Positions 1-64,000 of a stretch of DNA of 64,000 nt are shown here, piece by piece; the first letter of the stretch is position 1, and each line of letters starts with the position of its first letter. The notes below the pieces were generated by a model that ran no database searches, was not told the DNA's origin, and worked only from the letters and a program-made list of their open reading frames with translations. Made by a program: the position numbers and the translations under genes. Source of the DNA: Rhodospirillaceae bacterium (GTDB lineage Bacteria > Pseudomonadota > Alphaproteobacteria > TMED109); assembly GCA_902615805.1 (NCBI GenBank), contig CACMQH010000001.1, forward strand, positions 221,222 to 285,221. Direction: 5' to 3'.

Positions 1-269
1 TGAGAACAAGGATCTAAGTTTTCATCATGAAGAAGGTTTTGTTGAGAAACGTATGCTATGTAAGGACCGTCATCATTTTCAGCAAATAGATGGTAAAATG
101 GCTGATTTCGCTTTGGCCTTATATCTTGAGGTATAGAATCGTACCATTCTTCGCTATTCATAAACTCAGGATCAACATCGAATATTACACCTCTAAATGG
201 GTAGTATCTATGCTTAACTAATTCACCTATTGTGAATATTGGAGTATCTAATTTTTTTTTATCTTTCAT
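1..269 (-). CDS. hspQ: Heat shock protein HspQ (YccV-like), C-terminus cut by window edge
   Basis: Translating the reverse strand from the ATG at 267-269 gives a protein that begins MKDKKKLDTPIFTIG and continues through HRYYPFRGVIFDVDPEF, EEWYDSIP, QPFYHLFAEN and AYVSQQNLL. These are the signature blocks of the HspQ/YccV hemimethylated-DNA-binding-like family, a cytosolic protein of roughly 100 residues that in enterobacteria influences DnaA stability and protease activity. The frame stays open to the window edge, so about 89 residues are visible and the last few are missing. It is divergent from the CoxL-like gene, sharing an 83 bp AT-rich gap. The family call is secure; the physiological role here is inferred from the family. 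Confidence 0.88.
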   Translation of the reverse strand, partial: MKDKKKLDTPIFTIGELVKHRYYPFRGVIFDVDPEFMNSEEWYDSIPQDIRPKRNQPFYHLFAENDDGPYIAYVSQQNLLHDENLDPCS

Positions 270-352
270 AGTAAGATTATAATTATAAATTACTATTTTT
301 CAATATTGTAATATTGTTTTATATTAATAAAAAAACATAAAGGAGAAAGTTA

Positions 353-2650
353 TTGAAGTTTGGTATTGGACAATCTGTTAAAAGAAAAGAGGATGATAAG
401 TTTTTAACTGGATCTGGTTGTTATAATGATGATATCAATTTTAAAGATCAAGTTTATATGTATATTGTTAGATCTCCGTATGCTTTTGCTAAAATTTTAA
501 ATATAAATTATGAAAAAGCTAAAAGGTGCAATGGTGTATTGGAAATCTTAAGTAATGACACAATTAAAAATATGAATATAAATCCTATGTATCCAGGTTT
601 TAAGGTAACAAATAAAGATGGCACTCAAATGCTAGATACCTTTAGAAATATTTTAGCTAATCAAATAGTAAGATATGTAGGCGAACCAGTACTAGCTATT
701 ATTGGGCAAACTAATGAAATAGCCGAAGAGGCAGCAGATTTTATTGAAATTGAATATGAAGAAATGCAAAGCACTACTAATATAAATGATGCCATAAGAA
801 ATAAAGCTCCAATTGTTAGAGATGAACTATCAAGTAACATTTGCTTTGATTGGGAGTTAGGAGATATTAAAAAAACTGAAAATGCATTAAAAAATTCAAA
901 ATATATTACCTCAATTGAATTAGTGAATAATAGATTAGTACCAAATCCCATTGAATGCAGAAGCAGCATTGGTCAATATAACCTAGATTCTGATACATAC
1001 AACTTGTATTGTTCTAGTCAAGGAGTACATAGTTTAAAAAAGAAATTATCTAGTATATTAAATATTAAAGAAGATAAATTAAATGTTTTTACACCTGATG
1101 TTGGTGGTGGGTTTGGAATGAAGATTTTTAATTATCCAGAATACGTGCTTACTCTGGCAGCCTCTAAATTAACGAATAGACCAGTAAAGTGGGTAGCAAA
1201 AAGATCCGAGAGTTTTATATCTGATATTCATGGTAGAGATCATATTAGTACTGCAAAGTTAGGGTTTGACAAAAGCTACAATATTACAGCATTGATGGTA
1301 AATACTTATGCAAATATAGGGGCTTATATTTCTGATTTTGGAGTTTTTATTCCTACTTACGCAGGAACAGCTATGCTTACTGGCTGTTATAAGATTTCTA
1401 ATGCATATGCAAATGTAAAAGGTGTTTTTACTAATACTAACCCTGTAGATGCGTATAGAGGAGCTGGAAGGCCTGAAGCAGCTTACTTAATAGAAAGGCT
1501 TATGGATAAGTCAGCCAGAGAACTAAATATTAGTCCTCTAGAAATAAGAAAAATTAATCTTATTGAAGAAAAGGATATGCCTTATAAAACACCATTAGGT
1601 CATACATATGATAGTGGCAATTTTAAAAAAAACCTATCTGACTGTTTAGCACTTTCTGATTATAACTCCTTTGATAGAAGAAAAAGTTTATCATTGAAAA
1701 ATAATAAATATAGGGGCATTGGTATCTCAACTTATATAGAGGCCTGTGGTGGTGGTGGTCCAGAGTATTGTTATTTAAAAATTGGAGGAAATGGCAATGT
1801 TGAAGTCAAAATAGGTACGCAATCTAATGGACAAGGTCATTTAACATCATACTCTCAAATTGTTTCAGAAGTACTAGATATTGATATTAATCAGATCAAT
1901 ATAATTCAAGGTAATAGTATGGAAATACCAAAAGGTTCTGGAACTGGAGGATCAAGGTCAATGCCCGTAGGCGGCAATGCTTTATTTCTTGCCTCAAAAA
2001 AGTTTTTAAAGAATACACAAGAGTTGCTAGCTGAACACTTAAAAACTGATCCCAACAATATTATTTATAAAAAAGGATTATTTAAATTTAACAATAAAAA
2101 TTATTCTTTTTCTGATCTAACTAAATTATTTAACACACTAGAACCCTTAAACATAAATGCAGATTGGACTCCTCAATCTGGAACATATACCTACCCTAAC
2201 GGTACTCATATTTGTGAATTAGAAATAGATAAACTTTCTGGTTTTGTAAAAATTTTAAGCTATTCGGTAATTGATGATTTTGGAAAAGTTATTAATCCAT
2301 TATTGTTAGAAGGTCAAGTTCACGGAGGTATTGCACAAGGTATTGGTCAAGCCTTATTTGAAGAAACAATTTATGATAATAATACAGGACAACTACTAAG
2401 CGGTTCCTTTATGGACTACGCTATTCCAAGGGCTAGTGATATACCATCTATAAGATTTAATTATAATGAAATTCTTTGTACTACTAATCCATTAGGAATT
2501 AAAGGAGCAGGAGAAGCGGGCGCTATAGGAGCACCACCTGCAGTAATTAATGCAGTATGTAATGCTTTAGATATAGATCATATTGATATGCCTGCAAAAC
2601 CTGAAAAAGTGTGGAAGATATTGTCTAATAAAAATCCTAACGGATTATAA
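353..2650 (+). CDS. CoxL-like (form II) molybdopterin-binding hydroxylase large subunit
   Basis: A 765-residue member of the xanthine oxidase / aerobic CO dehydrogenase large-subunit family, which binds the Mo-molybdopterin cytosine dinucleotide cofactor and oxidises small organic or aldehyde-like substrates in the cytosol. The active-site loop around residues 367-373 reads AYRGAGR, the form II signature, not AYxCSFR of true CO dehydrogenase, so CO is unlikely to be the main substrate. The C-terminal catalytic Glu motif GAGEAGAIGAPP is present near residue 720. The start is TTG at 353, chosen because AGGAGA (341-346) lies six bases before it and the family N-terminus (GQSVKRKEDDKFLTGSG) follows at once. 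No medium (FAD) or small (2Fe-2S) subunit gene and no XdhC-like chaperone adjoin it, which is unusual. The exact substrate is unknown. Confidence 0.85.
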   Translation: MKFGIGQSVKRKEDDKFLTGSGCYNDDINFKDQVYMYIVRSPYAFAKILNINYEKAKRCNGVLEILSNDTIKNMNINPMYPGFKVTNKDGTQMLDTFRNILANQIVRYVGEPVLAIIGQTNEIAEEAADFIEIEYEEMQSTTNINDAIRNKAPIVRDELSSNICFDWELGDIKKTENALKNSKYITSIELVNNRLVPNPIECRSSIGQYNLDSDTYNLYCSSQGVHSLKKKLSSILNIKEDKLNVFTPDVGGGFGMKIFNYPEYVLTLAASKLTNRPVKWVAKRSESFISDIHGRDHISTAKLGFDKSYNITALMVNTYANIGAYISDFGVFIPTYAGTAMLTGCYKISNAYANVKGVFTNTNPVDAYRGAGRPEAAYLIERLMDKSARELNISPLEIRKINLIEEKDMPYKTPLGHTYDSGNFKKNLSDCLALSDYNSFDRRKSLSLKNNKYRGIGISTYIEACGGGGPEYCYLKIGGNGNVEVKIGTQSNGQGHLTSYSQIVSEVLDIDINQINIIQGNSMEIPKGSGTGGSRSMPVGGNALFLASKKFLKNTQELLAEHLKTDPNNIIYKKGLFKFNNKNYSFSDLTKLFNTLEPLNINADWTPQSGTYTYPNGTHICELEIDKLSGFVKILSYSVIDDFGKVINPLLLEGQVHGGIAQGIGQALFEETIYDNNTGQLLSGSFMDYAIPRASDIPSIRFNYNEILCTTNPLGIKGAGEAGAIGAPPAVINAVCNALDIDHIDMPAKPEKVWKILSNKNPNGL

Positions 2651-2661
2651 AATAATTGTAA

Positions 2662-3621
2662 TTAAATAAATGCTTCTTCCCATGTACCCGTAGTAGCTGC
2701 TTTTGAGTACTCCGTTGCCCTATTTTCAAAAAAATTCGTGTGTTCTACTGCATTTAACATCTCATCCATCCATGGCAATGGATTTGTATTTATTTTATAT
2801 ATAGGCTGTAATTTAAGTTGGTTTAAACGAATATCTGCCATATATCTCATATATCGTTTTACTTCTTCAGGTCTGAGCCCTTCTACTTTTCCTAATTCAA
2901 ACGCTCTATCAATAAAAGCATCTTCATGTTCTATCATAGTGTTACAAGCTATATAAAGATCCCTCTCTAATTCTTCTTTGTTTATTTCAGGGTTTTCACT
3001 AACAAAAGTATTATAAAGTTTAATAATTGATTCTGTATGGAGGCTTTCATCTCTTGCTGACCAAGTCACTATTTGTCCCATTCCCTTCATTTTATTAAAT
3101 CTAGGAAAATTTAAAAGAATTGCAAAAGTAGCAAATAACTGTAAGCCTTCTGTAAAACCTCCAAATATTGCTAAGGTTTTTGCAATATTTATTTTTGTCT
3201 TAGTGTTAAATTTTTGCATATAATCGTATTTATCCCTCATTTCTTTTATCTCAAGAAATGCCGAATATTCAACTTCTGGCATACCTATTGTATCTAACAA
3301 ATGAGAATAAGCAGCAATATGAATAGTCTCCATATTAGAAAAAGCTGACAGCATCATACACACTTCTGTAGGTTTAAATACTCTAGAGTAATGACTCATA
3401 TAACAATTATTAACTTCTATATCAGATTGAGTGAAAAATCTAAAAATTTGAGAAAGTAAATTTCTTTCAGGCTTAGTTAATTTTCTATTCCAATCTGAAA
3501 CATCATCAGCTAAAGGAACTTCTTCAGGTATCCAGTGAATTCTCTGTTGCTGTAGCCAAGCATCGTAAGCCCAGGGATATTTAAATGGTTTATAAATTCT
3601 TTTTGTATCTAATAATGACAT
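2662..3621 (-). CDS. nrdB: Class I ribonucleotide reductase, beta subunit NrdB
   Basis: The 319-residue radical-generating subunit of class I ribonucleotide reductase, partner of NrdA. It carries the di-iron and tyrosyl-radical motif METIHIAAY (Glu, His and the radical Tyr, aligned to E. coli E115, H118 and Y122), plus the later ligand blocks TEGLQLF and SARDESLH. The C-terminal tail GTWEEAFI resembles the peptide that docks onto NrdA. No ATP-cone is fused to its N-terminus. It lies 14 bases downstream of nrdA on the same strand and is presumably cotranscribed from the promoter region upstream of nrdA. It converges on the CoxL-like gene with an 11 bp gap. Confidence 0.95.
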   Translation of the reverse strand: MSLLDTKRIYKPFKYPWAYDAWLQQQRIHWIPEEVPLADDVSDWNRKLTKPERNLLSQIFRFFTQSDIEVNNCYMSHYSRVFKPTEVCMMLSAFSNMETIHIAAYSHLLDTIGMPEVEYSAFLEIKEMRDKYDYMQKFNTKTKINIAKTLAIFGGFTEGLQLFATFAILLNFPRFNKMKGMGQIVTWSARDESLHTESIIKLYNTFVSENPEINKEELERDLYIACNTMIEHEDAFIDRAFELGKVEGLRPEEVKRYMRYMADIRLNQLKLQPIYKINTNPLPWMDEMLNAVEHTNFFENRATEYSKAATTGTWEEAFI

Positions 3622-3635
3622 TTTTCCTCTCTACT

Positions 3636-5525
3636 TTATTGGCAAGATAAACATTCCTCATAATCTAACTGATTACCATAAGGTTCCTCGCCTTCATTTA
3701 TTTTACCTTTTATAGGAACTTCAGTAGTTTTTTTGTTATGCGAAACCACTTCAGCTCTTTGAATAGATAAAGATCTTAAATAATACAAGCTTTTTACTCC
3801 TCTTTTCCATGCTGAAAAATGTATCATATGAAGATCTCTTTTACTAACATCTGGTTTTAAAAATATGTTTAGTGATTGAGCCTGACAAACATAAGGAGTT
3901 CTATCCCCCGCCAACTCTATTACTCTTCTTTGATCAAGTTCAAATGCAGTTTTAAAAACTGCTTTTTCTGAATCATCTAAAAATTCAAGATGTTGTACAG
4001 ACCCTTTATTAATTGTTATCGAAGACCAAATCTCTTCATTATCTTTTCCTTTTTCAACTAATAAACTTTTTAAATGAGGATTCCTTACATTAAAGGAACC
4101 TGATAAGGTTTTTTGAGTAAAGCTATTGGCTGCTATTGGCTCAATTCCTGGTGAAGCTCCTCCACAAATTATTGAAATAGAAGCTGTAGGTGCAATTGCA
4201 ATCTTATTTGAAAATCTCTCATTTACCCCATAATCTTTTGCATCTGGACATGCTCCTTTTTCAAAAGCTAAGACTGTAGATGCTTTATCTGCTTCTTCTT
4301 TAATTTTAGAGAATATTCTCTTATTCCATACTTTTGCCATTACTGAGTCAAAGGGAATTCTTTTTTTCTGCAAAAATGAATGAAATCCCATTACACCTAA
4401 ACCTACACTTCTTTCTCTCATTGCCGAGTACCTTGCAGACTCCATTGTATCTGGAGCTCTCGTAATAAAGTCTTCCATTACATTATCTAAGAATCTCATT
4501 ACATCTTCAATAAAACCCTTTTCATTATTCCATTCATCATATTTTTCTATATTTAATGATGAAAGACAACAAACAGCTGTTCTTCTATTTCCATCCCTAT
4601 CAATTCCAGTTGGAAGAGTAATTTCACTGCATAAATTTGACATTTTAACCTGTAATCCAGCAAGTTTTTGATGGTTAGGAATGGCTTCATTAACCTTATC
4701 TATAAACAATAAATATGGCTCACCTGTCTCAATTCTTGCTGTAAGAAGTTTAATCCAAAGAGACCTTGCTTTAAGTGTTTTTTGGACAGATCCATCTTTA
4801 GGACTTTTAAGAGACCACTCCCTATCTTCTTCAACAGCCCTCATAAATTCATCTGTAATAACAATTCCATGGTGAAGGTTTAAAGCTTTTCTGTTGGGAT
4901 CTCCTCCTGTAGGCCTTCTCAAATCAATAAACTCTTCAACTTCAGGATGCCATATAGGTAAATAGCATGCTGCTGAACCTCTTCGAAGACTACCTTGACT
5001 AATTGCTAATGTTAAAGAATCCATAACCCTAATAAAAGGAACTACACCTGAGGTTTTCCCTGCTTGACCAACTTTTTCTCCTATTCCCCTTAAGTTACCC
5101 CAATAAGATCCAATACCTCCTCCTTTAGAGGCTAGCCATACATTCTCATTCCATAAATCTACAATGCTATGAAGACTATCTCCTGCTTCATTTAAAAAAC
5201 ATGAAATAGGAAGACCTCTATTTGTACCTCCATTAGATAAAATAGGAGTAGAAGGCATAAACCAATGTTTAGACATATAATCATACAACCTTTGAGCATG
5301 TTCAGCATTATCTGAAAAATAACTAGCAACCCTTGCAAACATACCCTGATAATCCTCATCAGGAAGTAGATATCTATCTTTTAGAGTTGCTTTGCCAAAT
5401 TCAGTTAAAAGTACGTCCTTAGAGTTATCTTTCTGAACGTTTATTCCAGGTTTAATTTGTACTACATTTAAGATATCAGAATTTTTTCTATTTTGATTAT
5501 CAATTTGTGCATAATTTTTTAACAT
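3636..5525 (-). CDS. nrdA: Class I ribonucleotide reductase, alpha subunit NrdA (short form, no ATP-cone)
   Basis: The 629-residue catalytic subunit reduces ribonucleoside diphosphates to deoxy forms for DNA synthesis. Visible motifs are the redox Cys in SAACYLPIWHP, the thiyl-radical Cys in MSNLCSEI, the second redox Cys in AVCCLSSLN, the radical-relay pair in SLYYLRS, and the C-terminal shuttle cysteines in EECLSCQ. The N-terminus moves straight into the core fold with no VxKRDG-like ATP-cone, so the usual dATP overall-activity switch appears absent, as in other short NrdA forms. It is first gene of nrdAB. The upstream gap of 226 bp holds DnaA, NrdR and LexA-type sites, listed separately. 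The start ATG has only a weak purine-rich stretch ahead of it. Confidence 0.96.
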   Translation of the reverse strand: MLKNYAQIDNQNRKNSDILNVVQIKPGINVQKDNSKDVLLTEFGKATLKDRYLLPDEDYQGMFARVASYFSDNAEHAQRLYDYMSKHWFMPSTPILSNGGTNRGLPISCFLNEAGDSLHSIVDLWNENVWLASKGGGIGSYWGNLRGIGEKVGQAGKTSGVVPFIRVMDSLTLAISQGSLRRGSAACYLPIWHPEVEEFIDLRRPTGGDPNRKALNLHHGIVITDEFMRAVEEDREWSLKSPKDGSVQKTLKARSLWIKLLTARIETGEPYLLFIDKVNEAIPNHQKLAGLQVKMSNLCSEITLPTGIDRDGNRRTAVCCLSSLNIEKYDEWNNEKGFIEDVMRFLDNVMEDFITRAPDTMESARYSAMRERSVGLGVMGFHSFLQKKRIPFDSVMAKVWNKRIFSKIKEEADKASTVLAFEKGACPDAKDYGVNERFSNKIAIAPTASISIICGGASPGIEPIAANSFTQKTLSGSFNVRNPHLKSLLVEKGKDNEEIWSSITINKGSVQHLEFLDDSEKAVFKTAFELDQRRVIELAGDRTPYVCQAQSLNIFLKPDVSKRDLHMIHFSAWKRGVKSLYYLRSLSIQRAEVVSHNKKTTEVPIKGKINEGEEPYGNQLDYEECLSCQ

Positions 5526-5540
5526 AATTCATACTCTTTT

Positions 5541-5574
5541 TTATCCACAACTGTTAATAATAATTTGTGGATAT
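5541..5574. promoter_or_regulatory. Inverted pair of DnaA boxes upstream of nrdA
   Basis: TTATCCACA at 5541-5549 is a perfect DnaA box; facing it, TGTGGATAT at 5566-5574 is the reverse of ATATCCACA, one base from consensus. The shared core forms an inverted repeat ATCCACAA / TTGTGGAT with a 14 bp spacer. They lie 16-49 bp before the nrdA start codon. DnaA regulation of nrdAB is established in E. coli through paired DnaA boxes in its promoter; control here is inferred from that. Confidence 0.65.
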
Positions 5575-5575
5575 A

Positions 5576-5591
5576 TTACTATATGTTGTGT
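5576..5591. promoter_or_regulatory. NrdR box 1 (candidate)
   Basis: TTACTATATGTTGTGT matches 13 of 16 positions of the NrdR consensus acaCwAtATaTwGtgt and all its strongly conserved bases. NrdR is the dedicated repressor of ribonucleotide reductase genes, and boxes normally occur as a tandem pair about three helical turns apart in the nrd promoter. This one sits directly beside the DnaA pair. Confidence 0.6.
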
Positions 5592-5605
5592 TTTATTTTT
5601 TTACT

Positions 5606-5621
5606 TATCTAAATATTGCGT
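5606..5621. promoter_or_regulatory. NrdR box 2 (candidate, weaker)
   Basis: TATCTAAATATTGCGT matches 11 of 16 consensus positions, again including all the strongly conserved ones. It begins 30 bp from box 1 (14 bp gap), close to the paired spacing known for NrdR targets. The spacing supports it more than the match alone. Confidence 0.5.
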
Positions 5622-5668
5622 ATAAGTTTGATATAGTCAATATAGAAATAAAATAAATTATTAATTTA

Positions 5669-5683
5669 GAACATAAATAGAAC
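5669..5683 (-). promoter_or_regulatory. LexA/SOS box candidate in the nrdA-pduO intergenic region
   Basis: GAAC-ATAAATA-GAAC, read on the minus strand as GTTC-N7-GTTC, is an exact match to the alphaproteobacterial LexA operator. It lies about 145 bp before nrdA and about 70 bp before the adenosyltransferase gene, so either could be the target. Only about one such match is expected by chance in a window of this size and base content by my rough estimate, but intergenic placement beside nrdA is suggestive. Confidence 0.5.
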
Positions 5684-5751
5684 AGAATCAACATAATATT
5701 TACTTACTATTAGTTATTTTAATTATAAATTAATCTATGTTATAATAGAAT

Positions 5752-6300
5752 ATGGTTAAACTAGATAAAATCTATACTAAGGGTGGTGATAGTGGTTATA
5801 CATCTATAGTTGGCGGTAAAAGAGTAAAAAAATCTTCTAATATAATAGAAGCGATAAGCAATGTGGATGAATTAAATGCTACTTTAGGTTTAATTACAAA
5901 TTATTCAAAATCTAGCCAAAAAAGAATTATACAAAATATTCAAAATGATTTATTTGACATAGGAGCAGATTTAGCTACACCATTTAGTAAAAAAAAAAAT
6001 ACTATTAGATTATCTAATAGCCAAACTACTTATCTAGAAGAGACAATTGATAAAATCAACGCTAAACTAAAACCTTTAACTTCATTTATATTACCCGGAG
6101 GTGATAAAATATCGTCATTGTATCATTTAACAAGAACTATTTGTAGAAGATGTGAAATTAGTATTGTAAAACTTAGTGAAAAAATTAAAATTAATACAGA
6201 AATTCTAAAATATATCAATAGATTATCAGATTTATTATTTGTTTTAGCAAGACAGACCAATAAAAATGAGATATTATGGAAACCATTAAAAAATAAGTGA
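5752..6300 (+). CDS. pduO: Cob(I)alamin adenosyltransferase, PduO type
   Basis: A 182-residue cytosolic enzyme that transfers the adenosyl group of ATP to cob(I)alamin to make adenosylcobalamin. It has the family's N-terminal ATP-binding block KIYTKGGDSGYT, the NVDELNATLG helix, the RTICRRCEISIVKL arginine motif and the C-terminal RLSDLLFVLARQTN block. Length and architecture are typical of the PduO family. Its start is followed 8 bp after its end by the M20 peptidase gene, so the two may be cotranscribed. I see no cobalamin riboswitch in its upstream region. An adenosylcobalamin-using enzyme is not encoded in this window; the neighbouring ribonucleotide reductase is class I and does not need it. 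Confidence 0.92.
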   Translation: MVKLDKIYTKGGDSGYTSIVGGKRVKKSSNIIEAISNVDELNATLGLITNYSKSSQKRIIQNIQNDLFDIGADLATPFSKKKNTIRLSNSQTTYLEETIDKINAKLKPLTSFILPGGDKISSLYHLTRTICRRCEISIVKLSEKIKINTEILKYINRLSDLLFVLARQTNKNEILWKPLKNK

Positions 6301-6307
6301 ATTTATT

Positions 6308-7462
6308 ATGCCTATTAAAAATAGAATAGCTTCTTTTGAAAATGAAATGATAAGTTGGCGTCATCACTTTCATGAAAACCCTGAATTAGCCTATAATGAA
6401 TTTAATACATCAAAAAAAGTTGTTGAATTATTAAAAGAGTTTGGAATTACTGAAATAGAAGAAGGTATAGGAAAAACTGGAGTTGTAGCTACTTTAGAAA
6501 ATGGAACAGGTAAAACTATAGGACTTAGAGCTGATATGGATGCCTTGCCAATATTTGAGGAAAATAAAAATAAAAAATATAAATCAAAATGTGATGGAAA
6601 AATGCATGCTTGTGGCCATGACGGACACACCACTATGCTATTAGGAGCAGCAAAATATTTATCAGAGACTAAAAACTTTAAAGGAAAAGTTGTTTTAATT
6701 TTTCAGCCTGCTGAAGAAGGTTTTGCAGGGGCAAAAGCAATGATAGATGATGGACTTTTAGAAAGATATCCTATTAATGAGATTTATGGTATGCATAATA
6801 TGCCAGGATTAGAAGCAGGCGTCCTTGCTATAGAATCTGGACCCAGACTAGCTGCTGCAGATAATTTTGTTATTGAAATTATAGGTAAAGGCGCTCATGG
6901 AGCTATGCCATCAAACTCTATAGACCCAATTGTTTGCGGTGCTTCAATTATTCAAAATCTACAACATATTGTATCTAGAAATTCTGATCCAAAAGAAACA
7001 CTTGTAATAACTGTAGCTTCCTTTAACTCTGGGCATGCTAATAATGTAATACCAAAGAGTGCTTCACTCTCTGGTACTATTAGGTATTACAATGATAAAA
7101 TTGGAGTTTTAGCAAAAAAGAGATTCTTTGAGGTTGTTAACTCAACCTGTGATGCATTTGGAGCAAAAGTAGATATTAATTTTCAAAAAGGCTATCCAGC
7201 AACTATAAATCATAAAAAACAAAGTGAATTTGCATATGATTCAGCAAAAAAAATTGTTGGCAACAAAGCTTCATCATCTCAAGCACCGATGATGGGCTCT
7301 GAGGACTTTTCCTACTTTTTAAAAAAAGTTCCTGGATGCTTTGCATGGATTGGTAATGGGCCTTCAGCATCTTTACATAACCCCAAATATGATTTTAATG
7401 ATTCAGTTTTAAGCATAGGGTCAAGTTTTTTAGCAAGTATAGCTGAAGACAGACTTTCCTAA
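6308..7462 (+). CDS. M20 family amidohydrolase (hippurate hydrolase / N-acyl amino acid deacylase-like)
   Basis: A 384-residue zinc-dependent M20D amidohydrolase. Metal-binding and catalytic blocks are all present: LRADMDALP, MHACGHDGHTTM (metal Cys and His), PAEEGFAGA (catalytic and metal Glu), YGMHNMPG, the lid-domain HGAMPSNSIDP and the C-terminal GSEDFSYF metal ligand block. The family removes acyl groups from amino acids or peptides such as hippurate or indole-acetyl conjugates in the cytosol; which substrate applies here cannot be told. No signal peptide is visible. It follows pduO by 8 bp. Confidence 0.9.
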   Translation: MPIKNRIASFENEMISWRHHFHENPELAYNEFNTSKKVVELLKEFGITEIEEGIGKTGVVATLENGTGKTIGLRADMDALPIFEENKNKKYKSKCDGKMHACGHDGHTTMLLGAAKYLSETKNFKGKVVLIFQPAEEGFAGAKAMIDDGLLERYPINEIYGMHNMPGLEAGVLAIESGPRLAAADNFVIEIIGKGAHGAMPSNSIDPIVCGASIIQNLQHIVSRNSDPKETLVITVASFNSGHANNVIPKSASLSGTIRYYNDKIGVLAKKRFFEVVNSTCDAFGAKVDINFQKGYPATINHKKQSEFAYDSAKKIVGNKASSSQAPMMGSEDFSYFLKKVPGCFAWIGNGPSASLHNPKYDFNDSVLSIGSSFLASIAEDRLS

Positions 7463-7618
7463 AAAAATATTAAAAGTAAATTTTCTTTGATTATACCTTA
7501 TAAAAAAGTTTAGAAGAAAAAGCTAATTTATAGTGAAAAAAAATTTATTATTAATGTTTGTAAGAAAAGAATTTAAAACTTTCTATTGTAATTTCTTTAA
7601 ACTTTTATTCTAATAATA

Positions 7619-7681
7619 TGGGGTGCTTAATGAAGCTGAGAATAAACCCAATGAACCTGTCCGGTAATTCAGAAAGGGAAG
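7619..7681 (+). promoter_or_regulatory. TPP riboswitch (THI element)
   Basis: The conserved TPP aptamer pieces occur in order: GGGGTGC (7620-7626), a small P3 hairpin GCTT/AAGC, CTGAGA (7636-7641), ACCC (7646-7649) pairing with GGGT, then GAACCTG (7653-7659), a GGTAAT loop and AGGGAA. The 3' strand of P4 (AGG, pairing with CCT at 7656-7658) overlaps the Shine-Dalgarno GGGAA that ends five bases before the ATG of the next gene. I infer translational repression by thiamine pyrophosphate through masking of the ribosome site. The arms P3 and P5 are short, giving a compact version of the motif. Confidence 0.88.
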
Positions 7682-7685
7682 TTTT

Positions 7686-9125
7686 ATGGAGTCAATAAAT
7701 TTAATAAGTCAAATTAATTCGATAATTATTATATGCCTTATCAGTTTGTTTTTTGTAGTTTTGGGAATTTTTTATTCTAAAAATTTTTTAGATTTAAACA
7801 ACTATCTGTTAGCTAATAGGTCAGTTAAAACCATTTCACTAACTATGAGTTTAGTTGCTTCTGCATTAGGCACTTGGGTTTTATTTGGTCCTGCATCAGC
7901 AGCTACATGGGGAGGCATAGGTGCTGTTATCGGATATGCGCTGGGAACAGCAGCCCCATTTTTTTTCTTAATTTATTTAGGAAAAACTTTTAGAACTAAA
8001 TACCCTCAAGCTAAAACATTGATAGAAGTAATTAATCTACATTTTGGTAATCAGCTATATAAATTTATTTTTATATTATCAACTTTCTATATGATAATAT
8101 TTTTAATAGCAGAAGTAACTGCTGTTTCACTCTTAGTTAGATATTTGTCTGGTAATGATTTATGGATAACTTCTTTAATAGTATTATCATGTTCAATAAT
8201 TTATACACTCTATGGTGGACTAAGAATATCTATTTTTACAGATAAAATTCAATTTATATTTTTTGCTATACTATTAGTCTTTAGTTTTTTTTATCTTTTT
8301 TTTACTCTACCCGACCATTTTAATTTCAATTTTATAAAACAAAAAAAACCTGAATTATTAAGCTTAGGTTATATAAATAATTTTACAGCAGGATTAACTT
8401 TTTTTATTGCTGTTGCTGCTACAAATCTTTTTCATCAAGGTAATTGGCAAAGAGTTTATGCTGCACAAAATAACAAAACATTGACGTATAGTTTAACATT
8501 ATCTTTATTAATTGTTACTCCGATAGTTTTTATGATGGGGTTTATTGGTTTAGTGGCTATTTCGCAAAATGAAAATGTTAATGCTGACCTTGCATTTTTT
8601 TATCTAATATTACAAAAACAAAACTTATATATTTCAGGTATGTTAATATTTTTATCTATTTCTTTAGCTATTAGTAGCATTGATACTATAATAAATGCTA
8701 TTTCCAGCTTAATTATTGTAGATGCAAAAAAAGTAATTAGTTCCGAATTAAACTCTATTAAATTATCCAACGCTATTATATTAGCACTTTGTTTAATTAC
8801 ATTTATAGTTTCTTCCAAAGGATTAAGTATTTTATACTTATTTTTATTAGCAGATTTATTTTGCTGTTCAGCTGTAATAAGCGTCTTTTATGGTTTTTAT
8901 AGAAAAGATATTAATACAAAACAAGTTATTTTTTCAATAACAATTGGTTTAATTAGTGGTCTTCTATTTTTTCCTAGCCCTAACTTTACTCAATCTTTAT
9001 TAGTGGGTTTAATTTTGCCAGCAAAATATTTTCCGACTTTTATTAGTGAATCACTATTATTTGTCTCTTTTTTAGTTGCAACTTTATTACCAGTATTAGT
9101 TATAAAAATTAAAAAAATATTTTAA
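7686..9125 (+). CDS. thiV: Sodium:solute symporter, ThiV-like thiamine-precursor transporter
   Basis: A 479-residue SSS-family inner-membrane symporter with about thirteen hydrophobic segments and the family's early LANRSVKTISLTMSLVAS block. It stands directly under a TPP riboswitch and has no thiamine biosynthesis gene beside it, which is the arrangement described for ThiV in SAR11 and other bacteria, where it is implicated in uptake of the pyrimidine precursor HMP. The transport class is clear from the sequence; the substrate (HMP or thiamine) is inferred only from the riboswitch. Ribosome site GGGAA at 7676-7680 lies inside the riboswitch. The next gene downstream is tRNA-Phe on the other strand. 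Confidence 0.82.
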   Translation: MESINLISQINSIIIICLISLFFVVLGIFYSKNFLDLNNYLLANRSVKTISLTMSLVASALGTWVLFGPASAATWGGIGAVIGYALGTAAPFFFLIYLGKTFRTKYPQAKTLIEVINLHFGNQLYKFIFILSTFYMIIFLIAEVTAVSLLVRYLSGNDLWITSLIVLSCSIIYTLYGGLRISIFTDKIQFIFFAILLVFSFFYLFFTLPDHFNFNFIKQKKPELLSLGYINNFTAGLTFFIAVAATNLFHQGNWQRVYAAQNNKTLTYSLTLSLLIVTPIVFMMGFIGLVAISQNENVNADLAFFYLILQKQNLYISGMLIFLSISLAISSIDTIINAISSLIIVDAKKVISSELNSIKLSNAIILALCLITFIVSSKGLSILYLFLLADLFCCSAVISVFYGFYRKDINTKQVIFSITIGLISGLLFFPSPNFTQSLLVGLILPAKYFPTFISESLLFVSFLVATLLPVLVIKIKKIF

Positions 9126-9163
9126 AACTGTTTTTGTTTATTTATCAATTGTAAGTTGTGAGG

Positions 9164-9236
9164 TGCCCAGGGGTGGGATTGAACCACCGACACTGCGATT
9201 TTCAGTCGCATGCTCTACCAACTGAGCTACCTAGGC
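9164..9236 (-). tRNA. tRNA-Phe (GAA)
   Basis: The minus strand folds into a full cloverleaf of 73 nt: acceptor GCCTAGG/CCTGGGC, D arm GCTC...GAGC, anticodon stem TGCGA/TCGCA with loop CTGAAAA (anticodon GAA), 5-base variable loop, T arm GGTGG-TTCAATC-CCACC, discriminator A. The CCA end is not fully encoded (CCT follows). Confidence 0.97.
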
Positions 9237-9280
9237 ACAAATATTAGAATAATAAAATTACTTTTATTGTCTACGCTTTT

Positions 9281-10174
9281 TTAAAGTTTTTTTTTATAAA
9301 ACGGTTTATTTTTTGATATCCAATCAAATAAAGAACCTTCATAAAGTTTTGACTTCTTGTTTTTCATTAATTCATATGATACAAACCAATTTATTGAACT
9401 TTCTAGACCTGAATAACAAAAGAATATAAGATTTTTATCCAAATCTATTTCTGAATAATCATAAATTTTTTTTAATAAGTTTAAATTATTGAATCTTAAC
9501 CCTCTTCCTTCAAGAAACCATTTAGAAGGTATGTTTATTGAGGATTCTATAGTTCCATACTTACTAAACCCTTTTAATTTATTAATACCTAAATAAAAAT
9601 CATTTTCTCTAGAATCTACTAATAAATAATTATTTTTCTTTCCTTCAATTATATCATTGCTGTCAGCTAAAATACTTCTATCTATATTTGCTTTGTAGCT
9701 TATATTAGACTTAACTTTAAACTCTCCTTCTTCTATAAATAAATCAAATTTTTTTTTAAAATATGGATAACCTCCATCTAATATTGATATTTTCTTATGC
9801 CCTAAAAATTTTAGAGTGAAATAAATCGCTGTAGTTTCAGCCATAGAATAAATATCAGTATTTTTTTTTGGATATAAAATTACATGATCGGCATTACCAA
9901 TACCCAATTTTTTTAAAATATTTATTAAAAATTCAGGTTCTGGCAAATACATAGGAACTTCTTTTTTATTATCTCTCCATCCATCTTTATAAAAATTAGT
10001 GTATTGAGAACACTGTATATGTTCTACTAGGTAAGAGTTATACGATGTACCTACTTCTATCAATTTAATATTTTCTTTACATAAATTTTGAGATAACCAA
10101 GTAGCACTTACTATGGGAGATGCTTTTAAAGGTATAATAAGAAATAAAATAATTATATAAAACAGAAACTTCAT
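9281..10174 (-). CDS. Exported two-domain rhodanese (thiosulfate/3-mercaptopyruvate sulfurtransferase-like)
   Basis: 297 residues with a hydrophobic N-terminal signal (MKFLFYIIILFLIIPLKAS) followed by two rhodanese folds. The first (about residues 20-140) is the inactive-type domain, with VEHIQCSQY and ILDGGYPYF; the second (about 165-295) carries the catalytic loop FCYSGLES with the active Cys. The SseA-like family moves sulfane sulfur from thiosulfate or mercaptopyruvate to a thiophilic acceptor. Here it would act in the periplasm. It lies divergent from the pqq operon with a 147 bp gap; rhodanese-like proteins have been found near quinoprotein systems elsewhere, but a role with PQQ is only a guess. 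It could equally serve the soxXYZA pathway further along. Confidence 0.8.
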   Translation of the reverse strand: MKFLFYIIILFLIIPLKASPIVSATWLSQNLCKENIKLIEVGTSYNSYLVEHIQCSQYTNFYKDGWRDNKKEVPMYLPEPEFLINILKKLGIGNADHVILYPKKNTDIYSMAETTAIYFTLKFLGHKKISILDGGYPYFKKKFDLFIEEGEFKVKSNISYKANIDRSILADSNDIIEGKKNNYLLVDSRENDFYLGINKLKGFSKYGTIESSINIPSKWFLEGRGLRFNNLNLLKKIYDYSEIDLDKNLIFFCYSGLESSINWFVSYELMKNKKSKLYEGSLFDWISKNKPFYKKKL

Positions 10175-10321
10175 CTATATATAGTACTAATTTTATTATC
10201 TAATACTATCAATATTTATAAGGTTAGTATTTATAAGTTTTTATTATAATAATTATAGATAGTAATTATTCTCAATGAAATTATTATTATTTATATTATT
10301 AACTATTAAAGGGAGAACATT

Positions 10322-10396
10322 ATGTGGAAAAAACCTGAAATTCGCGAAGTAGCTGTTGGTTTAGAAATCAATTGTTATGCATGCGCAGAGCTTTAA
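10322..10396 (+). CDS. pqqA: PQQ precursor peptide PqqA
   Basis: A 24-residue peptide beginning MWKKPEIREVAVGLEINC and ending YACAEL, matching PqqA. The Glu15 and Tyr19 of the E-x3-Y core (EINCY) are the residues that PqqE cross-links to build pyrroloquinoline quinone. A strong ribosome site AGGGAGA (10310-10316) lies 5 bases before the ATG. It heads pqqABCDE. It is shorter than most gene callers accept, so it is easily missed. Confidence 0.96.
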   Translation: MWKKPEIREVAVGLEINCYACAEL

Positions 10397-10453
10397 GCTT
10401 TGAGTAAATAATACACCATGTTTGTTGTCTCCTATATATTTTAATCAAGCTTA
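10394..10453 (+). repeat. Inverted repeat between pqqA and pqqB
   Basis: TAAGCTTTGA (10394-10403, overlapping the pqqA stop) is near-complementary to TCAAGCTTA (10445-10453), which abuts the pqqB start codon. The loop would be about 41 nt. pqqB has no evident Shine-Dalgarno, so pairing here might affect its translation or help uncouple pqqA from the rest of the operon. The structure is weak and may be chance. Confidence 0.3.
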
Positions 10454-11389
10454 ATGTTTATTAGAGTCTTAGGAGCAGCAGCAGGTGGAGGATATCCTCA
10501 GTGGAACTGCAACCATCCAAATAGCAGATTAGCCAGAAATAAAAATTCTAACGCAATTAAAAGAACACAGTCTTCTATAGCAGTTAGCTTAGATAAAAAG
10601 AAGTGGTTCATATTAAATGCTTCTCCTGATTTAAGACAACAGCTCTGGGAAAACCCGGAACTAATGCCTGCAGAAAACGATCCGCTAAGATATAGTCCTA
10701 TAATGGGTGTGTTTCTCACTAATGCTGATGTAGATCATACTGCTGGTCTTATAAATTTAAGAGAATCACAAGCTTTTAATTTATATGCTACAGAAAGAGT
10801 AATCAATGTGCTTAATAGTAATAGTATTTTTAACGTATTAAACCCTAAATTTGTTAACAAAGTTCCGATTAAACTTGATAGTTACTTAGAATTATTAAAT
10901 GCTGATAAAACTGCAAGTGGTATTAAAGTAAAAGCTTTCGCGGTCCCAGGAAAAGTTGCTTTATGGTTAGAAGACGCAAATAAGGGACCTAATTTTGGAT
11001 CTGTTGATGAAGATACAATTGCACTAGAAATTTGTAACGAAGAAACTGGAGCAAGTTTCTTTTATATTCCTGCTTGTGCATATGTACCAGATTGGCTAAA
11101 AGATAAGCTTAACAATACAAATTTGCTATTTTTTGATGGAACTCTTTGGACAGATGATGAAATGATTAAACAAAAAGTTGGAATTAAAACAGGTAAAAGA
11201 ATGGGGCACATTAGTATGTCAGGAGAAGAAGGTTCACTGAATATTTTTAAAGACGTAAAAATAAATAGAAAAATATTTATACACATTAATACTACAAACC
11301 CAGCCTTGTTAAATAATTCATCGGAAAGAAAAGTTTTAGAAAATGCAGGTTGGGAAGTTGCATATGATACTATGGAGATTAAGATATGA
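10454..11389 (+). CDS. pqqB: PQQ biosynthesis protein PqqB
   Basis: A 311-residue metallo-beta-lactamase-fold protein. It starts MFIRVLGAAAGGGYPQWNC, the PqqB hallmark, and contains the DVDHTAGLINLR metal-site block and MGHISMSGEEGS. PqqB is regarded as an iron-dependent hydroxylase that acts on the cross-linked Glu-Tyr intermediate before PqqC. Its stop overlaps the start of pqqC (ATGA-type overlap), which implies translational coupling. No clear ribosome site precedes it; an inverted repeat ends at its start codon. Confidence 0.96.
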   Translation: MFIRVLGAAAGGGYPQWNCNHPNSRLARNKNSNAIKRTQSSIAVSLDKKKWFILNASPDLRQQLWENPELMPAENDPLRYSPIMGVFLTNADVDHTAGLINLRESQAFNLYATERVINVLNSNSIFNVLNPKFVNKVPIKLDSYLELLNADKTASGIKVKAFAVPGKVALWLEDANKGPNFGSVDEDTIALEICNEETGASFFYIPACAYVPDWLKDKLNNTNLLFFDGTLWTDDEMIKQKVGIKTGKRMGHISMSGEEGSLNIFKDVKINRKIFIHINTTNPALLNNSSERKVLENAGWEVAYDTMEIKI

Positions 11390-12183
11390 TAATGCCAGCT
11401 CCATTTTTTCCTGGTCCATCTAAAGAGTATGAAAATGATCAACCTCTTAAGAGACAAGAATTTATTGATGCACTGGTAGAATTAGGGAACCAAAGATACC
11501 ATAGCTTACATCCTTTTCATAAATTGTTACACAATGGAAAGCTAAGTTTTCCACAAATACAAGCCTGGGCCTTGAACCGATTTTATTATCAGTGGTCTAT
11601 TCCAAGAAAAGACCTAACACTAATGGCTAGAATAAATGATGTTAAACTTAGACTAGAATGGCGTTCCAGAGTTATAGATCATGAGGGCGATATAGATGGT
11701 AGTGGAGGTATTGCTAGATATTTACAATTATGTGAAAAACTTAACCTTGATTTAGAATATGTTAAATCATGTAAAGGTTTGCTTCCTGCAACTAGATTTG
11801 CAGTAGATGCCTATGTTAATTTTGTTGAAAACAAATCATTATTAGAAGGAATTGCCTCTTCACTAACAGAAATATATGCACCTGCCATACATCAAGAAAG
11901 GATTACAGGCCTATCTAAACATTATGAGTGGGCAGATGATTATGCTTTAGCGTATTTTAAAAAAAGAATTAATCAAGCCAGAAGAGATGTTGAATTTGGT
12001 AGGGAATGGGTAATTAATAATGCTATTACTAGAAGTGATCAAGAGGCCGTTTTGAATGCTGTAAAATTTAAAACTGAAGTTTTATGGGCACAACTTGATG
12101 CTCTTTATCATTCATATGTTGATCCCGGTAATATACCTCCAGGAGCATTTGTTCCAGAAGGGTTGAGAAAAAATAGTTCATGA
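11386..12183 (+). CDS. pqqC: Pyrroloquinoline-quinone synthase PqqC
   Basis: 265 residues of the heme-oxygenase-like all-helical fold. PqqC catalyses the last step, the cofactorless eight-electron oxidation and ring closure of AHQQ to PQQ. The blocks RYHSLHPFHKLLHNGKL, NRFYYQWSIPRKD, DHEGDIDGSGG and SSLTEIYAPAIHQERI carry the conserved His, Tyr, Arg and Glu residues of the active site. It overlaps pqqB and pqqD by 4 bases at each end. Identification is unambiguous. Confidence 0.97.
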   Translation: MIMPAPFFPGPSKEYENDQPLKRQEFIDALVELGNQRYHSLHPFHKLLHNGKLSFPQIQAWALNRFYYQWSIPRKDLTLMARINDVKLRLEWRSRVIDHEGDIDGSGGIARYLQLCEKLNLDLEYVKSCKGLLPATRFAVDAYVNFVENKSLLEGIASSLTEIYAPAIHQERITGLSKHYEWADDYALAYFKKRINQARRDVEFGREWVINNAITRSDQEAVLNAVKFKTEVLWAQLDALYHSYVDPGNIPPGAFVPEGLRKNSS

Positions 12184-12473
12184 GTAAATTGATACAATTA
12201 AAAATTGAAGATGTTCCTTCATTACCTAGGCACGCAAAACTTAGGTTTGACAATGCAAGAAAAAAATGGATCATTAATGCTCCTGAAAGAGTATTTGAGT
12301 TAGATGATATTGCTGGAGAGGTAATGCAATTAATAAATGGAAAAGATACTCTGAAACAAATTATTGATAAGCTTTTAGTTAAATATGAAGATGCTCCTAA
12401 GGAGCAAGTAACTAATGACGTTGTTACTATGTTACAATCTTTAGCGGATAAAGGATTTTTAACAAATGAATGA
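12180..12473 (+). CDS. pqqD: PQQ biosynthesis peptide chaperone PqqD
   Basis: A 97-residue RiPP recognition element protein that binds PqqA and presents it to the radical SAM enzyme PqqE. It has the family blocks RHAKLRFDNARKKWIINAPE, ELDDIAGEVMQLINGKDTL and DVVTMLQSLADKGFL. It overlaps pqqC by 4 bases and pqqE by 8 bases, so it is made in step with both. Confidence 0.95.
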   Translation: MSKLIQLKIEDVPSLPRHAKLRFDNARKKWIINAPERVFELDDIAGEVMQLINGKDTLKQIIDKLLVKYEDAPKEQVTNDVVTMLQSLADKGFLTNE

Positions 12474-13590
12474 TTTAAATAAAGATATGAGCTTTAGTAC
12501 TCCAGAAAAAAAAAGTAAAACTCTTATACCATATGCAATGCTTTGCGAGTTAACACATAGATGTCCTCTTTCATGTCCTTACTGTTCAAACCCAGTAGAA
12601 TTAGAGTTGAAAAGTAATGAAATTAGTACAGATTTATGGAAAACAGCTTTGTCTGATGGGGCCAAAATAGGTATTTTACAGGCACACTTTTCAGGAGGAG
12701 AACCTACTGCTAGAAAAGATTTAGAAGAATTAGTAAACCATGCTTCTAAAATAGGACTATATACTAACCTAATTACTTCCGGTGTTTTGATTAATGAAGA
12801 TAGGTTAAAAAAGCTTTATGATGCAGGCTTAGATCATGTTCAAGTTTCTATACAAGATACTGATCCTAATAATTCTGAAAAAATTGCTGGTTTTAAAGGA
12901 CATCAAAAAAAAATAGAAACTTGTGGTCTAATTAGAAAAGTTGGATTGCCTTTAACGGTAAATGCTGTAATGCACCGTCAGAACCTTCATAATTTAAAGA
13001 ATATGATTGAACTAGCAGTTGAATTGGATGCTGAAAGACTTGAAGTGGCACAAGTACAATATTATGGGTGGGCCCTTAAGAATCAAACTGCATTCCTGCC
13101 AACAAGAGAACAATTAGATAAAGCAACAATTATAGTTGAAGAAGCAAGAATAAAATATAAAGGTATCTTAGCAATTGATTATGTTGTACCCGACTATTAT
13201 GCCAAAAAGCCTAAATCTTGCATGGGTGGATGGGGTCGTCAATTCTTAAATATTACCCCTGCAGGAAAAGTTTTACCTTGCCACGCTGCTGAATCATTAA
13301 ATTTTTTAAATTTTGATAATTTAAAAGAAAAATCATTAGCATGGATATGGGAGCACTCTGAATCATTTAATAGATTTAGAGGAACTGATTGGATGCCTGA
13401 ACCTTGTCAATCCTGTGATAGAAGAGAAATTGATTGGGGTGGCTGTAGGTGTCAGGCATTTGCCTTAACAGGTAATGCAGATGCTACTGATCCCACTTGT
13501 GAATTTTCTCCATATAGAAATGTATTGGAAGAGCCCCTATCAAAAGCTGGATCTGAAAACCCTGACTTTATTTATAGAAAATATTCTTAA
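12466..13590 (+). CDS. pqqE: PqqA radical SAM cyclase PqqE
   Basis: 374 residues; a radical SAM enzyme that forms the carbon-carbon bond between Glu and Tyr of PqqA. The SAM 4Fe-4S motif is RCPLSCPYCSNP (CxxxCxxC) near residues 33-40, followed by HFSGGEPTARKD. The C-terminal SPASM/auxiliary cluster cysteines lie in SCMGGWGRQF, GKVLPCHAAES, PCQSCDRREIDWGGCRCQAF and DPTCEFSP. It ends pqqABCDE; pqqF/G-type peptidase genes are not next to it, so precursor trimming must use a protease from elsewhere. The LOG-family gene follows after 15 bp. Confidence 0.97.
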   Translation: MNDLNKDMSFSTPEKKSKTLIPYAMLCELTHRCPLSCPYCSNPVELELKSNEISTDLWKTALSDGAKIGILQAHFSGGEPTARKDLEELVNHASKIGLYTNLITSGVLINEDRLKKLYDAGLDHVQVSIQDTDPNNSEKIAGFKGHQKKIETCGLIRKVGLPLTVNAVMHRQNLHNLKNMIELAVELDAERLEVAQVQYYGWALKNQTAFLPTREQLDKATIIVEEARIKYKGILAIDYVVPDYYAKKPKSCMGGWGRQFLNITPAGKVLPCHAAESLNFLNFDNLKEKSLAWIWEHSESFNRFRGTDWMPEPCQSCDRREIDWGGCRCQAFALTGNADATDPTCEFSPYRNVLEEPLSKAGSENPDFIYRKYS

Positions 13591-13605
13591 AGCTTTTTAA
13601 AGATT

Positions 13606-14157
13606 ATGCAAAAAAAAACTCATACGGTTTGTGTTTTTTGTGGAAGTAAGTCTGGAAATAATATTAAATATTTAAAACTAGCAAATACATTAGGAAAAAA
13701 ACTAGCTGAAAGAAATTTTAATGTTATTTATGGAGGAGGTAATTCAGGTCTAATGGGTGCACTTGCAGAAGGAGTGCTAGCAAAAAATGGCTCTTTGATT
13801 TCAGTAATACCTAAGTTTTTTAAAAACAAAATGGATATAATAAAATCTAAAAAAGAAATTGTTACTAAAGACTTATTTGATAGAAAAAGTATTATGATTA
13901 AAGAGTCTGATTTTTTTATAGCATTGCCTGGAGGATTTGGAACTTTAGACGAAGTTTTTGAATTAATATCTTTAAACCAACTAGCCTTAATAGATAAAAA
14001 AATTATAATATTAGATATTAATAATTTTTGGCACTCTTTAAAAAATCTTATAAAAGATTTAAAAAAAAGTGGTTTTTTATATACTAATAAAAATAGTAAT
14101 ATAATTTTTAAAAATTCTATTAGTAAGACTATTGGATTTATTGAAGATAATTTTTAA
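13606..14157 (+). CDS. LOG family protein (TIGR00730 type)
   Basis: 183 residues of the Rossmann-like lysine-decarboxylase-like family now called LOG, whose members hydrolyse nucleoside 5'-monophosphates (cytokinin riboside monophosphates or AMP) to free base and ribose phosphate. The two signature motifs are NVIYGGGNSGLMGALAEG and the active-site LPGGFGTLDEVFE. The N-terminal VCVFCGSKSGNN is also typical. It follows pqqE by 15 bp and precedes icd by 24 bp, but no functional link to PQQ is known to me. Confidence 0.9.
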   Translation: MQKKTHTVCVFCGSKSGNNIKYLKLANTLGKKLAERNFNVIYGGGNSGLMGALAEGVLAKNGSLISVIPKFFKNKMDIIKSKKEIVTKDLFDRKSIMIKESDFFIALPGGFGTLDEVFELISLNQLALIDKKIIILDINNFWHSLKNLIKDLKKSGFLYTNKNSNIIFKNSISKTIGFIEDNF

Positions 14158-14181
14158 TGAATTTTAATTTGTGAGGATGAT

Positions 14182-15393
14182 GTGAAAAAAATTTTAGTTA
14201 ATAACCCCGTTGTTGAACTTGATGGGGATGAAATGACCAGAATAATATGGCAACTTATTAAAGACGAACTCATACTTCCTTGGCTAGACATTGAATTAAA
14301 ATATTATGACCTTAGTGTTCAAAGCAGAGACAATACTGATGATCAAATTACAATAGATGCAGCAGAAGCTATTAAAAAATATAGAGTAGGAGTAAAATGT
14401 GCAACAATTACTCCAGATGAAGCGAGAGTAGATGAGTTTAAATTAAAAAAAATGTGGCGATCTCCTAATGGTACTATTAGAAATATTTTAGGTGGTACGG
14501 TTTTCAGACAACCGATTATTATAAAAAATATCCCTAGGTATGTTCCTACTTGGACTAAACCTATAGTAATAGGAAGACATGCATTTGGAGATCAATATAG
14601 AGCTACAGACTTTGTTGTTCCTGGTCCTGGAAAATTAAAATTAGTATTTGAACCACAAAACGGTGAAACTATTACTAAAGATGTATTTGACTTTAAAGAT
14701 AAAGGGTGTGCTTTAAGCATGTACAACTTAGAAGAGTCTATAGAAGGTTTCGCAAGAGCATGTTTTAATTATGGTCTTAACTTAGGATGGCCAGTTTATA
14801 TGTCTACTAAAAATACTATTTTGAAAGCTTATGATGGTTTATTTAAAGATACTTTTGAAAAAATTTTTTTAAAAGAATTTAAAGATAAATTTGATGAAAA
14901 GGGCATAATTTATGAACATAGATTAATTGATGATATGGTCGCTTGTGCTATGAAATGGGAAGGTGGTTTTGTTTGGGCATGTAAAAATTATGATGGCGAT
15001 GTTCAATCTGATACGATAGCACAAGGTTTTGGGTCTCTTGGATTAATGACTTCCGTGTTAATGACGCCTGACGGCAATGCAATTGAGGCTGAGGCAGCAC
15101 ATGGTACTGTTACAAGACACTATAGACAATATCAAAAAGGCAAGGAAACTTCTACTAATCCGATTGCATCAATATTTGCTTGGTCACAAGGCCTTTCATA
15201 TAGGGCATCTTTTGATAAAAATGAAGATTTAAAAAAGTTTTCTTCAGACTTAGAGAATGCATGTATCAAAACTGTAGAAGAGGGTTTTATGACAAAAGAC
15301 CTTGCTTTGTTAGTAGGGATGAACCAAAAATGGATGGAAACTAAAGAGTTTATAAATAAAATTGCAGACACATTAAAAAGCTTAAGAAGCTAA
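14182..15393 (+). CDS. icd: NADP-dependent isocitrate dehydrogenase (eukaryotic-like dimeric type)
   Basis: 403 residues. This TCA-cycle enzyme oxidatively decarboxylates isocitrate to 2-oxoglutarate with NADP. The sequence is the subfamily II type found in alphaproteobacteria and eukaryotes, seen in [17 protein letters not shown] at the N-terminus, [13 protein letters not shown], the substrate-binding [18 protein letters not shown] and [14 protein letters not shown]. The start is GTG at 14182, preceded by GTGAGGA. It overlaps the end of the convergent alaS gene by 12 bases. Confidence 0.97.
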
Positions 15394-18033
15394 CTTTCTT
15401 TCAATCTCTTCCATTAATACCTTTACGGCCTTTTCAGAGTTTTCTGGACTACTTCCACCTCCCTGGGCTAAAGTATTTCTTCCACCTCCGCCTTTTCCGC
15501 CTAAAACAGGTATAATTAGTTTAATTAAATCATTAGCATCAAAAGTATTACTTATATTCTTTTCTATACCGATCACAGCGGTTACTTTTTCTTTTTCTTT
15601 GGATATGAGTATAACTAAACTGTTAGATTGTTTTTTTAATTGTTTGTCAATGATTAGTTTCATTTCCTTTGAACTAACATTTTCTAAGATCGCGTGAATT
15701 ACATTAATATTTTTAATTTTTTTAATTTCAAAATTATCACTTTTATCATTTCTATTATTATTAATTTGTAATAGCTTTTTTTCTAAATCTTTTTTTTCAT
15801 TTAAAATTTTTATTACCTTATCTTCTAATAATTTAGGAGTTGTTTTTAACTTTAATGCCAAATTGTTCATATCACTTTCTATTTTATTATATTTTTCAAT
15901 TGCCACTAAACCAGAAACTGCTTCAATTCTTCTTACTCCAGATGCTAAACTGCCTTCTGAAATAATTTTAATTAAACCTATATCCCCCGTTCTACTAACA
16001 TGAGTTCCTCCACACAACTCAACAGAATATGGCTTCTCTTTTCTTTTACCCATTTCTATAACTCTTACTTTATCTCCATATTTTTCACCAAATATGGCCA
16101 TAGCTCCTTTATTTATAGCCTCTTCTTTATTGATTACCGAATGGGAAACTTGTGTATTATTAAAAATTTGCTGATTAATATCTTTTTCTATTTTTTTAAT
16201 TAAATCTTCTGATATAGAAGAATTATGTGAAATATCAAACCTTAACTTAGTCTCATTAACTAAAGAACCTTTTTGTGTGACATGCTTTCCAAGGTTAATT
16301 CTTAGAGCACTGTGTAATAAATGAGTTGCAGAATGATTAGCGGCTACTGATTTTCTTAACTCTTGGTCTACTTTAAGTATAACTTGGTCTTTTTTCTTAA
16401 TCGTTCCAGAGATTAAATGACCATAGTGATCAAACACCTTTTCTCCTCTTTTTATAGTATCTATAACTTTAAATTTAAAAGAAGAGTTTTCTATAATTCC
16501 TCTATCCCCAATTTGCCCTCCTGACTCTGCATAAAAGGGAGACTTTTCAAATAACAAAGAAATTTTATTATCTTGATCTGATACCTGCTCTACTTCCTCA
16601 CCATTTATAATTATCTTGCTAATATACTCTTTGCTTTCTAAGGTATCGTAACCTATAAAAGTAGTAGGTTTTATTTCTTGTATTATCTTATGCCAAAAGA
16701 TCTGGTTTTCATTATCATTATCGCCTTTCCAAGATTTTTTTGACATTTCTTTTTGTTTTTCCATCTCAATATTAAAATCACTAATATCTACTTTTTTATT
16801 ATTTTCTTTTAAAACATCTTCTGTCAAATCTAGTGGGAATCCATAAGTATCATATAATTTAAAAGCAACTTTGCCTGAAAAAATTTTGCTTTTTTTATTT
16901 TTATCATTTTCTTCCTGCAGAATTTTTAAACCTTTATCTAACGTTTCTAAAAATTTTGACTCTTCTGTTTTAATAGTATTATTAATAAGATCACTATAAA
17001 CATTTAATTCCTTATAATGTTTTCCCATTTCTTTTATTAAAATTGGAACCAATTTATAAAAGTTTTCTGTTTTAATATTTAAATTGTAAATATGTCTTAT
17101 TGCTCTTCTTAAAATTCTTCTTAGGACATATCCTCTTCCTTCATTTGAAGGAAGTACGCCATCAGAAATTAGAAAACCAACTGACCTTAAATGGTCACTA
17201 ATTATTCTTAGTGGAATCTTTGTATGTTCATTCTCTTCAATTTTAAATTTTTCTTTTGTAAACTCTATTATATTTCTAAAAGTATCTACTTCATAGTTAT
17301 CAGATGTACCTTGTAATACTGCAGCTACTCTTTCTATTCCCATTCCAGTATCAATAGATGGTTTAGGAAGTTTTTCCATATCTCCGTTCTTTTTCTTATT
17401 GAACTGCATAAAAACTAAATTCCAAATTTCTACATACCTATCACCTTCATCTTCACTTCCTGGAAGTCCACCTGAAAATTCTGGACCATGATCAAAAAAT
17501 ATTTCTGAGCATGGCCCGCATGGTCCAGAGTCACCCATTTCCCAAAAATTATCGCTGGTACTTATTTTTAAAATTTTTGATTCTGAAAAGCCTGTTACTT
17601 TTTTCCAAATATTAAAGGCTTCATCGTCTGTATGGTAAACAGTAACATATAATTTCTCTCTATCTATTTGGTAGTTTTTAGTTAGTAATTCCCACGCCAT
17701 TTCTATTGCATCTTCTTTGAAATAATCACCAAAAGAAAAGTTTCCCAACATTTCAAAAAAAGTATGATGCCTTTTAGTTAAACCTACATTCTCTAAATCA
17801 TTGTGCTTTCCTCCAGCTCTAACACATTTCTGTGCTGTAACAGCTCTATTTCCATTTTCAGGTTTATCTAATCCTGTAAAAATATTTTTGAATTGCACCA
17901 TTCCTGCATTAGTAAACAGCAGTGAATCATCATTGTGAGGTACTAATGGAGATGACTGAACTACGTTATGTTTTCTTTTTGAAAAAAAATCTAGAAATTC
18001 TTTTCTTATATATGATAAAGAGTTTTCAACCAT
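15382..18033 (-). CDS. alaS: Alanyl-tRNA synthetase
   Basis: 883 residues with full class II AlaRS architecture: N-terminal aminoacylation domain ([39 protein letters not shown]), tRNA recognition region, editing domain with its zinc-type ligands [13 protein letters not shown] and [11 protein letters not shown], and the C-terminal C-Ala domain with [17 protein letters not shown]. It charges tRNA-Ala and hydrolyses mischarged Ser/Gly-tRNA. It lies 37 bp downstream of recA on the same strand, an arrangement common in bacteria, and may be read through from the SOS-controlled recA promoter. Confidence 0.98.
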
Positions 18034-18070
18034 TCATTATAATATAAAAATAAAGAAAAAAAATGTATAG

Positions 18071-19114
18071 TTAATTTTCTTCTTCTAAACTCTTTTCTTC
18101 TTCTAGTTTTTCTTGTTCTTCCTCACTAGTACTATTTTTCTTTCTAATCATGCCTTCTATTTCATCAGCAATCTCTTTATTATCTAATAAGAATTTTTTA
18201 GCATTTTCTCTTCCTTGCCCAATTCTATTACCATTAAAGCTGTACCAAGATCCTGATTTTTCTACAAAGCCTTCAGCAACTCCTAAATCTATAATTTCGC
18301 CTTCTTTAGAAATTCCTTCACCATATAATATATCAAATTCTGTGATTTTAAACGGAGGAGCTACCTTATTTTTGACAACTTTAACTCTAGTTTGGTTTCC
18401 AACAATTTGATCTTTATCTTTAATTTGCCCTATTCTTCTTATGTCTAATCTAACAGAGGCATAAAACTTTAAAGCATTACCCCCAGTAGTAGTTTCTGGG
18501 CTACCAAACATAACTCCTATTTTCATTCTTATTTGATTAATAAATATTACCATTGCATTTGATCTTGAAATTGAAGATGTTAATTTTCTTAACGCTTGGC
18601 TCATTAATCTAGCGTGAAGTCCCATATGACTGTCGCCCATATCTCCTTCCAATTCAGCTTTGGGAACTAAGGCTGCAACACTATCCACTACTAATACATC
18701 TACAGCTCCTGATTTTACTAACGTATCAGCAATCTCTAGTGCTTGTTCACCTGCATCAGGCTGAGATACTAAAAGTTTATCAACATCAACTCCTAAATTT
18801 TTTGCATATACTGGATCAAGTGCATGCTCAGCATCTATAAAAGCACAAATTCCGTCCTTTTTTTGAGCACTAGCTACTACTTGTAAAGCTAATGTAGTTT
18901 TTCCTGAACTCTCTGGCCCATATACTTCTATTATCCTGCCTTTAGGCAATCCGCCTATACCTAACGCTAAATCCAGACCAAGAGACCCAGTAGATATAGC
19001 TTCAATATTAACAGTGGTGTTGTCTCCTAACCTCATGATAGAGCCACTACCATAATTTCTTTCAATTAACCCTAGAGCACTCTCTAAAGCCTTACTTTTA
19101 TCTTCTAAACTCAT
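18071..19114 (-). CDS. recA: Recombinase RecA
   Basis: 347 residues. RecA filaments on single-stranded DNA promote strand exchange and activate LexA self-cleavage. Walker A is [11 protein letters not shown], Walker [13 protein letters not shown], and the DNA-binding loops occur in [19 protein letters not shown] and [24 protein letters not shown]. The C-terminal tail is strongly acidic ([17 protein letters not shown]), as usual. Two SOS-type operators lie 11-47 bp upstream of its ATG, described separately. alaS follows after 37 bp. Confidence 0.98.
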
Positions 19115-19124
19115 AACAATACCT

Positions 19125-19139
19125 GTTCTATTTTAATTC
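19125..19139 (+). promoter_or_regulatory. Second, imperfect LexA box before recA
   Basis: GTTC-TATTTTA-ATTC differs from GTTC-N7-GTTC by one base. It begins 22 bp from the perfect box, about two helical turns, so LexA dimers on both would sit on the same face of the DNA. It lies 11-25 bp before the recA ATG. Confidence 0.45.
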
Positions 19140-19146
19140 TTTTTAT

Positions 19147-19161
19147 GTTCCTATATTGTTC
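19147..19161 (+). promoter_or_regulatory. LexA/SOS box of recA (alphaproteobacterial type)
   Basis: GTTC-CTATATT-GTTC is an exact match to the GTTC-N7-GTTC operator bound by LexA in alphaproteobacteria. It lies 33 bp upstream of the recA start codon, a usual operator position. It is one of the better clues to the organism's class. Confidence 0.85.
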
Positions 19162-19238
19162 TATTACATCTACACTAAATTTGCAAACTTTAATTAATAT
19201 TAATTATAAAGAAGTTTTAAAGGGGTGCAACTAAGTAA

Positions 19239-20447
19239 TCAGAAATAGTTTGTAATATTTATTAAAAAATAATTATCTCGTCTGAAACTATACAAAATAT
19301 CTTTTTCATTTACTGACCAATATGCATTATAACTTCCTGTAACCCTAATATTATCGGTAATTCTAGAACTAAGCTCTAAAGTTGAAGTATTACCTCCACC
19401 ATCTGTGTCTAGTGTTATTGACGTTAAAAATTCGGTTCCATCAGTATCATTAAAATTTAACCTAGTTGCTAAAAATAAATCATTCTGAAAAATATCAGTA
19501 GAATCGTTATTTCTATCATCATTATGATATTCAATGAATGAAGTAAGATCCCATTTATTTTCAAATAAATTATTAATTAAATATTCCATTCCTAAAGTAT
19601 AAGAATAAAAGTTTTCTCTAATATTTTTAGCATTTTTTTGACCATTCCTTTTTATTGCTTCTAACTTATAAATAATAGGTCCAGAAATAAGTTGTATATA
19701 AGTACCCAATTGAGAAATTCTTTCATATCCTTGAAAATATTTTAATTGTAAGTTTTCCAATTTGGCTATAGTAGAACTTTCCCTACTATTACCTCTAAAA
19801 CCTTGTAATGAAAAATCAAGCATTCCAAAACTATTTTCCCATTTTATAGCCCAACTAGGAACCTTAGATCCTGCTCCACCCTCATAAACAATATCATAGT
19901 TTTCTAGAACTTTACTTAATCTAAGTCTTCCAGTCTGACCTATTTGAGAAGAATTTTTGAAAAATGGTAAATAATAAATATCTAAGCTTCCATATTTTTC
20001 TGAGTAATTAGAAAAAGCTAAGAGAGACTGTCCAAGTTTTGCTTTTTGATCACCATCAGCAACATCTTTTACATTTATAATATTTACTAAATTTTTGGAC
20101 TCTGTAATTCCCCAAAAAACTTCACTAATACCTGCCTTAACCTGTATGTCATTATAATAATAGGTAAAATTGTGCTCCTTGAAATTAAATAAACTTCTAT
20201 TTTTATCGTGATGATCGTACCTAAAATAGGGTTCCATTAAAAATTCAATATCATTTTTAAAGTCTATAAATATTTCTGATTTAATAAAACTAGAATATGT
20301 ATTCTTTTGATTTGCATAAGCTTCTTTTTTATGAAACTCTTTAATTTCTAATCCTATTTCACTATTAATTTCCCAATCTAATTCTGCAGAATAAAGTGCT
20401 AATAGAAAAAAATAAACTAAAAAGCATAACTTAAAAAAGCCTCTCAT
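19239..20447 (-). CDS. Predicted outer-membrane beta-barrel protein of RND/LolA-like operon
   Basis: 402 residues. There is a signal peptide (FKLCFLVYFFLLALYSAELD) and then alternating amphipathic strands rich in aromatic residues, with no long hydrophobic helix. The chain ends in phenylalanine (INITNYF), as expected for an outer-membrane barrel recognised by BamA. It is the last gene of a three-gene minus-strand unit after an MMPL-type RND protein and a LolA-like lipoprotein-sorting protein, 11 bp behind the latter. Similar trios occur in other proteobacteria, and the barrel may be the outer-membrane endpoint for the exported substrate. I do not recognise a named family with certainty (DUF1302-like is possible). 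Confidence 0.7.
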   Translation of the reverse strand: MRGFFKLCFLVYFFLLALYSAELDWEINSEIGLEIKEFHKKEAYANQKNTYSSFIKSEIFIDFKNDIEFLMEPYFRYDHHDKNRSLFNFKEHNFTYYYNDIQVKAGISEVFWGITESKNLVNIINVKDVADGDQKAKLGQSLLAFSNYSEKYGSLDIYYLPFFKNSSQIGQTGRLRLSKVLENYDIVYEGGAGSKVPSWAIKWENSFGMLDFSLQGFRGNSRESSTIAKLENLQLKYFQGYERISQLGTYIQLISGPIIYKLEAIKRNGQKNAKNIRENFYSYTLGMEYLINNLFENKWDLTSFIEYHNDDRNNDSTDIFQNDLFLATRLNFNDTDGTEFLTSITLDTDGGGNTSTLELSSRITDNIRVTGSYNAYWSVNEKDILYSFRRDNYFLINITNYF

Positions 20448-20458
20448 TTAAAATTAAA

Positions 20459-21262
20459 CTATCTTGCTCTTGATAAACTTTTAGGATTGAAATCTCTTGA
20501 AGATAATCCAACTTTAAATTTAATATTTTGTACTAATAAATCAGTAGATTTTCCTGTTTGATGATTAATCATTTTATAAACACTTGGTCTCCAATGTTTA
20601 TCTAAATAAATTTTATAATCATCAAAAAATAATGTTTTTAAATGTGATCCTTTTCTATCAAAATAATCTATTTTCCAAACTTTATGTGCAGCGGTATCGT
20701 CTAACCATAACACTTGATATTTATAACCTGAACTTTTTTCAGTTGGTACTCTGCTTATTACGTGACATTCTAACTCATTATTATTAGGACAGGCTTCTTT
20801 TCTCAAATATTTACGGTCTTTATATTTTTCCAATTCTTGACTTCCTAAATCTTCATAAGCAAACTCTGAACCTACGAAGGAGCCAGATCTATTATCTGAA
20901 GTTATCCTTTTTACTCTTTTTAAAGCAGGTAGATAAAGCCATTGATCATCCGGATCTAATTTGTGGGTAAATGTAAGTGTAGCAGTACCTTTAACATCTT
21001 TAGGGCTATCAAAAATAAACAAAGTCTTATCACCATCTCCATCAACCTCTAAAGTTTTACCTCTAAAGTTTCTTATAGTTTCTTCTCCTTGTTTATTTCT
21101 TAAAGTCATTTTTGAATCGGAGGTAAAGTCTCCAAACCCTTTATCATAATTATATGCATCAGTTGATATTCTCAGCGCTTTATCATCTTCGGTTTCAGCG
21201 TTTAAAGAACTTATAAACGCTATGAAAAGTAATTTTATAATAAAAACATATTTTAAAAACAT
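20459..21262 (-). CDS. Outer membrane lipoprotein-sorting protein (LolA-like fold)
   Basis: 267 residues with a signal peptide ending near SSLNAET. The mature part matches the LolA-like family annotated as outer membrane lipoprotein-sorting protein, with the hallmark blocks FRGKTLEVDGDGDKTLFIF, DDQWLYLPALKRVKRI, GSFVGSEFAYEDL and KVWKIDYFDRKG. These periplasmic proteins are thought to carry a hydrophobic cargo between membranes. It sits 13 bp after the RND gene and 11 bp before the barrel gene, so the three proteins probably form one inner-to-outer membrane route. True LolA is shorter; this is the paralogous family. The cargo is unknown. Confidence 0.85.
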   Translation of the reverse strand: MFLKYVFIIKLLFIAFISSLNAETEDDKALRISTDAYNYDKGFGDFTSDSKMTLRNKQGEETIRNFRGKTLEVDGDGDKTLFIFDSPKDVKGTATLTFTHKLDPDDQWLYLPALKRVKRITSDNRSGSFVGSEFAYEDLGSQELEKYKDRKYLRKEACPNNNELECHVISRVPTEKSSGYKYQVLWLDDTAAHKVWKIDYFDRKGSHLKTLFFDDYKIYLDKHWRPSVYKMINHQTGKSTDLLVQNIKFKVGLSSRDFNPKSLSRAR

Positions 21263-21275
21263 AATAAGTAATCTC

Positions 21276-23618
21276 CTATGTATTAACTTTTAATTTATTA
21301 TTTTGTTTAAACTTTACTTTATCTATTGCCATTAATAAAGTAGGCAGAAAAAATAAATCTATAAATAACGCTATTGCTATAGTTATTGCGGTAAGCATTG
21401 CCATATCTGCATTAACTTTAAAACCAGAAAAAGACAGCACAGTAAAACCAGCAACTAATGCTAAAGTTGTTGTGCTTAGTGCAAATCCTACATTTTTAAA
21501 AGCATAAGTAGTAGCTTGTTCTGGGCTTAGCCCCTGTTCTCTTCTACCTCTTAAGTATTTACTTAAATAATGTACAGTGTCATCAACTACTATACCTAAC
21601 GTCATAGCAGCTACAACAGATAAAGCTACACCAACTTCTCCTTGCAAATAGCCCCACAAACCAAAACCCATTGCCGCTGGAAATAAATTTGGAATTAAAC
21701 TTAACAAACCAAGCTTAACATTTTTCAATGCTATAATTAATAAAAAGGAAATTAAAATTAGAGCAGTTGTTGTTCCTACTAACATAGAGTCAATGTTTCT
21801 TTTAGAGAAATGCGAAAATATCATTGATAAACCTGTTCCCTGTGTTTTAAACTCAGGCAACTCTTTATCAAAATAATCTTGAATAATTTTATCTAACTCT
21901 CTTACGTCATCATTAGAAGCATTTTGCAATGTTACGGTAAACCTAGTTGACGATTTATCTACATTTATTCTATCATTCAAATCTAATCCAAAAGGTACAG
22001 AAAGTTCATACAATAACAAATATTGAGCAGCTAACTCTCTACTTTCAGGTATGGAATAAAAGCTTGGATCACCTTCATTCATTGCTTTATTTAATCTTTT
22101 TATAGTATCTGATAAGGTAGTGACATGAGTAACATTAGGTTCTTGTCTAATTCTATTCGCTAACTTTTCCAATTTTTTCCAATACTCAGGGTCATTTATT
22201 CCATCTGGGCTTCCTGAAGGTATAGAATACTCAATGGTATTTAACCCTGTTAGATTATCTTCAACGAAATCAGAATGTTCTCTTATTTCAAATCTTTTAT
22301 CAAAATATTTAGTCCAAGTATCATCTAAAGTAATTTTAGTCATACCTAATGATAAAAAAATTATTAAGGCTCCATTACCAATTAAAAGAACTTTTCTTTT
22401 TCGTATAACAAATTCGCTTAATTTGGTCATAAAATTTTCAGCTTTTGACGAACCTATATTTTTTACTTTGCTAGGTAAAATAACTAATAAGGCTGGTAAT
22501 GTTACCACAGCATGAAAAAGGAGTATTAAATTACCAAAAGCCATCATATACCCTAATTGTCTAAAAGGAGGTGCCTCTGAAAAATGCATAGTAAGAAAAC
22601 CTATAGCTGTGGTAATTGCGGTCATAAACACTGGCTGTAAATTCACTCTTAAAGATTCATCAATTGAATCTTTTTTATTTTTACCTAACCTCATATTAAT
22701 TCTTTGAGTGCTCATAATATGAACACAATGAGCAATAGTTAAAGCTGATAACATTAAAAAAGAATTAAAAGTAGCAGCATTTAAAATAAACTTCATCCAG
22801 CCAGCAACACCCATCATGCCAATAACGGAAAGAATTACAATAAAAGCTGTTATTACAGATCCCAAAGCTGATCTTAATGAAAGTCCTGCAACTAAAAAAA
22901 TTACTAATAACATTAATGGAGTTAAGGTTGCCATATCACTAATTGAAACTTCAGTAAAAGCCATAGTAAGAGGAACACCACCAGTTACATAAAAATCTAC
23001 ATTAGGATATTTCTCTTTTAATTCATTTTGAATTGGTCTTATAAAATTCATAATTTCTATAACTGAATTTCCAGCTTCTACAGGATCATCTGGTTTTATT
23101 ATTGTAATATTAATTCCAGTAAACTTTTTATCTGGACTAACTAATTGATTTAATATTAGAGGTTCATCAAATGCAACTTCTTGAGCATTGATAGCAATTT
23201 CACTAGTTATTTCTCCTTCAGGAACTAAATCACTGATAATAATGTCATCACCCTCTGCTCTAGTCCATTGAAAGTTAGTTATTGAGTCAACTCTACTAGA
23301 AGATGGAGTTTGCCATAATCTTTTCGTTAACTCTCTCAATATATATAAATTATCAAGATCAAAAACATTTTCGTTTTTTGGAGCCATAACAACAAATAAA
23401 TTATCATTTTTAGTATAAGTATTCTCTAGTGTCTCAAGAGCTACTAGGTTAGGGTCATCATCTGAAAAAAAAATTCTATTATCAGGGTTTTGAGATAAAC
23501 CTTTTAACCCCATACCAAAAATAATTGTAAAAACTAACCCCAAAAAAAACATCATATAAGGTTTTTCTGTTATTAGTCTTCTATACTTTAATTGCCAGTC
23601 ATATTTAGATTTAGTCAT
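21276..23618 (-). CDS. RND superfamily exporter, MMPL/HpnN-like
   Basis: 780 residues. Two repeats each consist of one membrane helix, a large periplasmic loop and five further helices, the standard twelve-helix RND plan. The first starts near residue 20 (MMFFLGLVFTIIFGMGL). The SSD-like segments contain AFIVILSVIGMMGVAGW and VAAMTLGIVVDDTVHYLSKY, whose paired Asp is the usual proton-relay site. The MMPL/HpnN branch exports lipids or hydrophobic compounds to the periplasm or outer membrane. It leads the operon with the LolA-like and barrel genes; a 186 bp gap separates it from the divergent glycosylase gene. The substrate is unknown; hopanoid or other lipid transport is a possibility. Confidence 0.88.
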   Translation of the reverse strand: MTKSKYDWQLKYRRLITEKPYMMFFLGLVFTIIFGMGLKGLSQNPDNRIFFSDDDPNLVALETLENTYTKNDNLFVVMAPKNENVFDLDNLYILRELTKRLWQTPSSSRVDSITNFQWTRAEGDDIIISDLVPEGEITSEIAINAQEVAFDEPLILNQLVSPDKKFTGINITIIKPDDPVEAGNSVIEIMNFIRPIQNELKEKYPNVDFYVTGGVPLTMAFTEVSISDMATLTPLMLLVIFLVAGLSLRSALGSVITAFIVILSVIGMMGVAGWMKFILNAATFNSFLMLSALTIAHCVHIMSTQRINMRLGKNKKDSIDESLRVNLQPVFMTAITTAIGFLTMHFSEAPPFRQLGYMMAFGNLILLFHAVVTLPALLVILPSKVKNIGSSKAENFMTKLSEFVIRKRKVLLIGNGALIIFLSLGMTKITLDDTWTKYFDKRFEIREHSDFVEDNLTGLNTIEYSIPSGSPDGINDPEYWKKLEKLANRIRQEPNVTHVTTLSDTIKRLNKAMNEGDPSFYSIPESRELAAQYLLLYELSVPFGLDLNDRINVDKSSTRFTVTLQNASNDDVRELDKIIQDYFDKELPEFKTQGTGLSMIFSHFSKRNIDSMLVGTTTALILISFLLIIALKNVKLGLLSLIPNLFPAAMGFGLWGYLQGEVGVALSVVAAMTLGIVVDDTVHYLSKYLRGRREQGLSPEQATTYAFKNVGFALSTTTLALVAGFTVLSFSGFKVNADMAMLTAITIAIALFIDLFFLPTLLMAIDKVKFKQNNKLKVNT

Positions 23619-23804
23619 TATTTACCTATTTTTAATTATTAGGATCATTACCATATTTAAGAAAAAAAAGTCAATTAACATATTACTCATTTTCTCTTTT
23701 TATTTGTTTTTTTTCATCATTATATTCATAATTCCTGTTATTATGTTAGTTAAAAGTGACTATGAGTTAATAAATAGCTAATGATGAAGTAATAAAAATA
23801 TTAA

Positions 23805-24434
23805 ATGACAGTAAAAAAATATATACCTTCCTGGTGGGGTGAAGGTTGTAATGAACTTTCAAATAATGACTCCATTATGAAAAGCTTAATCAATAAGTTT
23901 AATGATAATAAACTTAGTAGTATTAGAAATCCATTTTATTCCTTATGTAAGTCTATTGTAGGTCAACAAATTTCAGTAGCGGCTGCAAGTGCTGTATGGA
24001 ATCGTCTAGAAAATAAATACAAAATTTTTGATGGTCAGTTTTTTAAACCAAGTGATTTTAACCAACTTAAAAAAATTGGTTTATCAGAGAGAAAAGCTTC
24101 TTATTTAATTAATTTATCAGAAAAATTAAAAGATTTTAATTCTTATAATTATTGGAATAATTTAAATGATCAAGAAATATACTCATTTTTAATAAATATC
24201 AAAGGCATAGGCCCTTGGAGCATTAAAATGTTTATGATTTTTTGTTTAAATCGTCCAGATATTTTTTCTGCTGATGATATAGGTCTTCTTAAAGCTATGG
24301 GGAAAAATTATTTTAATAATATTAGGCCAACCAAGGATGATGCTGAAAACTTTTCTTTGAAATGGAAACCTTGGCGAACTATAGCTAGCTGGTATTTGTG
24401 GAGGAGTATAGATCCAGAAGTTGTTCTTTATTAA
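23805..24434 (+). CDS. DNA-3-methyladenine glycosylase II-like (AlkA/HhH-GPD family)
   Basis: 209 residues of the helix-hairpin-helix GPD superfamily. It removes alkylated bases from DNA in base excision repair. Visible are SIVGQQISVAAASAVWNRL, the hairpin LINIKGIGPWSIKMFMIF near residue 130, and the catalytic Asp (about D158) in FSADDIGLLKAMGK; the C-terminal WKPWRTIASWYLWRSID is typical of AlkA. The N-terminal AlkA TATA-fold domain is lacking, as in the shorter bacterial form. Its last 4 bases overlap the end of the convergent amidase gene. No LexA or Ada-like site is seen before it. Confidence 0.9.
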   Translation: MTVKKYIPSWWGEGCNELSNNDSIMKSLINKFNDNKLSSIRNPFYSLCKSIVGQQISVAAASAVWNRLENKYKIFDGQFFKPSDFNQLKKIGLSERKASYLINLSEKLKDFNSYNYWNNLNDQEIYSFLINIKGIGPWSIKMFMIFCLNRPDIFSADDIGLLKAMGKNYFNNIRPTKDDAENFSLKWKPWRTIASWYLWRSIDPEVVLY

Positions 24435-25858
24435 ATGTTTTTTGGCCATTTATTTGTTAAAGAAAATACTTTTTCCAAATATGCTGAAATTTGAAAACAT
24501 CTTTTATCCTCATAGTGAGGAGCCACTACTTGAATCCCAACCGGCAAACCTGAGCTAGAAAAACCACAATTGATTGTTGAAGAGGGATGTTTTGTAAGGT
24601 TAAGAGGATAGGTAAAAGGAGTCCAACTAAATAAATCCTTACTCTCATAATTTTTAGGAATTACATCATCATACTCTAAAGGCAAAACCGGCATTGTTGG
24701 TCCTATTAGGACATCAAACTTTTCAAATAAATAAGATAAGTACGTTGCATTTTCTGCTCTTTTTGCTTCAGCAGTTAAAAAATCGAATACAGAATATTTA
24801 TTACCCTCATCAATGAATTGCAGAAAGTTTTCATCTATTTTGGAAAATTCTTCATCATCTATTTTTTTTGATAAATTTGCAGCACCTACGTACCACATAG
24901 TTTTAAAAATATCTGCTGGATTATTTGGCCAATTTATTTTGCTATCAAAAGTTAATTGTAACCCTTCTTGTTTTAGTTTTTTTAAAATATTTTCATAAAC
25001 AACTTCAACTGAATCTTCTAAAGAAATTTGATTAAAAAAAGTTTTCATACCCCAATATTTAAAAACACCTATTTTTAAATTTTTAACTTCATTTAAATCA
25101 AATTCATTATAAATTTCTTTATCGTACGGTAGAGAGTACCAATCATCTTTATCTGGTTTTGCAATAACATTCATTAAAAGCCCTCCATCTGCTACAGTTC
25201 TAGTTATTGGGCCTATATTTGCTACTGTACCAAATGGGGAAATAGGATAAGCAGGTACTTTTCCAAAAGTAGGCTTATGTCCAAATAATCCACAAAAACT
25301 GCAAGGAATTCTAACAGAACCTCCACCATCTGTGCCTATCGATAAAGGACCCATTCCAGCTGCAACAGCTGAAGCAGAACCTCCTGAACTTCCGCCTGAA
25401 TTGAACTTAGTATTCCAAGGATTTAAAGTGGCTCCATATCTTTTACTTTGTGTAGTTCCTTTATGCCCAAATTCAGGAGTTGTAGTTTTACCTAAAACTA
25501 TACCCCCTTGTTCGAAAATTTTTTTTACCACTGGAGCATCTTTATCACTTGTAATTGGTAAGCTTTCAATAAATGAACCCCTTCTTGTAGGATAATCCTT
25601 TGTAACTAATAAGTCTTTAATACTAATTGGCACTCCATCTAAAATTCCTTTAACTTTTCCAGAACTCCAGCGTTCTGAAGATAGTTTTGCTTGTTGTAAA
25701 ATTTTTTCCTTATCGAAACAAACAAAAGCATTAAATTGGGAATTTTTATTTTCTAACTGTTTAATTATGTCCAAAGATACTTCTAATGGATTGGTTTCCC
25801 TAGTTTTATACATTCTTAACAAATCAACAGCTGATAATTTGTACAATTCATTTTTCAT
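24431..25858 (-). CDS. Amidase signature family hydrolase
   Basis: 475 residues of the amidase signature (AS) family. The Ser-cisSer-Lys catalytic triad can be read as Lys81 (VPISIKDLLV), Ser157 (NSGGSSGGSASAVAAG) and Ser181 (IGTDGGGSVRIP). The family hydrolyses carboxamides or nitrile-derived amides, and its best known member is GatA. This one lacks gatB/gatC neighbours and has the substrate loop divergent from GatA, so a general amidase is more likely than the tRNA-dependent amidotransferase. No signal peptide is present. Its start is 24 bp from the divergent isomerase gene. The natural substrate cannot be predicted. Confidence 0.9.
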   Translation of the reverse strand: MKNELYKLSAVDLLRMYKTRETNPLEVSLDIIKQLENKNSQFNAFVCFDKEKILQQAKLSSERWSSGKVKGILDGVPISIKDLLVTKDYPTRRGSFIESLPITSDKDAPVVKKIFEQGGIVLGKTTTPEFGHKGTTQSKRYGATLNPWNTKFNSGGSSGGSASAVAAGMGPLSIGTDGGGSVRIPCSFCGLFGHKPTFGKVPAYPISPFGTVANIGPITRTVADGGLLMNVIAKPDKDDWYSLPYDKEIYNEFDLNEVKNLKIGVFKYWGMKTFFNQISLEDSVEVVYENILKKLKQEGLQLTFDSKINWPNNPADIFKTMWYVGAANLSKKIDDEEFSKIDENFLQFIDEGNKYSVFDFLTAEAKRAENATYLSYLFEKFDVLIGPTMPVLPLEYDDVIPKNYESKDLFSWTPFTYPLNLTKHPSSTINCGFSSSGLPVGIQVVAPHYEDKRCFQISAYLEKVFSLTNKWPKNI

Positions 25859-25918
25859 ATTTATATTTTAATTTTTATCATTATGATTACAATATATATT
25901 TCAATTAACGGTAAACAA

Positions 25919-26530
25919 ATGAAGCAATTTATTGATTTTTATATGGTTGTAATATCTCCATGGTGTTATCTGGGATTAAATAGATTAATTTCAATTTCAA
26001 AAACATATGATATTGATATTAATATTAAACCTATTGATATATTTTCTATCTTTAAAGAATATGGTACTAAAGGTGTAAAAGAGAGACCTCTTCCTGTTCA
26101 AAAAAATAGAATTAATGAAATTAAAAGGTGGGGAAACTATCTAGATATTAAAATTAATGAAAAACCAAAGTTTCACCCTGTAGACCCAAATATATCATCT
26201 AAAGTCATAATTGCTTCTCTATTATTTGATAATGACTTAGAAAAGACTTTTGCTCTTACAAAAAATCTCTGTGAAGCTGTTTGGGTAGAAGACTTAGATG
26301 TGTCAGATGAAAATGTTATACATAAGATTTGTGAACAACTAGATCTAAAAGAAACCACAAAAGATTTTTATAATAAAGATGAAAAAGTTATTGAAGCATT
26401 AAAAAATAATACTTCAGATGCAAAAAAAAATAATGTATTTGGTGTTCCTACTTTTTTATATAAAAATGAACTATTTTTTGGCCAAGACAGAATGTTTATG
26501 TTAGAACAGGCAATCAAAACTAACGTATGA
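25919..26530 (+). CDS. 2-hydroxychromene-2-carboxylate isomerase-like (DsbA fold, kappa GST class)
   Basis: The protein has the NahD/kappa-GST family opening FIDFYMVVISPWCYLGLNRL, with the active-site Ser of SPW, and the later blocks YGTKGVKERP, PKFHPVDPN and GVPTFLYKNELFFGQDR. Members isomerise hydroxychromene carboxylates with glutathione or are glutathione-dependent oxidoreductases. Two starts are possible: ATG at 25883 or ATG at 25919. I prefer 25919 because family members begin a few residues before the FYFD strand; the longer form would add 12 residues without family similarity. The stop overlaps the start of the next gene by 4 bases, so they are coupled. Confidence 0.82.
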   Translation: MKQFIDFYMVVISPWCYLGLNRLISISKTYDIDINIKPIDIFSIFKEYGTKGVKERPLPVQKNRINEIKRWGNYLDIKINEKPKFHPVDPNISSKVIIASLLFDNDLEKTFALTKNLCEAVWVEDLDVSDENVIHKICEQLDLKETTKDFYNKDEKVIEALKNNTSDAKKNNVFGVPTFLYKNELFFGQDRMFMLEQAIKTNV

Positions 26531-27270
26531 AGCCTTATTTTTTAATTTTTATTTTTTTTACTTTTGCTAAAGCTATTTATGCTAAAAATATTATTTTTGA
26601 AATATCAGGAATTGCAAAAGTTGGTCAAGATTGTTTCATAAGCGTTTTTATAAAAGATGAAACGGACTTAAATATAAAAGAATTACATGTAAATATTTTT
26701 TCAACAGATATTAATGAAAAATTATTAGGTAGATCAAATATAATATTTACAAAATTTAATAAAAACCAACCTTTTGTAACCAATGTACCTATTAATTTTG
26801 AAAATAGAGAAGAATGTAAAGCTATAAAGAATTTAAAAATACATGTAAAAAACTGTATTGAAATCAATCAAAATAAAGACCAATGCGAAAATCTAGTAAA
26901 AATAAAAGAAAATTTAAGTGGTAACCATCTAATTAATACAAACATAATAAAAGACTCTTCTTTTTTTAATTCTGATAACAATGAACTCTATTTAAAAGAG
27001 TTTGGAGTATATTTGAAAAAACTAAATTCAGATTATGCTCAACGTTATAAAATAAAAAATTATACTAGTGGTTTGATTGTAGTAGAAGTAAATAAATCTA
27101 ATACTTTCTTGGTAGGAGACCTAATTACAGAAGTAGAGATGACAGAAATATATAATATTTCTCAACTAAGAAAACAAATAGTAGAAGTTTTTGATAATAA
27201 AAAAAAACACATATTAATTAATTTTATTAGAAATAATAATGAAAAACTAGTTGCAGTGAAACTAAATTAG
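26527..27270 (+). CDS. Exported protein with C-terminal DegP-like PDZ domain, no protease domain
   Basis: 247 residues with an N-terminal signal (FLIFIFFTFAKAIYAKN). The first 150 residues, with four to five cysteines, match no family I recognise. The last 90 residues (from LKEFGVYLKKLN) follow the pattern of the second PDZ domain of DegP/HtrA proteases: a carboxylate-loop-like start, SGLIVVEVNKSNTFLVGDLITEV, YNISQLRKQIVEV and LINFIRNNNEKLVAVKL. No Ser-protease triad is present. It overlaps the isomerase gene by 4 bases and precedes dxs by 14 bp. I infer a periplasmic binding or scaffold role; the ligand is unknown. Confidence 0.72.
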   Translation: MKPYFLIFIFFTFAKAIYAKNIIFEISGIAKVGQDCFISVFIKDETDLNIKELHVNIFSTDINEKLLGRSNIIFTKFNKNQPFVTNVPINFENREECKAIKNLKIHVKNCIEINQNKDQCENLVKIKENLSGNHLINTNIIKDSSFFNSDNNELYLKEFGVYLKKLNSDYAQRYKIKNYTSGLIVVEVNKSNTFLVGDLITEVEMTEIYNISQLRKQIVEVFDNKKKHILINFIRNNNEKLVAVKLN

Positions 27271-27284
27271 GTTAAGTGTAAATA

Positions 27285-29207
27285 ATGAGCAAAGCAACAA
27301 AAAAGGATTATAAATTTTTAAAAAATATTGATTCCCCCAAAGATATTAAAAAATTAACAAGCGATGAATTAGAAATTTTGTGTAATGAGGTACGGTCATT
27401 TATGATAGATAACGTATCTAAAACAGGTGGGCACCTTGGTGCTGGACTAGGAGTAGTAGAACTAACTGTAGGCTTACATTACATTTTTAATACTCCAAAA
27501 GATCAAATAATTTGGGATGTAGGCCATCAAACTTATCCTCATAAAATTTTAACTAAAAGAAAAAATAAGATGCATACTTTAAGACAAGGAAAAGGTTTAT
27601 CTGGTTTTACAAAGAGAGCTGAAAGTATATATGATCCATTTGGTGCTGCTCATGCATCGACCTCAATTTCGGCTGCTCTTGGAATATTGGTAGGTTCGGA
27701 AATCAGAAAAAAAAATAAAAAAGTTGTAGCCGTTATAGGTGATGGTGCGATGACAGCCGGTATGGCTTATGAAGCATTAAATAATGCAGGTGCTATGAAA
27801 TACCCTCTAATAGTAATATTAAATGATAATGATATGTCAATAGCTCCTCCTGTCGGTGCTATGAGTGCTTATTTATCTAAATTAATATCTTCTGGACCAT
27901 ATAGAGGATTAAGAAATGTTGCAAGTCAACTTGCAAAAAAATTTCCAAAAAAAATAGCAAATACAGCAAAAAAAGCTGAAGAATATGCTAGAGGTTTTTT
28001 TACTGGCGGAACATTGTTTGAAGAACTTGGTTTTTACTATATTGGACCAATTGATGGTCATAACTTAAATCATTTATTGCCAATATTAAAAAATGCTAGA
28101 GACCACTCCAAAAAAGGTCCTGTACTAATTCACGTAGTAACTAAAAAAGGGAATGGCTATATACCTGCCGAGAAATCAGATGATAAGTTCCACGGTGTTG
28201 GAAAGTTTAATGTTTTGACAGGAAAACAAAATAAATCAGATAGCAATAAGTCCTACACAAAAATATTCGCTGAAAACCTAATTGAATTAGCAAAAACTGA
28301 TAAAAAGATTTGTGCTATTACTGCAGCTATGCCTTCTGGTACAGGGCTTGATTATTTTATGAAAAAATTTCCCTCTAGAACATTTGATGTTGGAATAGCA
28401 GAACAACATGCTGTTACTTTTGCAGCAGGTTTAGCATGTGAAGGTATGAAACCTTTTGCAACAATTTATTCTACTTTTTTGCAAAGAGCATATGATCAAG
28501 TAGTTCATGATGTAGCTATTCAAAACTTACCTGTTAGATTTGCGATAGATAGAGCAGGTTTAGTTGGAGCAGATGGAGCAACTCACGCAGGATCATTTGA
28601 TATAGCATTCCTGTCAAATCTTCCAAATTTTATAACTATGGCAGCATCTGACGATTTAGAGTTAGCTAGAATGATTCATACATGTGCTGACATAAATCAT
28701 GCACCTTCTGCATTTAGATACCCTAGAGGTTCAGGCCTGGGTCTAAAAATTAATTATCCAGTAAAAAAACTTATAATAGGAAAAGGAAAAATAGTTCAGG
28801 AAGGAAATGATATTGCTATAATTTCTTATGGTGCCAGATTACAAGAAGTAAAACTAGCTGCAAAAAAACTAGAAAGTTATAAAGTTTCTACCACTATAGC
28901 TGACGCTAGATTCTGTAAACCTTTAGATAAAAAATTAATATTAGAACTATGTAAAAATCACAAATTATTAATTACAATAGAGGAAGGCTCGATAGGTGGT
29001 TTTGGTAGCCATGTTTCAAATTTTTTAATAAATGAGCATAATACTTTGTTACAGAATACTTTAATTGATTGTATTTGTTTACCCGATAAATTTATTGATC
29101 AAGATACTCCTTTTAATATGTACTCAATTGCTAATATGAATAGTGAAAACATAGTGACTAGAATATTAAAAAAATTAAATATTAAGAAAAGTTTAACAAA
29201 GGTTTAA
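27285..29207 (+). CDS. dxs: 1-deoxy-D-xylulose-5-phosphate synthase
   Basis: 640 residues. Dxs is the thiamine-diphosphate enzyme that condenses pyruvate and glyceraldehyde 3-phosphate in the first step of the non-mevalonate (MEP) isoprenoid pathway. The motifs [19 protein letters not shown], the ThDP-binding [20 protein letters not shown], the catalytic [18 protein letters not shown] and [19 protein letters not shown] are intact. It converges on ispH with a 26-base overlap, so two MEP genes lie tail to tail. Its ThDP cofactor links it to the riboswitch-controlled thiamine uptake gene, and its product feeds carotenoid, retinal and quinone synthesis. Confidence 0.98.
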
Positions 29208-30117
29208 ATACAGTTTTTTCTTCAACTCCCTGCATAGTGGTAATCTTTACATCTTCAAAATAACCTTTTAAAAAATCTAACGTTTCTTTAATTAATACTT
29301 CAGGTGATGAGGCACCTGCAGTAATACCAATATTTTGTACTGTATCTAACCATTTTTTTTTAATTTCATTGGCATTTGCAATTCTATAAACAACAACCTG
29401 TTTTTTTTTTACTATTTCTGCTAGGCGTTGCGTATTAGAAGAATTTTCTGAACCAATTACTAGTACTAAATCACATTTATTTGCAAGTTCATTTACAGCC
29501 TCTTGCCTATTCTGAGTAGCATAGCAGATGTCATCTAACTCAGGTCCTTCAATATCAGGATTTTTTCTTTTTAATATTTCTATTATATTTTTAGTATCAT
29601 CTAGAGATAGAGTCGTTTGTGTCACGTATGCAACTTTATCTTTTTTGTCTAGTTGAAGTTTATTGGCCTCTTCTTCATTTTGGATCAGTATTAATTCCTG
29701 AGATATTTGCCCTTGAATACCAACTACTTCTGGATGTCCCTTATGCCCAATTAGAATAATTTTATAATCCTTGTTAAAATATTTTTCTGTTTGTTTATGA
29801 ACTTTGCTTACTAAAGGACAAGTAGCATCTAAAGTTAAATGTTTATAATCTTTAGCAACTTTTTTTATCTTTTTTGAAACTCCATGAGCGCTAAAAATTA
29901 CTCTTGACCCTAGAGGTATTTCCTCTAACTCCTCGACAAAAACTGCTCCTTTCTTACTCAGTTCTTGTACTACTCGCTTGTTATGGACTATCTCATGTCT
30001 AACATAAATAGGAGGTCCGTACTTTTGTAAAGCTAATTCAACAATCTCAATTGCTCTTTTAACACCAGCACAAAATCCTCTAGGTGAAGCTAAATAGATA
30101 TTAATTATTTTTTTCAT
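29182..30117 (-). CDS. ispH: 4-hydroxy-3-methylbut-2-enyl diphosphate reductase
   Basis: 311 residues; the last enzyme of the MEP pathway, a 4Fe-4S reductase making IPP and DMAPP. The three cluster cysteines are in [27 protein letters not shown] and [12 protein letters not shown]; the active-site Glu motif TQTTLSLDD and [11 protein letters not shown] are present. Its start overlaps the end of the SixA-like gene by 17 bases, so the two are probably coupled. Confidence 0.97.
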
Positions 30118-30628
30118 ATTCTTCTAAATATTGTGGTGTTATAAAGGCATCTAAGATGCCTGTTTTTTCATCTATTTTATTCCAGTTTGTGATATTAAAG
30201 TTTATTACAGACAAACCACCCGTTGGATAGAATGATTTAGTAACATACTCTAAATCAGGTCTGCAATAAGAGATAAGAAATTTTAAGCTTTCTGAAATAC
30301 TAGGCTCATGACCCACTATAATTACTGAATTATAATTATTATCTAATATTTTTAATTCTTTTAAAATTTCTTTGTAATCACATAAGTAAAGTTCTTTTTT
30401 TTGGTAAATTTTATTTTCATAGTTGCTAAATATAATATTAGCGGTAGTCAATGTTCTATTAGCTGAAGAAGTTAAAATGTAGTCTAAAACAATATTATTT
30501 TTTTCAAACCAATTTTTTAAAAGTCTTGCACATTTTCTTCCATTCTCATTTAGCTGTTTTTCATGATCGCTTTTATTTTCTTCAAAATGATATGCTTCAC
30601 AGTGTCTTAATAGAAATAGATTTTTCAA
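30101..30628 (-). CDS. SixA-like histidine phosphatase family protein
   Basis: 175 residues of the histidine phosphatase (phosphoglycerate mutase-like) superfamily. The catalytic motif is FLLRHCEAYH (RHCE in place of the common RHG/RHA), with the second histidine in IIVGHEPSISE and the arginine in TSSANRTLTTANII. SixA removes phosphate from phosphohistidine proteins in E. coli; the real target here is unknown. It sits between the cystathionine lyase-type gene (3 bp gap) and ispH (overlap), in an unbroken minus-strand run. Confidence 0.83.
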   Translation of the reverse strand: MKNLFLLRHCEAYHFEENKSDHEKQLNENGRKCARLLKNWFEKNNIVLDYILTSSANRTLTTANIIFSNYENKIYQKKELYLCDYKEILKELKILDNNYNSVIIVGHEPSISESLKFLISYCRPDLEYVTKSFYPTGGLSVINFNITNWNKIDEKTGILDAFITPQYLEEYEKNN

Positions 30629-30631
30629 TTA

Positions 30632-31795
30632 CTACTCCATACCTTTGAAAGCACTATTTAAATCAAAAATTAAATCATCAATATCTTCAATACCAACAGA
30701 AATTCTTACAAAGTTATCCAATATACCAAGTTCTTTTCTTTTTTGTGGATTAATAGACCCATGGGTCATTATTGCTGGATGTTCTATTAAACTTTCTACT
30801 CCTCCAAGAGATTCAGCCAAAGAAAATATTTCACAATTTTCTAAAAAGCGCTTTGTATTTTCCAGGTTACCTTTTAAGTAAAAAGAAACTATTCCGCCGA
30901 ATCCATCCATTTGCGACTTAGCTAGATGAAATTGATCAAAACTATCTAAACCTGGGTATATTACTTTTTCTACAAAAGGCGAAGATTCCAAAAATTCAGC
31001 TATTTTCAAACCATTGAAATTATGTTGTTTTACTCTAATAGGTAAAGTTTTAAGTCCTCGCAATGCTAAAAAAGCATCAAAAGGCCCTTGAATAGCTCCA
31101 ACAGAATTCTGTAAAAAACCAATTTCTTCTGCTATTTTTTTGCTATTTGTTATAGCAACCCCTCCTATCATATCAGAATGGCCATTTAGGTATTTTGTCG
31201 CTGAATGCATTACAACATCAATATTAAACTCTAAAGGTCTTTGATTAATTGGACTCGCAAAAGTATTGTCAACAACCTTTAAAATGTCTCCTTTTATATT
31301 ACCCAATTGTTTTAAATCTACTAGAGTTAACATTGGATTAGTAGGTGTTTCAACCCAAATCATTTTAGTATTTGTTGTTATATAGTTATTTATATTTTCA
31401 AAATCTCTGTAATTTATAAATTTGAAAGTAATGCCACTTTTGCGCATTCTCACTTTTTCAAATAACCTTCTAGTTCCACCATATAGATCATCAATAGCTA
31501 AAACTTCATCTCCTACCTTTAGCAAAGATAATATTGTATCTGCTGCAGCCATTCCTGAAGCAAAAGCAAAACCAAATTCTCCGCTTTCTAAATCAGCAAC
31601 ACATTTTTCATAAGCTGTTCTCGTAGGGTTTTGGGTTCTTGAATATTCAAAGCCTAAATGTTCACCAGGACTTTTTTGTATGTAAGTTGACGTCGCATAT
31701 ATAGGAACCATAATAGCTCCAGTAGATTTATCTGGCTCTTGTCCAGCATGAATTGCCCTTGTAGACAAACCCTTTTTTTTTGAATTTTTAAGCAT
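30632..31795 (-). CDS. Cystathionine gamma-lyase / gamma-synthase family PLP enzyme
   Basis: 387 residues of the Cys/Met metabolism PLP family. Typical blocks are STRAIHAGQEPDKSTGAIM, the substrate-binding YSRTQNPTR, and the PLP Lys in VMHSATKYLNGHSDMIGG, with SLGGVESLIEHPA near the C-terminus. Start and stop are within the family norm of about 380-390 residues. It overlaps the end of the cystathionine beta-synthase gene by 8 bases, so together they would run the transsulfuration route: homocysteine plus serine to cystathionine to cysteine. That neighbour favours the gamma-lyase role over gamma-synthase, but sequence alone cannot decide. Confidence 0.88.
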   Translation of the reverse strand: MLKNSKKKGLSTRAIHAGQEPDKSTGAIMVPIYATSTYIQKSPGEHLGFEYSRTQNPTRTAYEKCVADLESGEFGFAFASGMAAADTILSLLKVGDEVLAIDDLYGGTRRLFEKVRMRKSGITFKFINYRDFENINNYITTNTKMIWVETPTNPMLTLVDLKQLGNIKGDILKVVDNTFASPINQRPLEFNIDVVMHSATKYLNGHSDMIGGVAITNSKKIAEEIGFLQNSVGAIQGPFDAFLALRGLKTLPIRVKQHNFNGLKIAEFLESSPFVEKVIYPGLDSFDQFHLAKSQMDGFGGIVSFYLKGNLENTKRFLENCEIFSLAESLGGVESLIEHPAIMTHGSINPQKRKELGILDNFVRISVGIEDIDDLIFDLNSAFKGME

Positions 31796-33155
31796 TATTT
31801 TCCTTTTTCTTAAGATACCATAAAATATCTGTTTTGTTTATTACCCCATAAAAAAAGTTATTTTTATAAACAAATAAATATTTTTCTTTCATAATCAATT
31901 TAACTATTTTTTTTAAGTCAAATTGATAATCAATTTTTTTTACTTTAGTAATATTATTTTTAACTGTTTCTTTAAATGAAGTTCTGCTTACTACTTCTAG
32001 CACTGAACTTTCAGTGATTATACCCATTATTTTTTTTTTATCATTTTCAACTAACAAGAAATTAATTGAATTTTCGTGCATTAATTTAAATGCCAAAGAA
32101 CAGAAACTATTTATATTTATGATAGGTATAGATCTGCTACTATTTATATTAGATACAATATCTAAAAGATTCTTGCTCTTTTTTTTGAAATTAAAACCCT
32201 CTTTTACTCTCCAACTCTCATTATAAATTTTTCTTAAATATTTATCTCCAGCATCACAAATTAAAGTAACAACATTTTTTTTAACTTTTTGAGCTTTGCA
32301 AAACTTTAGAGCTGTTGCAAGTAATGTACCTGAAGAAGACCCAGCTAAAATACCTTCATTTTGAAGCAATTTTCTACAACTATTTATAGCTTCAAAATCT
32401 GTTATAGAATAAGCGTGATCTATCAAACTTGTATCTAGCAAAGGAGGACAAAAGTCTTCGCCTATTCCTTCAACAATCCATGACCCAACATTTTTATTAA
32501 TTTTACCAGTTTTAATTAAATCTTTTAAAATTGAACCCTTTGGATCCGCTAAAACCAATTCACATTTTTTATTTTTTGACTTAAGAAATTTTCCTATACC
32601 AGAAATCGTACCTCCCGTACCTACACCTGCTACAAAAGCATGAATTTTTCCATCAAGTTGGTTATAAATTTCAGGACCTAAATCCTTAATGTGTGATTTT
32701 ATATTAGCTTGGTTTGAAAATTGATTAATATAAAAGGCTTTTCTTTCTTTTGCAATTCTTTTTGCAATTTCTAAATAATATTCTGGATGACCGTTTACAA
32801 CATCAGATCTAGCTACTATTACTTCAGCACCTAATGCCTTTAGATGGTAAACTTTTTCTACAGTCATTTTGTCAGGAACTATTATAACCACTTTATAGCC
32901 TCTCTTTACTGCCATTATAGCAAGAGCAATCCCTGTATTACCTGCTGTTGCTTCTACTATTGTACCTCCTTTTTTTAGAAGACCTTTGTTTTCAGCCTCA
33001 ATTATCATATTTTTCGCTGGCCTGTCTTTAATTGATCCTCCTAAATTAAAAGATTCTAATTTCAGATATAAATTACATGGCCCGGTATCTAAGTTTTTAA
33101 CTAAAAGAAGCGGAGTATTGCCTATTAAATCAAGGCTATCTTTAATTATATCCAT
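31788..33155 (-). CDS. Cystathionine beta-synthase (PLP domain plus CBS domain pair)
   Basis: 455 residues. The N-terminal two thirds form a fold type II PLP enzyme: IGNTPLLLVKNL, PLP Lys in NLGGSIKDRPAKNMI, EATAGNTGIALA, and the phosphate-binding GVGTGGTISGIGKFL. The last 130 residues form a pair of CBS (Bateman) repeats, which in eukaryotic and some bacterial enzymes bind adenosyl ligands and regulate activity. The presence of the CBS pair distinguishes it from cysteine synthase CysK. It heads the CBS-CGL pair, lying 1 bp after soxA on the same strand, so sulfur oxidation and cysteine-forming genes share one run. Confidence 0.88.
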   Translation of the reverse strand: MDIIKDSLDLIGNTPLLLVKNLDTGPCNLYLKLESFNLGGSIKDRPAKNMIIEAENKGLLKKGGTIVEATAGNTGIALAIMAVKRGYKVVIIVPDKMTVEKVYHLKALGAEVIVARSDVVNGHPEYYLEIAKRIAKERKAFYINQFSNQANIKSHIKDLGPEIYNQLDGKIHAFVAGVGTGGTISGIGKFLKSKNKKCELVLADPKGSILKDLIKTGKINKNVGSWIVEGIGEDFCPPLLDTSLIDHAYSITDFEAINSCRKLLQNEGILAGSSSGTLLATALKFCKAQKVKKNVVTLICDAGDKYLRKIYNESWRVKEGFNFKKKSKNLLDIVSNINSSRSIPIININSFCSLAFKLMHENSINFLLVENDKKKIMGIITESSVLEVVSRTSFKETVKNNITKVKKIDYQFDLKKIVKLIMKEKYLFVYKNNFFYGVINKTDILWYLKKKENNA

Positions 33156-33156
33156 A

Positions 33157-33933
33157 TTATTTCCTGACTGCTGGTGTTTCTATTTTTAGACCTCTACCTC
33201 TCCAGGTCATATAAAGTTGTAAAGCATTATACTCTTTTGAAAAAATTTTAAAAGGAATAGCTCGTGCTTGCTCATTACAGAATTGAATTCTCTTATGTAC
33301 GGAAGCTATTTTAGACCATCTCAGTAAATATGAAGGAAAACCATTGATATGCCCTTGACTTACCTTTTCAGCTCTAAGATTTTGCCCTACTCTTTCATCA
33401 TGGCATTGGTTACAAGACAAACCCATTTGTCCTATTTTTTTGAAATATAGTTTCTTACCAAGATTAAAATATTCTTTATTCTTTTCATTAATTTTTATGT
33501 CTTGCTTAAGTCCTCTAGACTGATAATACAGCAATACCGATAAAGCTAACAAATTTTTACTTTCAGGCTCGTATGTTTCAGCGCTCATATTTTCGTTTCT
33601 ACAAATATTTATTTGCTGTTCTAAATTTATTAAATTACCTTTTTTAGTTATTTTGGGATATTTAAGAGCGACACCTGTCATTTCTGATGCTGCACCATGA
33701 CAAGATTTACATGATAGTTGAGAGGATTGTTCCTTCTTATTCCATAATAACTCTCCATTTTCTACCCAAATAAATCCTGGGTTCAAAAAATCATCATCCT
33801 GTATTTTTTGAGTTGAAGGTTCAGAAAAATGATAGCCTGATATTAAATCCTCTGCCAAGCAATACTTTTTTAAAAATATTAACGAGGTTATACAAACAAA
33901 AAAAAAATTAAGTAAATTTGTATTATAAATCAT
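33157..33933 (-). CDS. soxA: Diheme cytochrome SoxA
   Basis: The SoxA half of the SoxAX enzyme, which joins thiosulfate to the SoxY cysteine arm in the periplasm. Two heme sites are visible, LSCKSCHGAA and LSCNQCHDER, so it is the diheme type, and the active-site cysteine ligand is in HKRIQFCNEQARA. An ATG at 33966 would give 269 residues, but I favour ATG 33933 (258 residues): it gives a compact signal peptide (NLLNFFFVCITSLIFLKKYCLAED) and a short overlap with the soxZ stop. Neither has a good ribosome site. It ends soxXYZA; soxB and soxCD do not follow. Confidence 0.9.
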   Translation of the reverse strand: MIYNTNLLNFFFVCITSLIFLKKYCLAEDLISGYHFSEPSTQKIQDDDFLNPGFIWVENGELLWNKKEQSSQLSCKSCHGAASEMTGVALKYPKITKKGNLINLEQQINICRNENMSAETYEPESKNLLALSVLLYYQSRGLKQDIKINEKNKEYFNLGKKLYFKKIGQMGLSCNQCHDERVGQNLRAEKVSQGHINGFPSYLLRWSKIASVHKRIQFCNEQARAIPFKIFSKEYNALQLYMTWRGRGLKIETPAVRK

Positions 33934-34291
33934 ATTTAACTGGTAGAACTTCGTTGCCTTTTTCATTTATTACTTTTAAATATCCTCTCTTATAAGAAGT
34001 TGTTGCATGATCATCTTTCCATTCAATCTCAATTAGCCCTGACTCTTTAGCAGTAATATAAAATGCTAGATATGGGTTAGCTGATACTCCTGAAAACCAA
34101 TTAGCTTTAAATACTATTTTTCCATTATATTTTGCAATAACAGATTGAATTATTAGCCTAGGATAAATAATACCTGTTATATTATCTCTTCTAACACCTG
34201 TTTCCATCTCATGTTCAGCCAAAGTCTTAATTTTTACATTCTCTCCAACTTTTACAATTTTTTTGTATTTTAATCTCCTTAACTTTTCCAT
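33923..34291 (-). CDS. soxZ: Sulfur carrier partner SoxZ
   Basis: SoxZ pairs with SoxY to form the periplasmic carrier to which sulfur intermediates are bound. The family core VGENVKIKTLAEHEMETGVRRD and the immunoglobulin-like FKANWFSGVSANPYLAFYI are clear. I prefer ATG 34291 (122 residues), giving MEKLRRLKYKK, because the upstream ATG at 34303 lies inside the end of soxY with the GGGAG sequence jammed against it. No signal peptide is present, as expected: SoxZ is exported as a passenger with SoxY. It overlaps soxA. Confidence 0.9.
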   Translation of the reverse strand: MEKLRRLKYKKIVKVGENVKIKTLAEHEMETGVRRDNITGIIYPRLIIQSVIAKYNGKIVFKANWFSGVSANPYLAFYITAKESGLIEIEWKDDHATTSYKRGYLKVINEKGNEVLPVKYDL

Positions 34292-34293
34292 TT

Positions 34294-34794
34294 TTAAGAA
34301 CATGCTCCCAACATAACATCAACGTATTTTTTTTCTTTGCCTATTCTTCCATCATTCATTTCAGCAATAATCATAATAAAAGAACTTGTTCTCATTCTGC
34401 ACCTAAATGAAACCTCTGCATTCCCATTCTCAGGAAAAAATTCATAAATTGCTACCTCAGGGAAGGGGTTTTCTAAAGCTAAAACATGAACTTTTTTGGG
34501 ATAATCATCTTTTTTCATTGAACAATTAATCTTAAATGTAAGAGGTACTACGTTGCCATCTTCAACTGTATCAGGAACTTGAAGATCTACTAAATTCTTT
34601 GTTATTTTTTTTTCACCTATAATATTGTTTATAATTCTTTCTGTTTCTATAGGATTTGGTTCTATTCTAAAAGTTTGTCTATAGGACTGGAATCTATCTC
34701 TGTACGGGTTACCATTAGAGTAACTAACTTTTCCTATACAAGAGACCAACAGAACTAAAAGCTTTTTAAGAGTATTTCTTTTTAGTTTTTCCAT
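34294..34794 (-). CDS. soxY: Sulfur carrier SoxY with atypical C-terminus
   Basis: 166 residues. SoxY carries thiosulfate-derived sulfur on a C-terminal cysteine arm. The fold matches the family (PIETERIINNIIGE, VPLTFKINC, KVHVLALENPFPEVA, RMRTSSFIMIIAEMNDG). The canonical tail GGCGG is replaced by LGACS, so the essential Cys is second from last and the flexible glycines are reduced. The N-terminus reads MEKLKRNTLKKLLVLL, with Lys-Arg in place of the twin arginines of the usual Tat signal. Gene position between soxX (1 bp) and soxZ is standard. Confidence 0.88.
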   Translation of the reverse strand: MEKLKRNTLKKLLVLLVSCIGKVSYSNGNPYRDRFQSYRQTFRIEPNPIETERIINNIIGEKKITKNLVDLQVPDTVEDGNVVPLTFKINCSMKKDDYPKKVHVLALENPFPEVAIYEFFPENGNAEVSFRCRMRTSSFIMIIAEMNDGRIGKEKKYVDVMLGACS

Positions 34795-34795
34795 A

Positions 34796-35239
34796 TCACT
34801 TTAAAGAATATAAGTATTCTACTAAATCTTCAACCTCTTGTGCAGAGAGAATTGTTCTATTTAAAAACTCTCTTGGAGTTCTTTCAAATTTAATTTTCTT
34901 AAAATAAGAAGGCATTATAGAGTCAGGATTTATTGATTTTGAATCTATTACCCTTAAACGAAGTTCCTCTTTGTTATAGCGAGAACCTATTCCACTTAGA
35001 GGTGGTCCAAAGTTTCCTTGAAACTTTTCTTCAATTATAGGAGCTTTATGACAAGACAAACAGTTTACTTTTCTACTTATGAAGATTTTTTTTCCTCTTT
35101 CTATATTTCCTTGTAAATCTTTTTTAATTTTAACAGCTATAAAATTTTTTTTATCTATCTCAAAAAACTTATTGGTCTCTGCTCTACAAATACCAAAAAA
35201 TAGATTTATAATAAAAAAAAAGGAGATGATCAGATTCAT
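34796..35239 (-). CDS. soxX: Monoheme cytochrome SoxX
   Basis: 147 residues with a signal peptide (LIISFFFIINLFFGICRAE) and a single c-type heme site VNCLSCHKAP. The GNFGPPLSGIGSRYNKEELR block and the IMPSYFK methionine ligand region match SoxX, the electron-accepting half of SoxAX. It is first in soxXYZA and is divergent from the CoA-transferase gene with a 71 bp gap that must hold both promoters. Confidence 0.9.
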   Translation of the reverse strand: MNLIISFFFIINLFFGICRAETNKFFEIDKKNFIAVKIKKDLQGNIERGKKIFISRKVNCLSCHKAPIIEEKFQGNFGPPLSGIGSRYNKEELRLRVIDSKSINPDSIMPSYFKKIKFERTPREFLNRTILSAQEVEDLVEYLYSLK

Positions 35240-35310
35240 AATTTATTAAGTTTCAAAATAAGTTATAATATTTTATATATGTTTTTAAAAAATAAAATAA
35301 AGATATTAAT

Positions 35311-36423
35311 ATGAAACCACTAACAGGCATAAGAATATTAGATTTTACAACGTTGTTACCTGGGCCTTTAGCAACTTTAATGCTGAGTGATGCAGGAGCC
35401 GAAGTCATTAAAATTGAAAAAATTGGTGGCGAAGAAATGAGAAAATCTGAACCAAAAATCTTTGATGATAGTATTTTATTTGCAATGCTTAATAGAGGAA
35501 AAAAATCTATAGAAGTTAATTTAAAAAACCCAGTTTATACTGAAAAGATCAAAAAACTAATAAAGAAATCTGATGTCATAATCGAACAATTCAGACCAGG
35601 TGTAATGGAAAAATTAGGACTTGGCTGGAAACAAGTAAAAAAATTAAATAAGAAAATAGTTTATTGTTCAATAACAGGATATGGACAGGATGGTGAAAAA
35701 AAAAATAAGGCAGGCCATGATTTAAATTATTTAGCTGAAAGCGGATTGTTAAGGTTTTCTTGTGCCAAGGATGGGGCACCTATTTTACCTATTACCCAAA
35801 TTGCAGATATAGCAGGCGGTAGCTATCCTGCTTTTATGAATATTCTATTAGCTTTGTTTAAGGCTAAGAATCAAAATAAAGGATCATTCTTAGATATTTC
35901 AATGTATGAGAATCTTATTCCTTTAGCTTGGTTAGGTTTAAGTAGTCTAAGTGCAAAAAGTTTTGATGAAAGTCAGCCTTTATATTTAAATGGTAAAATT
36001 GCTAGATATAATATTTATAAAACTAAAGATAATAAGTATTTAGCCTTAGGGGCACTGGAAGATAAGTTTTGGAAAAGGTTTTGTGAGATTATTAAAGCTC
36101 CTAAAGAAGTAGTATTAGAAAAACTTCCTCACAATGCTTTAATAAAAAAAGTTCAATCAATTATAAAAGATAAAAATGAGAGTTTTTGGAAAAAAAAATT
36201 TGATAATGAAAATAACGTATGTTGTACTGCAATAAATAGCTTAAAAGAGTTTATGCAAGACAAACACATTAAAAATAAAAAACTTTTTGCCAGTAATATA
36301 AGTATAAATGGAAAAGAAGTTTTTGCAATTCCAACCGCCATAGACAGAAAGCTCGTGAAAATGAGAAAAAAAAATATTGCACCTGTTCTAGGAGCCGACA
36401 ACAACATAATTAAATTTCTATGA
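35311..36423 (+). CDS. CaiB/BaiF family CoA-transferase (alpha-methylacyl-CoA racemase-like)
   Basis: 370 residues. The family III CoA-transferase pattern is clear: PLTGIRILDFTTLLPGPLATLMLSDAGAEVIKIE at the N-terminus, RGKKSIEVNLKNP, the DVIIEQFRPGVMEKLGLGW block and the catalytic Asp region GHDLNYLAESGLL. The last resembles alpha-methylacyl-CoA racemase (the His-Asp pair of GHD), so either racemase or CoA-transferase is possible. Its stop overlaps the start of the 114-residue unknown gene by 4 bases. Confidence 0.87.
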   Translation: MKPLTGIRILDFTTLLPGPLATLMLSDAGAEVIKIEKIGGEEMRKSEPKIFDDSILFAMLNRGKKSIEVNLKNPVYTEKIKKLIKKSDVIIEQFRPGVMEKLGLGWKQVKKLNKKIVYCSITGYGQDGEKKNKAGHDLNYLAESGLLRFSCAKDGAPILPITQIADIAGGSYPAFMNILLALFKAKNQNKGSFLDISMYENLIPLAWLGLSSLSAKSFDESQPLYLNGKIARYNIYKTKDNKYLALGALEDKFWKRFCEIIKAPKEVVLEKLPHNALIKKVQSIIKDKNESFWKKKFDNENNVCCTAINSLKEFMQDKHIKNKKLFASNISINGKEVFAIPTAIDRKLVKMRKKNIAPVLGADNNIIKFL

Positions 36424-36764
36424 GAGTAGCTCTAATTACAGAAAAAAATATAAAAAAAGAAGTTTCCCAATCTTTATTAAAGAATTATGCCGGATCTGTT
36501 ATTTTTGATTTAGAAAAAAATATTTCTTCTAAGCTTATAAATTTTAAAGTTTTTATTTTAATTTCCAAAACTATTCTTAATAGAAAAAACGTCAAACTAA
36601 AAAAAATTGTAGGCCTTGCTAATAAAAATAATATAAAGTTAATAGAAGTAGCATTTGAAAAGTCAAATTTGAGTGATGAGCAATCGCAGTCTGATGCAAT
36701 CATACATGGCTTTAATAACGGTACAATAGAAGTAATAAAAAAAATAATTGATAGTTTAAAATAA
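36420..36764 (+). CDS. Uncharacterised small protein between CoA-transferase and hisC
   Basis: 114 residues that I do not recognise. It has alternating strand/helix character: MRVALITEKN, VFILISKTIL, KLIEVAFEKS, then an acidic stretch DEQSQSDAIIHG and a C-terminal helix. That is compatible with a small flavodoxin-like or receiver-like alpha/beta fold, but no family motif is visible. There is no signal peptide. The ATGA overlap with the upstream gene and the 3 bp gap to hisC argue that it is a real translated gene in this run. Confidence 0.65.
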   Translation: MRVALITEKNIKKEVSQSLLKNYAGSVIFDLEKNISSKLINFKVFILISKTILNRKNVKLKKIVGLANKNNIKLIEVAFEKSNLSDEQSQSDAIIHGFNNGTIEVIKKIIDSLK

Positions 36765-36767
36765 AAA

Positions 36768-37859
36768 ATGATACCTGCTAATAAAAATATTTCTAAAATT
36801 AAGACTTATGTGCCAGGAAAATCAGGAAGTATTAAATCAAAGACTAAACCAACAAAACTATCCTCAAATGAGTCTCCTATTAAATTTAGCAAAAATACTA
36901 TCAATAAAATAAATAAAACCCATTTAGATCTCGCCAAGTACCCTGATCCAGAATGTAATAAATTAAAAAAAAAAATATCGGAATTATATAATGTAAATTC
37001 AAAAAATATAATATTAGGTAATGGTTCTGACGAGCTTTTTTATTTGATCTCATATTGTTATTTAAATAAAAATCTACAAGGACTTTACAGCAAACATGGA
37101 TTTTTAATTTATCCAATAGCTATTAATGCTGCATCAGGCAGATGTGTTTTTGCTAAAGAAGAGAATTTTAAAGCAAATATTGATGAATTAATAAAAAAAA
37201 GCAATCAAAATACTAGGGTATGTTTTATAGCTAATCCTAATAATCCTACAGGCACTTATTTAACTAAAAGTGAAATAAAAAAACTAAGGAAAGGATTACC
37301 TAAAAAATGCTTATTAGTAATTGACTCTGCTTACTCTGAGTATGTTACGGAAAAAGATTACTCAGACTCACTTACTTATGCAAAAACAAGAAATGATATA
37401 GTTGTTACAAAAACTTTCTCAAAAATTTTTGGTATGGCTGCACTTCGCCTTGGTTGGGCATATTGTCCTGAACAAGTACTACAAACTCTTAATAAGATTA
37501 GACCTGCTTTTAATATTAATTCTTATGCACAAGAAATAGCAATCAATATTTTAGATGACAAAAAGTTTTTGAAATATTCAATTACTCATAATTTGTATTG
37601 GAAAAAATGGTTAACTAATAAGTTTAATGACCTTGGTTTTGAAGTTATTCCAAGTGTAGCAAACTTTATTATGGTTAAATTTAAAAGTGAAAAGCAAGCA
37701 TCAAAGCTTGCAGATTCTTTAGAAAAAAGTAACATATTTATAAGAAAATTGAATAATTATAAATTAAGTGATTGTCTTAGAATTTCTATAGGCTCTGAAA
37801 AAGACTTAAAAAAATTATTTAGAGAAGTAAAAAAAATTACAGCAGGAACAAATAAATGA
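36768..37859 (+). CDS. hisC: Histidinol-phosphate aminotransferase
   Basis: 363 residues of the fold type I aminotransferases, HisC branch. KLSSNESPIKFS, ILGNGSDELFYLISYCYL, FIANPNNPTGTYL, and the PLP Lys in TKTFSKIFGMAALRLGWAY are all present, plus the C-terminal FIRKLNNYKLSDCLRISIG. It makes histidinol phosphate in histidine synthesis; some HisC proteins also act on aromatic amino acids. It overlaps the following GST gene by 4 bases. No other his gene is in the window. Confidence 0.93.
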   Translation: MIPANKNISKIKTYVPGKSGSIKSKTKPTKLSSNESPIKFSKNTINKINKTHLDLAKYPDPECNKLKKKISELYNVNSKNIILGNGSDELFYLISYCYLNKNLQGLYSKHGFLIYPIAINAASGRCVFAKEENFKANIDELIKKSNQNTRVCFIANPNNPTGTYLTKSEIKKLRKGLPKKCLLVIDSAYSEYVTEKDYSDSLTYAKTRNDIVVTKTFSKIFGMAALRLGWAYCPEQVLQTLNKIRPAFNINSYAQEIAINILDDKKFLKYSITHNLYWKKWLTNKFNDLGFEVIPSVANFIMVKFKSEKQASKLADSLEKSNIFIRKLNNYKLSDCLRISIGSEKDLKKLFREVKKITAGTNK

Positions 37860-38503
37860 TATTATATGACTATCCAAAAGCTCCAAATCCTATGAGAGTT
37901 AATCTATTTATTAATGAAAAAAAGATTACTGTAGATAGAAAAATAGTTGATCTTTCAAAGCATGAAAATTTAAAACCTAAATATTTAAAACTTAATCCTT
38001 GGGGAACTGTACCTTTTTTAGTAGTTAAAAATAAAGTTATTTCAGAATCAATTGCTATTTGTAAATACTTAGATCACATATCACCTTCTCCTAGTTTATT
38101 TGGTTCAAGTCCTATAGAAAAAGCAACCATTGAAATGTTTAGAAGAAAAGTTGAATTTGATGGAATGCAAGCTGCTGGAGAAGCATTTAGAAATTCAGTA
38201 AAATCTTTTAAAGATAGAGCATTTGCTGGCCCAGGAAAAATACCACAAATACCTCAATTAATTGAAAGAGGAAAAGCTAGAACTGAAGTTTTTTTCGATT
38301 TTCTTAATAAAGTGCTTAAAAACACAAAATATGTTGCAGGAAATAAATTTAGTATTGCTGACATTGATGCTTATGTAACTTTAAGTTTTGCTAAGTGGAT
38401 AAAAATAGATGGCACAGAAAAAAGAAAAAATATCAAAAATTGGTCCCTTAGTTTAGAAAAAAGAAAATCTTTTATTAAATATAATAATCTTTTTAGAAAG
38501 TAA
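37856..38503 (+). CDS. Glutathione S-transferase family protein
   Basis: 215 residues. The N-terminal thioredoxin-like domain reads LYDYPKAPNPMRVNLFINEK, with LNPWGTVPFLVV (cis-Pro) and SESIAICKYLD (the Glu-Ser glutathione-binding pair); the C-terminal helical domain contains KFSIADIDAYVTLSF, with the buried N-capping Asp. Substrate is not evident. It is coupled to hisC by a 4-base overlap and precedes tldD by 15 bp. The gshA gene at 47.9-49.2 kb supplies the glutathione precursor. Confidence 0.9.
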   Translation: MILYDYPKAPNPMRVNLFINEKKITVDRKIVDLSKHENLKPKYLKLNPWGTVPFLVVKNKVISESIAICKYLDHISPSPSLFGSSPIEKATIEMFRRKVEFDGMQAAGEAFRNSVKSFKDRAFAGPGKIPQIPQLIERGKARTEVFFDFLNKVLKNTKYVAGNKFSIADIDAYVTLSFAKWIKIDGTEKRKNIKNWSLSLEKRKSFIKYNNLFRK

Positions 38504-38518
38504 TAAAGTATAAATAAT

Positions 38519-39925
38519 ATGAGCAATATAGAATTATTTGGGTCGGATAAAGTTAAAAATTTAGTAACAGATACTTTGTATGGTTGTGACGATGGTGAGT
38601 TGTATATTGAAGATAATGTATCCGAAAGTTTTCTTTTTGATGATGGTGTTCTTAAAAATACATCATTCAATGAACATAAAGGGTTTGGTTTGAGAGGAGT
38701 TAAAGAAGAATTAATAGGGTATTCCCATTCAAGTGAATTTTCAATAGATGCTTTAAAAGAAGCATCTAAGACAGTATCGACTGTTAAATCTGGACACAAT
38801 AGTGACAGTATAGTTGATCCTAATAGAACAAATAATAAATTATATACTGATAAAAACCCCTTAAATGTTAAAGACTTTAGCAGTAAAATTAAATTGTTAG
38901 AGGATATTAATAGTTATGCCAGAGATTATGATAATAGGGTGAAGCAAGTTTCTGTAAATCTATCAGGATCATGGCAAAAAGTAGATATTTTAAGACCTTC
39001 AGGACAAGAACTATCAGATATTAGACCACTAGTAAGATTAAACATAAGTGTCACACTAGAAGATAAAGGCAAAAAAGAAACTGGATCTGTAGGTTTTGGT
39101 GGAAGATACTCGTATAGTGATTTTTTTACTGAACAAAATTGGAAAGAAGAAGTTCACAAAGCTGTATTACAAGCAAAAATTATGTTACAGGCTATTCCTG
39201 CACCAGCTGGGGAACAGGTTGTTGTACTTGGTCCTGGGTGGCCTGGAATTTTATTACATGAAGCAATAGGTCATGGATTAGAAGGTGATTTCAATAGAAA
39301 AAAAATTAGTGTATTTACGGAACTAATGAACTCCTCTGTTGCCAGTAAGGAAGTCACTGTTTTTGATGATGGAACTATATCTGACAGAAGAGGTTCTTAT
39401 ACAATAGATGATGAAGGAACGCCTTCACAAAAAACTACATTAATAGAAAATGGAAAATTAGTAAGTTATATGCAGGACAGACAGAATGCTAGGCTTATGA
39501 AAGTTAAAGCTACAGGGAACGGAAGAAGACAATCATATGCACATCAGCCTATGCCTAGAATGAGCAATACAATGATGGCAAATGGCAAACATAACCCTCA
39601 AGAAATTATAAAAAGTACTAAAAAGGGCGTATTTGCAAAAACCTTTGGAGGAGGTCAAGTTGATATAACTAATGGAAAATTTGTATTTTCTGCAAGTGAA
39701 GCTTACCTAATTGAAGATGGTAAAATTACTTCTCCTATTAAGGGGGCAACATTAATAGGGTCAGGCTTTGAAGTCTTAAAAAAAGTTGAATTTGTAGGTA
39801 ACGATTTAGAAATGGACCCTGGGATAGGTACTTGCGGAAAGAATGGGCAAGGAGTTCCTGTTGGTGTAGGACAGCCAACATTAAAAATAAATGGATTAAC
39901 AGTAGGAGGAACTGCTAGCAGTTAA
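38519..39925 (+). CDS. tldD: Metalloprotease TldD
   Basis: 468 residues. TldD, usually with TldE/PmbA, forms a cytosolic heterodimeric protease that degrades unfolded peptides and matures some RiPPs. The zinc motif is in LLHEAIGHGLEGDF (HExxxH). GRRQSYAHQPMPRMSNT, GGGQVDITNGKFVFSASEAYLIEDGKI and GIGTCGKNGQGVPVGVGQP are family blocks. TldD/TldE can process PqqA-like peptides in principle, but no such role is shown. It ends the plus-strand run and converges on the GGDEF gene with a 3 bp gap. Confidence 0.95.
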   Translation: MSNIELFGSDKVKNLVTDTLYGCDDGELYIEDNVSESFLFDDGVLKNTSFNEHKGFGLRGVKEELIGYSHSSEFSIDALKEASKTVSTVKSGHNSDSIVDPNRTNNKLYTDKNPLNVKDFSSKIKLLEDINSYARDYDNRVKQVSVNLSGSWQKVDILRPSGQELSDIRPLVRLNISVTLEDKGKKETGSVGFGGRYSYSDFFTEQNWKEEVHKAVLQAKIMLQAIPAPAGEQVVVLGPGWPGILLHEAIGHGLEGDFNRKKISVFTELMNSSVASKEVTVFDDGTISDRRGSYTIDDEGTPSQKTTLIENGKLVSYMQDRQNARLMKVKATGNGRRQSYAHQPMPRMSNTMMANGKHNPQEIIKSTKKGVFAKTFGGGQVDITNGKFVFSASEAYLIEDGKITSPIKGATLIGSGFEVLKKVEFVGNDLEMDPGIGTCGKNGQGVPVGVGQPTLKINGLTVGGTASS

Positions 39926-39928
39926 CCT

Positions 39929-40666
39929 TTAGCTTGTTATAACTTGATTTCTACCATTCTCTTTGGCTTTATAAAGCCTTTCGTCAGCCTTGTTAAGAAG
40001 TTCTTGGTATACACCTGTTTCAGTAGAACACGCAATGCCCATTGAAACTGTTACACTGATTTGTTTTCCTTCAAACTCAATTTTTTTACTTTCTATATCG
40101 CTTCTTATTTGGTCAGCTAATAAAGCAGCCCGTTGAATATCATTATTGTACAAAATAGTTAAAAACTCCTCCCCTCCAAAACGACCTACAACCCCCTCAG
40201 AGCCAACTTTATCTTGCATATGATTAGAAACTTTTTTAATTACTTCATCTCCCATTGGATGCCCATAGTTATCATTAACTTTTTTGAAAAAATCAATATC
40301 TAACATTATAATATTAAAATTATCATTATTATCTTCTTCTAATTTCTTAATTTCTTCTTTAAGCAATTCAGTAATCTTCCTTCTATTTGCAAGTCCTGTT
40401 AATGTATCAGTTGTAGCTTGCATTTTTAGTTGCTTTGAATATTTTTCTAGTTCTGCTTTAGTAATCGCAAGCTCTGCTTCCATTTTATCACTCATTCTAA
40501 TTAGTCTTTTAGACTGCTTAAAAAGTTTTTTATAATTAACAAGTAAATTTTTGTATTCTGTCTCGAGTTTCTGAACATTATTAATTTCTTCCGAACTTAT
40601 AAACTCATTGGATCGACTAATTATTTTTTCTTCTTCTGCATATAAGGAAAACTCTTTATCGGACAA
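39929..40666 (-). CDS. siaD: Diguanylate cyclase, SiaD type
   Basis: 245 residues. A coiled-coil region (about 25-83) precedes a GGDEF domain with active site RFGGEEF (GGEEF at 164-168) and the metal/GTP blocks DTLTGLANRR and MLDIDFFKKVND. It makes cyclic di-GMP. At the place where the inhibitory RxxD site would stand (about 155-158) the sequence is GSEG, so product feedback at that site appears absent. It follows a SiaC-type gene by 12 bp and ends the seven-gene unit; in Pseudomonas aeruginosa SiaC binds and activates SiaD. The coil likely mediates the oligomer that SiaC stabilises (inference). Confidence 0.85.
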   Translation of the reverse strand: MSDKEFSLYAEEEKIISRSNEFISSEEINNVQKLETEYKNLLVNYKKLFKQSKRLIRMSDKMEAELAITKAELEKYSKQLKMQATTDTLTGLANRRKITELLKEEIKKLEEDNNDNFNIIMLDIDFFKKVNDNYGHPMGDEVIKKVSNHMQDKVGSEGVVGRFGGEEFLTILYNNDIQRAALLADQIRSDIESKKIEFEGKQISVTVSMGIACSTETGVYQELLNKADERLYKAKENGRNQVITS

Positions 40667-40678
40667 AAATACCTCTCA

Positions 40679-41062
40679 CTATTTATTAACTATTTCAAAT
40701 TTTATATTTTCTATATCTTCAGCAAATTCTTCACCTAATTCTCTCATGTTATCATCCTCTTCGTCCACTCTCCAAATAACACTTATACTATGTCCATTAG
40801 ACGTAGCAAACTCTTCAAACATATCAAAAATTCTCATAAGAACTTTTGCTGAACTACTATTAAAATATAATAACTCAAAGGCACATAAAAATTTTTTATT
40901 TTTGTTAGAATTTAAATGATTTTCCATAGCTGATAATACAGGGCCATAAAATTCTGTCACATTTTCAGGATAAGACTCTCCAACTACTTCCATTGTCCCT
41001 TTTTCCCAATCACAAGTAATTTTTGGTGATCTTTCTCCAGCTTCTATATTTATGTTATCCAC
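40679..41062 (-). CDS. siaC: SiaC-type regulatory phosphoprotein (DUF1987)
   Basis: 127 residues of the DUF1987 family. In P. aeruginosa the unphosphorylated form binds the GGDEF protein SiaD and switches it on; SiaB phosphorylates it at a Thr and SiaA reverses this. The segment ELLYFNSSSAKVLMRIFD (about 64-80) corresponds to the family's YFNTSS phosphorylation region, here with Ser (about Ser69) in place of Thr. SPKITCDWEKGTMEVVGESYPEN is the family N-terminal block. It stands between siaB and siaD with 12 bp gaps on each side. Confidence 0.87.
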   Translation of the reverse strand: MDNINIEAGERSPKITCDWEKGTMEVVGESYPENVTEFYGPVLSAMENHLNSNKNKKFLCAFELLYFNSSSAKVLMRIFDMFEEFATSNGHSISVIWRVDEEDDNMRELGEEFAEDIENIKFEIVNK

Positions 41063-41074
41063 TTGCTAACTCCT

Positions 41075-41623
41075 TTATTTAAGAATTGATCTAAGAAGAA
41101 AAAATGATGTGCCATCATTTAAATCTATAAAGTCAAAATCAAATTCAGATGACTTTCTTGCTATTTCAATTAACCCTACCCCAGCTCCCTTAGATCCTTC
41201 TTCTGTATCAGCTCTCAATTTTTGTTTATAATAAGCTTTTAAATCATCTTCAGACATATTCTTCAAACTATTAAGTCTTTCTCTTAATAATTTAACTCTT
41301 TTTGTTGACTTTATTACATTTCCACAATTTAATATGTAAGATTCATTTTTCTTGGAGATAGCCATAATTCCATATCTAACGTCATCTTTTCCTTCATCTT
41401 CTATTTGATCGTCAGAGTATCGCACAACATTTTCATATTGTTCAACAAAAACTGAAAAGATATTTCTCATAACTTTTTTAGGCAAATGATCTTGTTCTAT
41501 TTGTTGTTTAAGTACTGAGGCAATTGATGTTAATAAAGCTTGAGACATATAACCCGAATATGTCATGATCACTTCATTGCCTAACATTAATTTATGCATA
41601 TTAAAAAGTGTTTTTGCATCCAT
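41075..41623 (-). CDS. siaB: SiaB family protein kinase
   Basis: 182 residues of the SiaB kinase family (DUF6272, related to GHKL-type ATPases). Features are the N-terminal MSQALLTSIASVLKQQ, FSVFVEQYENVVRYSDD with the Glu-Asn pair of the ATP-binding helix, and GSKGAGVGLIEIARKS, a glycine-rich ATP lid, near the C-terminus. It would phosphorylate SiaC, preventing activation of the cyclase. It follows the cytochrome gene by 7 bp and precedes siaC by 12 bp. Confidence 0.83.
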   Translation of the reverse strand: MDAKTLFNMHKLMLGNEVIMTYSGYMSQALLTSIASVLKQQIEQDHLPKKVMRNIFSVFVEQYENVVRYSDDQIEDEGKDDVRYGIMAISKKNESYILNCGNVIKSTKRVKLLRERLNSLKNMSEDDLKAYYKQKLRADTEEGSKGAGVGLIEIARKSSEFDFDFIDLNDGTSFFLLRSILK

Positions 41624-41630
41624 AATTATC

Positions 41631-42143
41631 TCATTTTTTAGTTACTGATCTAATATAAGCTATTAGCTTTAAAATTTCATCCTCTTTTAATGAGGAGCCA
41701 TATGCACCCATTTTTGTGCCTGCTATACCATTTGTTATTATATAAGCTAAAGAATAAGTACTACCGTCACTATGCTTAAAAGTTCCTTTATTTAAAGCTG
41801 GCCCTCCTGAACCACTTCCTTTGGGTCCATGACAATGTAAGGCAGCACAACCCTTCAAAACGTAATGCTTTTTTCCTTCTTTTAATGCTTCTTTATTTCC
41901 TTCATACGGATTTTCTATATCTTCAACTGTATTATGAAGATTTTCTTTAGCAGCTATATTTATTATAAACTTACTTCTTACGGCATAATTAGATAACCTT
42001 TCAAACCACAAACCATTTTTAATATCAAGTGAAATGTAACCTTCTTTTATAGAGGCGTTGATACATCCTATCAATATAAAAATAAAGAGTACAGTAAGTG
42101 TTATTAATTTACTATTTTTATAAATTTTATTGTAAATATACAT
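41631..42143 (-). CDS. Lipoprotein cytochrome c with CX4CH heme motif
   Basis: 170 residues. A lipobox FILIGC (Cys27) suggests a lipid-anchored periplasmic protein. The C-terminal 85 residues are a monoheme cytochrome c domain: heme site C99-AALH-C104-H105, that is CX4CH in place of CXXCH, then GPKGSGSGGPALNKG, with Met145 (TKMGAYG) as probable sixth ligand, and the ending EDEILKLIAYIRSV. It lies between siaA (2 bp) and siaB (7 bp), the only non-signalling gene in that stretch, and belongs to the unit that starts with a quinoprotein dehydrogenase. I infer it is that enzyme's electron acceptor. Confidence 0.82.
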   Translation of the reverse strand: MYIYNKIYKNSKLITLTVLFIFILIGCINASIKEGYISLDIKNGLWFERLSNYAVRSKFIINIAAKENLHNTVEDIENPYEGNKEALKEGKKHYVLKGCAALHCHGPKGSGSGGPALNKGTFKHSDGSTYSLAYIITNGIAGTKMGAYGSSLKEDEILKLIAYIRSVTKK

Positions 42144-42145
42144 AA

Positions 42146-44236
42146 TTATCCTAATTTCATTCCAAGTAAGGTAATATCATCTCTTCTTTTATTATCACCT
42201 AAATAATCTTTAAAATTTTTTAAAAAAGCATTCTTTTGCTCAGGCATAGATAATTTACTATTTTTTAGTAATATCTCCATCAACCTTTTATTACCAAACG
42301 ATATTCCCTTACCCCCAATTTGATCACAAATACCATCAGATGCTAGATAAATGAAATCATCTTTATTAAAATTAACATCTATATTTTTATAAGAATAATT
42401 TATAGGCGTAGACGAATAGCCTATTCCACACTTGTCCCCCTTTATCATTTCAAAATTATTTTGTCTTATATACAATAATGGGATTCCTGCTCCCGAAAAT
42501 CTTAACTTGTTTCCTGTCTTTTTAATTTCTAATACTATTGCATCTAATCCATCTTCTGAAACTTCATAACCTTCAGTATTACTTAAAGCTTCTTTAAAAA
42601 AGTTATTTAATTTTTTAAGCAAAAAGCCAGGTGACTCAACTTCATTTTTTATAATATTTTGAAGCGAACTACCTAATATCATAGTTAATAAAGCTCCAGG
42701 TACTCCATGCCCTGCACAATCAAATACACAAACATACATTTTATCTTTGTTTTCAAAAATAGCATAAAAATCACCCCCTACTATGTCTCTTTGATCATGA
42801 TATATAAAATGGTCTTGACAATATTCAGTTAGTTTGTGTTTTTGAGGCAATAAAGCTTTTTGTATTTTACTAGCATAATCAATAGATGATGTTAATAAAT
42901 CATTAACAGCCTTCAATTCCTTGGTCCTTTCTGCAACTTCAATTTCTAAACTGTCTGAATAATTTTGTGCTTCTATTTTAAAACTTTCTACTGCACTTGC
43001 CATTACTCCAATTTCTCCACCCCTAGAAATTTCAGGAACATCAACTTTTTTGTCCCCTTTAGAAAGTTTAAGCATTGCAGAAGTTATATTCTCAATTGGT
43101 TTAATTATTCTTCTGGTAATTATTAAAAATGATATTAAAGCTAAAAATATGGTTAATATTAAAACTATGGAAGCAAAAATTTGTTTTTTTCTACTGTCTA
43201 TATACAAAGTCTGTGATTGAATTTCTATGCTATTATTGACTTTATAAATATCTGCATTTAATTTTAGATTAAATTCATCAACAAGATCTAAATAATTATT
43301 TAAATTATAAGAAAATGATTCCCAAGCTGACGCCTGATTGGTTAATTTGTTCAACAATATAAGATTGTTATTTAAATAGTTATTCTTTTTATTCAAAACT
43401 TGTTCTAAAGAGTAACCAGATGAATTTTTTTCTATAATGTTATTAATACCTGATTTTTTTAATTTTTCTTTTATTCCTCTTAATAATTCTTCATTTAATT
43501 GCTTATAGTTATTTATAATTTGTAACTCTTCGTAAGAAATTGGCATATCAGTGGCAATTAAACCGGAAAACAGAGCCTGCTGTCTCGAACTGAATTCCTT
43601 ATATCTCATTAATAAATATCTTAGACTTTGTAAATCCTCTATAGTTCTTACAAGTCTATCAGGTCTAAAATTAGCACTCTGGGAAAAATTAATAATTGAT
43701 AATGACATATCATTTGAAACTGGTAACCATTCCGATAAAAGAATTTCAGATTTATTACTTTTTTGACTTTTTTTAATTCTTGTATTCTGTTGGTGAATTG
43801 AAACAACTTTCTTTAAGGCTTTTGATACTTTCAGTTTAAAAGATTTATATTTATCATAATCAGATAACAGCTGATTATTGTATTCTTTTGAAACATTAAT
43901 TCCTTCTTTAATTATTAAAGAATACTCTTTATCAATTTCTTTACCCACTGAAGATATTTTATTCCTAATTTTTGCAGGAATATTTTTATCCTTGGTAGTT
44001 AAACTTAAATTGGTAAAAATTAGTATTTTTTCTTCAAGTAATTTATTATACAACTTGAATAAAGAATTTTGAAATATGGCATTATTTTTAGCTAGATCAG
44101 AGTATTTTTTTGTATTGTTAACATCTATCCAAAAGTTTAATGCAAAAGATAAGAGCATAGCAATTAAAAAAAATATTATAACTACTAAACTAACTCTTAC
44201 TGATCTAAATTTGTCTTTAATTCCTCTAAAACTCAT
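42146..44236 (-). CDS. siaA: SiaA-type membrane PP2C phosphatase (sensor)
   Basis: 696 residues. TM1 at about 16-37, a helical periplasmic sensor region to about 350, TM2 (IFASIVLILTIFLALISFLII), a HAMP linker, a short coil and a C-terminal SpoIIE/PP2C phosphatase domain (about 455-695). The metal-binding residues lie in RDIVGGDFYAIF, CVFDCAGHGVPGALLT, LASDGICDQIG and NKRRDDITLLG. In P. aeruginosa SiaA dephosphorylates SiaC in response to an outside signal, raising c-di-GMP. It overlaps the small PstS-like gene by 11 bases and is followed by the cytochrome after 2 bp. Confidence 0.87.
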   Translation of the reverse strand: MSFRGIKDKFRSVRVSLVVIIFFLIAMLLSFALNFWIDVNNTKKYSDLAKNNAIFQNSLFKLYNKLLEEKILIFTNLSLTTKDKNIPAKIRNKISSVGKEIDKEYSLIIKEGINVSKEYNNQLLSDYDKYKSFKLKVSKALKKVVSIHQQNTRIKKSQKSNKSEILLSEWLPVSNDMSLSIINFSQSANFRPDRLVRTIEDLQSLRYLLMRYKEFSSRQQALFSGLIATDMPISYEELQIINNYKQLNEELLRGIKEKLKKSGINNIIEKNSSGYSLEQVLNKKNNYLNNNLILLNKLTNQASAWESFSYNLNNYLDLVDEFNLKLNADIYKVNNSIEIQSQTLYIDSRKKQIFASIVLILTIFLALISFLIITRRIIKPIENITSAMLKLSKGDKKVDVPEISRGGEIGVMASAVESFKIEAQNYSDSLEIEVAERTKELKAVNDLLTSSIDYASKIQKALLPQKHKLTEYCQDHFIYHDQRDIVGGDFYAIFENKDKMYVCVFDCAGHGVPGALLTMILGSSLQNIIKNEVESPGFLLKKLNNFFKEALSNTEGYEVSEDGLDAIVLEIKKTGNKLRFSGAGIPLLYIRQNNFEMIKGDKCGIGYSSTPINYSYKNIDVNFNKDDFIYLASDGICDQIGGKGISFGNKRLMEILLKNSKLSMPEQKNAFLKNFKDYLGDNKRRDDITLLGMKLG

Positions 44237-44699
44237 ATAGAACTCTTATATTTGCTGGAATTTTTTTAACTTCTTCTTTGGAAACTATAGAAATTGCTCC
44301 TATTTCTTTAGCAACTACATTTACTATTTCTCTTGTACTATCTTTAATTTTTTTTTTCATACTAATATCATTAAATTTTTTTTGTAGTTTATCTTCAACA
44401 ATCTTATTATCCTCATTTAAAACATTTTTATAAAAAAAATTAAATGCCTCATCATTTATAGCTTTTATGTAGAAAGTTGCGGGAATTTTACCAGGCCACT
44501 CTTTAGTATTTCCAAAAAAAAGAAATTTTACTTTATTAATTAAATTATCCTTATTAGAATTATAATTATTCTTATAATTAACAATTACCATAAATTTTTT
44601 AGTATCTATTTCTATTTGTTCAGCAAAAGTACTAAGCGAAAAAAAAAGCACTAGAGTAGCTTTAGAAAAAAATAATACATAATTTCTAAAGCTATTCAT
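44226..44699 (-). CDS. Small periplasmic PstS-like (phosphate-binding-protein-like) protein
   Basis: 157 residues with a signal peptide (VLFFSLSTFAEQ). The mature part resembles the short single-lobe PstS-like proteins: FLFFGNTKEWPG (59-70) matches their LGK/W-P block, FYKNVLNED the next helix, and VVAKEIGAISIVS (128-140) their NPGAIGYV block. Lysine-rich and divergent, so the family call is moderate. It lies 5 bp after the dehydrogenase gene and overlaps siaA by 11 bases. I infer that it could be a periplasmic ligand-binding partner of the SiaA sensor region. Confidence 0.6.
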   Translation of the reverse strand: MNSFRNYVLFFSKATLVLFFSLSTFAEQIEIDTKKFMVIVNYKNNYNSNKDNLINKVKFLFFGNTKEWPGKIPATFYIKAINDEAFNFFYKNVLNEDNKIVEDKLQKKFNDISMKKKIKDSTREIVNVVAKEIGAISIVSKEEVKKIPANIRVLYEF

Positions 44700-44704
44700 T
44701 ACAT

Positions 44705-46414
44705 TTAATTCATTAATTTAAATGCTACTAGCAATGCACCTTCATTGATTTGGGAAAACCTAGGATCTATGCTTGGCATAAACATTGCTGGAACCATACC
44801 ACAACAACCTATAGGAAAAAGAATGAATTGCTCTCCCTTTGCTAAATAGGAAATAATACCTGATCTATTTCCTGATCCAACATTAAAATTCCACAACTCT
44901 TTTCCATTTGATAAATCTAGAGCTTTTACATTCCCAAAACTCGTTCCGTAGAAAATCAAATCTCCTGCGGTCGTTAAGACACCTCCAAAGTTTGGGGTTT
45001 CAAATTCCTTTTGCCAGGTAATACTTCCAGTGATAGGATCAGCCGCGACTAATCTAGGTGCTGGTTTATCTTCATGTACAACTGCAGTTGTCATAGCATT
45101 CCAACCAAGCGCACCTGTTTTTCTTTCTATACCTTCAACTACTTCCAAAACATTACAGTAATCTTGTGTCATAGTATACCATAGTCCAGTTTTAGGATTA
45201 AAAGAACCAGGCCCCCATCCTCTAACTCCTCCTATCCATGGACAAATTGTGGTTTCTGTTCCAGGCTTAGGTTCATTTCTTCCAGTTATAGCACCTGTTT
45301 TTGGGTTAACCTCCTTGGCCCAATTTGCAGTTTGAGAAAGTTTCCATACATTATTCAATTTGCCTTCATCTCTATTATAAACATAAACATAACCATTTTT
45401 ATTTAGTGTACTCATCAATCTCTTACCTTCTCGCTCAACGAAAATAAATTCTCCTGATGCATCATAGTCCCAAACATCATGGGGAACTTGTTGATGATAC
45501 CATTTAAGTTCACCTGTTTTTGGAGATAAAGCAACTATACCACTGGTATAAAGATTATCTCCTGGTCTATCATCACCGTCATCAAAATCTGGTGCTGGAT
45601 TTCCTACAGGAAAATATAAAAGATCTAACTCTGGATCATATTGACCTCCCATCCAAGGAAAACCTCCACCGGTTTCTCTATGTTCCGGCAGCCAACTGTC
45701 AGGGTGATCCCTTAAAGTTTCAAACTGCCATACTATCTCTCCACTCTTTGCATCTAGTCCATAAATAGATCCTTTGGCAAATAGCTCTCCTCCAGCTGGA
45801 CCATATACTATCATATTACCAGCAATAACAGGACTAGAGGTAAAGTTACAATTACAAGTTTCAGTTTCTACAACTTTAGTTTGCCAAACTACTTCTCCTG
45901 TTTTTCTATCTAAAGCTACTGCTTGCCCATCTAAAGTACCTATAAAAATATATTCATTTCCAACAGCTAAGCCTCTGCTATAAGGAGAAAACAAAAGAGT
46001 GTTTTCATCAAAGCCTTGATCTACACTTCTATTTTTCAGTTCTGAAAACTCATGAGTGTATTTCCAAAGTTGTTCACCTGAATAGCCATCAACCGCATGT
46101 ACTACATTGTATGAAGCAATATAATAAATCACTCCATCTACCGCAATTGGAGTACTTTGAAGTCCCATCTTTATTTTACCAGGCTGATGCATCCATGCAG
46201 TACCTAAATTTTTTACATTTTTACTAGTAATTTTTTTAAGAGGAGAAAAACTCCAACCTTTATAAGACCCATGATATACAGGCCAGTCTCCCTGTCCTAA
46301 GCCATCATTAGCTACACCAGGCATTGCTATTCTATTTTTAAATTTTTCGTGATCGTCTGCAGCTAATAAATTGAAAAATAAAAAAAAGAATGAACCCAAA
46401 ATTATTTTAATCAT
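44705..46414 (-). CDS. PQQ-dependent alcohol dehydrogenase, predicted lanthanide type
   Basis: 569 residues with a signal peptide (IILGSFFFLFFNLLAADD), a periplasmic eight-bladed propeller with repeated W-motifs (DAKSGEIVWQ, KTGELKWYH), and no C-terminal cytochrome domain. Metal and PQQ residues align with XoxF/PedH: Glu210 (PAGGEL), Asn272 (VGNPAP), catalytic Asp316 and Asp318 in HDVWDYDASG. The second Asp, two after the catalytic one, marks lanthanide-dependent enzymes; calcium types lack it. The vicinal Cys-Cys of methanol dehydrogenases is absent at its usual place (LLFSPYSRGLA); CNC occurs near 187-189. The ribosome site AGGGAG stands before its ATG. It heads the sia-type unit. The substrate alcohol is unknown. 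Confidence 0.88.
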   Translation of the reverse strand: MIKIILGSFFFLFFNLLAADDHEKFKNRIAMPGVANDGLGQGDWPVYHGSYKGWSFSPLKKITSKNVKNLGTAWMHQPGKIKMGLQSTPIAVDGVIYYIASYNVVHAVDGYSGEQLWKYTHEFSELKNRSVDQGFDENTLLFSPYSRGLAVGNEYIFIGTLDGQAVALDRKTGEVVWQTKVVETETCNCNFTSSPVIAGNMIVYGPAGGELFAKGSIYGLDAKSGEIVWQFETLRDHPDSWLPEHRETGGGFPWMGGQYDPELDLLYFPVGNPAPDFDDGDDRPGDNLYTSGIVALSPKTGELKWYHQQVPHDVWDYDASGEFIFVEREGKRLMSTLNKNGYVYVYNRDEGKLNNVWKLSQTANWAKEVNPKTGAITGRNEPKPGTETTICPWIGGVRGWGPGSFNPKTGLWYTMTQDYCNVLEVVEGIERKTGALGWNAMTTAVVHEDKPAPRLVAADPITGSITWQKEFETPNFGGVLTTAGDLIFYGTSFGNVKALDLSNGKELWNFNVGSGNRSGIISYLAKGEQFILFPIGCCGMVPAMFMPSIDPRFSQINEGALLVAFKLMN

Positions 46415-46534
46415 TATAATACTCCCTAAATATTATTGTATATATATAAAATAGCAGTTTATTTTTTTTTTTAAAGTGTAGAGCTTTTAGTAAATAATAA
46501 TTTATTAAATAAAATTTTATTCTATACTTAGAAA

Positions 46535-46858
46535 ATGAGCGTTACTAGAAAACATGCAAGACATAAATTACCTGTTCAGCTATTTTATGACAATCAGCAC
46601 TTAAAACTTATAGACTTCAGTTTAGGTGGAGCTGGTGCAGAATTAGGTAATATTCTGCCACCCGATTCGGGTAGCACTTTAAAGTTAGTTTTAATTTTTC
46701 CCTATAATGGAGAGAATGTAGGATGGGAGATTTCTGCTAAAGTTGTCAGAGTAGATCCAAAAAATAATTTCATAGCATTCGAATTTATAGAAGATGAATC
46801 TTTTAAAAAATTTTCTTTGGCTTTTTATGAAGAAATGAGAAAAAAAGGAATAATATAA
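46535..46858 (+). CDS. PilZ domain protein (c-di-GMP receptor)
   Basis: 107 residues, nearly all PilZ domain. The two c-di-GMP-binding motifs are RKHAR (R5-x3-R9) and DFSLGGAG (DxSxxG), in the correct order and spacing. No other domain is attached, so it is a stand-alone adaptor whose partner is unknown. It is divergent from the quinoprotein-sia unit across 120 bp and is followed after 3 bp by the EAL gene. Confidence 0.9.
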   Translation: MSVTRKHARHKLPVQLFYDNQHLKLIDFSLGGAGAELGNILPPDSGSTLKLVLIFPYNGENVGWEISAKVVRVDPKNNFIAFEFIEDESFKKFSLAFYEEMRKKGII

Positions 46859-46861
46859 ATT

Positions 46862-47857
46862 ATGAATTTCACTGAAATAAAAAAAATCTTATCAAACTCA
46901 GATATTGCATTTTTTGAAGTAGACAAAAATAATTATATAAAATGGAAAAATCACTCTTTCATAAAATTATTTAATTTTATAGAAAGTAAAGAATTAAATG
47001 GTCATTTAACTTTTCAACATAAATCACAAAGTAATTTTCTAATTTTAAAATTTATTAAAAAAAATATTTCTTATAAGGTTGATTTATTAGTTAAAAGAAA
47101 AAATAATAGTATTTATAAAATTAATGACAGCCAAATTAGTAAATTAAAAGTCTTACAAGATGGGATGAATTGCTTTAAAAAAGGCGAAATTAAATTTGCA
47201 ATACAAAAACAATATGATTTAAATAAATCTAAAATATCTGGATATGAATTCTTAGCTAGAATGTATTTACAGAATAGTACTTTAATATCTAATGAAGACT
47301 TTATGCCAATGATAGACAGCACTTATCAGTTAAAAATCTTGATACCAATAGCACTAAGTAAAATAGCTAATTTAAAAAAACATTTAGAAAATAAAATATA
47401 TTGGATTAATGTTTCTGCTGAAAATTTAGAACAAAAATCTTTTTATAAAATATTTTTTAATTTAGTAAAAAAAAATAATTTAGAAAACAAAAACATTGGA
47501 ATAGAAATCACTGAAAGTAATAAAATAAAATCTAATAAAAATATTTTAGATACATTATTAAAACTTAAGGCTAATAAATTCTCAATAGCAATGGACGATT
47601 TTGGTGCAGGATATGCAAATATTAAAAGACTATCAATCTTCCCTGTGGATATAGTAAAGTTAGATAAGTTATTTGTTTCTGACATTAAAAATAAAAAAAC
47701 CCAATTATTAGTAAAAGGAATAGCAGAAATAGGAAATAAAATTGGCTTTTCACTGCTTGCAGAAGGAATTGAAACTAATGACGACTTAATGGTAATTAAA
47801 AGAATGGGAGTAAAGTTTGGACAAGGTTATTTTTTAGGTAAGCCTGAAATTATGTAA
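46862..47857 (+). CDS. EAL-domain c-di-GMP phosphodiesterase
   Basis: 331 residues. The N-terminal 90 residues look like a divergent PAS-type sensor fold (inference); the rest is an EAL domain. The signature is YEFLAR (EFL for EAL, Glu129 kept). Other catalytic residues remain: NVSAEN, GIEITES, AMDDFGAGYAN (Asp-Asp), VKLDKLF (Lys), LLAEGIET and the final GQGYFLGKPE. It should therefore hydrolyse c-di-GMP. It pairs with the PilZ gene and opposes the SiaD-type cyclase encoded across the shared intergenic region. It converges on gshA with a 4 bp gap. Confidence 0.9.
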   Translation: MNFTEIKKILSNSDIAFFEVDKNNYIKWKNHSFIKLFNFIESKELNGHLTFQHKSQSNFLILKFIKKNISYKVDLLVKRKNNSIYKINDSQISKLKVLQDGMNCFKKGEIKFAIQKQYDLNKSKISGYEFLARMYLQNSTLISNEDFMPMIDSTYQLKILIPIALSKIANLKKHLENKIYWINVSAENLEQKSFYKIFFNLVKKNNLENKNIGIEITESNKIKSNKNILDTLLKLKANKFSIAMDDFGAGYANIKRLSIFPVDIVKLDKLFVSDIKNKKTQLLVKGIAEIGNKIGFSLLAEGIETNDDLMVIKRMGVKFGQGYFLGKPEIM

Positions 47858-47861
47858 TTTC

Positions 47862-49223
47862 TTAATAAGACATTTCTTTTATTAAACTTGTAATATTACC
47901 ATCCCAAGTATTATTATAGTCTAGTAATAATTGTTCAGCTGGTGTCATTTTTTCAGTAATTGTTTCTTCTAAAACTTTTAAGAAATGAGTTTCGTTAAGC
48001 CCACTTCCGTCAGTAATATTTCTCCTATTTAAGCCTTCTCTAGAATAATTTATTAACTCTGAGGCTACTTCATTTACAATAATACCATCAACTTTAGCTT
48101 TTAGCCCATCTTTTGCAACATCATATGATAGTTTTTCTACCATTTCAAAATTCCACTTTTTACATAAATCTAAGGCTTTACTTAAAGCTAAATCATCATA
48201 AAGCAATCCTACCCAAAAAGCAGGCAAAGCGCAGGTTCTCCTCCAACTACCTGCATCAGCACCTCTAACCTCTATAAACTGTTTAATCCTCACTTCAGTA
48301 AAAATTGTTGATAAATGATCCTCCCAGTCGCTTATAGTTGGTTTTTCTCCAAGTAATTGAACTAATTCTCCTTTTAAAAAGTCATTGAATGAACTTCCTG
48401 AACAATCAATATATTTACCTTCTCTTTTTACAAAATACATTGGAACCGAAAGTGCAAAATTAATATATTTGAGAAAATTAAAATCTTCATCAAAAGCTAT
48501 TTTTAAAACACCACATCTATCAGGATCAGTATCCATCCATATATATCTTCTTTTACTTAAAAAGCCATTTGGTTTTCCCATACTTAATGGAGAGTTAGCA
48601 AATAAGGCTGTTATGATAGGTTGAATTTTAACCGAAAGTAATGTTTTCTTTTGCATGTCTTGTTCATCTGAATAATCTAAGTTAGCTTGAACAGTACAAG
48701 TATTTAACATCATATCTAAACCTTTCTTACCTTTTGTCGGCATATAGTTTTTCATTATTTTATACCTTGGTTTGGGCATCCAAGGAACAGCATCTCTATT
48801 TTCTTGTGGTCTTAATCCTAGCCCTAATAATGTAATGTTAAGTTTTTTACCTGCCTCTTTTACTAACTTCAAATGTTCATTAGTTTCTTTACAAGCACTG
48901 TGAATATCTTCTAAAGGAGCTCCTGATAGTTCTATCTGACCTCCTGGTTCTAATGTTATTGATTGCTTATCTTTTTTTAACCCAATTACCTTATCTTCTT
49001 CAATTACTTTCTCCCAACCAAACTTTGAAATTTCATTTAAAAAGCTTTCTATTCCATTTAAACTCTCATAATCAGCAGGGGTAAAAATATTTTTTTGTTC
49101 AGAGAAGTTGTAAGCAAACTTTTCATGCTCTGTGCCTACCTTCCAATCCTGTTTGTTTTTATTGCCTAATTTAAACCACTCTACTAATTGTTCTTTAGAC
49201 TCTATTGCCTTTCCTGAGTTCAT
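47862..49223 (-). CDS. gshA: Glutamate-cysteine ligase (plant/alphaproteobacterial GCS2 type)
   Basis: 453 residues. It joins glutamate and cysteine in the first step of glutathione synthesis. KVGTEHEKFAYNF, SITLEPGGQIELSGAP, LLGLGLRPQENRDAVPWMPKPRY and EVRGADAGSWRRTCALPAFWVGL are hallmarks of the type shared by plants and alphaproteobacteria rather than the E. coli type. It follows rsmE by 6 bp on the same strand. The product supports the GST and DsbA-fold isomerase encoded nearby. Confidence 0.95.
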   Translation of the reverse strand: MNSGKAIESKEQLVEWFKLGNKNKQDWKVGTEHEKFAYNFSEQKNIFTPADYESLNGIESFLNEISKFGWEKVIEEDKVIGLKKDKQSITLEPGGQIELSGAPLEDIHSACKETNEHLKLVKEAGKKLNITLLGLGLRPQENRDAVPWMPKPRYKIMKNYMPTKGKKGLDMMLNTCTVQANLDYSDEQDMQKKTLLSVKIQPIITALFANSPLSMGKPNGFLSKRRYIWMDTDPDRCGVLKIAFDEDFNFLKYINFALSVPMYFVKREGKYIDCSGSSFNDFLKGELVQLLGEKPTISDWEDHLSTIFTEVRIKQFIEVRGADAGSWRRTCALPAFWVGLLYDDLALSKALDLCKKWNFEMVEKLSYDVAKDGLKAKVDGIIVNEVASELINYSREGLNRRNITDGSGLNETHFLKVLEETITEKMTPAEQLLLDYNNTWDGNITSLIKEMSY

Positions 49224-49229
49224 TTATAT

Positions 49230-49949
49230 TTACTCTGCATAACTATTTATAATTGATATTGCTAAAACCGCAGCAGTCTCTGCTCTTAAAATTCTATCAA
49301 AAAGCTTTATAGATTTAACATGACTGAAGCTTTTTATAAGTTTCTCTTCTTTATAAGAAAAACCTCCTTCAGGACCTATTAAGAAAGAAATTTTTTTTTT
49401 ATTTATTTTTTTAAGATTATTTTGCAAATAATCATCCTTCCTATTCTCATTACAAAAAAATAGAATATCAGAGTTTTGTTGCGTTTGCTTTAAAATATTT
49501 AATAAAGTACTTTGTTTGTGTAATCTAGGTAAAGTTAATCTTTCAGATACCTCAGATGCTTCTATAATATGAGATAAAACTTTTCTTTCATTAAAATTTT
49601 TATTATTTGTCCTATCTGTAACTATTGGGGTTATTTGTTCAACACCTAGCTCTGTAACTTTTTCAATCATCCATCTTATATTATGATTTTTTATTAAAGA
49701 AAAGTATAATTTTGGACCATACTCTTTGGTCTGTTTTCTTATTTGTTTTTTGCAAGTTAAGTGATCAATATTGAAATCAATTTCTGTTTCCCATTCTCCA
49801 TCTATTCCATTAAAAATATTTACAACTTTTCCTTCAGACAATCTTAGAACATTTTTTAAGTAATGCTTGTTATTACTATTTAATTTTATGCTAATTTTAG
49901 CTTTTAACTCTTTATTGATAAATAATCTTGGTATATTCTTACTGCTCAT
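49230..49949 (-). CDS. rsmE: 16S rRNA m3U1498 methyltransferase RsmE
   Basis: 239 residues of the SPOUT knotted methyltransferase class. It begins with the PUA-like IPRLFINKEL block and ends with the SAM-binding knot SFLIGPEGGFSYKEEKLI and LFDRILRAETAAVLAISI. It methylates U1498 of 16S rRNA in the small subunit. Its ATG (49947-49949) is only 6 bases from the ATG of the divergent ubiA gene, so the promoters must lie within the opposing coding regions. gshA follows after 6 bp. Confidence 0.95.
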   Translation of the reverse strand: MSSKNIPRLFINKELKAKISIKLNSNNKHYLKNVLRLSEGKVVNIFNGIDGEWETEIDFNIDHLTCKKQIRKQTKEYGPKLYFSLIKNHNIRWMIEKVTELGVEQITPIVTDRTNNKNFNERKVLSHIIEASEVSERLTLPRLHKQSTLLNILKQTQQNSDILFFCNENRKDDYLQNNLKKINKKKISFLIGPEGGFSYKEEKLIKSFSHVKSIKLFDRILRAETAAVLAISIINSYAE

Positions 49950-49955
49950 ACAAAT

Positions 49956-50810
49956 ATGTCTATAATAAAAAAATTTTTTTTAGCATCACGATATGATAAA
50001 CCCCATGGAATATTATTACTATATTTTCCTTGTATTTGGGGAATTAATTTAAGTGATATTAATACAACGAATGACATATTTCTATATATTATTTTTTTTA
50101 TAGGTGCCTGCGGTATGAGAGCCTTAGGTTGTTTATGGAACGATTTTAATGACAAAGATTTTGATATTAAAGTAAAAAGAACAAGGTCAAGGCTTATAGC
50201 CTCTAAAAAAATTACAAATAAAACTATTGTAATTTTTTGTTTTATAAATGGCTGTATAGGTTCAGTTCCATTATACTTTATTCCAATAAATTCAGTTATA
50301 ACTTCTTTAAGTATATTACCAATTATAATTATTTATCCTTTTATGAAGAGATTTACTTGGTGGCCACAGCTATGGTTAGGGATATGTTTCAATTGGGGAG
50401 TCTTAGTTGGTTTTTCTGTTTATGATTACAATTTATTCAACTTAGAATTAATATTATTTTATGTAGGTTCTGTTTTCTTCACAATTGGATACGATACTAT
50501 TTATGGGTTTCAAGATATAAAAGATGATGAAAAAATTGGGATTAAATCTACTTCTATAAAATTTAAAAGTAACGCAAAATTATTTTTGTTTTTTATTTAT
50601 TTTATTGCTTTTTCTTTTTGGACATCTTCTTTAGTTTTACTTCATAACTCTATTTTAACACTAGCAATATTTATTTTTCTATGTCTTTTAATTTTAATTA
50701 AAGTACTTTTGACAAATACAAAAGAACCCAACGAATGCAAAAAAAGTTTTATTTATAATAGTTATTTCAGTTTAGGTGTCATATTTGTATTAATAGGAGC
50801 ATCAAATTGA
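49956..50810 (+). CDS. ubiA: UbiA family prenyltransferase (4-hydroxybenzoate polyprenyltransferase)
   Basis: 284 residues, seven to nine membrane helices. It joins a polyprenyl chain to 4-hydroxybenzoate for ubiquinone. The first Asp-rich motif is WNDFNDKDFDIKVKRTRSR, the second YDTIYGFQDIKDDEKIG; the N-terminal SRYDKPHGILLLYFPCIWG fits UbiA. The start sits 6 bases from the divergent rsmE ATG. It is followed by a GT2 gene whose TTG start overlaps the stop (TTGA). Confidence 0.9.
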   Translation: MSIIKKFFLASRYDKPHGILLLYFPCIWGINLSDINTTNDIFLYIIFFIGACGMRALGCLWNDFNDKDFDIKVKRTRSRLIASKKITNKTIVIFCFINGCIGSVPLYFIPINSVITSLSILPIIIIYPFMKRFTWWPQLWLGICFNWGVLVGFSVYDYNLFNLELILFYVGSVFFTIGYDTIYGFQDIKDDEKIGIKSTSIKFKSNAKLFLFFIYFIAFSFWTSSLVLLHNSILTLAIFIFLCLLILIKVLLTNTKEPNECKKSFIYNSYFSLGVIFVLIGASN

Positions 50811-51442
50811 AGTTAGATATCTCTTTAATTACTCCTACATATAATGAGCAAAAAAATATACATATTATAATAGAAAATATAAATTTACTTAAACCTAAAG
50901 AAGTAATTATCGTTGATGGAAACTCAACTGATAATACTAGAAAGCTTTTAAAAAATTTAGAAATAATTAAAACTAAGGCATCAAGAGGCACTCAACTTAA
51001 AAAAGGAGCTAAACATAGTAAGCAAGAGTGGCTTTTTTTTATTCATGCAGATACTAAACTTCATATAGAAAATATTAAAGAGATTAAGTGCTTTATTAAT
51101 AAAGAAAATATTTATAAAGTAGGTTTTTTTCATTTAAATTTTAATAATTCCTCTGTTTTTGCATATTTCATATCTAGATGGGCAAACTTTAGATCGAAAT
51201 TTTTAAATATGCCTTTTGGAGACCAATGTTTATTAATTAATAGACTCTATTATGAGAGTATTGGTGGATATGAAGAAATTGATAAGATGGAAGATATGGA
51301 AATTATGCTAAAAATACCAAATAAAAATAAGTTTTTTTTTAAATCTTATGTTGAAACTTCATTTAGCAAATATAAAAATAATGGAATTATAACTCAGTCA
51401 TTTAAAAATATTTTCAATCAAATTTTTTTTCTATTAAGATGA
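50807..51442 (+). CDS. Family 2 glycosyltransferase (TIGR04283-type)
   Basis: 211 residues of GT-A fold: SLITPTYNEQKNI, EVIIVDGNSTDNTRKLL and the metal-binding FFIHADTKLH. The pattern SRGTQLKKGAKHS and GDQCLLINRLYY fits the TIGR04283 transferase group, found beside TIGR04282 proteins, as here, and sometimes linked to radical SAM or arsenosugar pathways. Neither pathway is visible nearby. It starts with TTG at 50807, overlapping the ubiA stop, and its own stop overlaps the next start by 4 bases. Confidence 0.82.
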   Translation: MKLDISLITPTYNEQKNIHIIIENINLLKPKEVIIVDGNSTDNTRKLLKNLEIIKTKASRGTQLKKGAKHSKQEWLFFIHADTKLHIENIKEIKCFINKENIYKVGFFHLNFNNSSVFAYFISRWANFRSKFLNMPFGDQCLLINRLYYESIGGYEEIDKMEDMEIMLKIPNKNKFFFKSYVETSFSKYKNNGIITQSFKNIFNQIFFLLR

Positions 51443-52029
51443 AAAAAAAGGTTTTTATAATGAGCAAAGCACCTTTTCAAGGATTAATTAAAAATAGATT
51501 ATCTAAGGAGATAGGTTATAGAAAAAGTAAAAGATTAGTCACCAAAGCTATCGAAAAAGTTAATAAAATTTTTCTGCATAAAAAAAAAGAGTATAGCCTT
51601 TCATGGTTTTTATTACCCCGTCAAAAATTTAGAACATATTCCTTTACTATAAGTGAAGATACTATTTTACAACCTAAAGGCAATTTAGGTCATAAAATGT
51701 GGGCTTTACTAAAAACTCAAAATAGTTCATCTATAATAGTAGGTACTGATATTCCTAGTTTAAATATAATTGCAATATCTTTAGCTTTTAAAAAGCTTAC
51801 AATTACTGATATGGTAATAGGACCCACATATGATGGCGGGTTTTGGTTAATAGGGCACTCCACTAAAAAAAAACATCTCAATCCTTTTAATAATATTAGA
51901 TGGAGCACCAAGAATACTTTATCTGATCTAATTAAAAATCTAAAAAAAATGAAACTTTCTTATGAATTTACTCATAAACTAAGAGATATTGACAATAAAG
52001 CTGATTATTGCGAAAATAATAAAGATTAG
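51439..52029 (+). CDS. TIGR04282-type glycosyltransferase (DUF2064)
   Basis: 196 residues of nucleotidyl/glycosyltransferase A-like fold. The family blocks are FIMSKAPFQGLIKNRLSKEIG (nucleotide-binding loop), VGTDIPSLN, VIGPTYDGGFWLIG and the final RDIDNKADY. It pairs with the TIGR04283-type gene through an ATGA overlap. Proteorhodopsin follows after 49 bp with its own strong ribosome site, so it may have a separate promoter. Role in this organism is unknown. Confidence 0.82.
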   Translation: MKKKVFIMSKAPFQGLIKNRLSKEIGYRKSKRLVTKAIEKVNKIFLHKKKEYSLSWFLLPRQKFRTYSFTISEDTILQPKGNLGHKMWALLKTQNSSSIIVGTDIPSLNIIAISLAFKKLTITDMVIGPTYDGGFWLIGHSTKKKHLNPFNNIRWSTKNTLSDLIKNLKKMKLSYEFTHKLRDIDNKADYCENNKD

Positions 52030-52078
52030 TATTTACTAATGAGACGTATATTTTAATAACCTTTGAAGGGAGAAAATT

Positions 52079-52765
52079 ATGAATGGACAATTAGATCCGT
52101 CAGATTACACGGGAATGAGTTTTTGGATTATTTCTGCTGCTATGGTTGCTGCCACTTTTTTCTTTTGGGTAGAAAGAGACAGAGCTGTAGGTAAATGGAA
52201 AACATCCTTAACTGTTGCTGCTATGGTTACAGGTATCGCAGCAATACACTACTTTTATATGAGGGGTGTATGGGCAAGTACAGGAGAATCTCCGTTAGTA
52301 TTTAGATATGTAGACTGGCTTTTAACAGTGCCACTACAAATAGTTGAGTTTTATCTGATACTAGCTGCAATTGCTGTAGTTAAATCATCATTATTTTGGA
52401 GATTATTGATAGCTTCAGTAATTATGCTTGTAGCAGGATATTTAGGTGAAGTTGGATCTGTAAATGTTTGGGCTGGTTTTGTAGTTGGAATGCTTGGATG
52501 GCTTTACATCATATATGAAGTATTTGCAGGAGAAGCTAGTCAGATAAATGCTAGCAAAGGAACAGCAGCAAGTCAAAGAGCCTTTAATGCACTTAGACTT
52601 ATAGTTACTATAGGCTGGGCAATATATCCTATAGGTTATGTTGTTGGTTATACAGGAGGAGGAAGCGCAGAAGGTCTTAATATAATTTATAACCTAGCTG
52701 ATTTTATAAATAAAATCGCATTTGGTGTAGTTATATGGGCTGCTGCTACTTCAGACTCAAAGTAA
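52079..52765 (+). CDS. Proteorhodopsin, blue-absorbing type
   Basis: 228 residues, seven membrane helices; a light-driven proton pump in the inner membrane. Residues read directly: proton acceptor Asp79 (D97 in green proteorhodopsin) in RYVDWLLTVP, proton donor Glu90 (E108), His57 (H75) in AIHYFYMR, retinal Schiff-base Lys212 (K231) in ADFINKIAFG. The spectral-tuning site (position 105) is Gln87, the blue-absorbing variant typical of deeper or open-ocean water. Strong ribosome site GAAGGGAGA upstream. A terminator follows, then the carotenoid/retinal genes. Confidence 0.97.
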   Translation: MNGQLDPSDYTGMSFWIISAAMVAATFFFWVERDRAVGKWKTSLTVAAMVTGIAAIHYFYMRGVWASTGESPLVFRYVDWLLTVPLQIVEFYLILAAIAVVKSSLFWRLLIASVIMLVAGYLGEVGSVNVWAGFVVGMLGWLYIIYEVFAGEASQINASKGTAASQRAFNALRLIVTIGWAIYPIGYVVGYTGGGSAEGLNIIYNLADFINKIAFGVVIWAAATSDSK

Positions 52766-52785
52766 AATTTTTTTACTTTTTGAAA

Positions 52786-52821
52786 AAAACATGCCTTACT
52801 TTTTAAGGCATGTTTTTTTTT
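52786..52821 (+). terminator. Rho-independent terminator after proteorhodopsin
   Basis: ACATGCCTTA (52789-52798) pairs perfectly with TAAGGCATGT (52804-52813) around a 5-base loop, followed by eight T residues and preceded by A residues that extend the stem. It lies 21-56 bp after the proteorhodopsin stop and 10 bp before crtI. It would limit readthrough from the rhodopsin gene into the carotenoid genes. Confidence 0.9.
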
Positions 52822-52831
52822 ATTCTAAAAT

Positions 52832-54289
52832 ATGAAAAAAGCAATTGTTATCGGAGCTGGCTTTGGAGGAATAGCTGCTGCTATTAGGCTAACAAAGAAA
52901 GGCTATAAAGTTGAAATAGTAGACAGATGTAATAGTTTAGGAGGCAGAGCTCAAGTATTTAATGTTAATGGTTTTCGTCATGATGCCGGTCCTACTCTTA
53001 TTACTGCTCCTTTTTTATTTGAAGAATTATTCCAGTTATTTAACAAAAATATAAATGATTATCTAAATTTTGTTCCTTTAAATCCATGGTATAGATTTGT
53101 TTTTGATGATCTCACTATTTTTGATTATGAAAAGTCTTTAGATAAAACAATAGAAAATATAAAAAATATTTCTCCTAAAGATGCTGTTAACTATCCTGAA
53201 ATGTTAAAAGCCTCAAAAGAAATATATGATATTGCTTTTGAAAAATTATCTCATATTCCTTTTCATAGTTTCTCATTTATGTGTAGACAAATTCCCACAC
53301 TTTTAAAATTTAAATCACATAAGTCAGTATATAGTTTTGTAAGTAGCTTTTTAAGTAATGATAAACTCAGAAGGGCTTTTTCTATTCCTCCATTACTAGT
53401 GGGGGGAAATCCTTTTACAACAACATGTATATATTCTCTAATACACTACTTAGAAAGAGCTCACGGTGTTTATTTTGTAATGGGAGGAACTGGAAAGATA
53501 GTTTTAGAACTTACAAATCTATTAGAAAGTATTGGTGTTTCAGTAAAATTAAATACTACTATTGAGAAAATAAAAATTGATAACTCAAGAATTTATGAAT
53601 TGATAGATAGTTATGGTAAAGTTCATAAGGCTGATGTTTACGTGTCTAATATGGATCCATTACACTTATACAAAAACCTCATAAATCAAAGAACTAACCC
53701 TTCTATTTTTTTTAAAAAGAATTTCTCAAAAACTTCTATGGGGTTATTTGTGCTTTTTTTTGGAACAAAAATAAGGTATGAAAATGTTAAGCATCATACC
53801 ATTATATTTGGAAAAGAATATAAAAAACTACTAAAAAAAATATTTAAAGGTAATGAACTTCCGGATGATATATCAATATATTTACATAGACCTACCGCTA
53901 CTGACAAAAGTTTTGCACCTAAAAACTGTGATAGTTTTTATGCCCTCGTCCCTGTACCAAACCTAAAAGCAAATATTAACTGGAACAATAAAGGAAATGA
54001 TTTTAAAAACCACATAATTAAAGTTTTAAGTGAAAAAGTATTATCTAATCTAGAGGATAATATAATAGAAGACTTTTATATGTCACCTCAGGATTTTCAA
54101 GATAATTATTTATCTCATCAGGGTAGTGGCTTTTCCATAGCACCATACTTCACCCAATCAGCATGGTTTAGATTTCATAATAAATCCGAAATAATTAAAA
54201 ATTTATATTTAGTTGGAGCAGGAACACATCCAGGTGCAGGAATACCAGGAGTATTATCTTCTGCTAAGGTTTTAGAAAGAGTTTTATAA
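52832..54289 (+). CDS. crtI: Phytoene desaturase CrtI
   Basis: 485 residues. It desaturates phytoene to lycopene. The N-terminal FAD motif is AIVIGAGFGGIAAAIRLTKKG, followed by VDRCNSLGGRAQ and GFRHDAGPTLIT; the C-terminal LYLVGAGTHPGAGIPGVLSSAK is the second FAD block of bacterial CrtI. Length is typical. It is the first gene after the proteorhodopsin terminator; crtB starts immediately after its stop codon. Confidence 0.95.
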   Translation: MKKAIVIGAGFGGIAAAIRLTKKGYKVEIVDRCNSLGGRAQVFNVNGFRHDAGPTLITAPFLFEELFQLFNKNINDYLNFVPLNPWYRFVFDDLTIFDYEKSLDKTIENIKNISPKDAVNYPEMLKASKEIYDIAFEKLSHIPFHSFSFMCRQIPTLLKFKSHKSVYSFVSSFLSNDKLRRAFSIPPLLVGGNPFTTTCIYSLIHYLERAHGVYFVMGGTGKIVLELTNLLESIGVSVKLNTTIEKIKIDNSRIYELIDSYGKVHKADVYVSNMDPLHLYKNLINQRTNPSIFFKKNFSKTSMGLFVLFFGTKIRYENVKHHTIIFGKEYKKLLKKIFKGNELPDDISIYLHRPTATDKSFAPKNCDSFYALVPVPNLKANINWNNKGNDFKNHIIKVLSEKVLSNLEDNIIEDFYMSPQDFQDNYLSHQGSGFSIAPYFTQSAWFRFHNKSEIIKNLYLVGAGTHPGAGIPGVLSSAKVLERVL

Positions 54290-55207
54290 TTGAAAATTAA
54301 AAAAAATTTACTTAAAAAAAAATCCAAATCTTTTTATTTTGCTAGTATTTTTTTATCAAGAAATTGCTTTACAAACTGTTCTCAGCTTTATAATTTTTGT
54401 CGAATAGTTGATGATATTGCAGATAATAACTATAAAAATAAAAAATTTTTACTAAAAAATATTTACAAGTCTGTAACTTGCCCTGATACATGCAAAAGTA
54501 AATATGTATCTGAAATTAAACCTTTAATTAAATTGAACATTATAAACAAAGAATGTTTAAAAGAATTAATTTATGGTGTATTACTAGATACTAAAAAAAA
54601 AATAAGTATATTAGATAAATCAGAACTAATAAATTACTCTTACTATGTTGCCGGTACAGTCGGTATTATGATGGCAAAGATTTTAAATACCCAAAATAAA
54701 TATGCTTATAGATATGCTGTTGATCTTGGAATAGCTATGCAACTTACTAACATAATGAGAGATATTATAGAAGATGCTAATATAGATAGAGTATATTACC
54801 CCAAAAAGTGGATTAAATTAACATCAAAAAAAATCCTAGAATATAATTCAAATACAATTAAAACTATAAACAAAGCTACAGAGCAGTTATTTGAACTATC
54901 TGAAATATATTATAAAAGTGCTTTCAAGGGTGTAGCCTTTTTACCTTTTAGGTCAAGGTTTGCAATCTTGTTGGCTTTATTTGTGTATAGGCAAATAGGA
55001 AGAAAAATTATTAAAAATAATTTTTCAAATCTAAAAAAAAGAGAAATAGTATCTTTATATGAAAAAATTTTATGTTTATTAAAAGTTTTTTTGATTTTTA
55101 CTTTTAATTTTAATACGCACTTTAAAAAATATCAGCATGATAAAACCCTTCATGATAATATAAATAGTAAAACATTTTTAAAAAGTATAATTTATGAGCA
55201 AAAATAA
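54290..55207 (+). CDS. crtB: Phytoene synthase CrtB
   Basis: 305 residues of the squalene/phytoene synthase family. It condenses two geranylgeranyl diphosphates into phytoene. The two Asp-rich metal sites are VDDIADN (about 40-46) and NIMRDIIEDANIDRVYYP. The start is TTG at 54290, directly after the crtI stop; it gives the expected N-terminal KKKSKSFYFASIFLSR. The 3' end overlaps crtY by 14 bases. Confidence 0.93.
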   Translation: MKIKKNLLKKKSKSFYFASIFLSRNCFTNCSQLYNFCRIVDDIADNNYKNKKFLLKNIYKSVTCPDTCKSKYVSEIKPLIKLNIINKECLKELIYGVLLDTKKKISILDKSELINYSYYVAGTVGIMMAKILNTQNKYAYRYAVDLGIAMQLTNIMRDIIEDANIDRVYYPKKWIKLTSKKILEYNSNTIKTINKATEQLFELSEIYYKSAFKGVAFLPFRSRFAILLALFVYRQIGRKIIKNNFSNLKKREIVSLYEKILCLLKVFLIFTFNFNTHFKKYQHDKTLHDNINSKTFLKSIIYEQK

Positions 55208-56336
55208 TATATCGGATTTTGTAATTCTTGGTGGAGGCTGTTCTGCACTTTCATTTATTAATCAAGTAATAGAAAAGAAAATTACTAAATATTCATTTAT
55301 AATTATAGAAAAACAAAAAAAATATGCAGATGATAAAAGCTGGTGTTTTTGGTCAGATAACATAAAAAAAACTAAAAATATAATAGAAGCAAGTTGGAGT
55401 AGTTTTTCGTTTAATCTTGATAATAGAACTAATTTTTTATCATCAAAAAATTTTAAATATTACTATATTAGAAGTATAAAATTTTATGAATCTATAAAAA
55501 AAAAAATTTTAAATTGTTCTTATATAACGCTTAAACTAAATGAAACTATAATAAGTGTCACAAATAAAAAAAAATATTATGAAATAATTACTAATAAGGC
55601 TGTTTATTTAGCAAAAAATATTTTGGATACTAGACCTAATATTGAGATATACAAAAAATACCCTTTCCTATATCAATGCTTTGTAGGGTATGAGATCAAA
55701 TCTGAAGAAAAAATAAACCTTAAGAAAAGCAATGCTTATTTAATGCATAATATGCATACATCTAATGATAAATTTTATTTCGAATATATTTTACCTATTG
55801 AAAAAAACACCTATTTATTTGAACTAACTACCTTTACTAAGAGAGACATACCTCTAAAAATTATAGAAAAAGAATTAAAAATAATCTTATCTAAATATTT
55901 TAATAAACCATATCAAATTATTAGAAAAGAATATGGGAAAATACCTATGGGTTTTGTTAATAATAAAATAATTAAAAATAAAAAAAACTACTTTGTAAGT
56001 GGTAGTTTAGCTGGCTCCATCAGACCATCATCTGGTTACGCATTCGTAGATATTCAAAAATGGTCGGAAAGAGCAGCTAATAACCTTAAAATTAAAGGTA
56101 ATATAGAAACATTGGAAAAGCGAGAGGTTATAAAAAAATTTTTAGATAAAATATTCTTAAAAGTTATTTCCTCTGATATATCTAAAGCGCCGCAAATATT
56201 TTATTATTTTTCTAAAAATATTTCTCCTGCCACATTTATTAAGTTTATGTTAGGGGAAGCTAATTTACTTGAATATTTAAAAGTTATATATGCAATGCCA
56301 AAAAGAATTTTTTTAAAGTGTTTAATAAAAATTTAA
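55194..56336 (+). CDS. crtY: Lycopene beta-cyclase CrtY
   Basis: 380 residues. It turns lycopene into beta-carotene, the retinal precursor. Motifs are the dinucleotide-binding FVILGGGCSALSFINQV, DDKSWCFWSD, and GSLAGSIRPSSGYAFVDIQ near the C-terminal third, all typical of the bacterial CrtY type found with proteorhodopsin. It overlaps crtB upstream and blh downstream (19 bases), implying coupled translation. Confidence 0.92.
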   Translation: MSKNNISDFVILGGGCSALSFINQVIEKKITKYSFIIIEKQKKYADDKSWCFWSDNIKKTKNIIEASWSSFSFNLDNRTNFLSSKNFKYYYIRSIKFYESIKKKILNCSYITLKLNETIISVTNKKKYYEIITNKAVYLAKNILDTRPNIEIYKKYPFLYQCFVGYEIKSEEKINLKKSNAYLMHNMHTSNDKFYFEYILPIEKNTYLFELTTFTKRDIPLKIIEKELKIILSKYFNKPYQIIRKEYGKIPMGFVNNKIIKNKKNYFVSGSLAGSIRPSSGYAFVDIQKWSERAANNLKIKGNIETLEKREVIKKFLDKIFLKVISSDISKAPQIFYYFSKNISPATFIKFMLGEANLLEYLKVIYAMPKRIFLKCLIKI

Positions 56337-57211
56337 AATTAAATAATAAAAAAATAAGTACTGAAACTTTACTTTTTTTTACTTCTTCTACCTTATTTTT
56401 TCTTTTCTCTAAAATTTTTGATATCGGTATTACTGAAAATAATATTTTATCAATTATTTTATTTAGTTTTGTAGTCTTTTTTGGATTACCTCATGGGGCT
56501 CTTGATACTTTAATAGCTAAAAAATTTAAAATATACAATAACTTATATGAGTTTTTAGCTTTTAATCTTATATACATTTTAGTAGCTATATTTATTTTTT
56601 TAATTTGGCAATTTCTACCCATTTTATCATTATCTATATTCTTAATAATTTCAGGTTTTCATTTTTCTGAAGATTGGTCTTCACTCAAAATTCAAAAGAA
56701 GAAAAAACTAGCTCTAGGGTTCAGTGTTATTAATCTTCCAATATTATTTAATAAAGAGTCAGTTGAAAATATTTATTATTATATCACAAACTCAAATTAT
56801 ATTTTTACATTTTCTTCTATACAAGTAGTCTTTGGCTTTTTAAACTTATTATTTTTAGTTTATTTTATTATAAGCAGTTCTTTTCCAGCAAATACTTTAC
56901 TACAAAGCTTAATAATTATTTTTTCTGCATATTTTTTAAATCCTTTATTATTTTTCATATCTTACTTTTGCTTTTTTCATAGTTATAAGAACTTTGAAGA
57001 AGCAAAAGAAATATTACAGAAAATAAGTAAGGTTAAAATTAGATTAGTAGCTTTAACTAATACAATATTATCATTGGTAATAGGTCTAATAGTTTTTTTC
57101 TTATTTTACTCTGATTTTAACTTAAAGAATATTACATCTTTAATTTTTATAGGTTTAGCAGCATTGACAGTTCCACATATGTTATTAAGAATTTTGATAA
57201 AACAAAAATAA
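56318..57211 (+). CDS. blh: Beta-carotene 15,15'-dioxygenase Blh (Brp-like)
   Basis: 297 residues, multi-helix membrane protein. It cleaves beta-carotene to two retinals, the proteorhodopsin chromophore. The iron-binding His residues are in FFGLPHGALDTLIA, SGFHFSEDW, FCFFHSYKNF and TVPHMLLR. It begins with GTG at 56318 inside the crtY end. It ends the crtIBY-blh unit and converges on moaB with a 1 bp gap. Confidence 0.93.
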   Translation: MFNKNLKLNNKKISTETLLFFTSSTLFFLFSKIFDIGITENNILSIILFSFVVFFGLPHGALDTLIAKKFKIYNNLYEFLAFNLIYILVAIFIFLIWQFLPILSLSIFLIISGFHFSEDWSSLKIQKKKKLALGFSVINLPILFNKESVENIYYYITNSNYIFTFSSIQVVFGFLNLLFLVYFIISSSFPANTLLQSLIIIFSAYFLNPLLFFISYFCFFHSYKNFEEAKEILQKISKVKIRLVALTNTILSLVIGLIVFFLFYSDFNLKNITSLIFIGLAALTVPHMLLRILIKQK

Positions 57212-57212
57212 A

Positions 57213-57746
57213 CTATCTTTCTAAGAGCCTAGGCATAAGTTCTATCAAATTGCATGGCTTATTTCTACTATCTAATTGATTTTTGATTATGCCTTCCCAT
57301 GCATCTTTACATGCACCTGGGGACCCTGGTAAAGAAAATATAAAAGTTCCTTTAGCCACACAAGCAATGGCTCTTGATTGGATTGATGATGAGCCAATTT
57401 TTTTATAACTAATATATCTAAAAACCTCCCCAAACCCAGGAATATATTTATCTTTTATTTGATCAATGGCTTCTGGTGTCACATCTCTTCCTGTAATTCC
57501 TGTTCCTCCTGTTATAATAATGGCATCTATATTTTTATTATTTATCCATTTACGAAGTATATTTAAAATTATACCAACATCATCAGTAACAATATTTCTT
57601 TCTGTACAATTATGGCCTTCTTGCTTTACACTTTTAACTAAATAGTCACCTGATTTATCATTATTTATAGTTCTAGTATCAGATACTGTTAAAACAGCAA
57701 TATTAACACTGATTGATTTATTCTTATCTTCTGAACTTTGCATCAT
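57213..57746 (-). CDS. moaB: Molybdenum cofactor biosynthesis protein MoaB/MogA family
   Basis: 177 residues of the MoCF-binding fold. NIAVLTVSDTRT, AIIITGGTGITGRDVTPEAID and FSLPGSPGACKDAWEGII mark the MoaB/MogA adenylyltransferase family that activates molybdopterin for metal insertion. It could serve the CoxL-like molybdoenzyme at the start of the window. It overlaps the transglycosylase stop by 23 bases. Confidence 0.92.
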   Translation of the reverse strand: MMQSSEDKNKSISVNIAVLTVSDTRTINNDKSGDYLVKSVKQEGHNCTERNIVTDDVGIILNILRKWINNKNIDAIIITGGTGITGRDVTPEAIDQIKDKYIPGFGEVFRYISYKKIGSSSIQSRAIACVAKGTFIFSLPGSPGACKDAWEGIIKNQLDSRNKPCNLIELMPRLLER

Positions 57747-59472
57747 GGATTATCTTGTAATCTAAATTTTTATATTTTGGCCATTTACCTTTAGCTAATA
57801 GTGTCCTTGATGGCTTATCTTGTTGTAGTTTATCTCTGTAAATCCAAAGGTCAGTTAAAATATACTTTACAAACCATCTAGTTTCTTTTATAGGAATACT
57901 CTCTATAAAAACAATAGGGTCCACATTACTAATATTTTTCTTCCATTTTTTAAGCCTAGTAGTACCGGCATTGTAAGCTATTAATGTATCTAATATAGAA
58001 TTTTTTGCATTAGGACTATTCATCAATCTATTAAGAAGTTTCTGTCCAATTTCTATATTTAGCTGCAATGAATATAATGTGTATGCTTTACTATATCTTA
58101 ATTTATGATCATTATTAATTTTACTAGCTGTTCTCGGCATTATTTGCATTAAACCTCTTGCTCCTTTAGAGCTTTTAGCTTTAAAGTTAAAGGCAGACTC
58201 ACGTCTTATAAGAGCAAACAAAAAAGCCTTATCTACTTTATATCCATCATTTATTTGCCAATCTGGTGTGGGGTACAAACCTCTCATAAATAATGTTAAA
58301 TCTTTTTTATAATATTTAGAACCTAACCTTATTAATACAGCAGGCAAATCAAGTTTCTCGCTTGCATAAAATAAATTATTTAGTTCATTTTTTTGAGTTT
58401 TACTGTAAAGGTTTCTTATTTCCAGGTCAGCATAGTTGTACAAACCAACTTCAGTAAGTGCAATTGCTCTTTTAAAAGTTTTGTTTTCGTTTAAATAAGA
58501 AAAGTTTACTTTCTTCTCATTAGCATATTTTTTCCAAGTAAAAGGATCAGAGATATTTAATTGTTCAATAGCCAATTGACCATAGAGTGTTCTAGGTAAT
58601 TTAGAAGCTTTTTTTAAAAGTTTACTTTTTTTCTTTTCTGAGTTCTCTAATAATGACTCCCAATAGGAACATCCAGCAAATATCCATTTATTATAACTTT
58701 GTACAATTTTATTACATTCATTGAAATAACTTTTTGCTTTTTTAAAGCTACCTAATCTATAAGCATTAATTCCAGCCCTAAAAAAAATATTAGGAGTTGG
58801 TGCATTTAATGAATTTACATACATATCAAATAATTTCATTGATGCATAAATATCTCCTTTAAAGAAGATTTTTTTAATTTCTTCATTTATACTATTTACC
58901 AAATAATTTGTATCATCATTTACATTGCTATTGATGAGATTGATCAGCCTATTATGTTTTTCTTCATTAATTAAATCAGAAACTTTATTTTTAATATTTT
59001 TACTATATGAATTTTTTACTGGCAGGCTATTACCCCTCATATAATTATCTTCTCCATAACCCCTTAAATAATTTTCAAATAAAGGCTTTTGATATAACTT
59101 TTTTTTATTTTTATCAGGTAATCTTTTGATCAATAAATAATAAATTCTTTTTCTCAATACAGGAGGATAATCAGTATTTCTTTTAAACCAATCAGAAAGT
59201 TCTTTGTAAGATGCTTTATACTTATTAGGGTGCATTAATTTTTCATATTGAAAATGCCCAACTAATATAGGGTTTTCTACTTTTGATAATGCTCTATCAG
59301 CCTTTTCCCATTGATATTTTTTTTGGTAAAATATTACATTCTTATAAATTTTCAAATCACTTTCACTAAGCACTTTAGTAAGAAAATAACTATTTTGGCT
59401 TTTTTCTATTACATTTGAGTTTGAATTTAAAGCTATTAAGAATGCAAATAATATAAATATAATTTTTAACAT
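57724..59472 (-). CDS. Lytic murein transglycosylase (Slt-like)
   Basis: 582 residues. A signal peptide (MLKIIFILFAFLIALNS) is followed by a long helical superhelix region (about 25-400) like Slt70, then a C-terminal lysozyme-like domain with the catalytic Glu in FALIRRESAFNFKAKSS, KGARGLMQIMPRTA and TLIAYNAGTTRLKKW. It cleaves peptidoglycan glycan strands with anhydro-muramic ends in the periplasm. It overlaps moaB and follows the uracil-DNA glycosylase gene by 44 bp. Confidence 0.92.
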   Translation of the reverse strand: MLKIIFILFAFLIALNSNSNVIEKSQNSYFLTKVLSESDLKIYKNVIFYQKKYQWEKADRALSKVENPILVGHFQYEKLMHPNKYKASYKELSDWFKRNTDYPPVLRKRIYYLLIKRLPDKNKKKLYQKPLFENYLRGYGEDNYMRGNSLPVKNSYSKNIKNKVSDLINEEKHNRLINLINSNVNDDTNYLVNSINEEIKKIFFKGDIYASMKLFDMYVNSLNAPTPNIFFRAGINAYRLGSFKKAKSYFNECNKIVQSYNKWIFAGCSYWESLLENSEKKKSKLLKKASKLPRTLYGQLAIEQLNISDPFTWKKYANEKKVNFSYLNENKTFKRAIALTEVGLYNYADLEIRNLYSKTQKNELNNLFYASEKLDLPAVLIRLGSKYYKKDLTLFMRGLYPTPDWQINDGYKVDKAFLFALIRRESAFNFKAKSSKGARGLMQIMPRTASKINNDHKLRYSKAYTLYSLQLNIEIGQKLLNRLMNSPNAKNSILDTLIAYNAGTTRLKKWKKNISNVDPIVFIESIPIKETRWFVKYILTDLWIYRDKLQQDKPSRTLLAKGKWPKYKNLDYKIIHDAKFRR

Positions 59473-59516
59473 ATTAGTATACTAAATGTTGTATTTGATA
59501 AAATTAGAATACTACA

Positions 59517-60281
59517 TCAGGTATATGTGTCAATTTCTATCTTAATTTTTTTTAAGTCTTCCCAAGCCTCTCTCTTTCTAGAAGGCTGTCTCAGCAAAAA
59601 AGCTGGATGAAAAATTGCTATTGATTTAATGTTTTTTATACCTTTTGTTTCTATATTTTTCCACTTTCCTCTTATTTGTGTTATTCCTGTTTTAATATTT
59701 AATATAGCACTAGCAGCTGTAGCTCCTACTAATACTAATATTTTTGGATTAATTAAATTGATATGTTTTTTTACGAAAGGTAAACATTTACTTATTTCTT
59801 CCTCAGTTGGCTTTCTATTGCCTGGAGGCCGCCAAAAAATTATATTTGTAAGATAAGCATTTTCTCTGTTTAATTGTATTGCGTTTAGCATTTTATCTAA
59901 TAATTTTCCTGCCTCTCCTTTGAAAGGCTTTCCTGTTTTATCTTCAATTTCTCCTGGAGCCTCACCAATAAACATAATATTAGCTTGAGGGTTGCCGTCA
60001 GAAAAAACTATATTTTTTGCTGTGTTTTTTAATGGGCAGTCACAATGTGATATTATTAATTTTTTTAAATCATCTAAGGTTCGAACTGCATTTAAATCAT
60101 CAGATGATTGTTCTTCCTCTAGTTTAACAGGCAAGCTATTATTATGAATATCCAAAGAAGATGAATTTAATTCTACTGTAACATTACCAAATTTTGAGTT
60201 TAATGAAGTAAAAGAATTAATTACACCGTTATTGTAGTACCATTGAAGTAATTCTTTATACAGTAAAGCTTTAAGTTTCAA
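59517..60281 (-). CDS. Uracil-DNA glycosylase family 4
   Basis: 254 residues. An N-terminal variable region (to about 85) is followed by the UDG4 domain: CDCPLKNTAKNIVFSDG, FIGEAPGEIEDKTGKPFKG, the NIIFWRPPGNRKPT loop, and FHPAFLLRQPSRKRE with the catalytic His. The cysteines CDC and the Cys in ISKCLPFV fit an Fe-S cluster, though the KCRPPGNR Cys of the classical form is Trp here, as in alphaproteobacterial proteins. It removes uracil from DNA. It follows the small unknown gene by 5 bp. Confidence 0.9.
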   Translation of the reverse strand: MKLKALLYKELLQWYYNNGVINSFTSLNSKFGNVTVELNSSSLDIHNNSLPVKLEEEQSSDDLNAVRTLDDLKKLIISHCDCPLKNTAKNIVFSDGNPQANIMFIGEAPGEIEDKTGKPFKGEAGKLLDKMLNAIQLNRENAYLTNIIFWRPPGNRKPTEEEISKCLPFVKKHINLINPKILVLVGATAASAILNIKTGITQIRGKWKNIETKGIKNIKSIAIFHPAFLLRQPSRKREAWEDLKKIKIEIDTYT

Positions 60282-60286
60282 TTTTT

Positions 60287-60481
60287 TTAAAAAGCAGCGT
60301 AAGGAATAGGTTTACCCCTGCTATCTTTTATAATCTTTCCATCTTCAGTTTGTGCAGCCATAAATTTACCTTGCCCAACCCAAGTTCCTACGTACAATAC
60401 TGGCTTGATAGGTTTGCCATTATATGTTTTATCCTGTTGCTTTGCTCCTCTAGCATTAGGATTATTTTTATTAAGCGCCAA
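60287..60481 (-). CDS. Small basic protein of unknown function (64 aa)
   Basis: 64 residues. Its N-terminal third is basic and polar (NPNARGAKQQDKTYNG), then KPVLYVGTWVGQGKFMAAQTE, and a final KPIPYAAF. I do not recognise a family, but the compact Gly/aromatic strand pattern (VGTWVGQGKFMAA) suggests a folded small protein, and position 5 bp before the glycosylase gene on the same strand supports translation. No signal peptide is visible. Its upstream 56 bp are shared with the divergent TPR gene. Confidence 0.62.
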   Translation of the reverse strand: MALNKNNPNARGAKQQDKTYNGKPIKPVLYVGTWVGQGKFMAAQTEDGKIIKDSRGKPIPYAAF

Positions 60482-60537
60482 TTTAACCTCTATTTAAATT
60501 TAAATAATTATATTAATATGTATAATAATTTAATATT

Positions 60538-62217
60538 GTGGATAGTAAAGTGATTTTAAATAAAAATTTTTATAAAACTATATTTTTTTTTACTTTAGTT
60601 TTTTTTTTCGTAATAGCTAAAAAAATTAATGCCGCTGAAAACCTTCATTATCTAAGCTCATATTATGGGTCATTACTCGCTGGTCAAATAGCGAAATATA
60701 ATAATGAAAATAAAATAGCGTCTAAATATTATAGATTTGCAAACCAAAAAAACCCTAAGAACAATGATATTTTAGAGTTATCTTTAATGTCATCTATTTT
60801 ATCCGGTGATATCAAATTAGCCTTAGAAGACCTTGAAAAATATGATAAAAATTTATCTATCAAAAGTTCTAATATTAGCCAGCTTTTAAAATTTATAAAA
60901 TATATTAAAAATGAAAATTATAAAAAAGCATTAAACCTGTTAAATCAAAATGAAGAAATTATTATAACTTCCAAAGTTCAACCTATTATAAAAGCATGGT
61001 TAGCAGATAGTTTTAGCAATGCTAAATCTGAAATTGATCAATTTGAGTACAAAAGTGATGGGTTAGTAATGAGCGATATATACTTTATGCACCTTGCATT
61101 AATAAATAATTTTTATAAGGATAAGCAAAATGCTATTAATATTTTAGAAAAAACATTAAATTCAGGAATTGATAACCGCTTGAGGCATATGTTTTTTTAT
61201 AGAAATCTTATTGAAGATAACATAGAAGAAAATAAAATAATAAAATCATTTGTAAATAAAAACCCCTCTCACAGCTTTAATATTTATGTTAATAAAGAGA
61301 ATCTAAATGACTTTAAAATTAGCAGCAAAAAAGATGGTATTTCTGAAAGTCTTTTTAACATTGCCGAGGCACTTTATAGTCAAAGAATGTATGATTTATC
61401 AATTGCTTACTGTTATCTGTCTTTGTATTTGAATAAAAATAACTTTATAAACTATTATTTACTCTCTCAAAATTTTATTATGCTTCAAAAAGCTGAAAAT
61501 GCGATAAGTGTTTTACAAAATATACCATTAAATTCATATCTAGGATGGAATTCATTTCTTAAAATAGCTGATATAAATTTAAATTTAAATAATTATTCAA
61601 AAGCTGAGAATTTTATTTTACAACTAAAAAAATACTCTTCAAATAGGGTAGATGTTCATTACAAGTTAGGTGAAATTTATCATAACAAGAAAGATTATGA
61701 TAAAGCTGTAAAAGCATTTAATGAAGCAATCTCTTTGCTGAAGATATCTTCAGAAGAAAATTGGTATTTATATTATTCTAGAGGGATGTCTTATGAAAGA
61801 TCAAACCAATGGGAAAAAGCTGAAAAAGATTTTTTGTATGCTCTTGAACTTTCACCTCAACAACCGTTAGTATTAAATTATCTAGGGTATACATGGATTG
61901 ACTATGGAATAAACCTAAAAAAAGCAGAAAATTTTATTAGAGAAGCTATTAAGCTAAGACCTAAAGACGGTTATTTCATTGATAGTCTAGGCTGGGCTTA
62001 TTATAGGCAAGGCAAGTACGATCTAGCTGTCCTAGAATTAGAAAAGGCTGTAGGGTTAATACCTAATGATCCTGTTATTAATGATCATCTTGGGGATGCC
62101 CTGTTTAGAGCTGGGTATTACAATGAAGCTAGATATCAATGGAATAGAGCCCTATTATATGAACCAGAGAAAGAACTTAAAGAAAATATAAAATTCAAGT
62201 TAAAAAAAGGACTTTAA
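60538..62217 (+). CDS. Tetratricopeptide repeat protein, exported
   Basis: 559 residues. An N-terminal hydrophobic segment (FYKTIFFFTLVFFFVIAKKINA) acts as signal or anchor. The rest is helical repeats, with clear TPRs in the C-terminal half such as VDVHYKLGEIYHNKKDYDKAV, WYLYYSRGMSYERSNQWEKA, VLNYLGYTWIDYG and VINDHLGDALFRAGYYNEA. The late LGYTWIDYG/IDSLGWAYYRQG segments are typical of alphaproteobacterial TPR proteins next to ispE. Start is GTG at 60538. It precedes ispE by 8 bp. A scaffold role is likely; partner unknown. Confidence 0.85.
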   Translation: MDSKVILNKNFYKTIFFFTLVFFFVIAKKINAAENLHYLSSYYGSLLAGQIAKYNNENKIASKYYRFANQKNPKNNDILELSLMSSILSGDIKLALEDLEKYDKNLSIKSSNISQLLKFIKYIKNENYKKALNLLNQNEEIIITSKVQPIIKAWLADSFSNAKSEIDQFEYKSDGLVMSDIYFMHLALINNFYKDKQNAINILEKTLNSGIDNRLRHMFFYRNLIEDNIEENKIIKSFVNKNPSHSFNIYVNKENLNDFKISSKKDGISESLFNIAEALYSQRMYDLSIAYCYLSLYLNKNNFINYYLLSQNFIMLQKAENAISVLQNIPLNSYLGWNSFLKIADINLNLNNYSKAENFILQLKKYSSNRVDVHYKLGEIYHNKKDYDKAVKAFNEAISLLKISSEENWYLYYSRGMSYERSNQWEKAEKDFLYALELSPQQPLVLNYLGYTWIDYGINLKKAENFIREAIKLRPKDGYFIDSLGWAYYRQGKYDLAVLELEKAVGLIPNDPVINDHLGDALFRAGYYNEARYQWNRALLYEPEKELKENIKFKLKKGL

Positions 62218-62225
62218 TTTTTTCT

Positions 62226-63089
62226 ATGCATTCTGACTATATAGAAGAGTTCGCTTTAGCAAAGCTAAATTTAAGTTTTAAAGTTTTAAAAAAGTTACCA
62301 AATAATTTTCATCAAATAGAAAGTTATATAACTTTTCTACCGAATATTTATGATCATTTAATTATTAAGAAAAGCTTACAAAATAAAATTGTTATAAATG
62401 GTAAGTTTGCTAATCAATTAATATCAAATGGAGGTGATACATTAATTAAAAAATCTATAAAACTTTTATCTAATTTATTAAACCTAAAAGTATGCTTAGA
62501 AGTTAATTTAAAAAAAAATATTCCTCTTAACTCAGGATTAGGTGGAGGGTCTGCAGATGCTGCAGCTATAGTAAGAGCTATTATAAAACTTTATAAAATT
62601 AAAAATAATAAATTAATTATTAATAACTTATCAAAAATTGGTTCTGATGTTCCAGCATGTTTTTTGTCTAAAAATGTGAAAGTCAGTGGAACTGGAGAAA
62701 TTTTACAGCCAATAAAATTATTAAATAAAAAACTATGGGCCTTATTAATAAAACCTAAAAGCAACTATTCAACAAAGAATATTTTTGAAAGTTTTAATAA
62801 TTCTTTTGCTAAAACAACTAAATTTGAACTCACCTTAAATAACCTAATTAATGATATGAATAAATATAATAACTCATTAGAAAAAACAGTTTGTAGAATA
62901 GAAAAAAATGTTAAGAACGTACTATCCTGTCTTTATAACTTTAACAGCTTAACAATACCTCGTATTACAGGAAGTGGGAGTACAGTCTTTGTATTATTTA
63001 AAACTAAAGAAGATTTAAAAATTTATAAGAAAAAACTAAGTTTTAGCGAAAAAGATTACTGGATTCAATACTCACACTTAATATTATAG
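62226..63089 (+). CDS. ispE: 4-diphosphocytidyl-2-C-methyl-D-erythritol kinase
   Basis: 287 residues of the GHMP kinase fold, the fourth step of the MEP pathway. The N-terminal AKLNLSFKVLKKLPNNFHQIES, the ATP loop NIPLNSGLGGGSADAAA, and ITGSGSTVFVLF are the three GHMP motifs. It follows the TPR gene and converges on folD with a 3 bp gap. With dxs and ispH it is the third MEP gene of the window. Confidence 0.95.
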   Translation: MHSDYIEEFALAKLNLSFKVLKKLPNNFHQIESYITFLPNIYDHLIIKKSLQNKIVINGKFANQLISNGGDTLIKKSIKLLSNLLNLKVCLEVNLKKNIPLNSGLGGGSADAAAIVRAIIKLYKIKNNKLIINNLSKIGSDVPACFLSKNVKVSGTGEILQPIKLLNKKLWALLIKPKSNYSTKNIFESFNNSFAKTTKFELTLNNLINDMNKYNNSLEKTVCRIEKNVKNVLSCLYNFNSLTIPRITGSGSTVFVLFKTKEDLKIYKKKLSFSEKDYWIQYSHLIL

Positions 63090-63092
63090 ATT

Positions 63093-63941
63093 TTAATTTT
63101 TTGTTAATAAAAAGGTATTTGATAGCAAACAGTGTATTGTCATGGGACCAACTCCCCCAGGTACCGGAGATATAAATGAAACTTTTTTTATTACATCTTC
63201 ATAATCTACATCACCAACAATTTTTCTTAATCCATTTTTATCCTCAATAACATTTATTCCTACATCTATTATAACTGCATTTTCCTTAACCCATTCTTTT
63301 TTTACAAAATTAGGCTTTCCTATAGCTGCAATAATAATATCAGAGCTTAAACACAAGTCTTTTAAATTTTTTGATTTTGAATGGGCAAGTGTTACTGTAG
63401 CATTTTTATTTGTTAATAAAAATGATAAAGGTTTTCCTACTATATTTGATCTTCCTAATATAATAACTTTTTTTCCTTCTAAGTCTAAAATACTTTCAAG
63501 CATTTTATAACAGCCTAAAGGCGTACAAGGTATAACTTTAGGTCTTCCTAAGGCTAATAAGCCTATATTTTTTGAATTAAAGCCATCAACATCTTTCTCT
63601 ATACTAATTCTGTCTATTACCTTATTGCTATTAATATGATTCGGTAAAGGTAATTGTACTAGGATACTGTCCACCGAAATATTGGCATTGGCCTCATCAA
63701 TAACCTTTAATAAATTATTTTCACTTACATCTTTACTTAATCTAATAATAGTAGATTTAATACCGACCTCTGCTGCTTTTTTTTCCTTATTTTTAACATA
63801 AACCTGACTGGCCGGGTTATCTCCAACTAAAATCACTAACAAGTGTGGTTTCCTTCCATATTCATTGTTATATGAAAGTATTTTTTTACTTAATTCATCA
63901 TTAAGACTTTTAGCTAATAATTTTCCATCTAATATTTTCAT
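63093..63941 (-). CDS. folD: Methylenetetrahydrofolate dehydrogenase / cyclohydrolase FolD
   Basis: 282 residues; bifunctional enzyme of one-carbon metabolism interconverting methylene-, methenyl- and 10-formyl-tetrahydrofolate. The catalytic Lys lies in SQVYVKNKEKKAAEVG, followed by SILVQLPLPNHIN, the DVDGFNSKNIG block, the NADP-binding VIILGRSNIVGKPLS and PVPGGVGPMT near the C-terminus. Its upstream region (63942-64000) is AT-rich and holds nothing else I can name before the window ends. Confidence 0.97.
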   Translation of the reverse strand: MKILDGKLLAKSLNDELSKKILSYNNEYGRKPHLLVILVGDNPASQVYVKNKEKKAAEVGIKSTIIRLSKDVSENNLLKVIDEANANISVDSILVQLPLPNHINSNKVIDRISIEKDVDGFNSKNIGLLALGRPKVIPCTPLGCYKMLESILDLEGKKVIILGRSNIVGKPLSFLLTNKNATVTLAHSKSKNLKDLCLSSDIIIAAIGKPNFVKKEWVKENAVIIDVGINVIEDKNGLRKIVGDVDYEDVIKKVSFISPVPGGVGPMTIHCLLSNTFLLTKN

Positions 63942-64000
63942 TTGCCGTATAAAAAAAATATTTTATAATGTTGCTCAATTCTTAAACAAATGCAATATTA

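Follow-up and report, generated by a model that had tools for sequence, protein, structure and literature searches.

A genus-restricted gene block that may couple periplasmic PQQ-dependent oxidation to a SiaABCD-type c-di-GMP switch

The closest described counterpart of the locus analysed here is the SiaABCD system of Pseudomonas aeruginosa, for which the SiaC-SiaD mechanism has been described (PMC8457831, PMC7647112). Both share a PP2C-HAMP SiaA, the order SiaA, SiaB, SiaC, SiaD, the SiaC phosphosite and the SiaD docking motif. By contrast with P. aeruginosa, a cytochrome c gene lies here between siaA and siaB, genes for a dehydrogenase and a small protein stand ahead of siaA, PilZ and EAL genes are attached, and one docking motif is seen instead of two. 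Lanthanide quinoprotein dehydrogenases of the PedH/XoxF type share with the dehydrogenase of the block a beta-propeller, metal and PQQ ligands, an extra Asp and a nearby cytochrome c gene. The TorT-TorS-TorC/TorA system of Escherichia coli follows the same logic, in that an oxidoreductase and a cytochrome c are joined in one system by a periplasmic binding protein and a helical sensor in the membrane; the TorC apocytochrome inhibits TorS (PMC8534201). However, the Tor output is a histidine kinase with a transcription factor, whereas the output here is a phosphatase with a partner switch leading to c-di-GMP. The block is a SiaABCD partner-switch variant restricted to one genus, with a likely oxidase input. 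The input signals of SiaABC systems are poorly known; an oxidase, a cytochrome and a candidate receptor encoded beside the sensor offer testable inputs.

All nine open reading frames were found where the earlier note had placed them, between 39929 and 47857 of the window (the whole 64-kb stretch of DNA analysed, from a small-genome alphaproteobacterium), which also contains pqq genes. The block and its borders comprise:

39926-39929, no strand: left block junction with a TldD-type gene; the empty site in the congeners G002, G004 and G005
39929-40666, minus: SiaD-type diguanylate cyclase, 245 aa (GGDEF domain and docking motif)
40679-41062, minus: SiaC phosphoprotein, 127 aa (PF09345, 135 bits)
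41075-41623, minus: SiaB-family protein kinase, 182 aa (NF038262, above cut-off)
41631-42143, minus: single-domain cytochrome c (PF13442/PF00034)
42146-44236, minus: SiaA-type sensor phosphatase, 696 aa (NF038263)
44226-44699, minus: small periplasmic PstS-like protein, 157 aa (transitive sequence similarity)
44705-46414, minus: PQQ-dependent (quinoprotein) alcohol-type dehydrogenase, 569 aa (profiles and PedH alignment)
46415-46534, no strand: divergent intergenic region, 120 bp, presumed site of both promoters
46535-46858, plus: c-di-GMP receptor of a single PilZ domain, with RxxxR and DxSxxG motifs
46862-47857, plus: EAL c-di-GMP phosphodiesterase, 331 aa (catalytic residues seen on inspection)
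47858-47862, no strand: right block junction with a glutamate-cysteine ligase gene

The minus-strand genes form a tight run of seven, in the order PQQ dehydrogenase, small PstS-like protein, SiaA, cytochrome c, SiaB, SiaC and SiaD, with gaps of 5, -11 (overlap), 2, 7, 12 and 12 bp; the 11-bp overlap is that of the small-protein gene with the start of siaA. siaA, siaB, siaC and siaD are thus contiguous in an operon-like unit except for the interposed cytochrome gene. The PilZ-EAL pair is divergent, the PilZ start lying 120 bp upstream of the dehydrogenase gene.

AG-430-C17, a single-cell genome that is the nearest relative and belongs to a second species, has all nine genes in identical order and with the same neighbours; the linkage is therefore not a feature of this genome only. 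Among the species examined, the block is confined to two of the six of one genus. It is missing as a whole from three congeners (G002, G004 and G005), in which the flanking genes are 11-52 bp apart. This presence or absence as a unit marks all nine genes, including PilZ and EAL, as one block, in agreement with the earlier note. Taken together, the arrangement in a second species and its all-or-none presence are more than chance. At the empty site of G002 and G004, a short scar resembles the SiaD C-terminus: in G004, 18 of 22 bases match the SiaD tail, a score that none of 1000 shuffles equalled, and the scar is in frame (NYRNQII versus NGRNQVI; 4 of 2000). Judging from these scars, the block was probably lost by deletion. 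A recent horizontal arrival is disfavoured, as the G+C content of the block (28.7%, in a small, AT-rich genome) equals that of its flanks, and as the block divergence between this genome (G000) and the second species (AG-430-C17; G001) is that of the flanks.

SiaD and the EAL protein are the only GGDEF and EAL proteins found encoded in this genome, which is 75% complete. Neither GGDEF nor EAL genes were found in the congeners shown to lack the block, and GGDEF genes are missing from 25 of 28 family genomes; zero counts for PilZ across genomes were excluded, because the search missed the window's own PilZ. The block thus seems to hold its host's only c-di-GMP enzymes, and would therefore constitute a rare, minimal but whole c-di-GMP circuit. 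Naturally occurring pairs of close species with and without it would allow comparison of c-di-GMP roles in small-genome bacteria.

The signalling core resembles SiaABCD at several levels. SiaA has a predicted all-helical periplasmic region between two transmembrane segments, followed by a HAMP domain and a PP2C/SpoIIE domain; the latter aligns to the solved structure 6k4e with the conserved motifs kept, and the NF038263 match covers the C-terminal half only. SiaC Ser69 occupies the position of P. aeruginosa Thr68, within an N-S/T-S motif (Asn68-Ser69-Ser70), and a serine is found at this phosphosite in 74 of 84 loci. SiaD carries an N-terminal SiaC-docking motif, YKKLFKQSKRLIRMSD, and then a GGEEF domain. 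The motif, KKLFxxxKRLxRxSD, is present in one copy and is common to outputs at other SiaC loci; we infer from PMC8457831 that it would be the SiaC-binding motif. A classical RxxD inhibitory I-site was also sought in SiaD and was dropped, as it was not seen on inspection. Phosphosite and conserved docking motif support a coupling of SiaC to SiaD. SiaB scores above its subfamily cut-off (NF038262), and all four proteins score below the NCBIfam equivalog cut-offs (SiaA 229 for 700 bits, SiaB 89 for 225, SiaC 105 for 150 and SiaD 178 for 290). As judged from the sequences, the module is one that would work like SiaABCD but is not its equivalog.

The dehydrogenase has a signal peptide, matches PF01011 (249 bits) and TIGR03075 (390 bits, under the cut-off of 480), and has PedH (6zcv) as its closest solved relative. 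In the alignment to PedH it keeps the Glu (GGE), the Asn (GNPAP), the catalytic Asp and the additional lanthanide-type Asp (WDYD), which agrees with its earlier description as a lanthanide-type PQQ dehydrogenase. That description does not extend to the vicinal Cys pair of MxaF, XoxF and PedH, which is absent: PedH CCDVINRG aligns to FSPYSRG, and AG-430-C17 likewise lacks the pair. Also unlike PedH/XoxF-type enzymes, the block dehydrogenase has a CxC pair that precedes its ligand Glu. The cytochrome c, probably the electron acceptor of the dehydrogenase, shows weak similarity to MoxG/cytochrome cL; its haem motif is CX4CH rather than CXXCH in both species (CAALHCH here).

Neither Pfam nor NCBIfam gives a match for the small protein, which is weakly similar to a PstS1 profile (E 0.39) and yields a weak AlphaFold model (pLDDT 34). 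Its orthologue in AG-430-C17 matches an Agarilytica plasmid protein (E 1e-8). That protein is itself similar (E 1e-5) to small Pseudoalteromonas proteins labelled "phosphate ABC transporter substrate-binding", and the designation PstS-like therefore holds by transitivity. Relatives of the small protein accompany porin-like and chemoreceptor genes in all three neighbourhoods inspected. Compared with AG-430-C17, the signal-facing parts diverge most, the small protein being fast-evolving (37-38% identity) and the SiaA sensor 42% identical, versus 90% for SiaB (the highest in the block), 77% for SiaC and about 73% for the dehydrogenase; divergent small protein and sensor with conserved SiaB and SiaC are expected for a changing input and a constant output. 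The SiaA sensor is unrelated in sequence to the sensors at other SiaC loci surveyed. TorS (3o1h) is among its best fold matches, with a probability of 0.92 but a non-significant E of 0.17, on a weak AlphaFold model (pLDDT 56) and with no significant homology shown; an NCBIfam TorS match on SiaA overlaps TM2-HAMP.

In 83 SiaC loci from Pseudomonadota outside this genus, tblastn detected no counterpart of the dehydrogenase, cytochrome, small protein, PilZ or SiaA sensor. The combination therefore stands as new within this set, but one element of the novelty claimed earlier does not, since a binding-protein gene beside siaA has precedents: it lies near siaA-siaB-siaC in other Pseudomonadota, for example at L050, L068 and L085 and at AZO_p3 of Azospirillum. 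As opposed to the block, loci of this type have neither a PQQ dehydrogenase nor a related cytochrome, and several have a non-SiaD output. Two SiaC-bearing Methylobacterium plasmids have no dehydrogenase nearby, and the viral contigs searched yielded nothing useful.

We propose, with a probability of about one half, that the block is an accessory cassette, complete in itself, by which PQQ-dependent oxidation in the periplasm is coupled to c-di-GMP. The dehydrogenase would use PQQ to oxidise an alcohol or aldehyde, and the cytochrome c would take up the electrons. Either this cytochrome or the PstS-like protein would then inform the helical periplasmic region of SiaA about substrate or redox state. 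Once activated, SiaA would dephosphorylate SiaC Ser69, opposing the kinase SiaB, and unphosphorylated SiaC would dock on the N-terminal motif of SiaD to promote synthesis of c-di-GMP, which PilZ would bind and the EAL protein degrade. The SiaA-SiaB-SiaC-SiaD chain and the competence of EAL and PilZ are supported by sequence or by published biochemistry of homologues. The oxidation system as input, and what PilZ controls, we infer; SiaA may sense dehydrogenase activity, its substrate or the redox state of the cytochrome. The gene order in two species, the whole-block absence with its scar, the sole GGDEF and EAL genes, the docking motif and phosphosite, the divergence of the input parts, the small-protein neighbourhoods and a molybdo-dehydrogenase module in the genus all argue for this cassette. 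That nine adjacent genes for the oxidase, its cytochrome, a sensor chain and c-di-GMP synthesis, breakdown and reception form a removable block suggests a lifestyle signal that is driven, in these cells, by an oxidation reaction and is absent altogether from most of their relatives. Against the cassette reading count the weak structural models, the restriction to one genus and data from P. aeruginosa, in which SiaA has been linked to membrane perturbation and to carbon availability with no oxidase encoded in its operon (PMC12834913, PMC7647112) and in which ethanol raises c-di-GMP via WspA/WspR without being oxidised (PMC4207824).

It is conceivable, if rather unlikely, that the genes are co-regulated without sensing of the oxidase: SiaA would answer to something else, such as membrane state or another ligand of the small protein, and the dehydrogenase and cytochrome genes would share the operon because both functions pay off in one niche, for example attached life on an alcohol-rich particle. 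The response of P. aeruginosa SiaA to temperature-induced membrane perturbation (PMC12834913) fits this reading, as do the substrate-binding proteins that accompany SiaA elsewhere without any oxidase, since the small protein could then bring its own ligand. However, the cytochrome gene lies inside the signalling genes, between siaA and siaB, in both species, and the second c-di-GMP module of the genus also adjoins a periplasmic oxidoreductase. Considerably less probable is the reverse direction, in which c-di-GMP made by SiaD would control expression, export or respiratory use of the dehydrogenase system via PilZ, the oxidase being target rather than sensor input. PilZ and EAL do diverge from the dehydrogenase gene over a single 120-bp region and are lost together with it, and no other c-di-GMP target was identified, but the PilZ-EAL pair of G003 has no PQQ dehydrogenase and stands beside a different enzyme, and the single-domain PilZ has no DNA-binding part. 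A chance meeting at one hotspot, in which a SiaABCD operon and a dehydrogenase-cytochrome pair unrelated to it were co-inherited without functional link, would suit the variable junction within the genus and the lack of the combination at the 83 other SiaC loci. It is very improbable, however, given that the genes are interleaved, overlap or lie 2-12 bp apart, keep an identical order in two species at 37-90% protein identity, and belong to a small AT-rich genome.

The second c-di-GMP module of the genus consists of a dCache-HAMP-GGDEF gene next to one for a TAT-type molybdo-dehydrogenase; G001 has a cytochrome c-like gene there as well, and G003 an orthologous PilZ-EAL pair. Returning to the coupling cassette, we tentatively extend it to a complete, removable c-di-GMP circuit, in a lineage with almost no other c-di-GMP synthesis genes, whose input would be quinoprotein oxidation read via the cytochrome or the PstS-like receptor. 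If so, the design would be a modular one, from oxidase to c-di-GMP, with a quinoprotein in one cassette and a molybdo-dehydrogenase in its sister. In other genera of the family, the nearest relatives of the dehydrogenase are about 44% identical to it and are accompanied instead by a cupredoxin and a family-3 binding protein.

All nine open reading frames that the earlier note had read between 39929 and 47857 of the window were recovered, with their coordinates and with Pfam and NCBIfam names, except that the name of the small protein has no Pfam or NCBIfam support; the observation is confirmed.

The nine-gene block and its flanks (names from Pfam/NCBIfam unless stated)
46414-44705, minus strand, PQQ dehydrogenase
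44699-44226, minus strand, small PstS-like protein (name without Pfam or NCBIfam support)
44236-42146, minus strand, SiaA
42143-41631, minus strand, cytochrome c
41623-41075, minus strand, SiaB
41062-40679, minus strand, SiaC
40666-39929, minus strand, SiaD
46535-46858, plus strand, PilZ
46862-47857, plus strand, EAL
ends 39925, TldD-like gene (flank, housekeeping-type; name read from sequence)
ends 47862, glutamate-cysteine ligase gene (flank, housekeeping-type)

Neighbouring minus-strand genes overlap by up to 11 bp or lie at most 12 bp apart. A linkage search across genomes, proposed earlier as a check, found the same nine genes in unchanged order, with the same neighbouring genes on both sides, in a second genome, the single-cell genome AG-430-C17 (G001, 'Rhodospirillaceae bacterium'). 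Between the two genomes, protein identity is lowest for the small protein (37%) and highest for SiaB (90%), with SiaA at 52%; flanking genes share 58-79%. Since the block shows flank-like divergence and the same G+C as its flanks, it has resided in the genus about as long as they have. The block is missing from the congeners G002, G004 and G005, where the TldD and ligase ends lie 52, 52 and 11 bp apart and TldD is 97%, 94% and 81% identical to the window's copy, respectively (in the congener G003 the search found no TldD gene). Directly after the TldD stop, the G002 and G004 spacers carry a stretch resembling the siaD 3' end. In G004, 18 of 22 bases match (0/1000 shuffles equally good) and the peptide in the siaD frame reads NYRNQII against NGRNQVI (4/2000 shuffles); the G002 match is weaker (17/22 bases, 1/1000 shuffles; peptide, 108/2000). 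The block was likely present in an ancestor and later deleted. Because exactly these nine genes are present or absent together, PilZ and EAL belong with the operon, as had been supposed.

Outside the genus, 83 SiaC loci, drawn from overlapping sets of 97 relatives, 385 Alphaproteobacteria and 399 Pseudomonadota, were scanned up to ~9 kb per side, less at contig ends; AG-430-C17 adds one match to each count. SiaC was present in 83/83, SiaB in 80 and the SiaA catalytic domain in 64, and relatives (E 1e-3) of the dehydrogenase, cytochrome, small protein, PilZ or SiaA sensor in 0/83. Within the arrangement previously called unfamiliar, the binding-protein element has precedent, since substrate-binding proteins recur beside siaA at other loci, including Azospirillum. 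The N-terminal motif of SiaD is common to outputs at other SiaC loci. This SiaC-docking-like motif also starts different, longer SiaC-adjacent proteins (loci L079, L084, L086, L087, L105 and others), suggesting that SiaABC drives more than one kind of output.

The window module works like SiaABCD of Pseudomonas aeruginosa, but scores below equivalog cut-offs and has added parts. It is a new form, so far confined to one genus. The solved structure 6k4e can be aligned with the phosphatase domain of SiaA, and SiaC Ser69 sits at the Thr68 position, where Ser is usual (74/84 surveyed loci). In published work, SiaD is activated via its stalk by unphosphorylated SiaC, whose phosphorylation state is set by SiaA and SiaB (PMC8457831, PMC7647112). 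Inspection by eye shows the catalytic residues of EAL and the motifs of PilZ. The SiaA sensor gave an all-helical, low-confidence model, with TorS-TorT complexes among the best, non-significant, fold matches.

Alignment with the lanthanide-type PedH shows that the ligand Glu, Asn and both Asp are conserved in the dehydrogenase, but not PedH's vicinal Cys pair. Its closest counterparts from other family genera (44-46% identity) occur in genomes without SiaC; next in their gene order come a cupredoxin, a family-3 binding protein and another exported protein, the third of the series. At L043:6580-10260 and equivalents in L042-L048, from other genera of the family, a conserved quinoprotein dehydrogenase, cupredoxin and family-3 binding protein are joined by a fourth small exported protein. 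A cluster of pqq-type biosynthesis genes lies at window 10454-14157, with PqqE at 12466-13590; PqqE is also found in block-less congeners. The cytochrome's haem motif is CAALHCH (CX4CH) in both block-bearing genomes. A CX3CH motif occurs at L053:3713-4075, adjoining another PQQ dehydrogenase.

A second module pairs a molybdopterin dehydrogenase with a 508-aa GGDEF cyclase showing weak dCache_3 and HAMP matches (L140:735-5328 and L141:7685-13687). In G003 this cyclase adjoins a TAT-type molybdopterin dehydrogenase with Fe-S subunit, and an orthologous PilZ-EAL pair is encoded convergently to it; in AG-430-C17 it follows a molybdopterin dehydrogenase and a CXXCH protein (cytochrome c-like gene), next to the pqq cluster. 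Two distinct c-di-GMP modules of the genus thus adjoin exported oxidoreductases, an unpredicted pattern with few genomes behind it. An ORF at window 353-2650 is weakly similar to these molybdopterin dehydrogenases.

The gene order, the variable sensor parts set against a conserved switch, and this second enzyme-linked module lead us to infer that the oxidation system is most likely the input to the c-di-GMP switch. The dehydrogenase would feed the cytochrome; redox state or a ligand would act on SiaA, perhaps via the PstS-like protein; SiaA would yield dephosphorylated SiaC and so active SiaD, with PilZ as putative receptor and EAL as off-switch. From SiaA downwards, these steps are backed by homologues whose biochemistry is known. 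A serious competing explanation is co-regulation with no sensing step, since in P. aeruginosa the effect of ethanol on c-di-GMP passes through WspA/WspR and does not involve oxidation of the alcohol (PMC4207824), and SiaA in that species is tied to membrane perturbation (PMC12834913). The earlier interpretation is partly supported.

GGDEF among 28 family genomes was confined to three species of the window's genus, with 0/10 in those at least 90% complete. SiaD and the block's EAL are the sole GGDEF and EAL in the window's genome (75.5% complete), and searches of G002, G004 and G005 found neither; the genomes are incomplete, so further copies are possible.

Through its AG-430-C17 orthologue the small protein is linked to an Agarilytica protein (E 1e-8), which leads to small Pseudoalteromonas proteins annotated phosphate-binding (E 1e-5). 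A receptor-accessory role would be consistent with the porin-like and chemoreceptor genes near its relatives in 3/3 neighbourhoods inspected. On marine gammaproteobacterial replicons, small PstS-like, porin-like and methyl-accepting chemotaxis genes lie together (L166:5155-8426, L170:2010-5339, L171:3786-7033), perhaps forming a porin-receptor sensing unit.
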